NCBI GenBank assembly: GCA_937922045.1
Contig: CAKZXA010000090.1
Location: forward strand, 1 to 50,532
Reading direction: 5' to 3'
Origin: an uncultured Acidimicrobiales bacterium
GTDB taxonomy: Bacteria > Actinomycetota > Acidimicrobiia > Acidimicrobiales > SZUA-35
Length of the DNA stretch: 50,532 bases
Shown: positions 1 through 50,532 of the stretch, piece by piece
How the letters are laid out: each line of letters begins with the position of its first letter
Position numbering within the stretch: position 1 is the first letter of the stretch
Notes under the pieces: model-generated
The model's database searches: none
What the model saw: the letters and a program-made list of their open reading frames with translations, nothing else
What the model was told of the DNA's origin: nothing
Made by a program: the position numbers and the translations under genes

Positions 1-416
1 GCGATCCGATCACGAAACGCCGACCACTCGGCCTCGTCCATCTGCTCGGCTTCGGCGGGTCGGCCCGCGGTAGGGGCTCGCCGAGCCGAAATCGAATCGA
101 TGAGCACGAGATGCTCAGCACCATGAGCGGCCAAAGCAGCCGCTGACCTGGTGGCCGCGTCGAACACTTGGTCCCAACGGTCTGGGTCGTGGAAGGGTTG
201 GAAGACGACGCCCCCGACCAGCTCCAAACCATTCTCGGCCAAGGCGTCAGCCAAGATCGCCGGGTCTTCGGGCATATAGCCGACAGGGCCCAACTCGACG
301 CCGGTATACCCGGCATCGGCGCATTCGGCGAGTAGCTGCCGCCACTCGATATTGCGGGTGTCGGCGGCGAACTCTACACCCCATGAACAGGGGGCATTGG
401 CAATGCGAACGGTCAC
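1..416 (-). CDS. Sugar phosphate isomerase/epimerase-like TIM-barrel protein (3' end cut by the window)
   Basis: The gene reads leftward and leaves the window at base 1, so only the first 138 or so residues are present. Translation from the GTG at 414-416 opens VTVRIANAPCSWGVEF, the characteristic first strand of IolE/xylose-isomerase-like barrels, where an APCSWG motif is common. It continues with a segment containing YTGVELGPVGYMPEDP and then an LVLIDS strand, matching the second and later barrel strands. Members isomerise, epimerise or dehydrate sugars and inositols; the substrate here cannot be told. It follows the DUF3499 gene on the same strand with a 69-base gap and may share its transcript. 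No clear ribosome site precedes the GTG; it was chosen because the family's conserved first strand begins right after it. Confidence 0.72.
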   Translation of the reverse strand, partial: MTVRIANAPCSWGVEFAADTRNIEWRQLLAECADAGYTGVELGPVGYMPEDPAILADALAENGLELVGGVVFQPFHDPDRWDQVFDAATRSAAALAAHGAEHLVLIDSISARRAPTAGRPAEAEQMDEAEWSAFRDRI

Positions 417-485
417 CGCCGGGATTCTACCGACCGACACGAAAACCCGCTCAGCCGAAGACCTATGTTGACCGCTACGAGATTT

Positions 486-1166
486 TTAGTGGCCCGTTGT
501 TGCCCGGAAGGCACGAGATAGCAGTGGCGATGACGCCTGGAGTTCTTCAGGCTCATCCTCATCGCCGAACTCGTAATGCCAGGGGAACATCTCCTGCTGG
601 CTCGGCTCGTCGTCTTCATCGACGGCGCGCCGCCGGGTCGGGCGGGTGTCAGGGGCCTTCGCCTCAGCGTCCGCTCGGCGGCGGGCCGACGAGCGGACGG
701 TTCGGTCGCGACCAGCCTGCTGCTTATCTGCCCGTTCCCGACGAGCACGCACCCTGGCTGGCACATCGTTGAGGTCGATAACTTCAGCATCGCCCGCGTC
801 GCCTTCTTCGCCCTCGAACTCATCGGGGTCAGGCTCGCCACTACGGCGAGCTCGTTCCTTGATCGATTGGCGCGAGGACATGCGAGCCCCCGGCTTGTCG
901 GCAAGCTCATGGCGTGGCCGAACCCGGGGTGGCGTCTCTTCGACGGCGGCTTCCTCGGTGTCGTTGAGGGCCCGCGAAGTGCTACGCAGATCGTTCATAG
1001 CCCAGCCCAGAGGCGGGGTTGTGGCGTCGGCGTGGCGGGCACACAAAGGAACACCGTCGCGACTGATTCGAGGATCGACCAGCGACACCGACTCCGAGAT
1101 CGCGTCGATCTGGAGCGTTGCCGTTGACTCTTTCCCACAGCCGGGGCGGCCACAAAGAAACTTCAC
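486..1166 (-). CDS. DUF3499 family protein
   Basis: This is a 226-residue protein with a GTG start. The first 55 residues match the actinobacterial DUF3499 pattern: a CGRPGC pair (C5, C10), an antiparallel stretch, then LCARHAD (C42, H45) and PPLGW. Spacing of the two Cys and the Cys/His suggests a small zinc-binding fold. The remaining 170 residues are low-complexity and charged (runs of Arg, Glu and Asp) and probably disordered. Function of the family is unknown. The gene is divergent from the HisC-like aminotransferase, with about 130 bases between the two starts, so that gap probably holds both promoters. Confidence 0.75.
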   Translation of the reverse strand: MKFLCGRPGCGKESTATLQIDAISESVSLVDPRISRDGVPLCARHADATTPPLGWAMNDLRSTSRALNDTEEAAVEETPPRVRPRHELADKPGARMSSRQSIKERARRSGEPDPDEFEGEEGDAGDAEVIDLNDVPARVRARRERADKQQAGRDRTVRSSARRRADAEAKAPDTRPTRRRAVDEDDEPSQQEMFPWHYEFGDEDEPEELQASSPLLSRAFRATTGH

Positions 1167-1295
1167 ACCGAAAACCTACCACTACTTGAGCTCCTGGATG
1201 ATGCTTCCTCATTCAATTTCGGCTTCGACGACATCAGGGACCACAGCGGCGATCGCGCCGAGCATCGGCTCGGTGGCCTTGCTACCGTGGCCGCC

Positions 1296-2372
1296 ATGAC
1301 CATCGGGAAAGTCCGTAGTGCAGTCCGAGCTCTGGCCTCCTACCGGCCCGGCAAGGCGGCTTCGCAAGCCGAAGCCGAGCATGGCATTACGAACGCGATC
1401 AAGCTCGCATCCAACGAAAACCCCTTCCCAACGTTGCAGCCGGTAGCAGAGGCCGCGGCCGCAGCGGCCGCCGAAGCGAACCGCTATGCCGATCACCGAG
1501 CTTCGGCGCTGCGCACCAAAATCGCTGCATGGGTCGGCGTCGATGATGCCCAGGTCACCGTTGGCTGCGGCTCGGTCGGCCTACTTCAGCAGATCTGCCT
1601 CACCTACATCGATCCAGGTGACGAGGTCGTCTATCCCTGGCTGTCGTTCGAGGCGTACCCCCTCTTCGCCTCCCTGATGGCTGGCAGCTCGATCCAGGTC
1701 CCGCTCGTCGACCACGCCTTCGACCTCGACGCGGTGGCTGCCGCGGTGAACCAGAAAACCAAGCTCATCCTGCTGGCGACACCGAACAATCCGACCGGTA
1801 CCGCCATCGCAACCCCACAGATCAAGAGTCTTCTCGAGTCGATTCCGAACAACGTCATCGTGGTGGTCGACGAGGCCTACCGCGAGTTCGTCGATCCGTC
1901 CTTTGGTGACCCGGTTCGAGACCTGGTCCCCCATCATCGCAACGTGATCGTGACCCGAACATTTTCTAAGGCCTACGGCATGGCTGGGATGCGGGTCGGC
2001 TACGCGGTGTCCGATGCCGAGATCATCGACGAGTTAGACAAGGTACTCCTCGCCTTCGCCGTCAACGGCCCCGCCCAGGCCGCGGCCTCGGCCGCTATCG
2101 ATGCTGAGGAGATGAACCGGCCTCGCATCGATTTCATTCTCGCCGAACGCGAACGGGTCACCAAGGACCTGATCGAAAGCGGTTGGGCGTTACCCGACAC
2201 CCAGGCCAACTTCATCTACATCCCGACCGGAGATCGAACCGACGAGATCTACCTACACCTCGAAAAAGGCGGAGTTGTTACCCGCCCGTTTTCTGGTGCT
2301 GGCATTCGGGTCACGATCGGAAGCGAAGACGAGAACGATCGCTTTCTGAATGCCCTAGCCTCAGCAAGCTAG
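1296..2372 (+). CDS. hisC: Histidinol-phosphate aminotransferase-like PLP enzyme
   Basis: A 358-residue fold-type I aminotransferase. It shows the SNENPF substrate-loop motif near residue 36, a TPNNPTG segment near 165, VVVDEAYREF with the PLP-contacting Asp and Tyr, and TRTFSKAYGMAG with the Schiff-base lysine at about K225. All are standard for HisC, which converts imidazole-acetol phosphate and glutamate to histidinol phosphate; close relatives act on aromatic amino acids. Length fits the family. The ATG at 1296 is preferred over a GTG at 1287. No other histidine gene is nearby, so this may be a second HisC copy or an aromatic aminotransferase. Confidence 0.85.
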   Translation: MTIGKVRSAVRALASYRPGKAASQAEAEHGITNAIKLASNENPFPTLQPVAEAAAAAAAEANRYADHRASALRTKIAAWVGVDDAQVTVGCGSVGLLQQICLTYIDPGDEVVYPWLSFEAYPLFASLMAGSSIQVPLVDHAFDLDAVAAAVNQKTKLILLATPNNPTGTAIATPQIKSLLESIPNNVIVVVDEAYREFVDPSFGDPVRDLVPHHRNVIVTRTFSKAYGMAGMRVGYAVSDAEIIDELDKVLLAFAVNGPAQAAASAAIDAEEMNRPRIDFILAERERVTKDLIESGWALPDTQANFIYIPTGDRTDEIYLHLEKGGVVTRPFSGAGIRVTIGSEDENDRFLNALASAS

Positions 2373-2451
2373 ATCGGCCGAAGGGGTCATCGGGCCCTGG
2401 CTCAACAAACGTTTTCTCAACCCGTCCCGGTAGCCATCCGACACTACAGGC

Positions 2452-3201
2452 ATGACGATTCGAACTTCGAGGCTTCGCGCTCGGTCCACCCACGGGGGTC
2501 CGCGCCGTTGCCAACTTACGAAGGCGACGACCATTTTGGTTGTTGTCGCAATCGGCCTCAGTGCCTGCAGCTCCGAAACTAGTCAGAGCGAGTTCCCGGG
2601 CACCGACGACGTTCTGCTCAGCCAGACCGACGCCGAACGGGCCGAGACCGTACCGGTCCTCGACGTTGAGGAGCCGACACCGATCGAGCGATACGAAACT
2701 GGCGAACTCTCTTTCGGTGACCCAGCCGACGAAGGCTTCGCACCGATCGAGGACATCGAGGTTGAGGTCGCCGAACTCGAAGAAGAGGACGAAGTCCCGG
2801 TGGAGGCGCCAAACGAGGTACTCCCCGAAACTCCCGTCGTAGAGGTTGTTGCCGGTGAAGAGATTCTCGACGCGGTAGATCCCGTCGATGAAGCACCGAC
2901 GCCCGCCGAAGCACCGCGAAAGCGCGACGGCAAGGCTCGCAACGACATCGGCGAACTGGTGACGATCGATGAGGCCGCCAGCGTCGCATGTGGCAACGCC
3001 GAGATCGCCATCACCGAACTCGACGAAGGCAACCTGACCAAGGCCGCCGACCACAAATCGAAGGCGGCCACGTTCGCCACCGATTCGGCCACCATCGGCA
3101 TGAACGACTGGGCGACGTCGCTTTCCGGCTCCGAACCAGCCGACGCCACAACCCTGGTCGCCTTTCTCAAGGCCTGTAGCGCCGGAGGTTACGAACTATG
3201 A
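2452..3201 (+). CDS. Lipoprotein with acidic linker, unknown function
   Basis: A 249-residue protein. A basic N-terminus is followed by a hydrophobic stretch ending in the lipobox LSAC at about residues 36-39, so it is probably lipid-anchored on the outer face of the membrane. A long Glu/Asp/Pro/Val-rich spacer (about residues 45-160) leads to a compact helical C-terminal part with two cysteines (about residues 180 and 243) that could pair. I do not recognise the family. Its stop codon overlaps the start of the next gene in an ATGA junction, so the two are translationally coupled and probably work together at the cell surface. Confidence 0.65.
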   Translation: MTIRTSRLRARSTHGGPRRCQLTKATTILVVVAIGLSACSSETSQSEFPGTDDVLLSQTDAERAETVPVLDVEEPTPIERYETGELSFGDPADEGFAPIEDIEVEVAELEEEDEVPVEAPNEVLPETPVVEVVAGEEILDAVDPVDEAPTPAEAPRKRDGKARNDIGELVTIDEAASVACGNAEIAITELDEGNLTKAADHKSKAATFATDSATIGMNDWATSLSGSEPADATTLVAFLKACSAGGYEL

Positions 3202-5627
3202 GCACACCAAGCCAACGAGCAACGCAATCGGCGCCAAATCGCGCCACCGAGCTGTCGCTGGCGACAGCATTCGCAACCATCTTGTGCTTGGCGGGGATGC
3301 TTCTCTTGAGCAGCCCAGCCTCCGCCCTCGAACAACCTGACATCGATATCGACAACCTCGATATGGTGCCACTCCGCACCTGGGGTGTCTCCGGGCAAGA
3401 GCCCACCAACACACAGACCTCCACCCTGGATGTTCTCGTTTGGGACTTCGCCCAGGTCGGCGATCGCATGTTTGTGGGAGGAGCCTTCCTGAATGTTCAG
3501 GAGAGCAAAACGTCCACCCCGATTCCTCAGTCCTTTGTGGCCGCTTTCGACATCACCACAGGGGTCTGGATCGATACCTGGCGCCCGAAACTCGATCGAG
3601 CCGTCTATTCCCTCGAGGTGTTCGGCGGATCGCTGATCGTCGGCGGTGAGTTCGAAACCGTCAACGGTCAAGCTCGCGCCGGCCTGGTTGCTCTCGACCC
3701 AATCACCGGTCAGATCGACCAGAGCTTCGCAGGCTCGGTCGACCGACCATGGTCAGACAACAGGGCGATGGTGCGCGACATGGAGGTAGATGGACAATCG
3801 CTCTACGTCGTCGGCAACTTCTCCCATATCAACGGCGCGGGTGGAAGCCGGGCACGCTCCTACAAAGCTGGCCGGTTCTCGTCAACCTCAGGCGCCCTCG
3901 ACACATCGTGGCGACCCGAGGTTACCGGATCATCCGTGTGGGGTATCGCAACCGACCCCGCTCGAGGCGAGGTCCATCTCTCTGGCTTCTTCACCGCGGT
4001 GAATGGCGATGCTAACTCCGGCCACTTCCATACGGTTTCCTCCACGACCGGTGCGACCGTAGGCGGCAAGAAAGACCTTCCCCGTAACTTTCCGGCGACG
4101 CAGCCAGAGATCTATGACGTGGCGATGGGCAACGGGCTCATCTTCACCTCCGGCGAGCAGCACATCATGCAGATACTGCAACCGTCAGACCACACGATGG
4201 TTGGCTACGCCCACACGGGCATCAAGGAAGACACCTTCGAGTTTTTGGGCATCTTCGCTGGCGGCGCCTACCAGGTCGCCGAGCGCATCGGCAATGTTGT
4301 CTTCGCCGGGTGCCACTGCACCTACTCCGAGCGTGACGGCTTTATCAACCACTACTCGTCGGTGTCCAATAAGCGAACCCCTCACCGTCTGGTCATGGCC
4401 TACGAGGCCGACACCGGTCGCATCATCGAGAACTTCATGGCCGACATCCACAGTCCACGTGATGGTACGTGGGCGGTAGCCAGCGACACCAACGGCTGTC
4501 TCTACCTCGGTGGGGATTTCCACGCCGCGGGTATCGACAGCAACCAGAACCACTGGGTCGGTGGCTTTGGCAAGCTCTGTCCCAAGGGTTTCAACCCTGA
4601 CGCCCAGCCCAACAACCCGAACCCTGGACCCGACCCTGAGCCCGACCCCAACGTCGTCCTGGCTGCCGGTTCTGAGTGGCGCTTCCGTGCCGGTGGTCAA
4701 GACCTCGGCGTCGCCTGGAGAGAGAAGGGCTACAACGACGACGCCTGGCCCGCCGACAAGGCTGAATTCGGCTTCGGCGACAAGGACGAAACGACCCTGT
4801 GGCCGAAGGGGGCAGTGACCTACTACGCCCGAACAAGCTTCACCTACGACGGCGATGCCCCGAGCTCTCTCGAGCTCAAACTCAAGGCTGACGACGGAGC
4901 CATCGTCTATCTCAATGGTGTCGAGGTGCTGCGAGACAACCTTCCCGCTGGATCCGTGAACTACTTGACGCCCGCCGTGGATTGGCGGGGAGGAGCGGAC
5001 GAAAACTTCAAGCTCCACGTCATCCCAGCCGACGCACTCGTCCAGGGAACCAATGTTTTGGCCGTCGAGGTACACAACGTCTGGGCCAACAATAACGATT
5101 TGAGCTTCGATCTCGAGGTGGGCAGATCAGATCTTGCTCCGCCTGCTCCCGAGCAGGAAGATACCGTCGCCCTTGGGTCGGTTTGGAACTACGCCACCTC
5201 AGCCAACGGCGACCCGGTCAACTGGACAGCAGGTCTTCCCGGTAACAAGGCCGGCCCGGCACAGTTGGGGTTCGGCGAAAAGGAGACCACAACGATCGAA
5301 TCTGGTCACTCCGCCTACTACTTCACCCACGCGTTCACCGTGCAAGGCCTCGGTGGCTTCAAGGGCGGCGCAACGCTCGATCTTCTGGCCGACGACGGGG
5401 CCGTGGTCTACATCAACGGCATCGAAGTGCTGCGATACAACATGCCCGACGGGCCCATCAACGCCGATACACGGCCGGTTGGATGGATTAACGGCAAAGA
5501 CGAGAGCGTCAAGACCTTCACCGTCCCCGGTGACGCGATCGTCAAGGGCGAAAACGTCATAGCGGTACGAGTGCACAACTACTGGCCAGGTAACAACGAC
5601 CTGAGCTTCGACCTCGGCCTGCGCTAA
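3198..5627 (+). CDS. Secreted beta-propeller protein with duplicated C-terminal module
   Basis: An 809-residue exported protein. A signal peptide ends near SSPASA (about residue 43). Residues 60-460 contain repeated blades of the type (F/I/Y)VGG(A/E/N)F...VNG, for example MFVGGAFLNV, LIVGGEFETVNG and LYLGGDFHAAG, resembling the DUF5122/delta-60-type propeller. A Pro/Asp/Asn linker follows. Then come two copies (about residues 485-640 and 654-809) of a jelly-roll-like module with FGFGDKDET or LGFGEKETT, a DDGA(I/V)VY(L/I)NG strand, a GxNVxAVxVHN strand and NNDLSFDL. This module is common at the C-termini of bacterial secreted proteins and may bind carbohydrate. Role is inferred as cell-surface or matrix adhesion. 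It starts inside the stop codon of the lipoprotein gene. Confidence 0.75.
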   Translation: MSTPSQRATQSAPNRATELSLATAFATILCLAGMLLLSSPASALEQPDIDIDNLDMVPLRTWGVSGQEPTNTQTSTLDVLVWDFAQVGDRMFVGGAFLNVQESKTSTPIPQSFVAAFDITTGVWIDTWRPKLDRAVYSLEVFGGSLIVGGEFETVNGQARAGLVALDPITGQIDQSFAGSVDRPWSDNRAMVRDMEVDGQSLYVVGNFSHINGAGGSRARSYKAGRFSSTSGALDTSWRPEVTGSSVWGIATDPARGEVHLSGFFTAVNGDANSGHFHTVSSTTGATVGGKKDLPRNFPATQPEIYDVAMGNGLIFTSGEQHIMQILQPSDHTMVGYAHTGIKEDTFEFLGIFAGGAYQVAERIGNVVFAGCHCTYSERDGFINHYSSVSNKRTPHRLVMAYEADTGRIIENFMADIHSPRDGTWAVASDTNGCLYLGGDFHAAGIDSNQNHWVGGFGKLCPKGFNPDAQPNNPNPGPDPEPDPNVVLAAGSEWRFRAGGQDLGVAWREKGYNDDAWPADKAEFGFGDKDETTLWPKGAVTYYARTSFTYDGDAPSSLELKLKADDGAIVYLNGVEVLRDNLPAGSVNYLTPAVDWRGGADENFKLHVIPADALVQGTNVLAVEVHNVWANNNDLSFDLEVGRSDLAPPAPEQEDTVALGSVWNYATSANGDPVNWTAGLPGNKAGPAQLGFGEKETTTIESGHSAYYFTHAFTVQGLGGFKGGATLDLLADDGAVVYINGIEVLRYNMPDGPINADTRPVGWINGKDESVKTFTVPGDAIVKGENVIAVRVHNYWPGNNDLSFDLGLR

Positions 5628-5652
5628 CAGCCCGGGCCTAGCCAAACCAAAG

Positions 5653-5671
5653 CGGGTGGTAAAGCCACCCG
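5653..5671. other. Stem-loop in the leader of the polysaccharide genes
   Basis: A perfect 7-bp inverted repeat, CGGGTGG and CCACCCG around a TAAAG loop, lies 26 bases after the propeller gene and 86 bases before the Wzz-like gene. No T-tract follows, so it may be a terminator without a U-run or a leader element. The rest of the 5628-5756 gap holds a second weaker GGCGG/CCGCC pairing. Confidence 0.4.
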
Positions 5672-5756
5672 AAGAACAGTCCGAAAATAGGAGTAGGCGG
5701 AACGGACCCGCCGCTCCGAAGAAGGACTGCAGACCCAACAAGATGGACCTCTGACA

Positions 5757-7589
5757 ATGACCTCCCAAACCACACCGGTTGATCAATATCTCCAACCATT
5801 GATCCACCACAAGAAGCTGATGATCGGGGTCGCGATCGGCACGCTGCTGTTGGGCCTGCTCGGTGGCCTGATGGCGGAGTCGAGCTACAGCTCCAAGGCT
5901 TCGATCCACTTGAATCCGATCTCCGGCGACCCGACCGACCTGATCGACTCCAGCAAGTCTGGCATCGATATGGCGACGGAGCTAAGGCTCGTCAGTTCGG
6001 AGAACGTGATCACCCGGGCTGGCAATCTTCTTGCCGATCAGTCGGTGACGGTAACCGCTCGGGAGCTCAGAGACGGCTTGACCGCTACGAGCACCAAGGA
6101 CGATTCTCGAATCGTCGATGTTTCCTTCACCTCCAACGACGCCGAGAAGGCCCAGCAGGCAGCAAATGCCTTCGCCGAGTCCTATCTCGACTACCGATCC
6201 GAGTTAGCGGCCAACAATAAGACCAAGGCCGAAGAGATTCTGAAACTGCGACTCGATGAGGTCAATGCTGAACTCAACGAGGTAACAACACAGCTTCTCC
6301 GGGCCCGCGAGGGCAGTGCCGAAGAGATCCAACTCACCCGACAACAAACCTCGCTTGAGACGACGGAACTTGCGCTCACCGATGCCCTCGTCGACCTCTC
6401 AACCCTGACGAACGATCCTGGCGTCATCATCACCAACGCCGACCTACCCCGCGCCCCCGAGGGCCTCTCGTTGATGCAGATTCTGTTCGGCGCCCTGGTA
6501 GCTGGCACTGGCTTGGGCGCCGTCGCCGCCTTTCTCGCCCACTCGCTCTGCCACACAACATCAGACGAAGACGACGACTATGGCGCCGACGGCATTGATC
6601 GCGACGCATCCAATAGCCGCCTAGCCGCCATCACCCCCGGCTTTGATGAAGCGATGCCCGTCATCGGCGAGCTCCCGGTCGAAGACAACAAGGACATCAA
6701 GGTGTCTGGCGTCTTGCCCGCAGCCGAATCGTCGCATGTCGAGCCAACCAGCGTCGACGTTCCACCCGAGCCTGCCCCACAACCAACCATCCTGGATACA
6801 GGATCGAAAAGTTCGATGGCATCAGGTCCGACGACGATGCCAAAGACCCGGGCAGACCGCCCACCGGCGACCGAGGAGGCTGGCAGAGAACGACGAGCAG
6901 AGACAGACATTCTGTCTGACCTCTCGCCGCAGGAACGTGAACGAGCGGATGCCATCGGCGGACTGGTCACCCAGGGCGACTACCGCTCCTTGCTCAACAA
7001 GCTCCGCAAGCTCGGCACTGGGCGCCCTGTCATCGGCGTCTGCATCGGTGAACGCAGCCGCGATGCGTCCCTGGCCATTGGGTTCGGCGTGGCCGACGCT
7101 CTTCAGGCACTTGGCGCTCGGGTCTTGCTCGTCGACATGATCTTGGATGAACCCATCCTCGACACACTCGTTGGTTTACCTCTCGAACCGGGGCTGGCAG
7201 ATGTCGTCCACCAACGAGCAACGCTTAACGATGTGGTACGAACTCTCGAAGGCCTCGAACGGCTCGGAGCGGTCACCGCTGGCCGGGCCGAGGCCGAGAC
7301 TCGACGCTTGCTGAGCGGTGCCCCCTTCATCGCTGCGCTCCAGGAGGCAGCGACCCAATTTCACGCCATAATTCTCGTCGCTGGGTCCGCCTCCGACGCT
7401 CTGCGAAACGGTCCAGTCGTTGGACTGGGTGACGGAATCGTCGTGGGTGTAGAGCAACCGCCAGGAGCATCCCCAGAAGACGAACTCATCCACCAGCTCT
7501 CCAACCTCTCGGCTCCAATTCTCGAACTGATCTCGATCGACGCTGCCTTCGCCAACGTCGCAGAGACAGCTTCGGCATCTAGCGGCTGA
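5757..7589 (+). CDS. Wzz/CpsD-like polysaccharide co-polymerase fusion without a Walker A
   Basis: A 610-residue membrane protein with the layout of bacterial tyrosine-autokinase co-polymerases. It has a Wzz domain with a first membrane helix (about residues 21-40), an extracellular part with a coiled-coil stretch around residues 150-215, and a second helix near 240-262. A disordered acidic/Pro-rich linker follows, then a cytoplasmic Rossmann domain from about residue 400 whose VLLVDMILDEP strand corresponds to Walker A'. Where the P-loop GxxxxGK(S/T) should be, the sequence reads GVCIGERSRDASLA, with no Lys-Ser/Thr. There is also no C-terminal tyrosine cluster. It probably controls chain length or assembly of the exopolysaccharide without kinase activity. 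The next gene starts 11 bases later. Confidence 0.72.
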   Translation: MTSQTTPVDQYLQPLIHHKKLMIGVAIGTLLLGLLGGLMAESSYSSKASIHLNPISGDPTDLIDSSKSGIDMATELRLVSSENVITRAGNLLADQSVTVTARELRDGLTATSTKDDSRIVDVSFTSNDAEKAQQAANAFAESYLDYRSELAANNKTKAEEILKLRLDEVNAELNEVTTQLLRAREGSAEEIQLTRQQTSLETTELALTDALVDLSTLTNDPGVIITNADLPRAPEGLSLMQILFGALVAGTGLGAVAAFLAHSLCHTTSDEDDDYGADGIDRDASNSRLAAITPGFDEAMPVIGELPVEDNKDIKVSGVLPAAESSHVEPTSVDVPPEPAPQPTILDTGSKSSMASGPTTMPKTRADRPPATEEAGRERRAETDILSDLSPQERERADAIGGLVTQGDYRSLLNKLRKLGTGRPVIGVCIGERSRDASLAIGFGVADALQALGARVLLVDMILDEPILDTLVGLPLEPGLADVVHQRATLNDVVRTLEGLERLGAVTAGRAEAETRRLLSGAPFIAALQEAATQFHAIILVAGSASDALRNGPVVGLGDGIVVGVEQPPGASPEDELIHQLSNLSAPILELISIDAAFANVAETASASSG

Positions 7590-7599
7590 GGCGACATCG

Positions 7600-8901
7600 A
7601 TGGCGGCGCTTGACGCTCACAACAACAATGGGCGCCTCTTCGTCTACATGACCGCCGGCTATCCGCTGGCGTGGGCTGTCGGTCTCAGTCCGATGATCTT
7701 TGTCTTGGTCGCACTGCCGATGGTTGTGTGGCTGCTTAGGAACCGCCCGTTGGAGGTGCCGCGCGGCACCCTCTTCTTCTCGGTCTTTTTGCTGATGGTT
7801 CTGGCCTCCGTCATCAACGTTCAGACGGTGGGTCGCCTCGCCCTGTTCGTCATGCGGGCCTCCTGGTATACCTCTGGGCTCATCACCCTCATCTACCTGG
7901 CACGCCAACAGGGGCCTCTCGCCCGCCGCACCATCATCCGAGGCATGATCGCTCTCTGGTTCCTCGTCGTTATCGGCGGCTACGGCGCTCTCGTTGTGCC
8001 GACCTTGGCGTGGCGCAGCCCGATGTCGATGGTGTTGCCAGGAGCAATCGCAAGCGACGAATTCATCTCGGCCTTGATCAACCCGAAAGTGGCCGAGATC
8101 CAAGAATTCCGCTGGCAGGGTGTCACCCTGTATCGGCCAGCAGCCCCGTTCGCCTACACAAACGCGTGGGGATCATCATTCGCCATGCTGTACCCCTTCG
8201 TCCTCGCCGGGTTCCAAGACCGCCGGGTCGGCATCCCACGATGGGTTCTCGTCGTCATCACCCTGCTCGGTCTCCCGCCCTTCTACTACGCCTTGAACCG
8301 TGGGGCATGGCTTACCTTGAGCTGCGGCCTGCTCTTCGGCGTGCTGCGATGGGCGTGGGTTACCCGGAACTTGCTCCCCATCAAAGTGTTGGCAGGACTG
8401 ATCGCAATCACCGTGCCCCTCGTCGTTACCAGCGGGGTCCTCGACACAGCGCTCAACCAGCTCGAAACCCGCTCTGAGGACTCCAATGAGACCCGTGCCA
8501 ACATCTACGTCGAAACCTTGGAGGCCTCTATCGAGTCGCCGGCGATCGGTTACGGAACGCCACGAACCAATCCGGCAAATCCAACCGGACCACCCCTCGG
8601 CACCCACGGACAGCTATGGGCCATCATGTACGCCCACGGTTTCGTAGCAATCGGGGCCTACATCCTCTTTTTTGTTCGCGGCTTTCTGTGGTCGACGGGT
8701 TCGGGACCGGTCGCTCACTGGGCGAAGGTCTCGCTCTTGATCGGTCTGCTTCAGATCCCGATCTACGGCCACCTCCCCCTCCAACTTTTCATAATGGTCG
8801 GATCAGCGGTCATAGCTTCGTGGCCCCACATCATGGACTCCGAACGCCCAACCGCCGTGGCCGGTAGCAGGCCCCCTGTCCCCGTCGCAGCGGGAAGTTA
8901 G
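7600..8901 (+). CDS. O-antigen polymerase/ligase-like membrane protein
   Basis: A 433-residue protein with about ten predicted membrane segments. A large extracytoplasmic loop in the second half contains LETRSEDSNETR and IGYGTPR, and the preceding membrane segment has YALNRGAWLTL. This matches the Wzy_C/WaaL family layout, where an Arg-rich motif before the loop and a conserved loop near GxG are functionally important. It is expected to polymerise lipid-linked repeat units or ligate glycan. It sits between the Wzz-like and flippase genes (gaps of 10 and 3 bases), which fits a Wzy role. Confidence 0.72.
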   Translation: MAALDAHNNNGRLFVYMTAGYPLAWAVGLSPMIFVLVALPMVVWLLRNRPLEVPRGTLFFSVFLLMVLASVINVQTVGRLALFVMRASWYTSGLITLIYLARQQGPLARRTIIRGMIALWFLVVIGGYGALVVPTLAWRSPMSMVLPGAIASDEFISALINPKVAEIQEFRWQGVTLYRPAAPFAYTNAWGSSFAMLYPFVLAGFQDRRVGIPRWVLVVITLLGLPPFYYALNRGAWLTLSCGLLFGVLRWAWVTRNLLPIKVLAGLIAITVPLVVTSGVLDTALNQLETRSEDSNETRANIYVETLEASIESPAIGYGTPRTNPANPTGPPLGTHGQLWAIMYAHGFVAIGAYILFFVRGFLWSTGSGPVAHWAKVSLLIGLLQIPIYGHLPLQLFIMVGSAVIASWPHIMDSERPTAVAGSRPPVPVAAGS

Positions 8902-8904
8902 CCG

Positions 8905-10536
8905 ATGCCAAATCCCACGAGCGAGCTATCGACCGACGGGTCGCCGAACGCCGCCACCAAACCACAAGCCGACAGCGAAACCGGCAGCGAAACCGAAAGC
9001 GAAACCGAAAGCGAAACTGACAGCGAAACTGACAGCGAAAGCAATAATCAGCAGGTCGGGCAAGCCGCGCGCGGTACTGCCTTGAATCTGATCGGTGCCG
9101 TCTGTACCGCCGTGGTCAGTTTCGTGACGGTGGGACTCATCACCAACAACTACGCGCCAGCTGGCGCTGGTCTCTTCTTTGCTGCCACCGCCGCCTTCAC
9201 CCTGGCAGCCCAGGCCGCCCGCCTCGGATCAGAAGCCGGACTGACCTATTTCGTCGCCAGGCTCAGAGCCACCGATGACCAGGGCAGGATCAGGTCGCTG
9301 GTTACAACCGCCCTGCTCGCCACCGGTGTGGTCTCGGCACTTTTCGGCCTGGTTGGGCTGGTCTTTGCCAACCCGCTGGCGAAGCTGCTCAGCGACAACA
9401 CATCGAACCATGATGAACTGACACTCATGATCCGGGTACTGGCCATCGCCGTGCCGGCCTACGCGATGAGTCAGGCAATGTTCGGCGCAACCCGCGGCTT
9501 CGGCACGATGCGACCCTCGGTGCTCTCTGGGCAGATCATTCGCCCCCTCGCCCAACTCGCCTTCGTAACCATCGCGATCGTCATGTCCGGTGAGGTCTGG
9601 CCGCTCGCCGTCGCCTGGGCTGCGGCCGCGATCGTGGCCTGGATCCCGGTGAGCTGGTGGCTGCGATCGCGCGTGCGTCGCATTTCCAAACCGTCGACTT
9701 CCTTTGGACTCAACCACTACTGGCGCTTCGCTGCGCCCCGCGCTATGGCTGACCTCGTCTCATCACTACTTGAGCGCCTCGACGTGATCCTGGTCGCTAT
9801 GTTGATCAACGAAGCTGGAGCTGGCCTCTACGGCACATCGAACCGGCTGATCCTCGCCGGCCAGATGATGATGATGGCCACGTCGCAGTCGATGGCTCCC
9901 CATCTTTCGGCTAGCTTCGCTCAGGGCCGCAACCAGGACGCTCGCAACATCTTGCAAACGGTTTCTGGCTGGAACGTCGTGCTTCTGTGGCCTGTGTTTA
10001 TCTGCCTCGGGTTCGGCGCTGAAACCACTCTCTCCCTCTTTGGCGCCGATTTCGCCGACGCCGAACCTCTGGTCGTCGTGTTATCGATCGGCCTTCTTAT
10101 CGTCATCGCCCTAGGCATGGGAGACACCTTGCTCTTGATGACCGGCGACTCGGTCGTTTCGCTCGTCAACCATGTGATCGGCCTCGCGGTGATGGTTGGG
10201 ATCTCCGTCGTGACCTTGCCCAGAATCGGCGTAGTCGGCGCGGCCTGGGCCTGGGCGGCCTCACGTATCGTGCTGCGTCTTCTGGCCGCCATTCGGGTTT
10301 GGCGCACCAAAGGCATCCACGCCATCGGACCACCAGTGCTCACGGCCATGGCAATCGCTGCCGCTGCCTACATACCTCTGGGGGCCGCTCTCTACAATCT
10401 GCTCGGAAGTAGCTGGACGACAGTGTTCCTGCACGTTGGTTTGGGTTCGGCCCTCTATCTGGGCGCCGTAACCCGGTTTCGCTCAACCCTTGAGGTCGAC
10501 CAGCTACTCAACGTTGTGGCTCGCCGCAAACGGTAA
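8905..10536 (+). CDS. Wzx-like polysaccharide flippase (MOP superfamily)
   Basis: A 543-residue membrane protein with roughly 12-14 predicted helices from residue 50 on. Conserved features include GTALNLIGAVCTAVVSF in the first helix, a polysaccharide-biosynthesis C-terminal region with LYGTSNRLILAGQMM, and IGVVGAAWAWAASRI near the end, as in oligosaccharide flippases. It would move lipid-linked repeat units across the membrane for the adjacent Wzy-like protein. The first 46 residues are hydrophilic and end in a Ser-Glu-Thr repeat coded by a short DNA tandem repeat. The gene is 3 bases after the upstream one and is the last plus-strand gene of the cluster. Confidence 0.78.
   Translation: MPNPTSELSTDGSPNAATKPQADSETGSETESETESETDSETDSESNNQQVGQAARGTALNLIGAVCTAVVSFVTVGLITNNYAPAGAGLFFAATAAFTLAAQAARLGSEAGLTYFVARLRATDDQGRIRSLVTTALLATGVVSALFGLVGLVFANPLAKLLSDNTSNHDELTLMIRVLAIAVPAYAMSQAMFGATRGFGTMRPSVLSGQIIRPLAQLAFVTIAIVMSGEVWPLAVAWAAAAIVAWIPVSWWLRSRVRRISKPSTSFGLNHYWRFAAPRAMADLVSSLLERLDVILVAMLINEAGAGLYGTSNRLILAGQMMMMATSQSMAPHLSASFAQGRNQDARNILQTVSGWNVVLLWPVFICLGFGAETTLSLFGADFADAEPLVVVLSIGLLIVIALGMGDTLLLMTGDSVVSLVNHVIGLAVMVGISVVTLPRIGVVGAAWAWAASRIVLRLLAAIRVWRTKGIHAIGPPVLTAMAIAAAAYIPLGAALYNLLGSSWTTVFLHVGLGSALYLGAVTRFRSTLEVDQLLNVVARRKR
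8971..9042 (+). repeat. Six-unit 12-bp tandem repeat in the flippase N-terminus
   Basis: Six consecutive 12-base units of the form GAMAGCGAAACY (first and last units slightly diverged) encode residues 23-46, an alternating D/E/G-S-E-T array. Because 12 is a multiple of 3, copy-number change would lengthen or shorten the cytoplasmic tail without frameshift. Confidence 0.85.
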
Positions 10537-10551
10537 GCCTTGCCCGTCGGT

Positions 10552-11493
10552 CTATCCCGCGGTACCGATCGAGGTGTCGGCGACGGTGGCGCCGAGCCAG
10601 TCATAGCGCTCTCCGAGCAGCTCGAAGAGGCGTTCGTTCGGCTCTCGATAGATCTCGATCAGGCGATCCCGCATCGCCTGGTTCATCTTCTTGTAGCGAT
10701 TTCCGTTGCGATCATCGTCGGAGGCAAGCGTTACCGGCGGCAGATCGAGCCATTGGGTCACCGTGCCGAGCACCTCGTTTGAGTTGGCATAGAAGGCCTC
10801 GGATGGCAGCACTAAAACCTGATCGCGGGGGTAGTGGCGAAAGAGACGTTCAAGCTGTTCGGCGTACATGCCCTTAGAAATGTAGGAGTGATGCTCGTGG
10901 CTGTGGCTCCAGTACGACCAGTCGCTTTGCATCCTTTCATCCTCGCCCTGCAGGCGCTCGGTCTCTTTGGCCAGCGCCTCGTCAAAGCTCAGCTCCTCAT
11001 GGCCGTGGCTCACGGAGTGATGGAAGTGAGACTCGGCCCGACGAACCGGATCCCGCAACATGACCATCACCTTCACATCGGGCAGGGCCTGAGCCATGCG
11101 TTCGATGGCAAAAGGATGGAAGAGATAGTACGGGCATGCATCGAAACAGAAGATCGGCTGCCCGTGCTTGGCCTCAACCCTGTCGGCCCATCGTCTGGTG
11201 GGGAATTGGGACTGGAACCATTCCCATCCGAGGTGGTAGTTGTACGAGAAGTAGTGCGAACCCTTACCTCGTCTAGGTCGCTCAACCACCGGTAGTCGAT
11301 AGAGCGCTTCGAACAAGGCGGTCGTACCGCTTCGCTGGACACCGACGAGAACGACATCGGGAAGGACCCGTTGCTCCCAGGTAGCCAGGGCGGCACGCTC
11401 TCGGCACCACTTGCCTGCCTCTTTCACCTGCTTGAACCCGTTCTTGTCCATAACGGGGTGCTGTGAGAAACGTGTAATGACTCGGGTGGACAT
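10552..11493 (-). CDS. Sulfotransferase family protein
   Basis: A 313-residue PAPS-dependent sulfotransferase of the heparan-sulfate/NodH-like type. The 5'-phosphosulfate loop is at residues 51-60 (GVQRSGTTAL), and the 3'-phosphate binding strand and helix are at about residues 143-160 (VMLRDPVRRAESHFHHS). The middle contains a typical SHYF...GWEWFQSQFP segment after the substrate-binding region. It transfers sulfate to a carbohydrate hydroxyl or amine. It converges on the flippase gene with 15 bases between stops, so it is probably part of the same polysaccharide locus, adding sulfate to the glycan. No signal peptide is seen. Confidence 0.82.
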   Translation of the reverse strand: MSTRVITRFSQHPVMDKNGFKQVKEAGKWCRERAALATWEQRVLPDVVLVGVQRSGTTALFEALYRLPVVERPRRGKGSHYFSYNYHLGWEWFQSQFPTRRWADRVEAKHGQPIFCFDACPYYLFHPFAIERMAQALPDVKVMVMLRDPVRRAESHFHHSVSHGHEELSFDEALAKETERLQGEDERMQSDWSYWSHSHEHHSYISKGMYAEQLERLFRHYPRDQVLVLPSEAFYANSNEVLGTVTQWLDLPPVTLASDDDRNGNRYKKMNQAMRDRLIEIYREPNERLFELLGERYDWLGATVADTSIGTAG

Positions 11494-11542
11494 GTCGTCT
11501 CCTTAAGACTGATGTCAAAAACTGATGTCGGCTGACGAGGAC

Positions 11543-12793
11543 CTAGGCAACCGTGGTCAGGGACCGCGGTTTGGAAGCAAGATTCCGGGAAACATGGGTG
11601 AGGCGGCGCAGAGCGGCCGCGCCTTGAGCCACCTCATCGGTGTCACGGCCAGATGCTCGAAGGGCCAAGGTCCGCCGGACGAGCTCGACGAGATAGAGGC
11701 GGAAGATCCAGATCTGGTTGGCAGGGTCGATGCCGAGCTTGGAGAGCCCCTGAGGGGCCAGACGAGCGCTGTAGGCCAAGGCGGCGTCGGCGCTGAGTCC
11801 CTTCATCTCGGCTCCAACCTGGGTGTGGAAGTGGCAAAGATCGAAGCCGAGCGGAACCTCGTCGGCGGCAAACTCCCAATCGATGAGCTGGCAAGTCTTG
11901 CCTGCCGTCATCATGTTCCAGGGCGTCAGATCGCCGTGCCAAGCGCCAAGCCGGAATCGGTGGTCGACCGCGGCGCGTACTACCGATTCGACCGTTGTTG
12001 CCTCAGCCACCGATGCAACAGCCAGGACATCGGCAACGGACCGAGCCCAGGCCGTACCCAAGATAGATCCCGTACTGTTGCTCCCAAGGGCTGCAACCTG
12101 GTGCAAAGCCGCTAGTGAAGGCAGCCGGTCTGGGCGGCGGGCGGGAAGACGGCGGGCGGAAAACCCACTGGTCACCACAACCCGTCGACCAACGATCTCA
12201 ACATCGTGAAGGAGCGCAGGGCTGACCAGAGGGGGAAGGGGACGAGGTTCGAGCCAGCGGGCCTCATTGGCCACCAAGCTCTCGGTCCAGTCGTTCCAGG
12301 CCACCTTGGCCCAGCCGTGCAGACGCCCTTCGGCATCGAGGAGTTGCAGCACAGGCTTGCGGTTCGACTTCGGGTGCGACAGGGAGACGGCGATTTGAAG
12401 ATCGGGGATCTTCAGCAACTCGCTCAGACCAGCGATAACGCCACCGCCAGGCTCGCCGTCGAAGGCGACGTCAGATGCGACAACACCGACCTGTCGACCA
12501 CCGAGGGCTCGTTCGCTCAGTGAGGGAACGCGCATGGAGGTTTCAGCGGCCAGGCTGCGCATTCTCTTCATCGGGCTGAAGCCATCGTGGTACCGGCGCA
12601 CGGCTCGGCGGGCCGCGGGACCAGCGGTTGGGATCAGGATCTGAGGATGGGTCGCCGACGGGGAGGCCCACCAACGGGTCGAGTCCTTGTGGGCGGGGTC
12701 ATCAGCTTCAATGGGACGAATCGTGGCCGATCCGTCGGGCCAGAGAATCTCGCTCAACCATTCGAGCGGGTTTTGGTTACCTACGTCAATCAC
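11543..12793 (-). CDS. APH-fold phosphotransferase in the polysaccharide region
   Basis: A 416-residue protein whose C-terminal half has the aminoglycoside/choline kinase signature: WHGDLTPWNMM around residue 285 (Brenner motif, catalytic Asp) followed by QLIDWEFA (metal-binding Asp) and LGFDLCHFH. The N-terminal 190 residues are less conserved but contain a WPDGSATIRPIE beginning and a nucleotide-lobe-like stretch. These kinases phosphorylate hydroxyls of small molecules or sugars. Its place 49 bases upstream of the sulfotransferase on the same strand suggests an operon and a glycan or lipid-carrier precursor substrate rather than drug resistance. The substrate is unknown. Confidence 0.65.
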   Translation of the reverse strand: MIDVGNQNPLEWLSEILWPDGSATIRPIEADDPAHKDSTRWWASPSATHPQILIPTAGPAARRAVRRYHDGFSPMKRMRSLAAETSMRVPSLSERALGGRQVGVVASDVAFDGEPGGGVIAGLSELLKIPDLQIAVSLSHPKSNRKPVLQLLDAEGRLHGWAKVAWNDWTESLVANEARWLEPRPLPPLVSPALLHDVEIVGRRVVVTSGFSARRLPARRPDRLPSLAALHQVAALGSNSTGSILGTAWARSVADVLAVASVAEATTVESVVRAAVDHRFRLGAWHGDLTPWNMMTAGKTCQLIDWEFAADEVPLGFDLCHFHTQVGAEMKGLSADAALAYSARLAPQGLSKLGIDPANQIWIFRLYLVELVRRTLALRASGRDTDEVAQGAAALRRLTHVSRNLASKPRSLTTVA

Positions 12794-12951
12794 CTTGCTA
12801 GCCTCATACGTTCTCGTGGGAGAGTCTTCGGTTGCAGCGCAGACGCTGCCTAAACGAAGCCGTGACTGTTCTGTCGGAAAAACCGACTAGGTCCTGAGGC
12901 TTATAGGCCAAAGAGCCCAGAAACGGAACTACAAGGTTCGATTTGGTGCGG

Positions 12952-13260
12952 TTAGGAGGGCGTCCGAACCTGACCGTTCACCGTCGCCACTCCCTCGGAC
13001 CTGAGCTTTTTGGCCTGCTCTGTCGGGTCGTGCGGGATGAGACGCCCGCTGGCGGAAACGACACGCCACCAGGGCAGGCCGGACACGTTTTTAAGCACGT
13101 TGCCCACGGCCCGTGCCGCTCCGGGAAATCCGGCCTCGGCCGCGACCTCGCCGTAGGTGACGACATCACCAGGAACCGTGGCCCGAAGAACCTCACAAAC
13201 CGCGGTCTGGAACGGTGTGAGCGATTCCTCCGGTTCAGAGCCGTCGCCCTTGGTGGCCAT
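12952..13260 (-). CDS. Alkyltransferase-like protein (MGMT-like, no active-site Cys)
   Basis: A 102-residue protein from ATG 13260, chosen because the longer start would run into the upstream gene. It has the helix-turn-helix core of O6-methylguanine methyltransferases (PGDVVTYGEVAAEAGFPGAARAVGNVL) and the loop that follows. The usual PCHRV active site reads PWWRVV, so the acceptor Cys is Trp. Trp at that place defines the ATL family, whose members bind O6-alkylguanine without repairing it and pass it to nucleotide excision repair. Length of about 100 residues fits. It lies 20 bases after the HD protein gene on the same strand. Confidence 0.85.
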   Translation of the reverse strand: MATKGDGSEPEESLTPFQTAVCEVLRATVPGDVVTYGEVAAEAGFPGAARAVGNVLKNVSGLPWWRVVSASGRLIPHDPTEQAKKLRSEGVATVNGQVRTPS

Positions 13261-13280
13261 CTGACGATCAAGCCCCGGAT

Positions 13281-14102
13281 CTAGCCGGCCTGGTATTCGG
13301 GTTGTTCGGTCCACCAGGTTTCAAGGCGAGCCAGAATTTCCGCGTCGGACAAGACACCTTCGGTTCGCTTGACCTCGAGCAGATAGGCCAATGCTCGGCC
13401 GACGACGGGTCCGCCGCCGACCCCGAGGTGTGTCATCACTGTCTTGCCATCCATCTGGGGGCGTTCTGCTGCTCGTCGATCATCTCGAGCCAGCACCACA
13501 ATCCGCTCTTCGAGTTGATCGATGAGGGCTTGCAGCCGCTGCGCCTTCGCCTTGTTTCGTGTGGTGCAATCACAGCGGACGAGCTCGTTGAGATGGCCGA
13601 GGAGATGCCCGGCATCTCGGGCGTAGCGGCGGACCGCTGAGTCGGACCAGCCATCGGCATAGCCCTTGAACCGTCCTGATAGTCGCACCAGCTCGGTGAC
13701 ATCGGCGATGAGGTCTTTGTCGTACTCCATCTCCTTGAGTCGACGCCTTGCCATCTTGGCCCCGACGGCCTCGTGGTGGCGGAAGGTCACTCCCCCGTGC
13801 TCGAAGGAACGGGTGCGAGGCTTGCCGATATCATGAAAAAGAGCTGCCAGTCGCAGGCACAGGTCAGGGCTTGTTTTGGCCGTGACTGCGATGGTGTGGG
13901 CCAGCACATCCTTGTGGCGATGAATCGGATCCTGCTCGAGTCGAAGCGCTGGCAGTTCGGGAACGAGTTCGGCCGCGATGCCGCTGTCGACGGCCTCCCA
14001 CAACCCGTCGGTTGGGTCGTCGATGAGCAGGATCGAGTTGAGCGTCTCACGACGCTCTTCGGGACTCATCGTTGGGGTCGGCGATTTGATGTCTGCCTTC
14101 AC
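13281..14102 (-). CDS. HD-domain protein resembling the C-terminal part of CCA-adding enzyme
   Basis: A 273-residue protein. The segment ELPALRLEQDPIHRHKDVLAHTIAV, then LAALFHDIGKPRTR and HHEAVGAKMARRRLK, matches the helical and HD part of actinobacterial tRNA nucleotidyltransferases (PcnA/CCA type), with HD metal ligands present (H and HD). A full enzyme is about 480 residues with an N-terminal nucleotidyltransferase head containing GxxxDxD. That head is missing here, and no such motif is coded upstream of 14102, where another gene begins. The protein therefore is probably a phosphohydrolase-like or RNA-binding stand-alone domain, or part of a split enzyme whose head is elsewhere. Confidence 0.72.
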   Translation of the reverse strand: MKADIKSPTPTMSPEERRETLNSILLIDDPTDGLWEAVDSGIAAELVPELPALRLEQDPIHRHKDVLAHTIAVTAKTSPDLCLRLAALFHDIGKPRTRSFEHGGVTFRHHEAVGAKMARRRLKEMEYDKDLIADVTELVRLSGRFKGYADGWSDSAVRRYARDAGHLLGHLNELVRCDCTTRNKAKAQRLQALIDQLEERIVVLARDDRRAAERPQMDGKTVMTHLGVGGGPVVGRALAYLLEVKRTEGVLSDAEILARLETWWTEQPEYQAG

Positions 14103-14210
14103 CTATTCAACGCTACCGCTCTAGTCGGTAGACTGGCAGCCATCAGCGACACAACGTCAACGACCCACAACCGAGCGGCGAGTAAAGGGAACCGGCTAAC
14201 GAGAACTCTC

Positions 14211-14939
14211 GTGGTCATCGGGTTCGTCGTTGTGCTGCTGACGATGGGGCTCGCTAGCGGTCTCGTTTCGATTCCAGGCCCTCGCCTTCCGAGCTTCGGC
14301 GACGTTGGCGTGACCATAACCTTGCCGGAGGAAGCTCGGATAATCGACATCGAGCCGATCAGCTTGGATTGTCGAGCCCGAGTCCATGCGGAGGTACCGA
14401 TCGAGGGTGAAAGGCGACACACGCTCGGCGACTTCGTCTATCGCGTCGATCGGATCACCATGACGGCCATCGGCGATGTCGACACATGCGTGAAGGGAGA
14501 CGCGGCCCAGGTCCGCCACAACGCCGACGGAACCACCGAGGTTGTCATTCCTGGGCCTTCAATCACCTTTGAGCGTCCGCGCGTCGATGCCAACAAGACA
14601 GCTGGCAGCGTGGAGGTCGACAAGGACTTCGTCGGCAAGCTCACCGATGTCTTCCCCTGGGTGAGCGACAACACGAACCTCACTCCCACCGCCTACGCCT
14701 ACGCTCAGAACGTCATCGGGTCGAGCGAATGCATGCGCACCGCCTACGAGGTGACCGAAGGCATTCTGCTCGACGCCTACCGTCAGCAGGCCATCGATCA
14801 GGGGGTCGACGAGGATCGCCTCGAGGTGCGCATCGATGGTGAACCGACCTTCGCCGAAGAGGTCCCGGTGGAACTCGAAGGCGTCGAGTTCGGCCAGAGT
14901 GGCGAGATCATGTGCGTCGCCAGCGGCGAGTTTGATTAA
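14211..14939 (+). CDS. Membrane-anchored protein, weakly DUF4230-like
   Basis: About 242 residues from a GTG at 14211. A single hydrophobic helix lies at the very N-terminus (VVIGFVVVLLTMGLASG), followed by an extracytoplasmic-looking part. This contains a beta-rich region, TTEVVIPGPSITFERPRVD, and a helical SECMRTAYEVTEGILLDAYRQQ segment with an ELEVRID-like end. The order resembles DUF4230 proteins but I see no decisive motif. The true start is uncertain: the frame stays open upstream to a CTG at 14133, and codon use looks coding from about there, with no good ribosome site in either place. Function unknown. Confidence 0.5.
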   Translation: MVIGFVVVLLTMGLASGLVSIPGPRLPSFGDVGVTITLPEEARIIDIEPISLDCRARVHAEVPIEGERRHTLGDFVYRVDRITMTAIGDVDTCVKGDAAQVRHNADGTTEVVIPGPSITFERPRVDANKTAGSVEVDKDFVGKLTDVFPWVSDNTNLTPTAYAYAQNVIGSSECMRTAYEVTEGILLDAYRQQAIDQGVDEDRLEVRIDGEPTFAEEVPVELEGVEFGQSGEIMCVASGEFD

Positions 14940-14951
14940 GACCTCGTTTGA

Positions 14952-16160
14952 TTAAGACTTGGGGTTCGGGGCAAACGTCAGGACGCCGAACGAGGCGATG
15001 ACCAGACCGATCGTTATCGATATCGGAACGCTGTGACCGGTCGTTGAATCAGCCAACCAGCCGGCGAGCGGCGGCCCGATGAGGCCACCGATACCGAACG
15101 AAGAGAACATCAAGCCCATCGATTTACCGATCCCCTCCATTCCGACCAGACGAATGAGCGCTTCGGGAGTTACCGAAACAAAGGCGCCATACGCTGCTCC
15201 GAACAAGAGGACGAAGACGGTGAGCCAGCCGACCGAGCCTCCGGCTCGAAGCCAGATCACGTAGACGGCGGCCTGTACCACGAGTGCGGTGCGCAGCACA
15301 CCAACTGCTCCAAGCGTGTTGACAAGGCGGACTTGGCCGAGACGCCCAATGATGCTGGTGAGGCCTACCAGACTCATCAACCGCGCCGCTGTATCCACGG
15401 CGACACCATCATCGATGGCGAAGGTTTGAATAAACCCGAAGGCGATGAAGAGAGCGATCGAAGCGAATACCGCTGCAACAAACAGGGCCATGAAGCCGGG
15501 GCGGGCGACAATACTTCGAGCAGTCGGCTGTATCTGAGGGACGATCTGCCGGGGTGGTCGAACCGTTGTGAGATAGGCGACCGCCAGCCCGACGGCAACG
15601 ATGCCTGCCAGCACGACGAACGCCCTCCGCCAACCGTTGGTGGAAATGACCTGCTCGGTGAGCGGAATAAGAATCAGCACACCGAGACCATTACCCACAG
15701 CGACCAAGCCCAACGCAGCGGGCCGAAGCCGTACAAACATGCGACCGACCGAGGCCGTGAGCGGGGCTACATAGATCCCACCACCAATGCCAACACCGAT
15801 GCTGTAGCTGGCGATTCCGGCCCAGAGGTTAGGAGCCCTAGATGTGGCCAACAGTCCGAGAACAAAGATCGTTCCACCCACGGCGAGCAGGGGGCGCGGC
15901 CCGACTCGATCGAACAGAGGGCCGGTCACAACCCCACAACCGAAGAAGAACAGCAAGGTGATGCCAAACATCAAGGCTGTCGAGCCTCGATCGGCGCCGA
16001 ACTCTTCGGCCATCGAATCGAAGAAGGTCCCGAACGTATAGGCGATACCGAATCCAAGACCGTTGGCCAGCGCTACACCTGCCGCGGCTACCCAGGCCCG
16101 TCCCGAATCGATGAGGTGCGCGTTCGGATCAGCATGGCCGACATCGGCTTCCAAAGTCAT
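14952..16160 (-). CDS. MFS transporter, monocarboxylate-type
   Basis: A 402-residue protein with 12 predicted membrane helices. The first loop has GPLFDRVGPRPLLAVGG, the MFS motif between helices 2 and 3. The opening ALANGLGFGIAYTFGTFFDSMAEEFG is typical of oxalate/monocarboxylate-type (MCT/OFA) carriers. It probably imports or exports an organic acid. It converges with the membrane-anchored gene upstream (12 bases between stops) and is divergent from the rhodanese gene, with 42 bases between the starts. Confidence 0.75.
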   Translation of the reverse strand: MTLEADVGHADPNAHLIDSGRAWVAAAGVALANGLGFGIAYTFGTFFDSMAEEFGADRGSTALMFGITLLFFFGCGVVTGPLFDRVGPRPLLAVGGTIFVLGLLATSRAPNLWAGIASYSIGVGIGGGIYVAPLTASVGRMFVRLRPAALGLVAVGNGLGVLILIPLTEQVISTNGWRRAFVVLAGIVAVGLAVAYLTTVRPPRQIVPQIQPTARSIVARPGFMALFVAAVFASIALFIAFGFIQTFAIDDGVAVDTAARLMSLVGLTSIIGRLGQVRLVNTLGAVGVLRTALVVQAAVYVIWLRAGGSVGWLTVFVLLFGAAYGAFVSVTPEALIRLVGMEGIGKSMGLMFSSFGIGGLIGPPLAGWLADSTTGHSVPISITIGLVIASFGVLTFAPNPKS

Positions 16161-16202
16161 CAGACTGGAGTCTTGCCGGTCGATGGTGAATACTGCAAAA
16201 CC

Positions 16203-16640
16203 ATGAGCGAACCTAACAAATCGGTCAAGCGAGCATGGGATCTGGTCGACGAGGCCAAGTCCCAGATCGAAAATCTCTCCGCCGAAGAGGTGAAAGCCGA
16301 GCTGGATATGTCATCGGCGATCGTTGTCGATATCCGCGATCACCGAGAGCTGTACCTGAAGGGAAAGATCCCGGGTGCGGTCCACGCCCCCCGAGGGATG
16401 CTTGAGTTCTGGATCGATCCGGCAAGCGAGTACTACCGGGACGTGTTCAAGCCCGAGCAACGCTACGTGTTGTATTGCGCAGGGGGCGGCCGTTCGGCCT
16501 TAGCGGCCAAGACGATGAAAGATATGGGCTACGCAAGCATCGCTCACCTGGAACCGGGATTTGGTGGCTGGGAACAGGCTGGCTTTGAGGTCGAGGACAC
16601 CAAGGCCAAATCGAAATGGGTACCGAAAAAGGACGACTAG
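16203..16640 (+). CDS. Rhodanese-like sulfurtransferase
   Basis: A 145-residue single-domain rhodanese. After a helical N-terminus comes the conserved VVDIRDHRELYLKGKIPGAVHAPRGMLEF region. The active-site loop is YCAGGGRSALAA with Cys92 followed by a six-residue loop, then MGY...LEPGFGGWEQAG. It transfers sulfane sulfur from a persulfide to a thiol or cyanide. Cytoplasmic, no signal peptide. The start is the ATG at 16203; upstream open frame in the same phase is the reverse of the transporter gene. The C-terminus is lysine-rich. Confidence 0.85.
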   Translation: MSEPNKSVKRAWDLVDEAKSQIENLSAEEVKAELDMSSAIVVDIRDHRELYLKGKIPGAVHAPRGMLEFWIDPASEYYRDVFKPEQRYVLYCAGGGRSALAAKTMKDMGYASIAHLEPGFGGWEQAGFEVEDTKAKSKWVPKKDD

Positions 16641-16660
16641 CTCGACGCGACTTCGAGGCT

Positions 16661-18589
16661 CTAGCCGCCGATCTCAAAGGTGATCGGCTCGCTGATCTCG
16701 AGGCCTTCAAGCGCGTCTGCTATCGGCTGACCGTTGCAGTCATAGGCTTCGGCGATGACGGTACCTTCAGGCAGGCTTAGAGTCACCTGGCCGCCGTCGG
16801 GGATGCGTTCTCCCGTGACCAGTTCATTGGCGCCAACCTGTCGATGCTCAGTGAGCGGGTTCACGGCGAGACCGCACAAATCTCCGCCAGAGACATTGAG
16901 CCAGGTCACCGGGTAGGTCTCAAGGTTGTCACCTGTGGCCTTGATCGCCTCGGCGAACGCCAGCTCGCCATTGAGGAACACCCCGACCTCATAGGTGCCG
17001 TCTTCCAGCCCGTTTGGGTCGGATGCACACATCCAGAAGTTGCCACCGGATTCGCCAAAGTCCCAGACATCACCAACAGTGGAAAAGGCTGGGATTGCTT
17101 CGCCGTCGTGATACCAGACGCCATCCCATTGGGTGCCGTTCGGAATCCCTGACCAGTCGGCAAAGAGACAGAGCTTCTTCAGCCCGGCTGGCACAAAGGT
17201 AAGCCTGTCGATGGGGGCATCGGACTGCTGGCCGGAACTGAATCGAGGATTGGCGAACGAGACATCATCAATGATTGACGGCAACCGGGCCACTTCAAGT
17301 TCCGAGGTGACCTCAGCCAACAAGGTACTGGCGAGATTGATGGGGCGGATTCCATTGAGAAACCCACCAACGGTTACGCAGTTGTCTCCATCGTCGACCA
17401 GGCCGTCACCATTGGTGTCCTGCATGGCACGACAGTCGACGGCCGGACCGGTTTCGGTCGCCCTCGCCTTGAACGGAATCCCGATCACCTTGCCGTTAGC
17501 GCTGAGAGCCATGCCACCACTATTGCCAGCCGAGATGCTGGCGTCGGTCTTGATGAGCGCCCGAACACCGATGTCGTCTTGTGAGGTAAATCCGCTGACC
17601 TCACCAGACGTCGAGGTAATCGTCTCCCCACCGATCGCCGGGTAGCCGAGGATGCGAAGACGGTCGCCAAGCCCGACCGTGTCGCTGTCGCCGAGAGGGG
17701 CGACCGGGAACTCACGGGGTACAGGAGCTGTCTTGCTCGGGTTGGTCCAACCATCGATCCGCAAGACCGCCAGGTCGAGTTTCATGTCGGTGCGAAGCAC
17801 CTCTGCGGTGTGGATCATGACCGGAGGGCGCGACTCGTCCTGGGTGAGAGCGACACCGATGCGCGAGAACGGGCACGTCTCACTTTCGGTAACGACGTGA
17901 GCATTGGTCAAGATGATCCCGCTGGCGTTGACGAGAATGCCCGAACCCGTGCAAACATCACGCATGTTGTCGTCGAGGCCGATTATCTGCACCGTGGCCT
18001 GGGCCAACTCGGAAAGGCTGCTGCCACCCTGAGCGCCGTCGGTCTCGGCGTCGGGAAGGACAGGTAACCCACCGGAGTCGATGGTGGACCCATCGCTCGA
18101 TCCGGCTATGGCCGCATACCCGAGGACCACAGCGGCCAGCGTTCCCATGATGGTGAGAACCCATCGTTTCTGATCGTTTACGAACCGTCGCGCCTGGCCA
18201 GCGAACCCGTCCTGTGTCCTGGATGGTTTCGCCCACTGAGGGGGCGGTGAGGATGTTATGTTTCGCTGGCCAAAGCCCCGCGACCGAGATCGGTTTCGCC
18301 TGTCATCGGCTAGACCCTGCACAACCGGCTGTGCAACCGGTCGAGTTTGCGGCTCACGAAGATTCGGCGCCGGAGCGACCCGTGGATCGGTACGGATTGC
18401 CGGTGGAGTTGGGGCCTCGACGCGAACCGGGGGTGGGCTTGCAACAGGACGTGCCGGTCCGGGCGCGGGCACCGCTTGACGAGGTTCTTTTTCGTCGCCC
18501 CATCTGGCTAGCCAGTCCAACGGAGACGGCCCCTCGGCCATCTGGCGCTCATCACCGTCCCGGTCGTTCACAACTTCTCCGAACCACAT
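16661..18589 (-). CDS. Membrane-anchored HtrA-like serine protease
   Basis: A 642-residue protein. Residues 1-140 are a cytoplasmic Pro/Arg-rich tail; a single membrane helix lies at about 143-161. The trypsin-fold domain (about 190-420) has the triad H231 (ILTNAHVV), D272 (LDLAVLRID) and S357 (SAGNSGGMALS). There is no PDZ domain in the remaining 200 residues, which look like two beta-rich modules with several cysteines. A role in extracellular protein quality control or processing is inferred. An alternative start at 18541 would remove 16 residues. It converges with the rhodanese gene (20 bases). Confidence 0.78.
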   Translation of the reverse strand: MWFGEVVNDRDGDERQMAEGPSPLDWLARWGDEKEPRQAVPAPGPARPVASPPPVRVEAPTPPAIRTDPRVAPAPNLREPQTRPVAQPVVQGLADDRRNRSRSRGFGQRNITSSPPPQWAKPSRTQDGFAGQARRFVNDQKRWVLTIMGTLAAVVLGYAAIAGSSDGSTIDSGGLPVLPDAETDGAQGGSSLSELAQATVQIIGLDDNMRDVCTGSGILVNASGIILTNAHVVTESETCPFSRIGVALTQDESRPPVMIHTAEVLRTDMKLDLAVLRIDGWTNPSKTAPVPREFPVAPLGDSDTVGLGDRLRILGYPAIGGETITSTSGEVSGFTSQDDIGVRALIKTDASISAGNSGGMALSANGKVIGIPFKARATETGPAVDCRAMQDTNGDGLVDDGDNCVTVGGFLNGIRPINLASTLLAEVTSELEVARLPSIIDDVSFANPRFSSGQQSDAPIDRLTFVPAGLKKLCLFADWSGIPNGTQWDGVWYHDGEAIPAFSTVGDVWDFGESGGNFWMCASDPNGLEDGTYEVGVFLNGELAFAEAIKATGDNLETYPVTWLNVSGGDLCGLAVNPLTEHRQVGANELVTGERIPDGGQVTLSLPEGTVIAEAYDCNGQPIADALEGLEISEPITFEIGG

Positions 18590-18694
18590 CCGACTCGACG
18601 ATCATCCACAAGACTGACCATCAAAACTCAGCCTAGCGGCCACCCCGGCTAAGGAGAGAAGCCATCCATGCGGCGACATAGGTGATCTTCCAGG

Positions 18695-18723
18695 TTGACA
18701 AATTATTCAGCGATCGTCATAGT
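18695..18723 (+). promoter_or_regulatory. Predicted sigma-70-type promoter
   Basis: A perfect TTGACA -35 (18695-18700), a 17-base spacer, and a CATAGT -10 (18718-18723) matching four of six consensus bases. No normal gene follows on the plus strand before the converging lipid kinase gene, so the expected start near 18730 would give a short RNA. Confidence 0.5.
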
Positions 18724-18729
18724 CAAAGG

Positions 18730-18852
18730 TGTACTTTGCGGTGTAAGGCCGATGGCCACCACACGCAGAGTAGCCACGGTGGGGACGACGCTAGGTGCGC
18801 TCCTACCGGGTGGCGGAAACCTGGCCCCTAGATGTTCGGCGGACGTCTAGGG
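18730..18852 (+). ncRNA. Candidate small RNA or short-peptide transcript
   Basis: A stretch of about 120 bases bounded by the promoter above and by a hairpin at 18826-18852. The hairpin pairs CCCTAGATGT with ACGTCTAGGG (one G-T pair) around a TCGGCGG loop. It does not carry the signature motifs of SRP RNA, RNase P RNA, tmRNA or a known riboswitch class that I could recognise. The alternative is a leader peptide (ATG 18752). Existence is inference from promoter plus terminator-like structure. Confidence 0.3.
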
Positions 18853-18873
18853 TGCTAGCCTTCCGCATCCACA

Positions 18874-18897
18874 AAGCCGCCTGCATCAGAGCGGCTT
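18874..18897. terminator. Hairpin beyond the lipid kinase gene
   Basis: AAGCCGC and GCGGCTT form a perfect 7-bp stem with a 10-base loop, 29 bases after the end of the minus-strand lipid kinase gene. No T-run follows on either strand, so it would be a weak or factor-assisted terminator. Confidence 0.35.
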
Positions 18898-18925
18898 GTT
18901 CAGTACACCCTCATGCCAGAGGCCA

Positions 18926-19921
18926 CTATTTGATGCGACGAGGCATGTCTAGACCCGCCCCCGCCACCTGTAGCAGCGGACGAGCAGTGAGTGTGACCGG
19001 GCCTTCGGCGCCAGAGCAGAACGGTTCACCGTCAGCCCACAGTTCCAATCCTTCCGGGATCTCGATCGCTGAAACCCGCCGAACGGTGACCGCCGGATGG
19101 CGGGTGTGCTGGCCAATGAAGGCCAGCGGCAGCACAGCTGCCAGCGTGAGGCGTGAGGTCGAGCTGACCAGGGCAACATCGAGTCGGCCATCGTCCACCG
19201 AAGCGTCGGGGCAGATGGCCATGCCCCCACCGAAATACGGTGCATTGGCCACTGCGGCCAAGGAGATTTCTTCGTGGACGACATCGCCATCGAGCAAGAA
19301 ACGCAACGACGATGAACGGAGTCTCGGCAAGGCAGCCAGTGTGGCCAACGTGTAGCGACTCGAGCCTCGCGGCCATGACATACGATCGGCCCGAGCGTTG
19401 ACCGCCACCGAGAAACCACCGGTGACAACTGAAGCGGCGAACCGAACAGAGCCCTCTTCGTCGATAGCACTGCCGTCGATAGAACTGCCGTCGATCCGAG
19501 CCTCGATCAGATCAACACAGGATGCCGGAGCGGTGAGGGCGACCTCGATTCGGCGCTCAAGATCAGAACGCAGACCGCGTCGTTGCAGACCGATCCCCCT
19601 CGCGAAATCGTTGCCGGTGCCACAGGCCACAATCCCGACCGGGGTCGACGGGTCGATCAGGGCGGCAAGGGCTTGGTGAATGAGCCCGTCGCCGCCTGCG
19701 AGCACCACCCGATCCGCCCCCGCCTCGATGGAGTCTCGCAACATCGGCGTCACATCGGCGGCCGCTGTCGGCTTGACCGAGACGACCTCCATCCCTAACG
19801 CCTGAGCCCGATTCAAGATCTGATGTTCGACCTCAACGGCGCGACCGCGTCCAGACAGGGGGTTGGCCACCACCACGAGACGCCTTGGCCGACCAGCAGC
19901 CGGTGACGGAGAAGAAGACAC
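18926..19921 (-). CDS. Diacylglycerol kinase-family lipid kinase (YegS/DagK-like)
   Basis: A 331-residue protein from a GTG at 19921 (a TTG at 19933 is an alternative). The catalytic domain opens LVVVANPLSGRG (nucleotide loop), then VVLAGGDGLIHQALAAL (GGDG motif) and GIVACGTGNDFARGIGL, all standard for DAGK_cat. The C-terminal half has the beta-sandwich domain ending in an ELWADGEPF strand. It phosphorylates a lipid such as diacylglycerol or a sphingoid-like lipid at the membrane. Its start is within 14 bases of the stop of the PhyH-like gene, indicating co-transcription. Confidence 0.82.
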   Translation of the reverse strand: MSSSPSPAAGRPRRLVVVANPLSGRGRAVEVEHQILNRAQALGMEVVSVKPTAAADVTPMLRDSIEAGADRVVLAGGDGLIHQALAALIDPSTPVGIVACGTGNDFARGIGLQRRGLRSDLERRIEVALTAPASCVDLIEARIDGSSIDGSAIDEEGSVRFAASVVTGGFSVAVNARADRMSWPRGSSRYTLATLAALPRLRSSSLRFLLDGDVVHEEISLAAVANAPYFGGGMAICPDASVDDGRLDVALVSSTSRLTLAAVLPLAFIGQHTRHPAVTVRRVSAIEIPEGLELWADGEPFCSGAEGPVTLTARPLLQVAGAGLDMPRRIK

Positions 19922-19934
19922 GATGGGCGACAAC

Positions 19935-20588
19935 CTAGCGGCGCCAGACGATCTGTACAGCGTGACGAGCATGATCGGAACGGTTGGCACCACCGGCGTG
20001 GAGCACGTGGCCGCTGAACACGAAGGCGGTTCCCGCTGGCCCGATCAGCGTGCACTCTTCCGGGTGTTCTGGCGGCGCCTCCCGCTGCAGATCGATGCGG
20101 CGATGTGATCCGGGAACGACCCGAGTGGCCCCATTTTCTTCGGTGAAGTCGACGAGAGCGACGATGGCCACCACGACCTCCGGCGGCGCCTCGATGGCTG
20201 CGGGGGAAACCCTCGCCACAGCATCGGTGTGTAGCCGCTGGGCCCCATACCCTGGCGTTGGCCCTCGGTAGGCGACGTCGACGAGGTCGATGAGGTTGGC
20301 CGTTTCGTTGGGGTCTAGAAGCTCAGGCCCATCCGCGGCGAGCTGGGCGACGGCGGCAAGCAAGGGGGTTCGAGACAGGAGATCAGCGACAAGATCGACG
20401 CGCTCATTCATGACCGCCAAGCGGCGGGTGCCACCAGCCGGCTTGTCGCCAACATGAAGTTCGGTCCGGCGATCACCGCCATAGACGAGACCCTCCAACC
20501 AGTCTTCGGCCGCGGCAACGATTGTCTCAACCTCGCTGAGGTTCAGCACCTCGGCGACTTCGATCCAGCCCCGGTCAACGTCTAGCAT
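19935..20588 (-). CDS. Phytanoyl-CoA dioxygenase (PhyH)-like Fe(II)/2-oxoglutarate oxygenase
   Basis: A 217-residue protein from ATG 20588. The iron triad is visible: RLHTDAVARV (HxD) and, near the end, FVFSGHVLHAGGANRS (distal His) with a nearby Arg for 2-oxoglutarate. VPGSHRRIDL, typical of PhyH proteins, lies between them. It hydroxylates an unknown small molecule or lipid. A longer frame upstream is open but overlaps the divergent PPOX gene on the other strand, so the short form is preferred. Together with the downstream lipid kinase it may act on a lipid. Confidence 0.75.
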   Translation of the reverse strand: MLDVDRGWIEVAEVLNLSEVETIVAAAEDWLEGLVYGGDRRTELHVGDKPAGGTRRLAVMNERVDLVADLLSRTPLLAAVAQLAADGPELLDPNETANLIDLVDVAYRGPTPGYGAQRLHTDAVARVSPAAIEAPPEVVVAIVALVDFTEENGATRVVPGSHRRIDLQREAPPEHPEECTLIGPAGTAFVFSGHVLHAGGANRSDHARHAVQIVWRR

Positions 20589-20595
20589 TGGAGCT

Positions 20596-21228
20596 ATGGC
20601 TGATTTCGACGTAGAAGGACACATCTCGACCATCGAGCAGCTTGAGGGCCTGTACCGAGCCGCCTCGAAGGTTGCGGCCCAGAAATCGATCGCTTTCATC
20701 GACGAAGCCTCGGCACGCTTCATCGACACCTGCCCCTTTGTTGTGCTGTCCACCAGTGGAGCCGATGGCACGGTCGACGCCTCGCCTCGCGGCGGGCCGC
20801 CGGGTTTCCTTCAACGGCTCGACGACAAGCACGTTGCTCTGCCCGATCTCAATGGCAACAACCGGCTCGATAGCCATCGCAACATCGTAGTCAATGGCCA
20901 CGTCGGCCTTCTCCTGCTTATTCCCACCCAGGATGAAACGCTTCGGATAAACGGTCCCGCTGTCCTCTCGACCGACTCGGCGATCCTCGAAGGCTTTACC
21001 GCCGAACTCCGGCCACCGAAACTGGCCATCATTATTCGAACCGACGAGCTCTATCTTCACTGCGCCAAGGCGCTACGTCGGTCTCAGCTCTGGGATCCGG
21101 CGTCGTGGGATCGCTTCGATCGTGCACCCGACGGAGCGGAGATCTACGCAACCCAGTTTGATGAGGACGCCTCAACCATGCGTGACTATCTCGACCAGAG
21201 CTACGAACACGATCTCGCTCTCGACTAA
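20596..21228 (+). CDS. Pyridoxamine 5'-phosphate oxidase-like flavin/F420-binding protein
   Basis: A 210-residue split-barrel protein of the PPOX family. The pattern is STIEQLEGLYRAAS, FIDTCPFVVLSTSGADG, SPRGGPPGF, VALPDLNGNNRLDSHRNI and LLLIPTQDETLRINGPA, matching the MSMEG/DR2398-like subgroup of PPOX proteins that bind FMN or F420. The substrate is unknown. Its ATG lies 7 bases from the ATG of the divergent PhyH-like gene. Confidence 0.8.
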   Translation: MADFDVEGHISTIEQLEGLYRAASKVAAQKSIAFIDEASARFIDTCPFVVLSTSGADGTVDASPRGGPPGFLQRLDDKHVALPDLNGNNRLDSHRNIVVNGHVGLLLLIPTQDETLRINGPAVLSTDSAILEGFTAELRPPKLAIIIRTDELYLHCAKALRRSQLWDPASWDRFDRAPDGAEIYATQFDEDASTMRDYLDQSYEHDLALD

Positions 21229-21282
21229 CCGACCGCTTGCATAGCTGGCGACCGGCGCACAGGGCTACCCGGCGCCGAGACG

Positions 21283-21690
21283 CTAGTCGTCGCCCGATGG
21301 CCGACGCCGAAGTTCTTTGGTCTGCGACGTTTGCCTCTTGGCCTTCAGCCGTCGACGCTTCGATGCCCGCGTCGGCTTGGTCTTCTTTCGTCGTTTCTGT
21401 TCGCTGAGAGCATTGCGGCAGCGCTCAGCCAATCGCTGGGTCGCTTCTTCCCGGTTGCGCAGTTGGGAACGGTGTCCGTCGGCAACGACCCGGACTTCGG
21501 CTCCGAGGCGCTCGACGAGCCGCGACCGTTGATGGTCGGTTAGCACCACTGAATCAGCGACCGACCAGAGGAGTTCGACGCGCGTGTTCGAACGATTCGC
21601 ATGCTGGCCGCCGGGACCGCTGGAAGTGGTGAATCTCCAGTGGAGCTCCGCATCTGGGATCACCAGATCGCGAGTGACGTAGACCGGCAT
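21283..21690 (-). CDS. arfB: Peptidyl-tRNA hydrolase ArfB (ribosome rescue)
   Basis: A 135-residue protein with the catalytic GGQ at residues 27-29 (TSSGPGGQHANRSNTRVEL), the release-factor domain I fold, and a basic C-terminal tail (KRRKKTKPTRASKRRRLKAKR) that enters the mRNA channel of stalled ribosomes. It hydrolyses peptidyl-tRNA on non-stop complexes. Length and tail fit ArfB/YaeJ rather than a class I release factor. It is convergent with the PPOX gene. Confidence 0.9.
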   Translation of the reverse strand: MPVYVTRDLVIPDAELHWRFTTSSGPGGQHANRSNTRVELLWSVADSVVLTDHQRSRLVERLGAEVRVVADGHRSQLRNREEATQRLAERCRNALSEQKRRKKTKPTRASKRRRLKAKRQTSQTKELRRRPSGDD

Positions 21691-21773
21691 TTCCCAAGCC
21701 TAGGTCAGCCAAACCTCGGGATCCCGTCGATTTTGGCCACCCAGCCAGAAGTCGTAACAAAGAAAACTTGAAA

Positions 21774-21787
21774 AGAGAGTGCTCTCT
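21774..21787. promoter_or_regulatory. Predicted TetR operator
   Basis: AGAGAG-TG-CTCTCT is a perfect dyad with a two-base centre, ending 8 bases before the TetR start at 21795. Its position over the probable core promoter suggests autorepression by the TetR protein. Confidence 0.5.
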
Positions 21788-21794
21788 CTTTATC

Positions 21795-22433
21795 ATGGAC
21801 CCCATGGCCACACAGGAAGAACGCCGAACAGGCACGATCACCAGGCTGATCGAGGCTGGAGCCGAAGTTCTCGTCAATGACGGCAACGCCGGATTCTCTA
21901 CGGCCGCCGTGGCCAAGGCAGCTGGCGTCAGCAATGGCGCACTCTTCCGCCACTTCCCTACCCGACTCGACCTGCTCGTCGCTTCGACCGAACTCCTGAT
22001 GGAACGAATGCGCCATGTCTTCGCCGAAGAGTTCACCCGGCTCGGCGAGGGTCCGAAACTACGTCACATCCTCCAAGCGCTCTGGACGTGTGTCGACCGC
22101 AATGAACTCTTGGCCATCACCGAGATCACCGCCCTAACCCGAACCGATGCCGATCTTCAAGAACGATTCACCCCCATCCTGGCCGCCCACCACGAGAAGA
22201 TCTCCGAGCTGATCCGTCTTGCCCGACCAGCCGACCTCGAGCCGGAACGAGCTGAGCAGCTCGGCTTCCTCTTCATCTATGCGCTGTCGGGCCTCAGCTC
22301 CGAGAACAGGGTTGGTGTTGGCCTCGGCCGCCATGAGGAGTTCATCACGCTGGGCGAGGAGATGATCGAGCTGTACCGAGCAGTAGGGCCAATGAACGAA
22401 CAGGCGATTGACGAACAGGAGAACGCATCATGA
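21795..22433 (+). CDS. TetR family transcriptional regulator
   Basis: A 212-residue protein. The N-terminal helix-turn-helix is clear: RLIEAGAEVLVNDGNAGFSTAAVAKAAGVSNGALFRHFPTRLDLL. The C-terminal ligand domain is helical and unassigned. Start could also be the ATG at 21804, three codons later. It overlaps the fatty acid hydroxylase gene by four bases (ATGA), so it probably regulates that gene and itself through the dyad at 21774-21787; a fatty acyl or lipid ligand is plausible but inferred. Confidence 0.8.
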   Translation: MDPMATQEERRTGTITRLIEAGAEVLVNDGNAGFSTAAVAKAAGVSNGALFRHFPTRLDLLVASTELLMERMRHVFAEEFTRLGEGPKLRHILQALWTCVDRNELLAITEITALTRTDADLQERFTPILAAHHEKISELIRLARPADLEPERAEQLGFLFIYALSGLSSENRVGVGLGRHEEFITLGEEMIELYRAVGPMNEQAIDEQENAS

Positions 22434-23212
22434 ATGTGACAGTGAAACAGACAGTGCAGGATCCGCCCCCGACAACCCCAACCGAGGCCGAGCCCAGCAG
22501 TGCTGTCCGAGCCAGGCCCGATCCGGCCCGGTCCACTAAGCTCCGTACGCTACGGGCTGCCGCAGGGACCTATGCCCGCTCCCGGTCGGCCCAGGTGGCC
22601 GTAGTCGCCGCCGTGCTAGCGACGGTAGGCCGGCTCACCGTCGGCCACTTCGGCTGGCTGGATCTTGTTCTCCTCGGGCTGGTAACTCTTCTTGTCGGTG
22701 TCGTCGAGTGGATAATCCACACCGTCTTGCTCCATGCTCCCGAAGAGTCATTTCGCACCCGACGTCTTCAGACGTCGGTGAGCCACCGGCTCCACCACGA
22801 GGACCCAACACTCCTACGCAACGTCCTACTCGATCCCGTTCAAGCCGCAGCCTTCCTACCCATGATCGCGGCATTTACCGCCGCCTGGACACTGCCTCTC
22901 ATCCTGATCACGAACCGACTGGCCGAGAGCATCATCGCCCCTACCGGGCTTCTCGGCCCGTACCTCACGGCCTTGGCTGCATCGTGGTGGTGCCTCGCCC
23001 ACTACGAATGGGTGCACCTGCTTGTGCACACCAGCTACCGGCCGAAGTCCCGCTACTACAAACGACTCGCCCGCAACCATCGTCTCCATCACTACCGGAA
23101 CGAAGACCATTGGCTTGGCGTTACATCCAACATGGGCGATCGACTCCTCGGCACCTTGCCAGCAAAAAGGTCAGACGTGCCCTTGTCCGAAACGGCTCGC
23201 ACCCTGGGCTGA
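22430..23212 (+). CDS. Sterol desaturase/fatty acid hydroxylase family protein
   Basis: A 260-residue integral membrane di-iron enzyme. Histidine boxes occur in order: EWIIHTVLLH (about residues 90-99), SHRLHHED (about 115-122), HYEWVHLLVHTSY (about 190-202) and NHRLHHYRNEDHW (about 212-224), each followed or preceded by a membrane segment. The family hydroxylates or desaturates lipids, including fatty acids, sterols or carotenoids. The first 40 residues are hydrophilic. It is translationally coupled to the TetR gene. Confidence 0.8.
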   Translation: MNVTVKQTVQDPPPTTPTEAEPSSAVRARPDPARSTKLRTLRAAAGTYARSRSAQVAVVAAVLATVGRLTVGHFGWLDLVLLGLVTLLVGVVEWIIHTVLLHAPEESFRTRRLQTSVSHRLHHEDPTLLRNVLLDPVQAAAFLPMIAAFTAAWTLPLILITNRLAESIIAPTGLLGPYLTALAASWWCLAHYEWVHLLVHTSYRPKSRYYKRLARNHRLHHYRNEDHWLGVTSNMGDRLLGTLPAKRSDVPLSETARTLG

Positions 23213-23229
23213 CCGATGGCGCTCTAGAG

Positions 23230-23697
23230 CTACAGGCGAGACTTGGCCAGAAAGACCAAGGTAATGGAGTCGTTCGAACGCTGGCGCCGAAAGGCTGAGT
23301 AGCCCAGCCGGTTGTAGAGAGCAAGATTCCCCATCGAGCGATGACCGGTGAACAGCTCGAATCGAGCGACCTCGGCCGGTGCGAATTCTTCCACCCACGA
23401 GACGAGTCTCGTGCCTACACCCTGGCCCTGCCAGTCGGGGGCCACCACCAACCTGGCTATCTCACCAACCGAGCCACGAACCGCGAGGCGAACAGCCCCA
23501 ATGATGCGGCTGCCGTCCACCGCGACGTAGCACAGCACGTCGGCCAGCTCGGCCTCCAGCTCCTCGAGGGTCTGGGTGAGTGGCGGCAACGCCGTCGTCC
23601 CGTAGATCTGCGCCTCGGTCAGATAGGCGGCGCGCTGAAGGGTGAGGATCTCACCTGCTTCATCGATACTTCCGGCTCTTATCGCTATCTCGGACAC
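23230..23697 (-). CDS. GNAT family N-acetyltransferase
   Basis: A 155-residue protein with the GNAT fold. IGAVRLAVRGSVGEIARLVVAPDWQGQGVGTRLV carries the beta-4 strand and the acetyl-CoA pyrophosphate loop (Q/RxxGxG/A as QGQGVG). It is followed by NLALYNRLGYSAF in the last helix and strand. The acceptor is unknown. Convergent with the hydroxylase gene, 17 bases apart. Confidence 0.82.
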   Translation of the reverse strand: MSEIAIRAGSIDEAGEILTLQRAAYLTEAQIYGTTALPPLTQTLEELEAELADVLCYVAVDGSRIIGAVRLAVRGSVGEIARLVVAPDWQGQGVGTRLVSWVEEFAPAEVARFELFTGHRSMGNLALYNRLGYSAFRRQRSNDSITLVFLAKSRL

Positions 23698-24125
23698 TGC
23701 GAAGTCCCTGTTTCACCCTCCACGACTTCAATCGTTTGAAGCCACGCAACACGTACGCGCAACGTCTCGTGCGTACCTCGTGCATGAGACATCGTGCACT
23801 ACCTTGTGTGACAAGCGCGCTACCCCTCCAGGCTCACGACGATTAGCGTCACCTTTTCGTCGCCGCGTAGTCGTCAGAGAGCGCAAGCCCCCATCGAGTA
23901 CCCAGCTTCTCTGAGTGTAGAAGCTGGGCGGTTCCTGCGCCACCCGGCCCGGTGGTTGGGCAGCCGACGTCTGTGGCGCCGTAGCGGTATGGATACACCA
24001 GGATGAACCGTCGGCAAGACCTCGGCACGAGCCTGCTGTGTGAACAGCATGTAAAGAGACGCTCCGACCAACGGGACCAAGTCGTAAGATCCTCTCAGAT
24101 CTCCTATGCTCAGGGAGCGTACAAG
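23698..24125. promoter_or_regulatory. Regulatory gap ahead of the peptide ABC operon
   Basis: This 428-base gap contains no credible gene. It holds a 16-base dyad at 23726-23741 (CTTCAA-TCGT-TTGAAG), three TCGTGC copies between about 23768 and 23800, a 10-bp perfect stem at 23901-23928 (CCCAGCTTCT and AGAAGCTGGG, 8-base loop) and a TATGCT possible -10 at 24105-24110 next to the first gene. The dyad is nearer the GNAT start, so it may control that gene. Confidence 0.4.
23901..23928. other. Ten-bp perfect stem-loop upstream of the ABC operon
   Basis: The two arms pair perfectly over 10 bases with an 8-base loop. It lies about 200 bases upstream of the first ABC gene and has no T-run, so it may be a leader structure rather than a terminator. 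No known riboswitch motif was recognised. Confidence 0.4.
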
Positions 24126-25136
24126 ATGAGGGGAGCATACTTGAGCGGCAAAGATGCGGTTTTAGAGGTCTCTGATCTCTCTACAGAGTTTCACACCCCC
24201 GATGGCGTCGTCCATGCCGTTAACGGTGTCAGTTTCGCCCTGCGATCCGGTGAGTTCTTGGCGGTCGTCGGTGAGAGCGGTTCAGGTAAGAGCGTCACCA
24301 TGATGTCGATGCTGAAGCTCATTCCGATGCCCCCGGGCAAGATCGTGGCCGGCAAGGTCATGTTCGACCATCAGGATCTTCTCGAACTCGAGACCAGCCA
24401 GCTCCGCAAGGTTCGCGGTGGCGAGATCGGATTCATTTTCCAGGACCCGATGACCTCGCTGAATCCGGTTTTGACAATCGGCCGCCAGATCACCGAATCA
24501 CTGGAACTCCACACCGACCTCAGCGGTGACGCTGTAAACGATCGGGCCGAAGAGCTTCTTACCATGGTCGGCCTCCCCGATGCCAGGGCACGACTCAAGA
24601 GCTATCCGCACGAGCTTTCTGGCGGCATGCGCCAACGTGTGATGATCGCCATCGCCCTCGCCTGTTCGCCGAAGGTCATCGTGGCCGACGAGCCGACCAC
24701 CGCTCTGGATGTAACCATTCAGGCCCAGATCATCGAGATCATGAAAGAGCTGCGTGAACGGCTCGACACCGCCGTCATCTGGATCACCCATGATCTCGGT
24801 GTTGTCGCTGGCCTCGCTGACCGAGTGATCGTGATGTACGGAGGCAAGATCGTTGAGGAAGCCCGGGTTGGCGACCTCTACGCCAATCCTCAGCACCCCT
24901 ACACCCGCGGCCTGCTCGGATCGATACCTCGGCTGGACCAGAAGGGCCAGGAGCTCTCCGCCATCGAAGGTAGTCCTGCGAGCATCCGCGCCATACCCAC
25001 CTCCTGCTCATTCGCTCCCCGTTGCGACTATGCCCACGACCGCTGCCACACCGAGGTCCCCGTTCTGAGGGAGGTTGGTGCCGAACATATGGCTGCTTGC
25101 TGGTGGGACATCGACGGCGAAAGGCCACGGCTATGA
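24126..25136 (+). CDS. Peptide/nickel ABC transporter ATPase (OppD/DppD type)
   Basis: A 336-residue ATPase. Walker A GESGSGKS (about residues 48-55), the Q-loop [12 protein letters not shown], signature LSGGMRQR, Walker [14 protein letters not shown] and H-loop WITHDL are all intact. The C-terminal oligopeptide-transporter extension has the usual CxFAPRCxxAxxxC pattern. It powers import of peptides or opines through the permeases encoded downstream. Start is uncertain between ATG 24126 and a TTG at 24141 that has a stronger AGGGGAG six bases ahead. It overlaps the next gene by four bases. Confidence 0.88.
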
Positions 25137-26179
25137 CCACAGAGGTAAGCGAGACAGCCGATCAAAAGCCGAAGGCGTCGTCTTCGTCAGACCAGGCCGA
25201 GGTTCTCGTCAGCGTCAAGAATCTGACCAAACACTTCCCGATCCGCAAGGGTGTGTTCCGTCGCGAAGTCGGCGCGGTGAAGGCGGTTGAGGGCGTCAGC
25301 TTCGACATCCACAAGGGTGAAACACTCGGCCTTGTAGGGGAAAGCGGATCGGGCAAGTCGACGACTGGCCGTGTTCTCCTCCAGCTCGATCACGCAACCG
25401 CCGGCTCGGCCACCTTTGAAGGCCAAGAACTCACCACGATGAGTGAGCGAGAGTTACGCAAGCTTCGGCCTCGGATGCAGATGATCTTCCAGGATCCCCA
25501 TTCCTCGCTGAATCCGCGCATGACGGTGTCGTCGATCGTCGGCGAACCGTTGAAAGAACACGCCGATCTCGATGCCGCTGGCCGCCAAAAACGAGTGGAG
25601 GAACTCCTCACCCTCGTCGGCCTCCAGCCAGCCCACGCCAACCGGTACCCCCACGAGTTCTCAGGCGGCCAGCGCCAACGGATCGGCGTGGCCCGGGCCA
25701 TTGCCATGAATCCCGATTTCGTCGTCTGTGACGAACCGATCGCGGCCCTCGACGTTTCGATCCAGGCCCAGGTTGTCAATCTGCTCGAAAAGCTGCAGGA
25801 AGAGCTCGACCTCACCTATCTCTTCATCTCTCACGATCTGTCGATGGTTCGCCATATCGCCGACCGCGTCGCCGTGATGTATCTCGGCCATTTCGTCGAG
25901 CTGGCAGCGGTCGATGAGCTCTACGACAATCCCCTGCACCCCTACACGCAGGCGCTGAATTCAGCCGTTCCTGTGCCCGATCCGGTTATCGAGGCTACGC
26001 GCAAGCGCATCATTCTTGAAGGCGACATTCCAAGTCCCGCCAATCCGCCATCGGGCTGCCCGTTCAACACGCGCTGTCCGCAGGTTGAAGATCGATGCCG
26101 CGAGGTGAACCCCGAGTGGCGTGAGGTCACCGAGGGCCACTGGGTGGCCTGTCACGTGGTTGAACCCAAAACGCAATGA
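25133..26179 (+). CDS. Peptide ABC transporter ATPase (OppF/DppF type)
   Basis: A 348-residue ATPase coupled to the upstream one by an ATGA overlap. It opens with an acidic linker, then [23 protein letters not shown], which is the OppF-type start. Walker [17 protein letters not shown]-loop [13 protein letters not shown], signature [14 protein letters not shown], Walker [14 protein letters not shown] and LFISHDL are present. C-terminal Cys-rich oligopeptide domain ([15 protein letters not shown]) follows. It forms the ATPase heterodimer with OppD. Confidence 0.9.
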
Positions 26180-26254
26180 ACCTTACGGTTGCTGGAACCA
26201 CGAGCGGGCTGTAGAGACAAGTATCGACGCTAGACCTATCATTACCCAATCTGA

Positions 26255-26270
26255 GCCGACGCCTGTCGGC
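26255..26270. other. Stem-loop before the binding-protein gene
   Basis: GCCGAC and GTCGGC pair around GCCT just ahead of the strong AGGGAGGAAA ribosome site of the binding-protein gene. It may stabilise or shield the leader. Confidence 0.4.
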
Positions 26271-26287
26271 AGGGAGGAAACAACCAA

Positions 26288-28132
26288 ATGAAGAGTTCGA
26301 AACTGTGGAGACTGCTGGCCCTGCTAGCAGCTTTCGCTCTAACAGCTGCGGCGTGCGGTGGCGGGTCAGATGACGACGCCGAAGCAACCGACGCAGACAC
26401 CGAGGAGGGCACAGATGATGCCTCCTCTGACGACGACGCCATGGAGGACGATGATGCCTCCGATGACGACGCCATGGAAGAAGAGGACACCGCCGCATCC
26501 GGAGAAGCCGGATCTGGTGGCGACCTGACCCTGCTCCAGTGGCAGGCACCGTCACAGGCCAACGTTCTGTTGTCCGGTGGCACCAAGGACGCCCTCGCCG
26601 CCTCGCTGGCGATCGAGCCGCTGGCCCGCTACACCCCACAGGGTGAGCTGGTCCCCGTCCTCGCCGCCGAGGTTCCCACGGTCGACAATGGTGGCGTAGC
26701 CGCCGACTTCACGTCGATCACCTGGACGCTTCGAGACGACATCATGTGGTCGGACGGCACGCCGTTCACCTCTGACGACGTTCTCTTCACTCACGAGTAC
26801 TGCTCGGATGAGGCCACCGGTTGCTCGGTCGACCTGACCCCGATCAACAAGGTCACGGCCGACGACGCCAACACCATCAGCATCGAGTTCACCGAACCAC
26901 AGCCGTTCCCCTACAGCTACTTCGTCGGCTACCTGCACCCGATCATTCAGCGGGCCCAGTTCGCTGACTGCGTCGGTGCTGCCGCCGCTGGTTGTTCCGA
27001 GCAGAACTTCGCCCCTGTCGGCACCGGTCCCTACATGGTGACCGAGCTTCGCCCCGAAGACACCGCCTCCTACGTGTTCAACCCGAACTACCGTGACGTT
27101 GCGATGGGCAAGCCTTCGTTTGGCGCCGTGACCATCAAGGGTGGCGGCGACGCTGAAGCTTCGGCTCGCTCCGTCCTCGAAATCGGCGACGCCGACTACG
27201 GCTGGACCCTGCAGGTTGCTCCCGAGATTCTGGCTCCGATGGAAGCTGCCGGCAACGGCGTTCTCGTCAGCGGCTTTACCGCCAACGTCGAGCACATCAA
27301 CGTGAACCAGACCGACCCCAAGGGCGCCTTGCCGTCGGAGGGTACCCCCCACCCGATTCTGGCCAACAACCCTGAGCTGTCCAAGGCTCTGTCGCTCGCC
27401 ATCGACCGTGATTCACTGGTCGCTGTCGGTTACGGTGCTGCCGGTCGTCCGACCTGCACCATCTGGCCGGTAGGCGATCAGGCCACCACGAACAACGACT
27501 GGTGTCTGACCCGTGACGTCGATGCAGCCAACGAGATCCTCGATGGCCTCGGCTACGAAGACACCGACGGTGACGGCATCCGCGAGGTCGACGGTGAGCC
27601 GCTGAGCTTCACCTACGCCACCTCGACCAACGCCGTGCGTCAGTCGAACCAGGACATCGTCAAGGCCAACTGGGCCGAGATCGGTGTTGACGTCGAGATG
27701 CTGAACGAGGACGCCTCGCTCTTCTTCGACGGCACCTGCGCCAGCGATGCTTGCATCTGGAAGTTCTTCACCGATCTTGAGATGTACACCAACGGCTCAA
27801 CCGTGCCCGACCCGATCGGCTACCTGAGCGGCTACACCCAGGATGAGATCCCGACCTCGGGTACCAGCTGGGGTGGCAGCAACATGCCTCGCCACGCCTC
27901 TGATGAGTACGACGCCCTCTGGCTCGAGACCTCGCAGCTGGCGCCTACCGACGCTGCCTACATCGGCAACGTTCAGCAGCTTCAGGACACCCTGATCGAC
28001 AATGGTGTCATCATTCCATTGATCCACCGGGCCAACGTTTCGGCTGTGAGCAGCGACATCGAAGGCTTCGGTGAGCTCAACGGTTGGGATTCTGAGTACT
28101 GGAACATCGCGGACTGGACCCGAGCCGGTTAA
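26288..28132 (+). CDS. Peptide-binding lipoprotein of the ABC importer (SBP family 5)
   Basis: A 614-residue lipoprotein. A Sec signal ends in the lipobox AAAC (about residues 20-23). Residues 26-80 are a very acidic linker made of two 33-base repeats. The mature part matches the SBP_bac_5 family: SLAIEPLARYTPQGELVPVLAAEVP, WTLRDDIMWSDGTPFTSDDVLF, VGTGPYMV and ALSLAIDRDSLV. It captures peptides or related solutes outside the membrane. The strong ribosome site GGGAGGAAA at 26272-26280 suggests higher output than the ATPase genes. Confidence 0.9.
   Translation: MKSSKLWRLLALLAAFALTAAACGGGSDDDAEATDADTEEGTDDASSDDDAMEDDDASDDDAMEEEDTAASGEAGSGGDLTLLQWQAPSQANVLLSGGTKDALAASLAIEPLARYTPQGELVPVLAAEVPTVDNGGVAADFTSITWTLRDDIMWSDGTPFTSDDVLFTHEYCSDEATGCSVDLTPINKVTADDANTISIEFTEPQPFPYSYFVGYLHPIIQRAQFADCVGAAAAGCSEQNFAPVGTGPYMVTELRPEDTASYVFNPNYRDVAMGKPSFGAVTIKGGGDAEASARSVLEIGDADYGWTLQVAPEILAPMEAAGNGVLVSGFTANVEHINVNQTDPKGALPSEGTPHPILANNPELSKALSLAIDRDSLVAVGYGAAGRPTCTIWPVGDQATTNNDWCLTRDVDAANEILDGLGYEDTDGDGIREVDGEPLSFTYATSTNAVRQSNQDIVKANWAEIGVDVEMLNEDASLFFDGTCASDACIWKFFTDLEMYTNGSTVPDPIGYLSGYTQDEIPTSGTSWGGSNMPRHASDEYDALWLETSQLAPTDAAYIGNVQQLQDTLIDNGVIIPLIHRANVSAVSSDIEGFGELNGWDSEYWNIADWTRAG
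26414..26479 (+). repeat. Two 33-base repeats coding the acidic linker
   Basis: Two adjacent in-frame units, 26414-26446 and 26447-26479, share GATGATGCCTCC...GACGACGCCATGGA and code DDASSDDDAME and DDDASDDDAME. They lie in the linker between lipid anchor and binding domain. Confidence 0.7.
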
Positions 28133-28160
28133 GGCTCGCCCATTCCTGATTACCTAGGAA

Positions 28161-28200
28161 AGCAGGGAGCCCCTCCGCCAGTTCGGAGGGGCTCCCTGCT
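28161..28200. terminator. Perfect 17-bp stem-loop after the binding-protein gene
   Basis: The arms 28161-28177 and 28184-28200 are perfectly complementary (17 bp) around a CCAGTT loop. No T-run follows. It is 28 bases after the binding-protein stop and 38 before the permease start, inside an otherwise continuous operon. A partial terminator or 3' mRNA shield, raising binding protein over permease, is likely. Confidence 0.85.
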
Positions 28201-28238
28201 ACCAGGCACCGGCAACCCAAAGGGGGAAGATTTAGCTC

Positions 28239-29258
28239 ATGGTCCAATACGTGATTCGCCGAATACTATTCGCTATTCCAACATTGCTGATCATCAGCTT
28301 GATCATCTTCCTTATCCTTGATCTCGCTCCCGGTGATCCCACCTCGAACGTGCCGCTCACGGTTCCGGCCGAGGTTCGGGAACGCATGCGTGAGGCCCTC
28401 GGGGTCAACGCACCGTGGTATGTGCAATGGTTCAACTGGAACCGTCTCATGCTCGTAAACGAACCGATCCATGCCTTCGAGCAGGTGTTCGACACCTGCA
28501 TCGGCAACTGTGAAGACCGTGACCGGATCGTCTCCTGGTCCTCCAGAGCTCCGGCCATGGACATCATCTACCAACGCCTCCCCCAGACGATGTGGGTCAT
28601 GGGCACCTCATTCATCCTTGGCACGATGCTGGCCATCCCAATCGGCATCTATTCGGCCTACAAGCAGTACTCGGCCTTCGACAACGTCGGAACGCTCGTC
28701 ACGATGATCGGCTTCTCGGTCCCCGTCTATTTCACCGGCGTGCTGGCGATCATCGTCTTTAGCGTCTGGCTGAAATGGTTCCCGTCCTTCTACGACACCA
28801 CCCACGACATCGAATGGTCGTCGTGGTCGAGTATCTGGATCCAGATCAAGCAGATGATCATGCCGGTCACCGTGCTCACGCTCTTCAACGCTGCGGCTCT
28901 CAGTCGCTTCACGCGAGCTTCCGCCCTCGACAACCTCAACCAAGAGTATGTTCGCACCGCTCGCTCGAAGGGTCTTGGCGAATCGAAGGTTGTCAACCGC
29001 CACGTGATGCGCAACAGCCTCATCCCGGTGATCACGCTCATCGCCTTGACCATTCCCGGCATCTTCTCCGGCGCCATTCTGACCGAGACGGTGTTCCGGA
29101 TCAATGGAATGGGCCAGCTACTGATCACGGCGATAGGCCAGGGCGATGTGCCGATGATTCAAACCATCACCTTCCTCTTCGCCCTTCTCACCGTGATCTT
29201 CAACCTGCTGGCTGACCTCGCATACGGGTTCCTTGATCCCCGTATCCGGTACGACTGA
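28239..29258 (+). CDS. Peptide ABC transporter permease (DppB/OppB type)
   Basis: A 339-residue membrane protein. The N-terminal signature MVQYVIRRILFAIPTLLIISLIIFLILDLAPGDP is that of DppB-type permeases. A periplasmic loop follows, then five helices. The ATPase-coupling EAA loop is present as EYVRTARSKGLGESKVVNRHVMRNSLIP. It forms half of the channel. The next gene starts 12 bases later. Confidence 0.9.
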   Translation: MVQYVIRRILFAIPTLLIISLIIFLILDLAPGDPTSNVPLTVPAEVRERMREALGVNAPWYVQWFNWNRLMLVNEPIHAFEQVFDTCIGNCEDRDRIVSWSSRAPAMDIIYQRLPQTMWVMGTSFILGTMLAIPIGIYSAYKQYSAFDNVGTLVTMIGFSVPVYFTGVLAIIVFSVWLKWFPSFYDTTHDIEWSSWSSIWIQIKQMIMPVTVLTLFNAAALSRFTRASALDNLNQEYVRTARSKGLGESKVVNRHVMRNSLIPVITLIALTIPGIFSGAILTETVFRINGMGQLLITAIGQGDVPMIQTITFLFALLTVIFNLLADLAYGFLDPRIRYD

Positions 29259-29270
29259 AGGAGCTGACCA

Positions 29271-30215
29271 ATGACTACAGTGGCAGACCCCAAACCGGCC
29301 GACCAGGCCGAAGTCGTGGCCGAATTGGGCGACCACCGATCGCTCTGGTCTGATGTCTGGCGGCAGTTCCGCCGCCATAAGGGCGCGATCTTGAGCTTCG
29401 GCATTCTCGCCGTAATCATCCTGGCCACCCTGATCGGCCCCTTCGTCTATCCCTACGACCCCTACGCTCTCGACATACCCAACGCCAACCAGAGCGCGTC
29501 GTGGGCTCATGTGATGGGCACCGACAACATCGGTCGAGATGTGTTGGCCCGCCTCCTGATCGGTGGACGTATCTCGCTGGCCGTAGGATTTGCGGCCATG
29601 ATCGTCGGCCTCTTCATCGGAACGGCCGTGGGTGTACTGGCCGGATTCTTCAAGAGGCTCGATGGCCCGTTGATGCGGCTCACCGACCTGTTCCTGTCCC
29701 TGCCTCAGCTACCGCTGTTGTTGGTGATCGTGGTGCTGTTCCGGCAGCCGCTGAAGGACGCACTCGGACCGAGCCTCGGTGTGTTTGTGCTTATCGTCAG
29801 CGTCATCGGGATTACGGCGAGCTGGATGAACACGGCCCGTATCGTGCGGGGCGACGTCCTCGCCATCAAGGAAGAGGAATTTGTGTTGGCGGCCCGCAGC
29901 ATCGGCACCGGCCGCCGCAACCTCATCATGCGCCATATCCTGCCGAACGTCTTGAGCCCGGTCACCGTTGCTGCCTCGCTCGGAACCGCCACCGCCATCA
30001 TCACCGAATCGGCGCTGTCGTTTCTTGGCCTCGGTTTCCCTGCCGATTTCCCAACCTGGGGAAAGCTCCTAGCCGACGGTGTCGACTATTTGCAGATCAA
30101 CCCGTGGCGGGCTATCTGGCCTGGCGCCATGATCTCGATCACGGTGCTCTGCATCAACTTCATCGGTGATGGCCTCCGCGATGCACTTGACCCCAAGCTT
30201 CGGTCGAAGGGCTAG
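29271..30215 (+). CDS. Peptide ABC transporter permease (DppC/OppC type)
   Basis: A 314-residue membrane protein with a cytoplasmic N-terminus, then FGILAVIILATLIGPFVYPYDPYA and HVMGTDNIGRDVLARLLIGGRISLAVG, standard for DppC. The EAA loop reads EFVLAARSIGTGRRNLIMRHILPNVLSP. Together with the DppB-type gene it completes the importer. Its stop overlaps the stop of the converging oxidoreductase gene through a shared CTAG. Confidence 0.9.
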   Translation: MTTVADPKPADQAEVVAELGDHRSLWSDVWRQFRRHKGAILSFGILAVIILATLIGPFVYPYDPYALDIPNANQSASWAHVMGTDNIGRDVLARLLIGGRISLAVGFAAMIVGLFIGTAVGVLAGFFKRLDGPLMRLTDLFLSLPQLPLLLVIVVLFRQPLKDALGPSLGVFVLIVSVIGITASWMNTARIVRGDVLAIKEEEFVLAARSIGTGRRNLIMRHILPNVLSPVTVAASLGTATAIITESALSFLGLGFPADFPTWGKLLADGVDYLQINPWRAIWPGAMISITVLCINFIGDGLRDALDPKLRSKG

Positions 30216-31237
30216 CGGGCTGAGGGTCGAGTGGAACGGCCCTGCTCGGCTGCCGACTGGTAGGCCGCGTCGCACAGCCGGTGGGCTTCGAGCGCAACCG
30301 AGAAATCTGGATAGGCGGGCCGATCTGCGACCACGGCCCGAACAAAGTCGACGTCGGCGTTCTGGCCTCGACCGTCGAGATCGGTTGCGGCTTCGGCCAG
30401 CGCAACCCCTTCAAGGCTTCCCTGTTCTCCGGCTATGTCGTAGTTGACCGGCCCCGACCAATCGCCTTCGATGTGGAAATAGGCGCCTTCGCAGAAGACC
30501 TCTACCCGCCGCTGGCTAGGACGATCGAGAAGATCATGCCATATCGAGATGAGACTGGCGGTGGCACCATCGAACCCGTCAAGTCGCACATGGGCCTGGT
30601 CCTCGATCCCTGGATGACCGTGGAAGTTAGCGGTTCGGGCCGCCACCGACGACACCGGGCCCATCATCCACGTGATCAGATCGAGGTCGTGTATCGAATG
30701 CTCGATCAGGGTTCCAGCACCAGCCTTGGCCGCGTCAGCCCGCCAGGTTGAGCCGTACATGCCTTGGATCGGAATGTACTGGTCATCGCGGAAGACGATG
30801 CTCATGAGGCGTCCGACGTCTTGGGTGCGGGTCGTCTCGGTGACCCATCGGAAGGCGGGCGACCGCCGCAGTACCAGTCCAACCTGGTTGATCACACCAA
30901 CCCGATCGACCGTGTTGATCATCTGCTCAACGGTGGTGAGATCGACGGCCAACGGCTTTTCGCAGAAGACGGCTCGGCCAGCATCAGCGGCGGCCGCTAC
31001 CAACTCGGGATGAGCGGCGGTCCATGCGCAGACATAGATCGCATCACTGGAGGCAATCACAGCTTCGGGTGTGTCCATGGCCGCAGCATCGTGGTTGGCG
31101 GCGAATCGCTCACAGCGCTCAGCGTCGATGTCGTAGCAGGCAACGATGGTGGCATCGTCGGTTGCGCTAAGACCACGAGCATGGTTTTCGGCGATAAGCC
31201 CCGTGCCGAGAAAGCCGATCCGAAGTGGTTTCCGCAT
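30212..31237 (-). CDS. Gfo/Idh/MocA family oxidoreductase
   Basis: A 341-residue NAD(P)-dependent oxidoreductase. The Rossmann loop is RIGFLGTGLIAENHARGL at residues 5-22. The catalytic-lysine motif is CEKPLA near residue 93, and EHSIHDLDLITWMMGP carries the second conserved His/Asp. Members act on sugars, inositols or their derivatives. It follows the DinB-like gene by 3 bases on the same strand. The substrate is not evident; nearby sugar genes make a sugar substrate plausible. Confidence 0.85.
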   Translation of the reverse strand: MRKPLRIGFLGTGLIAENHARGLSATDDATIVACYDIDAERCERFAANHDAAAMDTPEAVIASSDAIYVCAWTAAHPELVAAAADAGRAVFCEKPLAVDLTTVEQMINTVDRVGVINQVGLVLRRSPAFRWVTETTRTQDVGRLMSIVFRDDQYIPIQGMYGSTWRADAAKAGAGTLIEHSIHDLDLITWMMGPVSSVAARTANFHGHPGIEDQAHVRLDGFDGATASLISIWHDLLDRPSQRRVEVFCEGAYFHIEGDWSGPVNYDIAGEQGSLEGVALAEAATDLDGRGQNADVDFVRAVVADRPAYPDFSVALEAHRLCDAAYQSAAEQGRSTRPSAR

Positions 31238-31240
31238 GAT

Positions 31241-31753
31241 CTAGTTTGCCAACAGCACCAGATTCTCATGCATGTCGGCCAGATGGTGCTCCGATTCATG
31301 TACCGCTTGCCGGGCCATCCAACCGATCGAGCGGGGCGTCGGGTTGGGCGATCCGTACTGCACGATGCGGTTGGCCTGCTCATCGTCAATGGCGGCGAAC
31401 AGCCGAAAGAGCATGTTGCGGCATGCGGCCAGCTCAGCGGCGATGTCCGATGCCGTGTCGAGGCGGTAGAGATCCCTCTCCAGCCGCTCTTCTCGATGCA
31501 TCGAAGGGAAGCCTGGATTGTCCTCGATCAGGCCGGTCACCATGCGTTCACGAAGTGTGAGGAGAACATCTCGCACATGAAAGGCGTACTCCAACGCAGA
31601 CCATCGGTGCGGGCTCGGACGACGTTCGATCTGTCTGTCGCTCGCCGTTTGGAGCAACTCGCCGATGGCGGCGACGGCCGCCTGGCTTCGCCCTTCCAGT
31701 AGCGATCGTTCAACTGCATCGAAGTCGAAGCCACAGCCTTCACAGACATCCAT
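31241..31753 (-). CDS. DinB-like four-helix protein
   Basis: A 170-residue protein of the DinB/YfiT superfamily. It opens MDVCEGCGFDFDAV (CxxC pair), then has PHRWSALEYAFHVRDV with a metal His and a C-terminal HESEHHLADM helix with two or more His, consistent with the three-His metal site. Many DinB-type proteins are thiol-dependent transferases, but the substrate here is unknown. Its 5' end faces the intergenic region with the tandem repeat, and the oxidoreductase gene follows 3 bases after its stop. Confidence 0.75.
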   Translation of the reverse strand: MDVCEGCGFDFDAVERSLLEGRSQAAVAAIGELLQTASDRQIERRPSPHRWSALEYAFHVRDVLLTLRERMVTGLIEDNPGFPSMHREERLERDLYRLDTASDIAAELAACRNMLFRLFAAIDDEQANRIVQYGSPNPTPRSIGWMARQAVHESEHHLADMHENLVLLAN

Positions 31754-32126
31754 GACGCAACCCTAGGCCGCGAGTGAGGCGAGCCCCACGCGCCTTCGGC
31801 CGAAGGCCCCACCGGCCTTTCAAGGCGTTGACGAGCGCTGAATACTCGCGTTGACGAGCGCTGAATACTCGATGTAGCGTTACCTCGCGGCGACTTGTCT
31901 CGCCAGCCCTTCCCTCATCCAAGGCCGATGCCCACACCATCGGTTCTTCCAATGAACAGAACGGAAGGATGAGCGATCGGCAAAGGGGACTTCACGTGCT
32001 CGACAGATCCAGCTGAACACTTCGACCAGCATCTTGACGATCCCCCAAGATCGAGAACGACCGAGCCAGTGTGGGTGGTGTTCTTAACCTCTCGATCCTG
32101 TGATCGTCAGATGGAGATGCGTTGAA
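31754..32126. other. Intergenic region with palindrome and tandem repeat
   Basis: No gene was found in this 373-base gap. It contains a perfect 16-base palindrome at 31792-31807 (GCCTTCGGCCGAAGGC) close to the DinB-like start, and the 23-bp tandem repeat at 31825-31870. The repeat includes TTGACG followed 18 bases later by TAGCGT (31875-31880), a possible plus-strand promoter. Confidence 0.5.
31825..31870. repeat. Two perfect 23-bp direct repeats
   Basis: Copies at 31825-31847 and 31848-31870 are identical and abut without spacer; each begins GCGTTGACG and ends AATACTC. Each contains a TTGACG box. They may be a tandem regulator site or a simple duplication. Confidence 0.8.
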
Positions 32127-32788
32127 ATGACCAAGCAGGAATCATTCAAGCGGCGAGTACGAGCACGGATTTCCACCACCGATGAACGCTACGTCGTCGC
32201 CCGCCAGGCCCTCGTCGAGCAAGCGAAACGACGACCCAAGCACTGGGTATCAGACCCAGAAACCTCCGATCAGGCCGTGAGCGCAGCGACGGGCAACGGC
32301 TGGGATGAGTGGGTAGCGATCATCAAGGCATGGCCGGGTCACGGCGAGGGCCACACCGCAATCGCAGCCCACCTCGATGCCGAGTACGACGTGGGGGGAT
32401 GGTGGGCTCAAGGCATCACGGTCGCTATGAGCGCATCACCGGCCTGCGGCTCCCCCACCAGATGGCCGATGGCACCTTTACCGCCAACAAATCACGAACC
32501 GTGCAAGTCGATGCGGCCACCCTTCGCGCTCTGCTGCTGGATGACGATGATCGCCATGACCTGCTCGGGGTCATGAGTGACTGCAAATCGAAACCGGGCA
32601 CCAAGGTTCCGCTCTTCGCCATCGGCGACGGGGGCAAGGACGGAAGCGCTCGAATCGAGGTGAGCGAGGTCGGCGAGGGCAAGGCCAAGGTGACGATTCA
32701 ACACGCCAAGCTCGCCACTTCCGAAGACGTCGAAAGGTGGAAATTCTTCTGGGACGATTGGCTGTCGGCCCTCAGCGTCGATGATTGA
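32127..32788 (+). pseudogene. DUF4287-like/SRPBCC-like protein with a frameshift
   Basis: The reading frame from ATG 32127 gives MTKQESFKRRVRARISTTDERY and GWDEWVAIIKAWPGHGEGH, then GGWWAQGITV, and then becomes nonsense near 32424. One base is missing there: with an extra G in GTCGCTAT the protein continues in the next frame as GYERITGLRLPHQMADGTF and runs to the stop at 32788. Related proteins of actinobacteria have this order in one frame: a DUF4287-like N-terminal part followed by an AHSA1/SRPBCC-like domain ending WKFFWDDWLSAL. So this is a single gene broken by a one-base deletion or by a sequencing error. The start is preferred because the N-terminus matches relatives. Confidence 0.75.
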
Positions 32789-32811
32789 CAGAGACGGCAC
32801 GCAGAAACGGC

Positions 32812-32851
32812 AATGGCCGTCAGATCTGGAGAACCAGGTCTGACGGCCGTT
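32812..32851. terminator. Bidirectional terminator between converging genes
   Basis: An 18-bp stem (two G-T pairs) with an AGAA loop, arms 32812-32829 and 32834-32851, lies between the frameshifted gene and the converging MalG-type gene. It is well placed to end both transcripts. Confidence 0.75.
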
Positions 32852-32873
32852 GACGATTACGTCGGATCGATGG

Positions 32874-33743
32874 TTACTTCTGGGCACCTACCGCGAGGCC
32901 GGAGATGAATTGGCGCCGAAGCACGAGGTAGATCAGCACCGTTGGCAACACCACGATCAGCGAACCGGCCGCGATCAGGTTGTCGTCGGTAAAGAACTCA
33001 CCGGAGAGGTTGCGCAGCGAGGAAGTGATCGGTAGATCATCACCCTGCTGTACTAACACAACCGCCCAGAAGTAGTCGTTATAGATCCAGGCGAACTCCA
33101 ACGTGGCCAAAGCGGCGAGGGCCGGGCGGGTTAACGGCATAACGATCTGCCAGTACTGACGCCACACCCCCGCCCCGTCCACCATTGCCGCCTCGTTCAG
33201 TTCCTTGGGCAAGGTCTTCATGTAGTTCGACAGCACGAAGGTACAGAAACCCGACTGGAAAGCTACGTGGATCAGGATCAAGCCGATCAGGCTGCCCCTC
33301 AACTGGCCGCTTTCGGAAATGAACGGGATTTCCGGTATCGGAATCCTGTTGTAGATCTGAAAGAGCGGCTGAATGATCGATTGTGGTGGCAACAGGTTGC
33401 CAGCGGTGAACAGCATCAGCAAGGCAATGTTGAACCTCCAGCTGTACCGGCTAACCGAAAAGGCCACCATCGACGAGAGGAACAAGGTGAGCGTCATGGC
33501 CGGAATGACCACAGCAAAAGTAACGATCCAATGCTGCACCATTTCGCCCTGTTCGAGCGCATTACGGAAGTTGTCGAGCGTGATCGTTTCAGGCCAGGAG
33601 AAGAAGCCCCTCGGGTTGTTCGATGTCTCGGCGTAGGGCCTGAACGCACTGAGCACCATGCCGACGATGGGGAAAACCCACAGCAGGGAGAACACCAGCA
33701 GGAAGCCTTGAGCTAGATACTGGTTTCGTTTCGTCGTCAGCAT
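32874..33743 (-). CDS. Sugar ABC transporter permease, MalG type
   Basis: A 289-residue membrane protein with six helices. It has FPIVGMVLSAFRPYAE near the N-terminus and the EAA loop LNEAAMVDGAGVWRQYWQIVMPLTRPALA that docks the ATPase. Together with the MalF-type gene, whose stop directly abuts this start, it forms the sugar channel. No ATPase gene is in the locus, so it probably shares an MsiK-like ATPase from elsewhere. Context suggests alpha-galactosides as substrate. Confidence 0.88.
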   Translation of the reverse strand: MLTTKRNQYLAQGFLLVFSLLWVFPIVGMVLSAFRPYAETSNNPRGFFSWPETITLDNFRNALEQGEMVQHWIVTFAVVIPAMTLTLFLSSMVAFSVSRYSWRFNIALLMLFTAGNLLPPQSIIQPLFQIYNRIPIPEIPFISESGQLRGSLIGLILIHVAFQSGFCTFVLSNYMKTLPKELNEAAMVDGAGVWRQYWQIVMPLTRPALAALATLEFAWIYNDYFWAVVLVQQGDDLPITSSLRNLSGEFFTDDNLIAAGSLIVVLPTVLIYLVLRRQFISGLAVGAQK

Positions 33744-34676
33744 CTACTCCTCCTCCAAGCCGCGGAACTCGTTGCGCAGATACCACACGACGAACAGCAG
33801 ACACGACAGCAACAGAATCACGCCGTAGGCCGACCCACGGCCAACGTTGGACGATTCTCCGAGAATGCTCTCGGTCACCAGAATCGAAAGCACGTCGGTG
33901 CCGACCGGGTTGTTCAACACATCGATGATGTCGAAAATCCGCAGCGCTTCGATCACGGTGATGACCATGATCACCACGTTCACCGGTTTCAACGATGGGA
34001 AGATCACCTGACGGAACAGCTGCCATTCACTGGCTCCATCGATGGCGGCTGCCTCCTTCATCGACGGATCGACGCTCTTGAGGCCAGCTAGGTACAAGAC
34101 CATGATGTAGCCGACGTGTCGCCATACCATCGGGGCAATCAAGGCCAGAAAGTTCTTGCTGAGCCCGTAGTCCCCAAGCGGGATAAGAAAAGATGAGTCG
34201 CCCAACCATGAGATCTGATCGCCTTCAGCCGTGCGGCCCAGGATGACGTTCAACACACCCTGTCGGGGTGAATAGATCACAGATTTCCAAATGAACCCGA
34301 CAACAGCGAGTGATAAGACAACGGGGAAGTAGAAAAGACTCTGGTAGAAGGCGGTGCCTCGCAAGTTCTTGTCCAGAAGGTAGGCAATAAGGATCCCCAT
34401 CGGGGTTGCCACCAGAAACAAGAACACAAGCACCCACAGATTATTGAGGAGCGCTTCGTACAGATCCTTTTCGAACACCGTGAAGAGCTGAATGTAGTTC
34501 TGCAGCCCGACAAACTTCATCGTGTCGAATCGAAAGCCGTTCCAGTTGGTGAACGACAACAGGATGGTGGCGATGGCGGGTATCCAGACCAAGCCCACAT
34601 GGAGCAAGGTCGGGACACCCACCATCCCATACATCACCCGGCGGTCGCTTTTCGAAAGAAGCGACGAACCGGCCAT
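33744..34676 (-). CDS. Sugar ABC transporter permease, MalF type
   Basis: A 310-residue membrane protein with six to seven helices. The N-terminus has VPTLLHVGLVWIPAIATILLSFTNWNGF and the EAA loop is MKEAAAIDGASEWQLFRQVIFPSLKP. It starts 3 bases after the binding-protein stop. It is the partner of the MalG-type permease. Confidence 0.88.
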   Translation of the reverse strand: MAGSSLLSKSDRRVMYGMVGVPTLLHVGLVWIPAIATILLSFTNWNGFRFDTMKFVGLQNYIQLFTVFEKDLYEALLNNLWVLVFLFLVATPMGILIAYLLDKNLRGTAFYQSLFYFPVVLSLAVVGFIWKSVIYSPRQGVLNVILGRTAEGDQISWLGDSSFLIPLGDYGLSKNFLALIAPMVWRHVGYIMVLYLAGLKSVDPSMKEAAAIDGASEWQLFRQVIFPSLKPVNVVIMVITVIEALRIFDIIDVLNNPVGTDVLSILVTESILGESSNVGRGSAYGVILLLSCLLFVVWYLRNEFRGLEEE

Positions 34677-34679
34677 TCG

Positions 34680-36044
34680 CTAGCTGCTGCCGAAGTCGGC
34701 GAAGATAGCCGTCTTCTTCTCATCGAGATCGGCGAGAAGACCGTCGATCTTCGACGGGTCCTCGATGAACTCGGCGATGACGTCGCCACAGGCTGAGGCG
34801 AAGTCAGGGATGGTGTCGCGGTCGAGGAACTGGGCGATGCCGGTCGCAGCGTTGGCCAGGTCGGCCGACTTGCGCTGCAGATCGTTGTAGACGCTGGTGT
34901 CGGCACCTGAGTTGGAGGCTACGACCGAAGGGTCGACGCCGAGGTAGGCATCCTGAGCTTCAGCGGTGGAGATGTACAGCAAGAATTCCTTGGCTGCTTC
35001 AGCGTTGGCCGGGCTGGCCACCATCTGATAGCCATCGATAGGAGCATCGAGCGCCGAGGAGCCGATGGCCGAATCGATCTCCGGGAAGTTGAAGAAGTCC
35101 ATGTCTTCGGCCATGGCATCCGAGTTGGAAGCGGCAAAGGTGCCGAGCAAGTACATGCCGACGGTGCCGTTCTCCATATCGGTTGCGGCCTCCTGCCAGG
35201 TGCGGCCGTTGCCGCCTTCCTGGGAGTAAGGAAGAAGCTGTTCCCAATTGGTGAACACCTGACGCACGCGGTCGTCGGTCCAGGACTCGGTGCCACCCAT
35301 CAGGTCGACGTGGAAGTCGTAGCCGTTGGTGCGCATGTTCAGAATGTCGAACATGCCCATCTGTGGCCACTTGCCATCGTTGGCCATGGCGAACGGGGTG
35401 ATGCCGCCAGCGGCCATGTCGTCGGCCAGGCCGAGGAGTTCGTCCCAGGTCTTGGGCTCGGTGTAGCCCTTCTCGCTCCAAAGCTTCTTCGAGTTGTTGA
35501 TGGCCCAGGTGTAGTAGAAGGCCGGCACGAAGTACTGCTTGCCATCGCTGGCGGTCGAGGCGGCCTTGAAGCCCTCACCAAGACCAGAAATCGACGACCA
35601 GACGTCGGAGATGTCTCCGAGCAGCCCCTGGTCGGCGAAGAACTTGTTGCGGAACCCGGCGAACCAGGTCAGCACGTCATCTTCGCCGGCCTGGAGGATC
35701 GTGTTGATGTTCTCCTGGAAGGTGTTGTGATCGGTCGTGTTGATGCTCAACTCAACGTCGGAATTAGGGAAGGCGGCGACGACGGCAGCCAAAGCGGCCT
35801 TCGGCGTGTCGTCCGACAGGTTCGAACCGATGGTCAGAGCGCCTGAGGCGTTGCCAGGCTCGATCGAGCCACCACCCTCGGTGCCGGCCTCGGTATCATC
35901 GCTGCCACAAGCGGCCAGGAAGCTGCTTCCGGCAACGACGGCGCCAGCAGCTGCGCTGCCCTTGAGCATCGAGCGTCGGCTGACGTTCTTTCCCCGGACG
36001 AGCCGGTCCCATTCTTTTGGACTTGGATAGCTTGCGTTCGTCAT
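34680..36044 (-). CDS. Sugar-binding lipoprotein with Tat signal (SBP family 1)
   Basis: A 454-residue solute-binding protein from ATG 36044, chosen for the AAGGGGAG ribosome site six bases upstream. The signal carries both a twin-arginine motif (SRRSMLK) and a lipobox (LAAC) near residues 21-48, so it is probably exported folded and then lipid-anchored. The mature part matches SBP_bac_1 proteins: WFAGFRNKFFADQGLL, YYTWAINNSKKLWSEKGYTEPKTWDELL, TVGMYLLGTFA. It binds the oligosaccharide for the MalFG-type permeases. Confidence 0.9.
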   Translation of the reverse strand: MTNASYPSPKEWDRLVRGKNVSRRSMLKGSAAAGAVVAGSSFLAACGSDDTEAGTEGGGSIEPGNASGALTIGSNLSDDTPKAALAAVVAAFPNSDVELSINTTDHNTFQENINTILQAGEDDVLTWFAGFRNKFFADQGLLGDISDVWSSISGLGEGFKAASTASDGKQYFVPAFYYTWAINNSKKLWSEKGYTEPKTWDELLGLADDMAAGGITPFAMANDGKWPQMGMFDILNMRTNGYDFHVDLMGGTESWTDDRVRQVFTNWEQLLPYSQEGGNGRTWQEAATDMENGTVGMYLLGTFAASNSDAMAEDMDFFNFPEIDSAIGSSALDAPIDGYQMVASPANAEAAKEFLLYISTAEAQDAYLGVDPSVVASNSGADTSVYNDLQRKSADLANAATGIAQFLDRDTIPDFASACGDVIAEFIEDPSKIDGLLADLDEKKTAIFADFGSS

Positions 36045-36068
36045 TTCTCCCCTTCGGGTGTGGGTTGT

Positions 36069-36088
36069 CCTGGTCAGCGATGACCAGG
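36069..36088. promoter_or_regulatory. Perfect inverted repeat in the binding-protein leader
   Basis: CCTGGTCA and TGACCAGG pair around GCGA, 25 bases upstream of the binding-protein start. It may be an mRNA hairpin or a regulator site. It does not resemble the LacI operator at 37231-37262. Confidence 0.5.
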
Positions 36089-36100
36089 GTTCACAGTTAG

Positions 36101-36150
36101 TGCACTTCATGTTTTATTGCTCTTCAGATTTATTGCACTTCAGGTTTCTT
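36101..36150. repeat. Three imperfect 16-17-bp direct repeats upstream of the binding-protein gene
   Basis: TGCACTTCATGTTT (36101), TGCTCTTCAGATTT (36118) and TGCACTTCAGGTTT (36134) lie 16-17 bases apart in the 124-base gap between LacI and the binding-protein gene. They form an A/T-rich stretch unlike the rest. A regulator array or part of a promoter is possible. Confidence 0.6.
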
Positions 36151-36168
36151 AGCAGGTTTTCTTCTTAC

Positions 36169-37164
36169 TCACGCCGACTCGCGCACTACGAGTTCGACCG
36201 GTAACACAACCGGTTCCGGGTTTGAACCCGATGTCAGTTCCAACAAACTGGCCACTGCAGTGCGTCCGAGACGCTCGCGATCAATGTGAATAGTGGTGAT
36301 CGACGGGTTCACAAATTCCGTCAGCTGAATACCGTCGCACCCAACGATCGCCACGTCATCGGGCACGGTTCTACCCGTGGCCTGGACGGCCCGCATGGCG
36401 CCGAGCGCCATCAAATCGTTGAAGGCAAAGATGGCGTCGACCTCGGGATGCTCTGCGAGGAGCTGCCTAGCCGCGACCTCGCCCGCTTCGAGGGTCAGGT
36501 CGACAGAGCGCGAGATCACCGGCACGCCGTGGGCCGTCATGGTTTCGGTGAAGCCACGGAGTCGACGCTGCTTGCGGGGCGGGGAGCTACCGCTCAGGAT
36601 GGCGGGATTGGTTCGGCCGACGGCGACGAGGTGATCGGCCACCTGCCGGGCGCCATCGTAAAGATCGATGCTTACCGAGCAAACGTTGGGGTGGTCTAAC
36701 ACATCGTCGACGAGGACCATCTGCAGGCCGCGATCCGCGAATCGAGCCAGTTTCGACTGATCGTGGTCTTCGGAGAACACGATGGCGCCAGCGATGGAGT
36801 GAGCCATCATCGAGCGGAGTACCTGCTCTTCTACCGCAGGGTCGCGATTGGTAACAGCGAAAAACATCGTGCGGCCATGCTCAAGACCGGCGGTTTGCAC
36901 ACCTAGGGCGAGATCGGGAAAGAATGGATCGTCGATCATGGTGATGACGAAACCAAACGTGTCGCTGCTGTTGCGGATAAGACCGCGGGCCAGCAGGTTC
37001 GGCTGATAATCCAGTTCGTCGACGGCGGCGAGAACACGCTGGCGTGTGGCCTCGGAGAAACCGGTCTCTCCGTTGACGACCCGGGAAACAGTGCGGGGGG
37101 AAACGCCAACTTTGGCCGCAACGTCGATCAACGTAGCTCGAGCAGCCGAATGGGCAGCAGCCAT
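36169..37164 (-). CDS. LacI family transcriptional regulator of the alpha-galactoside locus
   Basis: A 331-residue regulator from ATG 37164, preceded by AAAGGGGGATTGAAG; an ATG at 37182 gives six more residues. The helix-turn-helix is TLIDVAAKVGVSPRTVSRVVNG, followed by the periplasmic-binding-protein-like sensor domain (TFGFVITMIDDPFF, VDAIFAFNDLMALGAMRAV, DVAIVGCDG). It probably represses both divergent promoters through the palindrome at 37231-37262, released by an alpha-galactoside or a derivative. It is the first gene of the minus-strand transcript with the transporter. Confidence 0.88.
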   Translation of the reverse strand: MAAAHSAARATLIDVAAKVGVSPRTVSRVVNGETGFSEATRQRVLAAVDELDYQPNLLARGLIRNSSDTFGFVITMIDDPFFPDLALGVQTAGLEHGRTMFFAVTNRDPAVEEQVLRSMMAHSIAGAIVFSEDHDQSKLARFADRGLQMVLVDDVLDHPNVCSVSIDLYDGARQVADHLVAVGRTNPAILSGSSPPRKQRRLRGFTETMTAHGVPVISRSVDLTLEAGEVAARQLLAEHPEVDAIFAFNDLMALGAMRAVQATGRTVPDDVAIVGCDGIQLTEFVNPSITTIHIDRERLGRTAVASLLELTSGSNPEPVVLPVELVVRESA

Positions 37165-37203
37165 CTTCAATCCCCCTTTCATGCGTGGTTGTTCACAACC
37201 TCA

Positions 37204-37239
37204 GCTCGACACGATAGTCGGTTCAACACGTTACGTCAA
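37204..37239 (-). promoter_or_regulatory. Predicted leftward promoter of lacI and the sugar importer
   Basis: On the minus strand TTGACG (37239-37234) is followed after 17 bases by TATCGT (37216-37211), which fits a sigma-70 promoter with a start near 37204. The -35 lies in the left end of the operator palindrome. Confidence 0.6.
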
Positions 37240-37262
37240 CGTTGACGTCAGCGTTGACGTAA
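37231..37262. promoter_or_regulatory. LacI operator palindrome between divergent genes
   Basis: The 32 bases are palindromic except for one mispaired position pair. They contain the perfect 16-base dyad ACGTCAACGTTGACGT (37233-37248) and a second overlapping GTTGACGT half-site set. The central CG in AACGTT fits LacI-type operators. Both outward promoters use its TTGACG ends as -35 boxes, so bound repressor would silence both. Confidence 0.7.
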
Positions 37263-37290
37263 GAGGGGTTGGCAACTACAGTCATCCCTC
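37254..37290 (+). promoter_or_regulatory. Predicted rightward promoter of the alpha-galactosidase gene
   Basis: TTGACG (37254-37259), a 17-base spacer and TACAGT (37277-37282) form the promoter. The predicted start is 1-2 bases before the GTG at 37291, so the mRNA is probably leaderless, as is common in actinobacteria. Confidence 0.6.
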
Positions 37291-38667
37291 GTGAACCAGC
37301 GCAACCCCAAGATCGTGTTCGTCGGTGCCGGAAGCACGGTTTTTACCAAGAACCTACTCGGCGATATTCTCAGCTCACCTGAATTGGCGTCCTCGACGAT
37401 CTCCCTGTTCGATATCGATGCCGAACGCCTTCGCAGCTCCGAAGTTGTGGCTGGCAAGACGGCGGCCGCCGTTGGCGCAACCCCAACGATCGAAGCCACA
37501 ACCGATCGCCGAACCGCTCTCGCCGACGCTGACCACGTCATCACCATGTTTCAGATCGGCGGCTACGAACCCTCGACCGTGGTCGACTTCGAGGTGCCAA
37601 AACAGCACGGCCTGCGCCAGACCATCGCCGACACCCTCGGCGTTGGCGGCATCATGCGTGCCCTGCGCACGGTGCCCGTCCTCCTCGACGTGGCCGCCGA
37701 CATGGAAGAACTCTGCGGCGACGCCAAGCTCCTCCAATACGTGAACCCGATGTCGATCAACTGTTGGGCCATCAACCGAGCCTCCAGCATTGAGACCATC
37801 GGCCTCTGCCATAGCGTGCAGCACACCGCCCAGCAGCTGGCCGAAGACATCAACGTGCCAATGGATGAGGTCCGTTACAGCTGTGCTGGCATCAACCACA
37901 TGGCCTTCTACCTCGATTTCCAACGCCAAACCGATCAAGGCCTCATCGACCTCTATCCCGAGATCGCCAAAGTCGCGGCCCTCGGCCCCGAGAACGCTCC
38001 TCACCGTGGCGACCCAACCCGCACCGACGGCGGCACCGTTGGCCTCTCCGATGCCGTGCGCTACGAGATGTATCAGCGGCTCGGCTACTTTGTGACCGAA
38101 TCGAGCGAGCACTTCGCCGAGTACGTTCCCTACTTCATCAAGCGAGACCGCCCCGACCTCATCGAGAAGTTCGGGATTCCCCTCGATGAGTACCCCCGCC
38201 GGTGTGAACGCCAGATCGAGGGCTGGGAAGAGCTACGCGATGAGCTTGAGGCTGAAGGCTCCGAGATCGAGGTGAACCCCTCGGTCGAGTACGGCGCAGC
38301 TATCATTCACTCGGTCGAGACCGGCCAGCCTCGCGTCGTCTACGGCAACGTGCCCAACGATGGACTTATCTCCAACCTGCCCGACGACTGTGTGGTTGAG
38401 GTCCCCTGCCTGATCGATCACAACGGCGTGCAGCCGGTGAAGATGGGGGCGCTTCCGCCTCAGCTCACCGCTCTCATGCAGACCAACATCAACGTGCAGT
38501 CGCTCACGATCGAAGCCCTGTTCAGCGGCAATCGAGATCACATCTATCATGCCGCCATGCTCGATCCCCACACCGCGGCCGAGCTCGACCTCGACCAGAT
38601 CTGGGCCATGGTCGACGATCTACTCGACGCTCACGGCGACTACATCCCCGAAAACCTGCGGGCCTAG
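37291..38667 (+). CDS. GH4 family alpha-galactosidase (MelA-like)
   Basis: A 458-residue NAD- and metal-dependent glycosidase of family GH4. N-terminal Rossmann motif: IVFVGAGSTVFTKNLLGDIL; then TMFQIGGYEPSTVVDFEVP, QYVNPMSINCWAI, GLCHSVQHTA (metal Cys) and CAGINHMAFYL (metal His). These residues are those of the alpha-galactosidase subgroup. It hydrolyses alpha-galactosides to galactose plus the partner sugar in the cytoplasm. The GTG start is fixed by the promoter and motif position. Galactokinase follows after 5 bases. Confidence 0.9.
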   Translation: MNQRNPKIVFVGAGSTVFTKNLLGDILSSPELASSTISLFDIDAERLRSSEVVAGKTAAAVGATPTIEATTDRRTALADADHVITMFQIGGYEPSTVVDFEVPKQHGLRQTIADTLGVGGIMRALRTVPVLLDVAADMEELCGDAKLLQYVNPMSINCWAINRASSIETIGLCHSVQHTAQQLAEDINVPMDEVRYSCAGINHMAFYLDFQRQTDQGLIDLYPEIAKVAALGPENAPHRGDPTRTDGGTVGLSDAVRYEMYQRLGYFVTESSEHFAEYVPYFIKRDRPDLIEKFGIPLDEYPRRCERQIEGWEELRDELEAEGSEIEVNPSVEYGAAIIHSVETGQPRVVYGNVPNDGLISNLPDDCVVEVPCLIDHNGVQPVKMGALPPQLTALMQTNINVQSLTIEALFSGNRDHIYHAAMLDPHTAAELDLDQIWAMVDDLLDAHGDYIPENLRA

Positions 38668-38672
38668 CTCAC

Positions 38673-39848
<1,176 letters not shown>

Positions 39849-39908
39849 CGCCCAACGCGTGTCGGCAGCCACTACCGGCTCTGAACCGCTCCGACCTATA
39901 GTGCGTCC

Positions 39909-40808
39909 ATGGCACAACTCGAAGCCAACGGCGTCACAATCGACTACGACATCCGAGGATCGGGTGAACCAATCCTCTTCGTTATGGGCCTTGGCGGCCA
40001 ACTCGTCGACTGGCCCGAAGAATTCGTCGACCTCTTCGTCGACCGTGGCTATCAGGCAATCAGATTCGACAACCGCGACATCGGCCTGTCCTCGCGCACA
40101 AGCCACGAACCTCCAACCCAACGCCAGCTAACCCGAAGCTTTGTTACCCGACGGGCGCTGGACTGGGACGGCTACACCCTCGTCGACATGGCAGGCGATG
40201 CGGCGGGCCTTCTCGATCAGCTCGGCATTCCCAGCGCTCATGTTGTCGGCATGTCGATGGGGGGCATGATCGCACAGGAACTTGCCATCGGCCACGCCAC
40301 GAAGGTTCGCTCCCTGTGCTCGATCATGTCGAACACCGGCGACCGACGCAACGGCCGCATCTCGGCGAGGCTAACGGCCAAGCTTGCCCGGCGACCAGCG
40401 CCGAGCCGGGCCACAGCAGTCGACGAGAGCGTGAACTTGTTCAAATTGATTTCGGGCCCGCATTTCAACCCGGCCCAGTTTCGCATCTTGGCCAAAGCGG
40501 CCTACCAGCGCAGCTTCGATCCCGTCGGCGTTGCTCGCCAAACCGCAGCGATTGCCGCCAGCCGCGACCGAACACCGCTCCTCGCTGGCGTCAAAGCCCC
40601 GACACTCGTGATTCATGGCCTCGTCGACCCACTTGTCCAGCCCGATGGAGGCACCACAACGGCCAACGCCATCCCCGGCTCCCGACTTCTGGCCTTCGGC
40701 GACATGGGCCACGACCTGCCCCGGCCCCGGTGGAAAGAGATGGCCGATGCGATCATCGTCAACTGCCAACGCAGCACGTTAAGCCCTGAGATGCAGCGAC
40801 AAGCCTAG
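39909..40808 (+). CDS. Alpha/beta hydrolase
   Basis: A 299-residue alpha/beta hydrolase. The oxyanion strand is ILFVMGLGGQLVDWP, the nucleophile elbow is VVGMSMGGM (Ser near residue 119), an acid in APTLVIHGLVDPLV and the His in DMGHDLP. The close match is to esterases or lactonases that act on small acyl substrates. The substrate is unknown. It lies 60 bases after galK and 10 bases before the SLOG-like gene. Confidence 0.85.
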   Translation: MAQLEANGVTIDYDIRGSGEPILFVMGLGGQLVDWPEEFVDLFVDRGYQAIRFDNRDIGLSSRTSHEPPTQRQLTRSFVTRRALDWDGYTLVDMAGDAAGLLDQLGIPSAHVVGMSMGGMIAQELAIGHATKVRSLCSIMSNTGDRRNGRISARLTAKLARRPAPSRATAVDESVNLFKLISGPHFNPAQFRILAKAAYQRSFDPVGVARQTAAIAASRDRTPLLAGVKAPTLVIHGLVDPLVQPDGGTTTANAIPGSRLLAFGDMGHDLPRPRWKEMADAIIVNCQRSTLSPEMQRQA

Positions 40809-40818
40809 ACTTGGGGCT

Positions 40819-41349
40819 GTGATCGTCGTACACGCAGGCAATCGGATCGACGATCCGAGTCGCCCCGATCCTCGCTTCCCGGTTGAGAATCAGGACGCGG
40901 TCTATCAGCGCCTCGTTGCATTGCTCGACACGCATCAACCGTCCGGGGTTGTCTCCGCCGCCGCCGCCGGGTCAGATCTGTTGATCCTCTGCGCGGCTCA
41001 AGAGCTCGACATCTCTACCCACATCGTTCTGCCACTGAGAGTCGGTCGGTTTCGCGCCGAGTCGGTGAGCGACCAGGGCGAGGAATGGACCCGACGCTAC
41101 AGCGCAGCCATCGATTGGGCGTCCTCGATCCGCGTTGATGACCTCGCCGGCGATGACGAATGGTACATAACGGGCAACGACGTCATCCTGCAACGAGCAG
41201 CCGAGGTCGCGAGAATCGCGCCCGATCCTCGAGTAGAGGCGATCGTGGTTAAACGCCCCGAGGATGAGACCAGCGTGACCGCCGACTTCGCTCGCAAGGC
41301 GTCAAACCGCAGCTGGGTCGTCACCGAGATCGATCCTCTCAACCCCTAG
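40819..41349 (+). CDS. SLOG-like predicted nucleotide-ligand sensor protein
   Basis: A 176-residue protein with a GTG start. The opening VVHAGNRIDDPSRPDPRFP is followed by a helix. Then come a glycine/alanine-rich loop GVVSAAAAGSDLLILCAAQEL (Gly-Ser-Asp after a beta strand), THIVLPLRVGRFRAESV and a WTRRYSAAI helix. This order matches the Rossmannoid SLOG domain found beside TRAF-binding/TPR regions in predicted bacterial conflict proteins, which are thought to bind nucleotide-derived ligands. No effector domain is fused here. It lies 10 bases after the hydrolase gene and its stop overlaps that of a converging small gene. Confidence 0.55.
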   Translation: MIVVHAGNRIDDPSRPDPRFPVENQDAVYQRLVALLDTHQPSGVVSAAAAGSDLLILCAAQELDISTHIVLPLRVGRFRAESVSDQGEEWTRRYSAAIDWASSIRVDDLAGDDEWYITGNDVILQRAAEVARIAPDPRVEAIVVKRPEDETSVTADFARKASNRSWVVTEIDPLNP

Positions 41350-41644
41350 CAGACCAAGATGGTGGCTTCGAGATCGAGCTGGGCTCGTTCGGCGTCGGCG
41401 TCGGAAGACCAGGCGCTCCGATCCTCGAGATCCAGGGGCGACAGCCACGAGCTCTTCGTCGTCAAAGGAGACCGCGACCTGATGCTTCGGTAGCTCTGGC
41501 GCCAGCAACGCTGTCGTCGTCTCGTGTCCGGTTTGTGTCCGGTTGGGCTGAGGCTACCGACGTCTCGGTCGTTAAAAGCGCTAGCGCTGACAGCACAAGA
41601 AGCAGCAGCCCTGAAGTCAACCTTCGCTGTGCCCGTGTCTCCAT
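41346..41644 (-). pseudogene. Small signal-peptide protein, frame apparently broken by an 11-bp duplication
   Basis: From ATG 41644 the frame gives a convincing signal peptide (METRAQRRLTSGLLLLVLSA, then a VASAQP cleavage zone) but stops at 41462 after 60 residues. A 10-base direct repeat with 11-base period (GTGTCCGGTT, 41524-41533 and 41535-41544) lies just after the signal. Deleting one 11-base copy joins the signal to another open frame that ends WLSPLDLEDRSAWSSDADA and beyond at TAG 41346, immediately abutting the SLOG-like stop. An intermediate frame (LLAPELPKHQVAVSFDDEE) also looks coding, so more than one frameshift is possible. Alternatively the 60-residue peptide is the true product. 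It starts 30 bases after the trypsin-fold gene. Confidence 0.4.
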
Positions 41645-41674
41645 TCTCGTCGCAACCCTCTCGCTCGTCCGCCG

Positions 41675-43258
41675 CTAGTCCGGTAGATCTGAGGCCGCGA
41701 GGGCTTCCCGAATCGCCAGAATTGTGGTCGCGGCGTTCGCCGGGTATCGCTTTCGTGGGTCGTCCAAACTGCGCATCATCTCGCTGCCGCTGTGGTGGAG
41801 CCCAATGAGATCCCAGTTCTTATCAAAGACAGGACTGCCCGAACTGCCAGGTTCGGTCGGCGCCTTGTAGTGAAGGCGCTCATCGTCGACGGCGACGAGA
41901 GCATTGCCCCTCATCGACAACTCAAGCGACCGGCCGGCGGGATGACCAATGACGTACACGTAAGGGTCCCGCTCATTCTCCGAAGGCAGTCGTTCGGCTA
42001 CCTCGATCGGCTCGACCCCGAAGTCGGCATCGACGGCCAACCGAAGCACGGATGCATCCAGGCCCTTCGGCGGCGAGGTCCACAACAGATCGAGCTTGTC
42101 GATCTTCAACGGGTCGTCGTCGAGACCAGCGAAACGGGTGAAGCAAGCGGCCGCATCTTTGGCCCGCAAGGCACCGGGGAAGGTGCCGTCGCTGATCACA
42201 TGACCGTTGGTGACCAAAACCAGCTCGGGCCCAAGCTTCTCCGCCAACCGATCCCCAGGCACGAGAAACCCCGTGCCAACCGGGTCGCCGTAGCGATCGG
42301 TGATCATGCAAACGAAACGGGCGACCGAGAGCCCACGCCACACGATCTCATAGCGAATGGCTTGCTCTGGTCCGAAAACCTTCTCCAGCGTCGCGAGCGA
42401 GGCGTCGAGGTCGTCGATGGCGGGCACAATGGTTTCAACGTCGGCTCCCATCGACAACTGAGAGTTGGCCAGGGCCAACCGAACCGCACTTTCGGGCGCA
42501 AGCCCCCACACCTCATCGAGTTGGCGTTGCAGAGAACCCAATTCAAACGGTGTCGCCAACTCGGCGTCGGTCAGGGCCTTGGTCAGAAGAGCGGCCGCCG
42601 GTTCGTCGCCATCGGCCAACCGGAGTTCCACTTCGGCCGCCCGCTGCCAGACGGTGCGCAGATCCGGATCGGTGGCATCCACCGCTCCCTGCACCTTCTG
42701 AGCCACCGATCTGGCGTTCGGCGTGCCGGCCGGGAGGGTCACGCCTTCTTGCTCAGCTCGTTTCAGCAGGGCCATCAGGTTGGTGCCAACCCACACCACA
42801 TCGGCCTCGGGCATCTCGTAAGCATCGCCATACCACTTGACGGCCTTGCGAAGTTCTTGCTCGTTGTTGAAGTCGACGAAACGCTGCTTGGCGATACGGC
42901 CGAGCAAGCCGGTGGCTTCGTCGACCTGATCTTCAGCCCCGTCGGCCAGAAGTTTGTGCAAAATCTGCTCGGCGCCGCTCAACGCCTTTTCCTCGATCAG
43001 CGCCTGAGCATACCGACGTACCATCTCCGGCTCGGCGCTTCCATCGTGGGTGATGAGCGTTTCCACCAGCGCAATCACCGACGCCCACGACTTCGCGTTC
43101 TGGCCGAGGACGACCGCAGCGCTGATATCAGATGAGGTGAGCCGGTTCTGCCCATACATCTCGATCATGCGTCTGCGCAGATCACGGATAGCGGCAGCAT
43201 CGGCGCCTTCAAGCGCCTTGTTCCACTCATCCCCTAGTGGTGTGGTCACAAATGTCAT
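41675..43258 (-). CDS. Trypsin-fold serine protease fused to a helical TRAF-binding-like region
   Basis: A 527-residue protein with no signal peptide or membrane helix. Residues 1-300 are alpha-helical repeats with a YGDAYEMPEADVVWVGTNLMALL segment (about 143-165) that resembles the MAP3K TRAF-binding (DUF4071-like) region of predicted conflict proteins. From about residue 305 a trypsin/V8-type domain carries H353 (LVTNGHVISDG), D401 (GLDASVLRL) and S473 (EPGSSGSPVF), with YVIGHPAG between them. A cytoplasmic regulated protease is inferred. It lies 32 bases after the astacin-like gene and probably forms an operon with it. Confidence 0.75.
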   Translation of the reverse strand: MTFVTTPLGDEWNKALEGADAAAIRDLRRRMIEMYGQNRLTSSDISAAVVLGQNAKSWASVIALVETLITHDGSAEPEMVRRYAQALIEEKALSGAEQILHKLLADGAEDQVDEATGLLGRIAKQRFVDFNNEQELRKAVKWYGDAYEMPEADVVWVGTNLMALLKRAEQEGVTLPAGTPNARSVAQKVQGAVDATDPDLRTVWQRAAEVELRLADGDEPAAALLTKALTDAELATPFELGSLQRQLDEVWGLAPESAVRLALANSQLSMGADVETIVPAIDDLDASLATLEKVFGPEQAIRYEIVWRGLSVARFVCMITDRYGDPVGTGFLVPGDRLAEKLGPELVLVTNGHVISDGTFPGALRAKDAAACFTRFAGLDDDPLKIDKLDLLWTSPPKGLDASVLRLAVDADFGVEPIEVAERLPSENERDPYVYVIGHPAGRSLELSMRGNALVAVDDERLHYKAPTEPGSSGSPVFDKNWDLIGLHHSGSEMMRSLDDPRKRYPANAATTILAIREALAASDLPD

Positions 43259-43290
43259 GGTGGTTCCCTCTCGAACTAGTGCGATCCCAA

Positions 43291-44343
43291 TCAGGTCAGG
43301 CGATCGAGCAACTGCATCGTCGACGCCAGGTAGTCAGCGTTGCCGTCGTCGGCCGATTCAAGCATTTCCAACGACTCGACGGCGGCAATCGCCGTGTCGG
43401 CCCGCCGTCCTCTTTTCTCGCGATCAGCTTCTTGAGCGGACGCGAGCTTCGGGTAGAGCAGGTTCAAGCCGCGCTCGTCTCCCTCCGACAGGTCTTGCCC
43501 ATTTCCTTGCGGAGCGCATCCGCTCGGATCAGTCTTGTAGAACAGTTTGGGAAAGCGGTAGAGCATTACCGAAGCCGGATCGAACGGGCCGGCCGCTGCA
43601 TCCTCGGCACCGGCGGAGCGGAGATTGTGGTCGACCTTGGCCTTACTCCACCGGTTCGGAGCGCCTGAAAGGTAGGTGTAGATCCCCGGCCGACGACCGT
43701 GTTCGTCGCCTATGAAACGACCCGTGTCGTCGAGCGTTGGCACATACCACTCGTCGTCCTCCCATCTGAACTCGTCCTGGCACGGTCCGAGCATGTTCTG
43801 ATGCTCGTGCTTGAAGGCCAAGGCGTGCAGGAACTCATGCAGCACGGTTCGACGCCATGTGCCTGGCAGCCGCTCGGTGTAGCCGCCGAGGTTGAGGCTG
43901 CGCTGGTTCGGACGCCCACCGACACCACCAAACGGCGAGCCGACCGAGCTGTCGACGCTGGCCGTTCCGACCAACGACCAGTAGCCCCCCTGGTCGAAAC
44001 TGATGCGAATATCGGCTGCATAGTCACGGTCCGATGTGGTCCATCGATGGAAGCCACCGTGATGATCGGCACCAAAGTCAATCGTGACCCCGCACGCCTC
44101 GCCGATCGGTTGGACCGCTCGGGCGATGCGGGCGTGGAGCTCGTCAGAACCATCCAGGAAGGCGGCCTTTATCGGTGTCCCAACCGGCCATCGGTCGAGG
44201 TCGGCGATTATGAACTCCAGGTCGGCGTTCTGGTCTGCGACCTGGCGACGCCAGGCCTCGCGTTGGCTCAACGATTCGGCCAGGTCGTCGGGGTAGTCCT
44301 CCAACATCTCATCGAGAGCGTCGTCGACAGGTTCGAGTGACAT
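43291..44343 (-). CDS. Astacin-like metalloprotease without signal peptide
   Basis: A 350-residue protein from ATG 44343, five bases after a GGAG ribosome site. The zinc motif is HEFLHALAFKHEHQ (H169, E170, H173, H179), the HExxHxxxxxH of astacin/metzincins including the following Glu-His. A Met-turn SVMLYRFP lies near residue 265. The usual FDQGGYWSLVG entry strand is at about 116-126. There is no signal peptide, unlike most astacins, so the enzyme is expected inside the cell. It is in the middle of the three-protease operon, 54 bases after the papain-like gene. Confidence 0.8.
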   Translation of the reverse strand: MSLEPVDDALDEMLEDYPDDLAESLSQREAWRRQVADQNADLEFIIADLDRWPVGTPIKAAFLDGSDELHARIARAVQPIGEACGVTIDFGADHHGGFHRWTTSDRDYAADIRISFDQGGYWSLVGTASVDSSVGSPFGGVGGRPNQRSLNLGGYTERLPGTWRRTVLHEFLHALAFKHEHQNMLGPCQDEFRWEDDEWYVPTLDDTGRFIGDEHGRRPGIYTYLSGAPNRWSKAKVDHNLRSAGAEDAAAGPFDPASVMLYRFPKLFYKTDPSGCAPQGNGQDLSEGDERGLNLLYPKLASAQEADREKRGRRADTAIAAVESLEMLESADDGNADYLASTMQLLDRLT

Positions 44344-44397
44344 GGTTCTCCTCATTAGTGGGCACACTATGCGCGTGACGTGTTCCTTGCTTGCCCT

Positions 44398-45357
44398 TCA
44401 CGGGCAATCGGCAACGGCCTCATAAGCGAGAGTCGCGTGGTCGGGCGATAAATACCAACGATTCGCAATTTCTGGCGAGCACCAGAGATCGGCCGGCGAG
44501 ACGCCCTTCTCGATCGGGACACGCCGGTTGGTTGGCACCATTGTTGTCGCCCAACCAACCGCGAGTCCACCGAAGAGGGCAGCCTTGTTTCGCCAAGCCC
44601 AGATTGTTGGGAGCCCGAGCCCCTCCAACTCGGGCTCGCCAAGCTCACCGCCCTCATGGGGCGAATCCTCGATCAGTGATCGGTACAGGTCGTCGCCGTC
44701 GGGAAAGTAGAATTCGCCATCTTCAACCCGCAGACCTGGCGCAGGAACGATCTCTAGCGGGTCCTGCAGCCCCTCGGCGTAGGCCTGATAGACAAAGCCC
44801 GAGCAGGTACTGGAGAAGCCACCGGGTCGGAGCATAGATTCCAGACCTTCCTCCACCGCGTCGAGAGGCTCGAGGCGGCGAGCGCCGCTGGCCCTCGCCC
44901 GCAACAGCAGGGCAAAGGCAATGCCAAGGTCGCGCCCTGAGTAGCGGGTAACGGGCTCGTCGGAACCATCTGGACTCGTAGCCACCAAGGCCCGAGCCCA
45001 CTCGGCGGCCCCACGACGATCCTCGACGGGGCGATCGGGTCTGGCCACGCCCACACCGGCCGGGTAGCGAGCAGCGAAGGTGTCGAGTCGATCGTAGGCA
45101 ACCCCGCCTGAGGCGGCGTGCAGAATCTCACCTTGCCCGACATAGAGAGCGCTGTGGCTCCAGTAGCCGTCGAGGTTGGTGATGATCTGAGACATCCAGT
45201 GGTCGGCGTTGCGACACACCACGATGTCGCCCGGTTCCAACGCTTCTTCCAACGCTGTGCTGTCGGGAAAAGCATCGACAGTGTCGAGCGCAAGATCACA
45301 AGCCGTACGCACTCCAGACCGTTCTCCTTCGCCCGCTACTTCACCCTCACTGTTCAT
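44398..45357 (-). CDS. Permuted papain-fold (YiiX/NlpC-like) cysteine peptidase or amidase
   Basis: A 319-residue protein. The N-terminal GDIVVCRNADHW and GYWSHSALYVG (His68) together with a later STCSGFVYQAY (Cys185) show the permuted papain-like order of the YiiX/LRAT/NlpC-P60 relatives, where His precedes Cys. Such proteins cleave peptides, amides or acyl bonds. A C-terminal hydrophobic stretch (KAALFGGLAVGWATTMV) may contact a membrane. No signal peptide is seen. It is the first gene of the minus-strand operon with the other two proteases. Confidence 0.7.
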   Translation of the reverse strand: MNSEGEVAGEGERSGVRTACDLALDTVDAFPDSTALEEALEPGDIVVCRNADHWMSQIITNLDGYWSHSALYVGQGEILHAASGGVAYDRLDTFAARYPAGVGVARPDRPVEDRRGAAEWARALVATSPDGSDEPVTRYSGRDLGIAFALLLRARASGARRLEPLDAVEEGLESMLRPGGFSSTCSGFVYQAYAEGLQDPLEIVPAPGLRVEDGEFYFPDGDDLYRSLIEDSPHEGGELGEPELEGLGLPTIWAWRNKAALFGGLAVGWATTMVPTNRRVPIEKGVSPADLWCSPEIANRWYLSPDHATLAYEAVADCP

Positions 45358-45416
45358 ACACCAAGAATGGCCGAGCCCACTAACGAACAGATAACGCTCG
45401 TGAAACGGTGTGAGAT

Positions 45417-46568
45417 CTAGGCGGTAACGAGGCCAAGAGGTGCTCGGCTGAGCCTCTCACATCCGGCTTCGGTGACCACCACCGAATGGCCGAGGGTCAT
45501 GGCTCGGCCATCGGTTGAGTTCAACAGGATCATGTGTAGGAAGTAGACCTGATCAGCGGCGAATCGGAGAGGGTTGCCATGGTGGAGCATCGGCCAGTCA
45601 ACCCAGATCGGGGCGTAAACCGCGCCCATGCCATAGCCACAGGCGTTGAGCCGGTGGGCCTTGTAGCCAGCCCGGTCCAAAACCTCGGCGTGTACATCGA
45701 AGACCTCACCGAGGGTGGCGCCCGGCTGTATCGCTGCCTCGCAGGCCACCAGTGCCTGCTCGGCGGCCTCGTGCATCCTGCAATGCTCAGGGGCAACATC
45801 GCCGATCAGCATCGTGCGCATCATCGCTGCGTGGTAGCGGCGGTAGGCGCCAGCCCATTCCAGGGTTAGTTGATCGTCGGCGTCGAGCGCTCGCCGTCCC
45901 GACGTATAGCGCACCATCAGGGCCGATGGCCCGGAACCGATGATGATCTCGTTGCCGGCATAGTCGCCTCCCCCGCCCAGGATCGCGGCCTGCATTCCAG
46001 CCAGAATCTCGGCTTCCGACACCCCGGGGGCGGCGAGCGCTTGTGCGACCGTCCACGCCTCGTCAGCCAGGTCGGCGGCACGGCGGATGTAGACCAGCTC
46101 TTGGGCCGACTTCGTGCGGCGAAGCTCTTGGATCACGGTGGAGGCGTCCTCGTAGGCCACTACACCTTGCAAGGATCGTTCGAGCATGATCCAGTTCGAC
46201 GCTTTGAGGCCGTAGCTATCGAGTTCGATTCCGACTCGCCCACCGGTTAGGCCCAGATCAGCCAGCACCGGTAGGAGCTGTTGGGTCGGATCAACACCCT
46301 CGATGTCGGCCCATACCCGCACATCCTCGATCATCGAGGTATGCCAGGCGGTACGTAGATCGGGAGCTCGGGTGAGCAGGGCGATCTCACCCTCGGCGTT
46401 GAGGACCAAAGCCTGGAACATGGCAAAGCCGAAGGTGTCGTAGCCGGTCAGCCAATACATCGACTCCTGCTTGAACATGATCAGGCCATCGAGCTCTCGC
46501 TCCCTTAGCGCAGCGACAGCACGGTCGAGGCGACCTGCCATCTCCTCCTGACCAAAGTGAATCGGCAT
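45417..46568 (-). CDS. M24 'pita-bread' protein, ectoine-hydrolase-like and metal-free
   Basis: A 383-residue protein of the M24 peptidase fold. It follows ectoine hydrolase (DoeA/EutD)-type proteins: early ALRERELDGLIMFKQESMYWLTGYD, LEWAGAYRRYHAAMMRTM where peptidases have metal Asp, GYGMGAVYAPIW instead of the metal His loop, and VYFLHMILL in place of the first metal Glu. The absence of the five metal ligands fits the creatinase/ectoine-hydrolase clade, which hydrolyses C-N bonds of small molecules. The exact substrate is inferred, not shown. It lies 29 bases after the SDR gene on the same strand. Confidence 0.7.
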   Translation of the reverse strand: MPIHFGQEEMAGRLDRAVAALRERELDGLIMFKQESMYWLTGYDTFGFAMFQALVLNAEGEIALLTRAPDLRTAWHTSMIEDVRVWADIEGVDPTQQLLPVLADLGLTGGRVGIELDSYGLKASNWIMLERSLQGVVAYEDASTVIQELRRTKSAQELVYIRRAADLADEAWTVAQALAAPGVSEAEILAGMQAAILGGGGDYAGNEIIIGSGPSALMVRYTSGRRALDADDQLTLEWAGAYRRYHAAMMRTMLIGDVAPEHCRMHEAAEQALVACEAAIQPGATLGEVFDVHAEVLDRAGYKAHRLNACGYGMGAVYAPIWVDWPMLHHGNPLRFAADQVYFLHMILLNSTDGRAMTLGHSVVVTEAGCERLSRAPLGLVTA

Positions 46569-46597
46569 CGCCGCCTCCGTTCCCGTCGCCCTTCGGG

Positions 46598-47386
46598 CTA
46601 GCGGCCCGCTAGTCCGTAGCGTTCAAGAATGTTGTCGGGCTTGAAGGTCTCGAAGGGAACCTCATCAGCGGTACAAAGATGCACCATGGCGTCGACAACC
46701 TCTTGAGGGTCGAGCTGGTTGCCGAGCATCCGAGTACGGGTTCCAGCCGCCAATTCGAGCTCGACCGCACCTCCGGCTGGCGCCAACTGATCATCCACCC
46801 CTTCCACCATGGCGTCGTTGAAGCCGGTGGCGTACGGTCCCGGGTTCAGCTTGACCACCTCGATGTTGTAGGGCTTCATCTCGGCGCTGAGCGATCGGCT
46901 GAAGGCCTCCAGAGCATGCTTGGTCATGGCGTAGGGCCCGGAAAGCGCACCGCTGAACAGCCCGGCGATGGACGACACCGTGATGATTCGACCCCAACCC
47001 TTTTTCTTCATCGCCGGGACCACGGCCTGGGTTACGGCAATGGTGCCGAACACGTTGACCTCGAAGACCCCACGCACCAGGCCCATGTCCACATCGGCCA
47101 TCGGGCCGAGCTGGCCCCGGCCCGCATTGTTGAGCAACACGTCGACATCGAGAGATCGGACCATCTCGATGTCGACGGCGTCGGTGATATCGAGCTTGAC
47201 CCCGGTGATGTTCGGATGAGCCGCATCCATCTCATCGGCCTCGGTCTGGTCGATGGTGCCGGCGATCACCCGATACCCCCGGCCAGCGAGCTCTTCGGCC
47301 GCCCCTCGACCAAAGCCCGTACCGGCGCCGGTGATCAGGATCGACTTGTTTACAGACTCTTGGTTCAACTGCTCGTTGCTTGACAC
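46598..47386 (-). CDS. Short-chain dehydrogenase/reductase
   Basis: A 262-residue classical SDR. Cofactor loop ILITGAGTGFGRG (residues 16-28), NNAG, SSIAG...YAMTK catalytic Ser-Tyr-Lys and a LNPGPYAT motif are all present. The substrate is unknown. It sits between two M24 genes, one 29 bases downstream on the same strand and one divergent, 65 bases away, so they may serve one degradation pathway. Confidence 0.88.
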   Translation of the reverse strand: MSSNEQLNQESVNKSILITGAGTGFGRGAAEELAGRGYRVIAGTIDQTEADEMDAAHPNITGVKLDITDAVDIEMVRSLDVDVLLNNAGRGQLGPMADVDMGLVRGVFEVNVFGTIAVTQAVVPAMKKKGWGRIITVSSIAGLFSGALSGPYAMTKHALEAFSRSLSAEMKPYNIEVVKLNPGPYATGFNDAMVEGVDDQLAPAGGAVELELAAGTRTRMLGNQLDPQEVVDAMVHLCTADEVPFETFKPDNILERYGLAGR

Positions 47387-47451
47387 GAAGAGATCCTAGG
47401 CTTACCGCTCGGTATCGGTCGAGCCGCTGTCTCTGCCCTAGTCTGCGCATC

Positions 47452-48624
47452 ATGTTCGAAGCGAACTCCCGGCGTCTGCGCGAGCAGATGGACGCCAACG
47501 ACATCGACGTTGCCCTCATCACCGACGACGACTCGATCTACTACTTCACCGGATACTACGACTTCCTGCATATGGAGTTTGGGCGGCCAACGATTTTGGT
47601 CGTCTCCCGTGATGAAGAAAGCCTGCTGATCACGCCATCGATCGATCTGAACGCTGCCCTCGCCCACGCCAAGGTCGACCGCGTCGAGGCCTGGAACGAT
47701 GGTCTGGGAGACGAATGGCGTGAACATCTTCCCTCAGTACTGCAACCGGTCTTGCCGCCAATCTTGGGGCGGTCTGGCCACATCGCTATCGAATCACACC
47801 TGATGCCTCCGCTGGTGCGAACCTACGTTGAGTCTCTGGTGAGCCTCGACCGGATCGTCGACATCAGCGAGATCGTAGCCACCATGCGCATGATCAAGTC
47901 TTCCACCGAGCTCCAGCTGGCTCGCCACGCAGGTGAGGTTGCCAATGCCATGATGGCGGCCGGGCGCTTGGCTATCGCCGAGGGGGTGCCCGAGTACCGG
48001 GTCGCGTTGGCGACCGCCGAGGCCGGAACCGAGAAAGCGGCCGAGCTGTTGGCCGCTCACTACGGCGATGCCGACATGTCGCCCAACACCCATTTCCTTC
48101 AGATCATGGCCTCCGGCCGCGATGTCATAAAGACCCATCACCGGGCCTCAACCCGGGTCATGGCCAACGGCGAGCCAGTGTTTCTCTGCTTCTGCGGCAT
48201 GACAAACTTCCACCGCTTCAAGCTCGGTTTCGACCGCACCTTCTGGATCGGCGAGATCGGCGATGCGTCACAGGCCGACGTGTACCAGGTGGCCGTCGAC
48301 AGTCAGGCAGCCGCCCTCGCCGTGTTGCGACCAGGGATCACGGGCGAAGAGGTACACGCCGCCTATGCCGAAGTGATCCAACGAGCCGGTTATGACTATC
48401 CGTTTCGGTGCGGGCGAGGAACAGGTTTCAGTTTTCTCGAACAACCCCAATTGGTGGCCGGTGACACCACGGTAATTCGTAGAGACATGGTGTTCGCGAT
48501 AGACGGTTCGGTCAGCACCGAAAGCTTCCGGGCTCAGGTCGGCGATAGTTTCATCGTGACCGACGATGGCTACGACCCGATTACAAGCCATCCAAAGACG
48601 ATCGACGATGTCATCCTCCACTGA
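47452..48624 (+). CDS. Creatinase-like M24 protein
   Basis: A 390-residue protein from ATG 47452. The N-terminal domain aligns in order with creatinase: DIDVALITDDDSIYYFTGYYDF, FGRPTILVVSRD, MRMIKSSTELQLARHAG and GVPEYRVALATAEAG. In the catalytic half the metal ligands of aminopeptidases are replaced (FCGMTNFHRFKLGFDRT, GRGTGFSF, FAIDGSV and RAQVGDSF), consistent with the metal-free creatinase clade. It is expected to hydrolyse a C-N bond in a guanidino or amide compound; the exact substrate is not known. Divergent from the SDR. Confidence 0.75.
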   Translation: MFEANSRRLREQMDANDIDVALITDDDSIYYFTGYYDFLHMEFGRPTILVVSRDEESLLITPSIDLNAALAHAKVDRVEAWNDGLGDEWREHLPSVLQPVLPPILGRSGHIAIESHLMPPLVRTYVESLVSLDRIVDISEIVATMRMIKSSTELQLARHAGEVANAMMAAGRLAIAEGVPEYRVALATAEAGTEKAAELLAAHYGDADMSPNTHFLQIMASGRDVIKTHHRASTRVMANGEPVFLCFCGMTNFHRFKLGFDRTFWIGEIGDASQADVYQVAVDSQAAALAVLRPGITGEEVHAAYAEVIQRAGYDYPFRCGRGTGFSFLEQPQLVAGDTTVIRRDMVFAIDGSVSTESFRAQVGDSFIVTDDGYDPITSHPKTIDDVILH

Positions 48625-48795
48625 CAAACCGGTCGAAATGTTCCCCTAGGGAATAGTGCTCCCCAGAGACTGATTCGCCCGAACCACAGAGACCAAACCG
48701 CTATATTGGCCAAGATCAAGCGACACATGGCGATAGTCGCCATGGACCTTGTACTTGGATGCACAAGGTTTACCAGTGGTGTGAGGTAACGGCGA
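48625..48795. other. Leader region of the cohesin/dockerin-like protein gene
   Basis: This 171-base gap holds three small hairpins: TTCCC/GGGAA at 48638-48650, TGGCGA/TCGCCA around 48728-48742 and CCTTGT/ACAAGG at 48747-48768. The last two lie in the probable 5' leader of the right-hand gene. No promoter is convincing. Confidence 0.35.
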
Positions 48796-50532
48796 ATGCA
48801 GGCATGGCGCAAAGCGTTATGGGCGAGTTTATGTGTTGTTCTTCTGACGGCATGGCCAGCAGGAGCTCCGGCCGGAGCTCAAGAGGGTTCGATCTCGGTC
48901 GATGCTCCATCGACCAGCCAGGTCGGTGAAGTCGTCGAGATCTCGGTTGGGTCGCCATCGACCACAGCAGCCTTCGAAACAGGGTTTTCTTATGACCACG
49001 AAGCGTTGGAGTTCGCTGGCGCCTACTTTGATCAGCCGGTTGAGGTTCTCACCGTTGATGGCGTCGATGGTCTCGCCGACGTCGGAGCCTTTCGATGCAG
49101 CACCGATCTGTGCGATGACGGTCTGGTCGCTCCTGTCGGAGCGATGAAGGTTCGCTTCATCGTGCTCACCGCTGGCACTCACAAGATTACGTTGCGTCGA
49201 GGCCTCGCCGTTGACGCAGCCGGTTCGGTCGTGGCCGAAACCGCTTCTCAGGAAATTGTTGTTGGTGCTGGCGAAGGGCCAGAAACCTCTGGCGCCAACG
49301 ACACCGCACTCAGCTCCAATCGGGCCGCGGTAAGCCAGGAGCAAGCCGACGTAACCGGCGACAGCCAAGTCGATCGCCTCGATGCGCTCGAAGCAGCCTC
49401 GGCCTGGGACAGCGTGCGTCGTGTCGACGGACCGTGCCAGCTCGACGAATGGTCGGCCGGTTTCGATATAGACGCAAGCGGTTGTCTCGACGTAGCCGAC
49501 CTCGCGGCGATAAGCGCCGCCATCGGTCCTGCCCTTGTCGTCGAAGACGGTGTAGCGGGCCTTTGGGCCGATGAGGCCCCGGCGCATGTAGCTGCGGCTG
49601 ATCTGCCTTTTGTCGTCAACTCAACGCTCGATGCGGGCGATCGATCCCTAACCGACGGGGTCTGCCAGACCTCAACCGGGGTCTGCACCTTGCGGGCCGC
49701 TATCCAGCAGGCCAACTACAACACCGGCCCGAACGACATCCACTTCAATATCGCCGGTTCAGGTGTGCAGCGCATCAATCTTTCTTCACCGCTGCCCGGT
49801 CTTTACGACACCACCGGCGGAACTACGATCGATGGCTACACCCAGCCCGGCACTCGGGTTAACACCAGTGATCTCGTCTTCAACGGCCTCATCAAGATCG
49901 AGGTCTTCGGACGCGGTCAAACCGTCGGTCAATCGGGCATGGTCATCTACGGCCCAAGCAACACGATCCGCGGCCTCTCGGTCTACAACTCGTTCTTCAA
50001 CATCCATCTCAGCGGCAACGGCGCCTCCAACAACACCATCGTTGGCAACATCATCGGCACCAACACCGCTACCACCTGGGCAGAAACTACCGCTTCCACC
50101 GATCAGGCAGGAGTCGAGATTCGTAGCGGTGCCTCCTACAACCAGGTCGGAACCGTGGCGCTGCAAGACCGCAACGTGATCAGCGGCAACCCCTATTCGG
50201 GCGTACGGATCAACCACGCGGAAACGGTCGGCAACCGGATTCAAAACAACCTTGTCGGCTTCAACGCCAGCGGAACCACTTCCCTCTACAGCAGAGTCGC
50301 TGGCATCGACGCACAGTGGGGAGCGCAAGAGACGTTGATCGGCGGTTATCAGGAGCACGCTGGCAACAAGGTTGCCGGTAACTCCGCCTACGGCATCGAC
50401 CTGTCGCACAGCTCGAAGAACAATGTGGTCGTCGGCAACCGGTTGGGCACCGACCCATCAGGTACCAGGACCTACACCCACACCGCCAACCTGATCGGCC
50501 TCGCCATCAAGGACAACACGGTCGGCAACACC
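48796..50532 (+). CDS. Secreted cohesin/dockerin-like beta-helix protein (3' end cut by the window)
   Basis: At least 579 residues; the frame runs off the right edge without a stop. A signal peptide ends near residue 28 (APAGA). Residues 33-150 look like a cohesin-type domain: SISVDAPSTSQVGEVVEISVG and TGFSYDHEALEFAGAYF. A single dockerin-like EF-hand segment is at about residues 222-240 (DIDASGCLDVADLAA). From about residue 285, CTLRAAIQQANYNTGPNDIHFNI begins a right-handed parallel beta-helix with repeated NxIxGN(x)I/V turns. Such proteins bind or cleave polysaccharides at the cell surface. Whether cohesin and dockerin parts interact is unknown. Confidence 0.72.
   Translation, partial: MQAWRKALWASLCVVLLTAWPAGAPAGAQEGSISVDAPSTSQVGEVVEISVGSPSTTAAFETGFSYDHEALEFAGAYFDQPVEVLTVDGVDGLADVGAFRCSTDLCDDGLVAPVGAMKVRFIVLTAGTHKITLRRGLAVDAAGSVVAETASQEIVVGAGEGPETSGANDTALSSNRAAVSQEQADVTGDSQVDRLDALEAASAWDSVRRVDGPCQLDEWSAGFDIDASGCLDVADLAAISAAIGPALVVEDGVAGLWADEAPAHVAAADLPFVVNSTLDAGDRSLTDGVCQTSTGVCTLRAAIQQANYNTGPNDIHFNIAGSGVQRINLSSPLPGLYDTTGGTTIDGYTQPGTRVNTSDLVFNGLIKIEVFGRGQTVGQSGMVIYGPSNTIRGLSVYNSFFNIHLSGNGASNNTIVGNIIGTNTATTWAETTASTDQAGVEIRSGASYNQVGTVALQDRNVISGNPYSGVRINHAETVGNRIQNNLVGFNASGTTSLYSRVAGIDAQWGAQETLIGGYQEHAGNKVAGNSAYGIDLSHSSKNNVVVGNRLGTDPSGTRTYTHTANLIGLAIKDNTVGNT

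Follow-up and report, generated by a model that had tools for sequence, protein, structure and literature searches.

Overlapping LacI-type operators at a 12-bp step in a predicted alpha-galactoside switch of an uncultured Acidimicrobiales bacterium

How should a palindrome be read that fills much of the space between two divergent sugar genes and carries a -35 box on either strand? Such a palindrome separates a lacI gene from a GH4 alpha-galactosidase gene in the window, i.e., the whole stretch of 50,532 nucleotides analysed here, which is one complete contig. The first-pass annotation had taken it for one LacI site holding the -35 boxes of two divergent promoters, so that one bound LacI would block both, and had predicted that the GH4 transcript is leaderless. 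The points at issue are whether there is one site or more, which of the two promoters is conserved, and whether the leaderless start belongs to the switch.

Genes and palindrome of the locus

The genes, the palindrome and the predicted operators are the following.

32874..33743, minus strand: second importer permease (domain models)
33744..34676, minus strand: importer permease (domain models)
34680..36044, minus strand: sugar-importer solute-binding protein, start 36044 by our reading, listed ORF from 36110 (domain models)
36169..37164, minus strand: lacI, LacI-family regulator, 331 aa (domain and family models)
37231..37262, no strand: 32-bp palindrome, the sum of two predicted overlapping operators (15/16 pairs)
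37233..37248, no strand: left LacI-type operator (predicted), ACGTCAACGTTGACGT, a perfect palindrome containing the leftward -35 box (motif match 16/16)
37245..37260, no strand: right LacI-type operator (predicted), ACGTCAGCGTTGACGT, with one mismatch, containing the rightward -35 box (motif match 15/16)
37291..38667, plus strand: GH4 alpha-galactosidase, 458 aa, GTG start (NF011657, 656 bits, cut-off 486)
38673..39848, plus strand: galK, galactokinase (TIGR00131, 277.3 bits, cut-off 226.65)

The gene order places galK behind GH4, and the solute-binding protein and the two permeases behind lacI. The GH4 protein exceeds the curated threshold of NF011657, a model for alpha-galactosidases. The regulator belongs to the LacI family by both of its domains (PF00356, 61.3 bits against a cut-off of 27; PF13377, 106.3 against 26.5) and matches no named equivalog, its best NCBIfam match being RbsR with 208 bits against a cut-off of 382, and all 20 matches lying below cut-off. 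It is likely a dimer, because it ends directly after the sugar domain: the alignment to E. coli LacI stops 2 residues short of the protein's end, and no tetramer tail is seen. On the same grounds, DNA looping by a LacI tetramer is unlikely.

The palindrome, TTACGTCAACGTTGACGTCAGCGTTGACGTAA, is as nearly perfect as first described. Its arms (37231-37246 and 37247-37262) are 94% complementary with a gap of 0, it is the only 32-bp stretch of the window in which at least 15/16 pairs match, and no such stretch arose when the whole window was shuffled 40 times with its dinucleotides preserved. In our opinion, it is better read as two overlapping 16-bp LacI-type operators (predicted) that lie 12 bp apart and have 4 bp in common, the larger palindrome being present because overlapping tandem palindromes automatically create one. 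The operator consensus is ACGTCARCGTTGACGT, and its half-site, GTTGACG, includes a -35 box. Both units have CG at the centre and thus resemble LacI-family sites, which are even palindromes of 16-22 nt with a central CG according to the available sections of Ravcheev et al. (2014, PMC4052901). Counted by strand, operator matches in the window number 4, against 0.02 expected. In the 4.88 Mb of the own genome, these two sites are the only matches with at most one mismatch, and no wider regulon is seen at that threshold; contig C25 holds one palindromic match with two mismatches, possibly a weak second target.

Thus, the sequence supports the view that the divergent genes are separated by a LacI-type operator region and that the -35 boxes lie within it. 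That one bound LacI blocks both promoters is not established. The left operator covers the -35 box of lacI and stops 6 bp before that of GH4 begins, and the right operator likewise stops 6 bp before the -35 box of lacI; even so, a dimer bound to one operator may collide with polymerase on the opposite promoter.

Operator units at orthologous loci

Orthologs of lacI were collected from 16/397 genomes of the order (E ≤1e-75), from 5/22, 8/51 and 4/39 genomes of three families (1e-70), and from 4/39 genomes of the window's own family (1e-62). The sets overlap, and the own genome is counted both in the order set (397) and in the own-family set (39). Merged, they yield 22 loci including the window, with L090 and L102, which are one gene, counted once. 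At a threshold of at least 13/16 matches, three operator units are present in 8 of these loci, two in 6, one in 6 and none in 2 (L085 and L093). All neighbouring pairs (22/22) are exactly 12 bp apart, a regularity to be read in the light of the motif's ability to overlap itself by 4 bp, by which a 12-bp step is easily kept, and of the kinship of the loci, which are not 22 independent cases. The independent origins of the unit numbers are few, because unit number needs 7 changes on a tree of 21 of the 22 loci plus E. coli GntR, against a shuffled mean of 10.6 (L084 was labelled as two units by eye, and L103 was left out). Unit number varies even within families (L083 against L081 and L082; L074 against L072).

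Conservation in relatives, which had been proposed as a check on the palindrome, therefore holds for the 16-bp unit, present in 20/22 loci, but not for the number of units, which ranges from one to three. A single site read across all 32 bp would account for the symmetry of 15/16 pairs; nevertheless, relatives with one unit (6 loci) or three (8 loci) reject such a composite site, and each 16-bp unit by itself has the usual length and central CG of a LacI site (PMC4052901, available sections). We regard the single site as extremely improbable, and two 16-bp operators take its place.

A search for the motif throughout the genomes of the order found matches in 49/397, with 4-base-gap pairs of two sorts. 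Ten such pairs lie at lacI-GH4 loci of six genomes (G136, G184, G233, G341, G345 and G387). Of the remaining pairs, three were inspected and rejected as operators: those in G000 and G316 are coding (NVGDNV in related proteins), and that in G247 sits within a gene that, we presume, resembles elongation factor G. Pairs of another kind, CAACGTTG-N7-CAACGTTG with a 15-bp step, occur in G038, G044, G089, G169 and G211 and are possibly another LacI-type operator pair.

It may be asked whether the main binder is the neighbouring LacI or another LacI-family protein of the cell. The genome has further LacI-like genes (16 first-look candidates), and LacI sites have a common CG centre, so that another protein could in principle recognize the motif. 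However, the motif tracks the lacI ortholog across families, the same motif adjoining orthologs (45-53% identity) from other families, and it alters with the recognition helix. The helix reads VSPRTVSRVVN in 19/21 aligned rows and MSARTVSRVVN (SP to SA) in the close relatives L085 and L093, which have two non-overlapping TTGTCA-type sites, 34 bp apart, between lacI and GH4. This joint change of helix and sites is one event and only suggestive. Binding mainly by a protein other than the neighbouring LacI is, on this evidence, quite unlikely.

Among 63 GH4 loci checked over flanks of at most 5 kb, many of them on contigs that end sooner, the only case apart from the window of lacI directly beside GH4 is L012/L060, which are the same locus in G028, a genome of the same genus. 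The lacI of that locus, next to an intact-looking GH4 gene, is a remnant (divergent; L088 264-687) in which only residues 19-110 and 226-282 are matched, and a search of 9 kb found no operator there. In G033, a lacI ortholog with a single operator lies ~7 kb from GH4; in G024, the distance is ~6 kb, and a second operator lies 2 kb off.

Promoters and the start of the GH4 gene

The following promoter elements were assigned in the window.

37204, minus strand: predicted lacI transcript start (promoter scan)
37211..37216, minus strand: -10 box TATCGT of the putative lacI promoter (promoter scan, comparison with locus L075)
37234..37239, minus strand: -35 box TTGACG of the putative lacI promoter (promoter scan, comparison with locus L075)
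37254..37259, plus strand: -35 box TTGACG of the GH4-galK promoter (promoter scan, alignment, ortholog loci)
37277..37282, plus strand: -10 box TACAGT of the GH4-galK promoter (promoter scan, alignment)
37289..37291, plus strand: predicted GH4 transcript start, at the GTG or ≤2 nt before it (leaderless; inferred from sequence)

The promoter scan of 36900-37600 returned exactly two sites, TTGACG-N17-TACAGT (+) and TTGACG-N17-TATCGT (-), each with 9/12 matches, against a mean of 0.2 sites in shuffled DNA. The rightward promoter is borne out by the orthologs as well. Thus, an outward promoter, directed away from lacI, of the form TTGAC[AG]-N17-TANNNT is present in 21/22 loci, the exception being L084, and a stricter -10 box (A2, T6, at least 4/6) retains 18/22, while other spacings between 8 and 30 reach at most 6 loci. 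GH4 is the gene divergent to lacI in 18 loci, its place being taken in L075, L086, L090 and L103 by a gene weakly similar (24-28%) to an importer permease. In an alignment of 18 loci, selected by their match to TTGACG-N17-TA...T, the mean share of the commonest base among ten scored representatives is 0.92 for the operator part, compared with 0.53 for the spacer and 0.43 for the sequence farther upstream. In four loci of f59, the middle unit carries the -35 box, and the spacer is taken up by the third unit.

The leftward promoter is matched in the scan but finds little echo among the orthologs. Towards lacI, an N17 promoter occurs in 2/22 loci, namely in the window and in L075, which belongs to the same genus; the same count of 2 is reached at N19 in a strict scan and at N12 and N21 in a loose scan, and the other loci therefore lend this promoter no support. 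The leftward match could be due to chance, with lacI transcribed from elsewhere and the window harbouring an ordinary one-sided switch. Next to a fixed -35 box, a -10 box with at least 4/6 matches, A2 and T6 arises at N16-18 in 1.8% of shuffles (at N17 in 0.6%), which amounts to ~0.4 expected in 22 loci. On the other hand, the match is one of only two promoter-like sites in 700 bp, for which 0.2 would be expected; L075 has the N17 spacing too, with a different -10 box, TACGAT; and an SD is rightly placed for the lacI start (ATG 37164, with AAAGGGGG 7 nt upstream as read from the sequence). Chance origin of the leftward promoter is, in our opinion, a serious but minority possibility.

A promoter match on each strand, with the -35 box inside an operator, is found in the window and in L075, where a single 16-bp operator holds both -35 boxes, 2 bp apart. 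This much of the proposed symmetric two-promoter switch stands. Two-sided conservation is not seen among the orthologs, the outward promoter being nearly general and its counterpart confined to the two loci named, and the symmetry arises in part because the half-site GTTGACG is itself a good -35 box. The leftward promoter, and hence the symmetric switch, is the weaker part of the observation: such a switch is possible in the window but rare, and the one-sided version is the rule.

The GH4 gene starts with GTG at 37291, 8 nt past the -10 box, and the pattern applied detects no SD before it. TACAGT at this gap corresponds to the pattern of leaderless genes, in which a -10-like signal lies ~10 bp before the start and an SD is lacking. 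In the Actinobacteria, such TA-led genes, with a TA-rich -10 box ~10 bp before the start, account for >20% of genes according to the available sections of Zheng et al. (2011, PMC3160421); the GH4 gene is like them in its TA-rich -10 box close before the start, here with a gap of 8 nt. Upstream regions were compared for GH4 genes of at least 52% identity, 64 of them distinct, the start being the nearest codon before the conserved KI motif and SD being scored by a loose pattern; TANNNT lies 4-9 nt before the start in 20 of the 64, of which 19 lack an SD. The window is among these 19, and the gap is 6 in 17 of the 20 regions with the signal. Control offsets gave TANNNT in 1, 1, 1 and 10 of the 64 regions, and the count of 10 may stem from close relatives that share the end of an upstream gene. 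Outside the window, GH4 regions divergent to lacI have an SD in 15/15 distinct cases (the duplicates L082 and L092 being dropped); for this reason, leaderlessness is to be placed outside the conserved switch. The leaderless GH4 mRNA predicted at the outset remains plausible, and it would be ordinary for this lineage.

A predicted switch and its published counterparts

Sites, spacing, promoter matches, conservation and gene content can be read from the sequence, and from these we infer LacI as the binder, repression, an inducer, competition between dimers and the start sites. The locus is, with good probability, a switch for alpha-galactoside use that is local and autoregulated and in which repression works by masking -35 boxes. 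Its conserved core would be one operator unit with an outward promoter, and tandem units, two here, would be added at the fixed 12-bp step. When inducer is absent, LacI dimers would occupy the 16-bp operators and, because the half-site contains the -35 box, would hide that of the rightward GH4-galK promoter and that of the putative leftward lacI promoter; an alpha-galactoside or galactose would free LacI from the DNA. Because neighbouring units have 4 bp in common, dimers are expected to be in competition for registers that overlap, and not to bind side by side; such competition would raise occupancy and split coverage between both promoters.

Conversely, neighbouring dimers might fill the 12-bp-spaced operators simultaneously, binding with cooperativity to DNA that is deformed, and a short stack of one to three dimers would then close the promoters tightly; stack length would be tuned in evolution as 12-bp units are added or lost, and the repeat would let the -35 box shift by 12 bp, as in the four loci of f59 described above. 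The strict step in all 22 pairs and the three units in 8/22 loci would suit such a packed array, and overlaps between LacI sites are also conserved in other systems, for which binding of tetramers and unwinding of the DNA have been suggested (PMC4052901, available sections). The same sections state, however, that known structures bar the interaction of dimers ~13 bp apart and that the overlap falls in the zone of specific contacts. The clash at 12 bp should exceed that at 13 bp, and a motif that overlaps itself by 4 bp would keep the 12-bp step even if dimers never touched. Simultaneous occupancy is for these reasons judged unlikely, and competition between registers is the preferred reading.

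An operator region common to two divergent promoters is familiar from TetR at tetA-tetR and from BirA at bio, where the regulator covers elements of both promoters. The present locus is alike in placing a regulator between divergent promoters, and differs in protein family and operators.

Overlapping LacI-family sites ~13 bp apart have already been published and precede 110 operons, with GntR at gntKU as a cited case (Ravcheev et al. 2014, PMC4052901); the available sections of that paper argue against an artefact and leave the overlap unexplained by known structures. By our own count, the two site centres upstream of E. coli gntK are 13 bp apart. The operators described here resemble the GntR pairs in being even palindromes that overlap in the contact zone and are conserved among orthologs, and differ in the 12-bp step, in having up to three overlapping units and in a half-site that contains the -35 box. 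The overlap of the published class is present (4 bp in common), but its distance of ~13 bp is not, since 22/22 pairs are spaced by 12 bp; for this reason, we consider the array a variant that falls outside the 13-bp kind. A strict 12-bp LacI array with up to three units was not found described in the open-licence literature, the available portions of PMC2978694, PMC12195362 and PMC3454398 included. Tandem RafR and ScrR sites, which lie 21-22 or 32 bp apart on one helix face and do not overlap (PMC4052901, available sections), are comparable in that several sites for one LacI-family regulator precede sugar genes; among the loci studied here, only L085 and L093, with their two sites 34 bp apart, have a similar layout.

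How overlapping LacI sites work was left open in the available sections of PMC4052901, known structures seeming to forbid dimers so close. In the present lineage, arrays of one, two and three units occur naturally at a fixed step, with orthologous regulators and the same kind of promoter; stoichiometry, cooperativity and repression should therefore be directly readable from it. Moreover, one sequence can serve both as -35 box and as operator half-site, which allows a palindromic operator to provide a promoter on either side at low cost.

The lacI transcript possibly continues into the importer genes. Between lacI and the importer, the promoter scan found no promoter, and the one weak terminator-like site (0.5 expected) lies inside the end of lacI.

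Several minor features accompany this part of the window. The gap between lacI and the importer contains direct repeats at 36090-36147, namely a 25-nt pair (33-bp spacing, 84%) and a 16-nt pair (16-bp spacing, 88%) with a common TGCACTTCA-like core, and a hairpin, CCTGGTCA-TCGC-TGACCAGG, at 36069-36088, immediately upstream of the start of the gene for the solute-binding protein; the fold of the whole intergenic region has a z-score of -1.61. An inverted repeat at 668-699 has 15-nt arms that are 93% complementary. Another, at 32805-32858, directly after the stop codon of the second permease gene, has 25-nt arms (84%) and a 4-nt loop and is perhaps a terminator-like stem.
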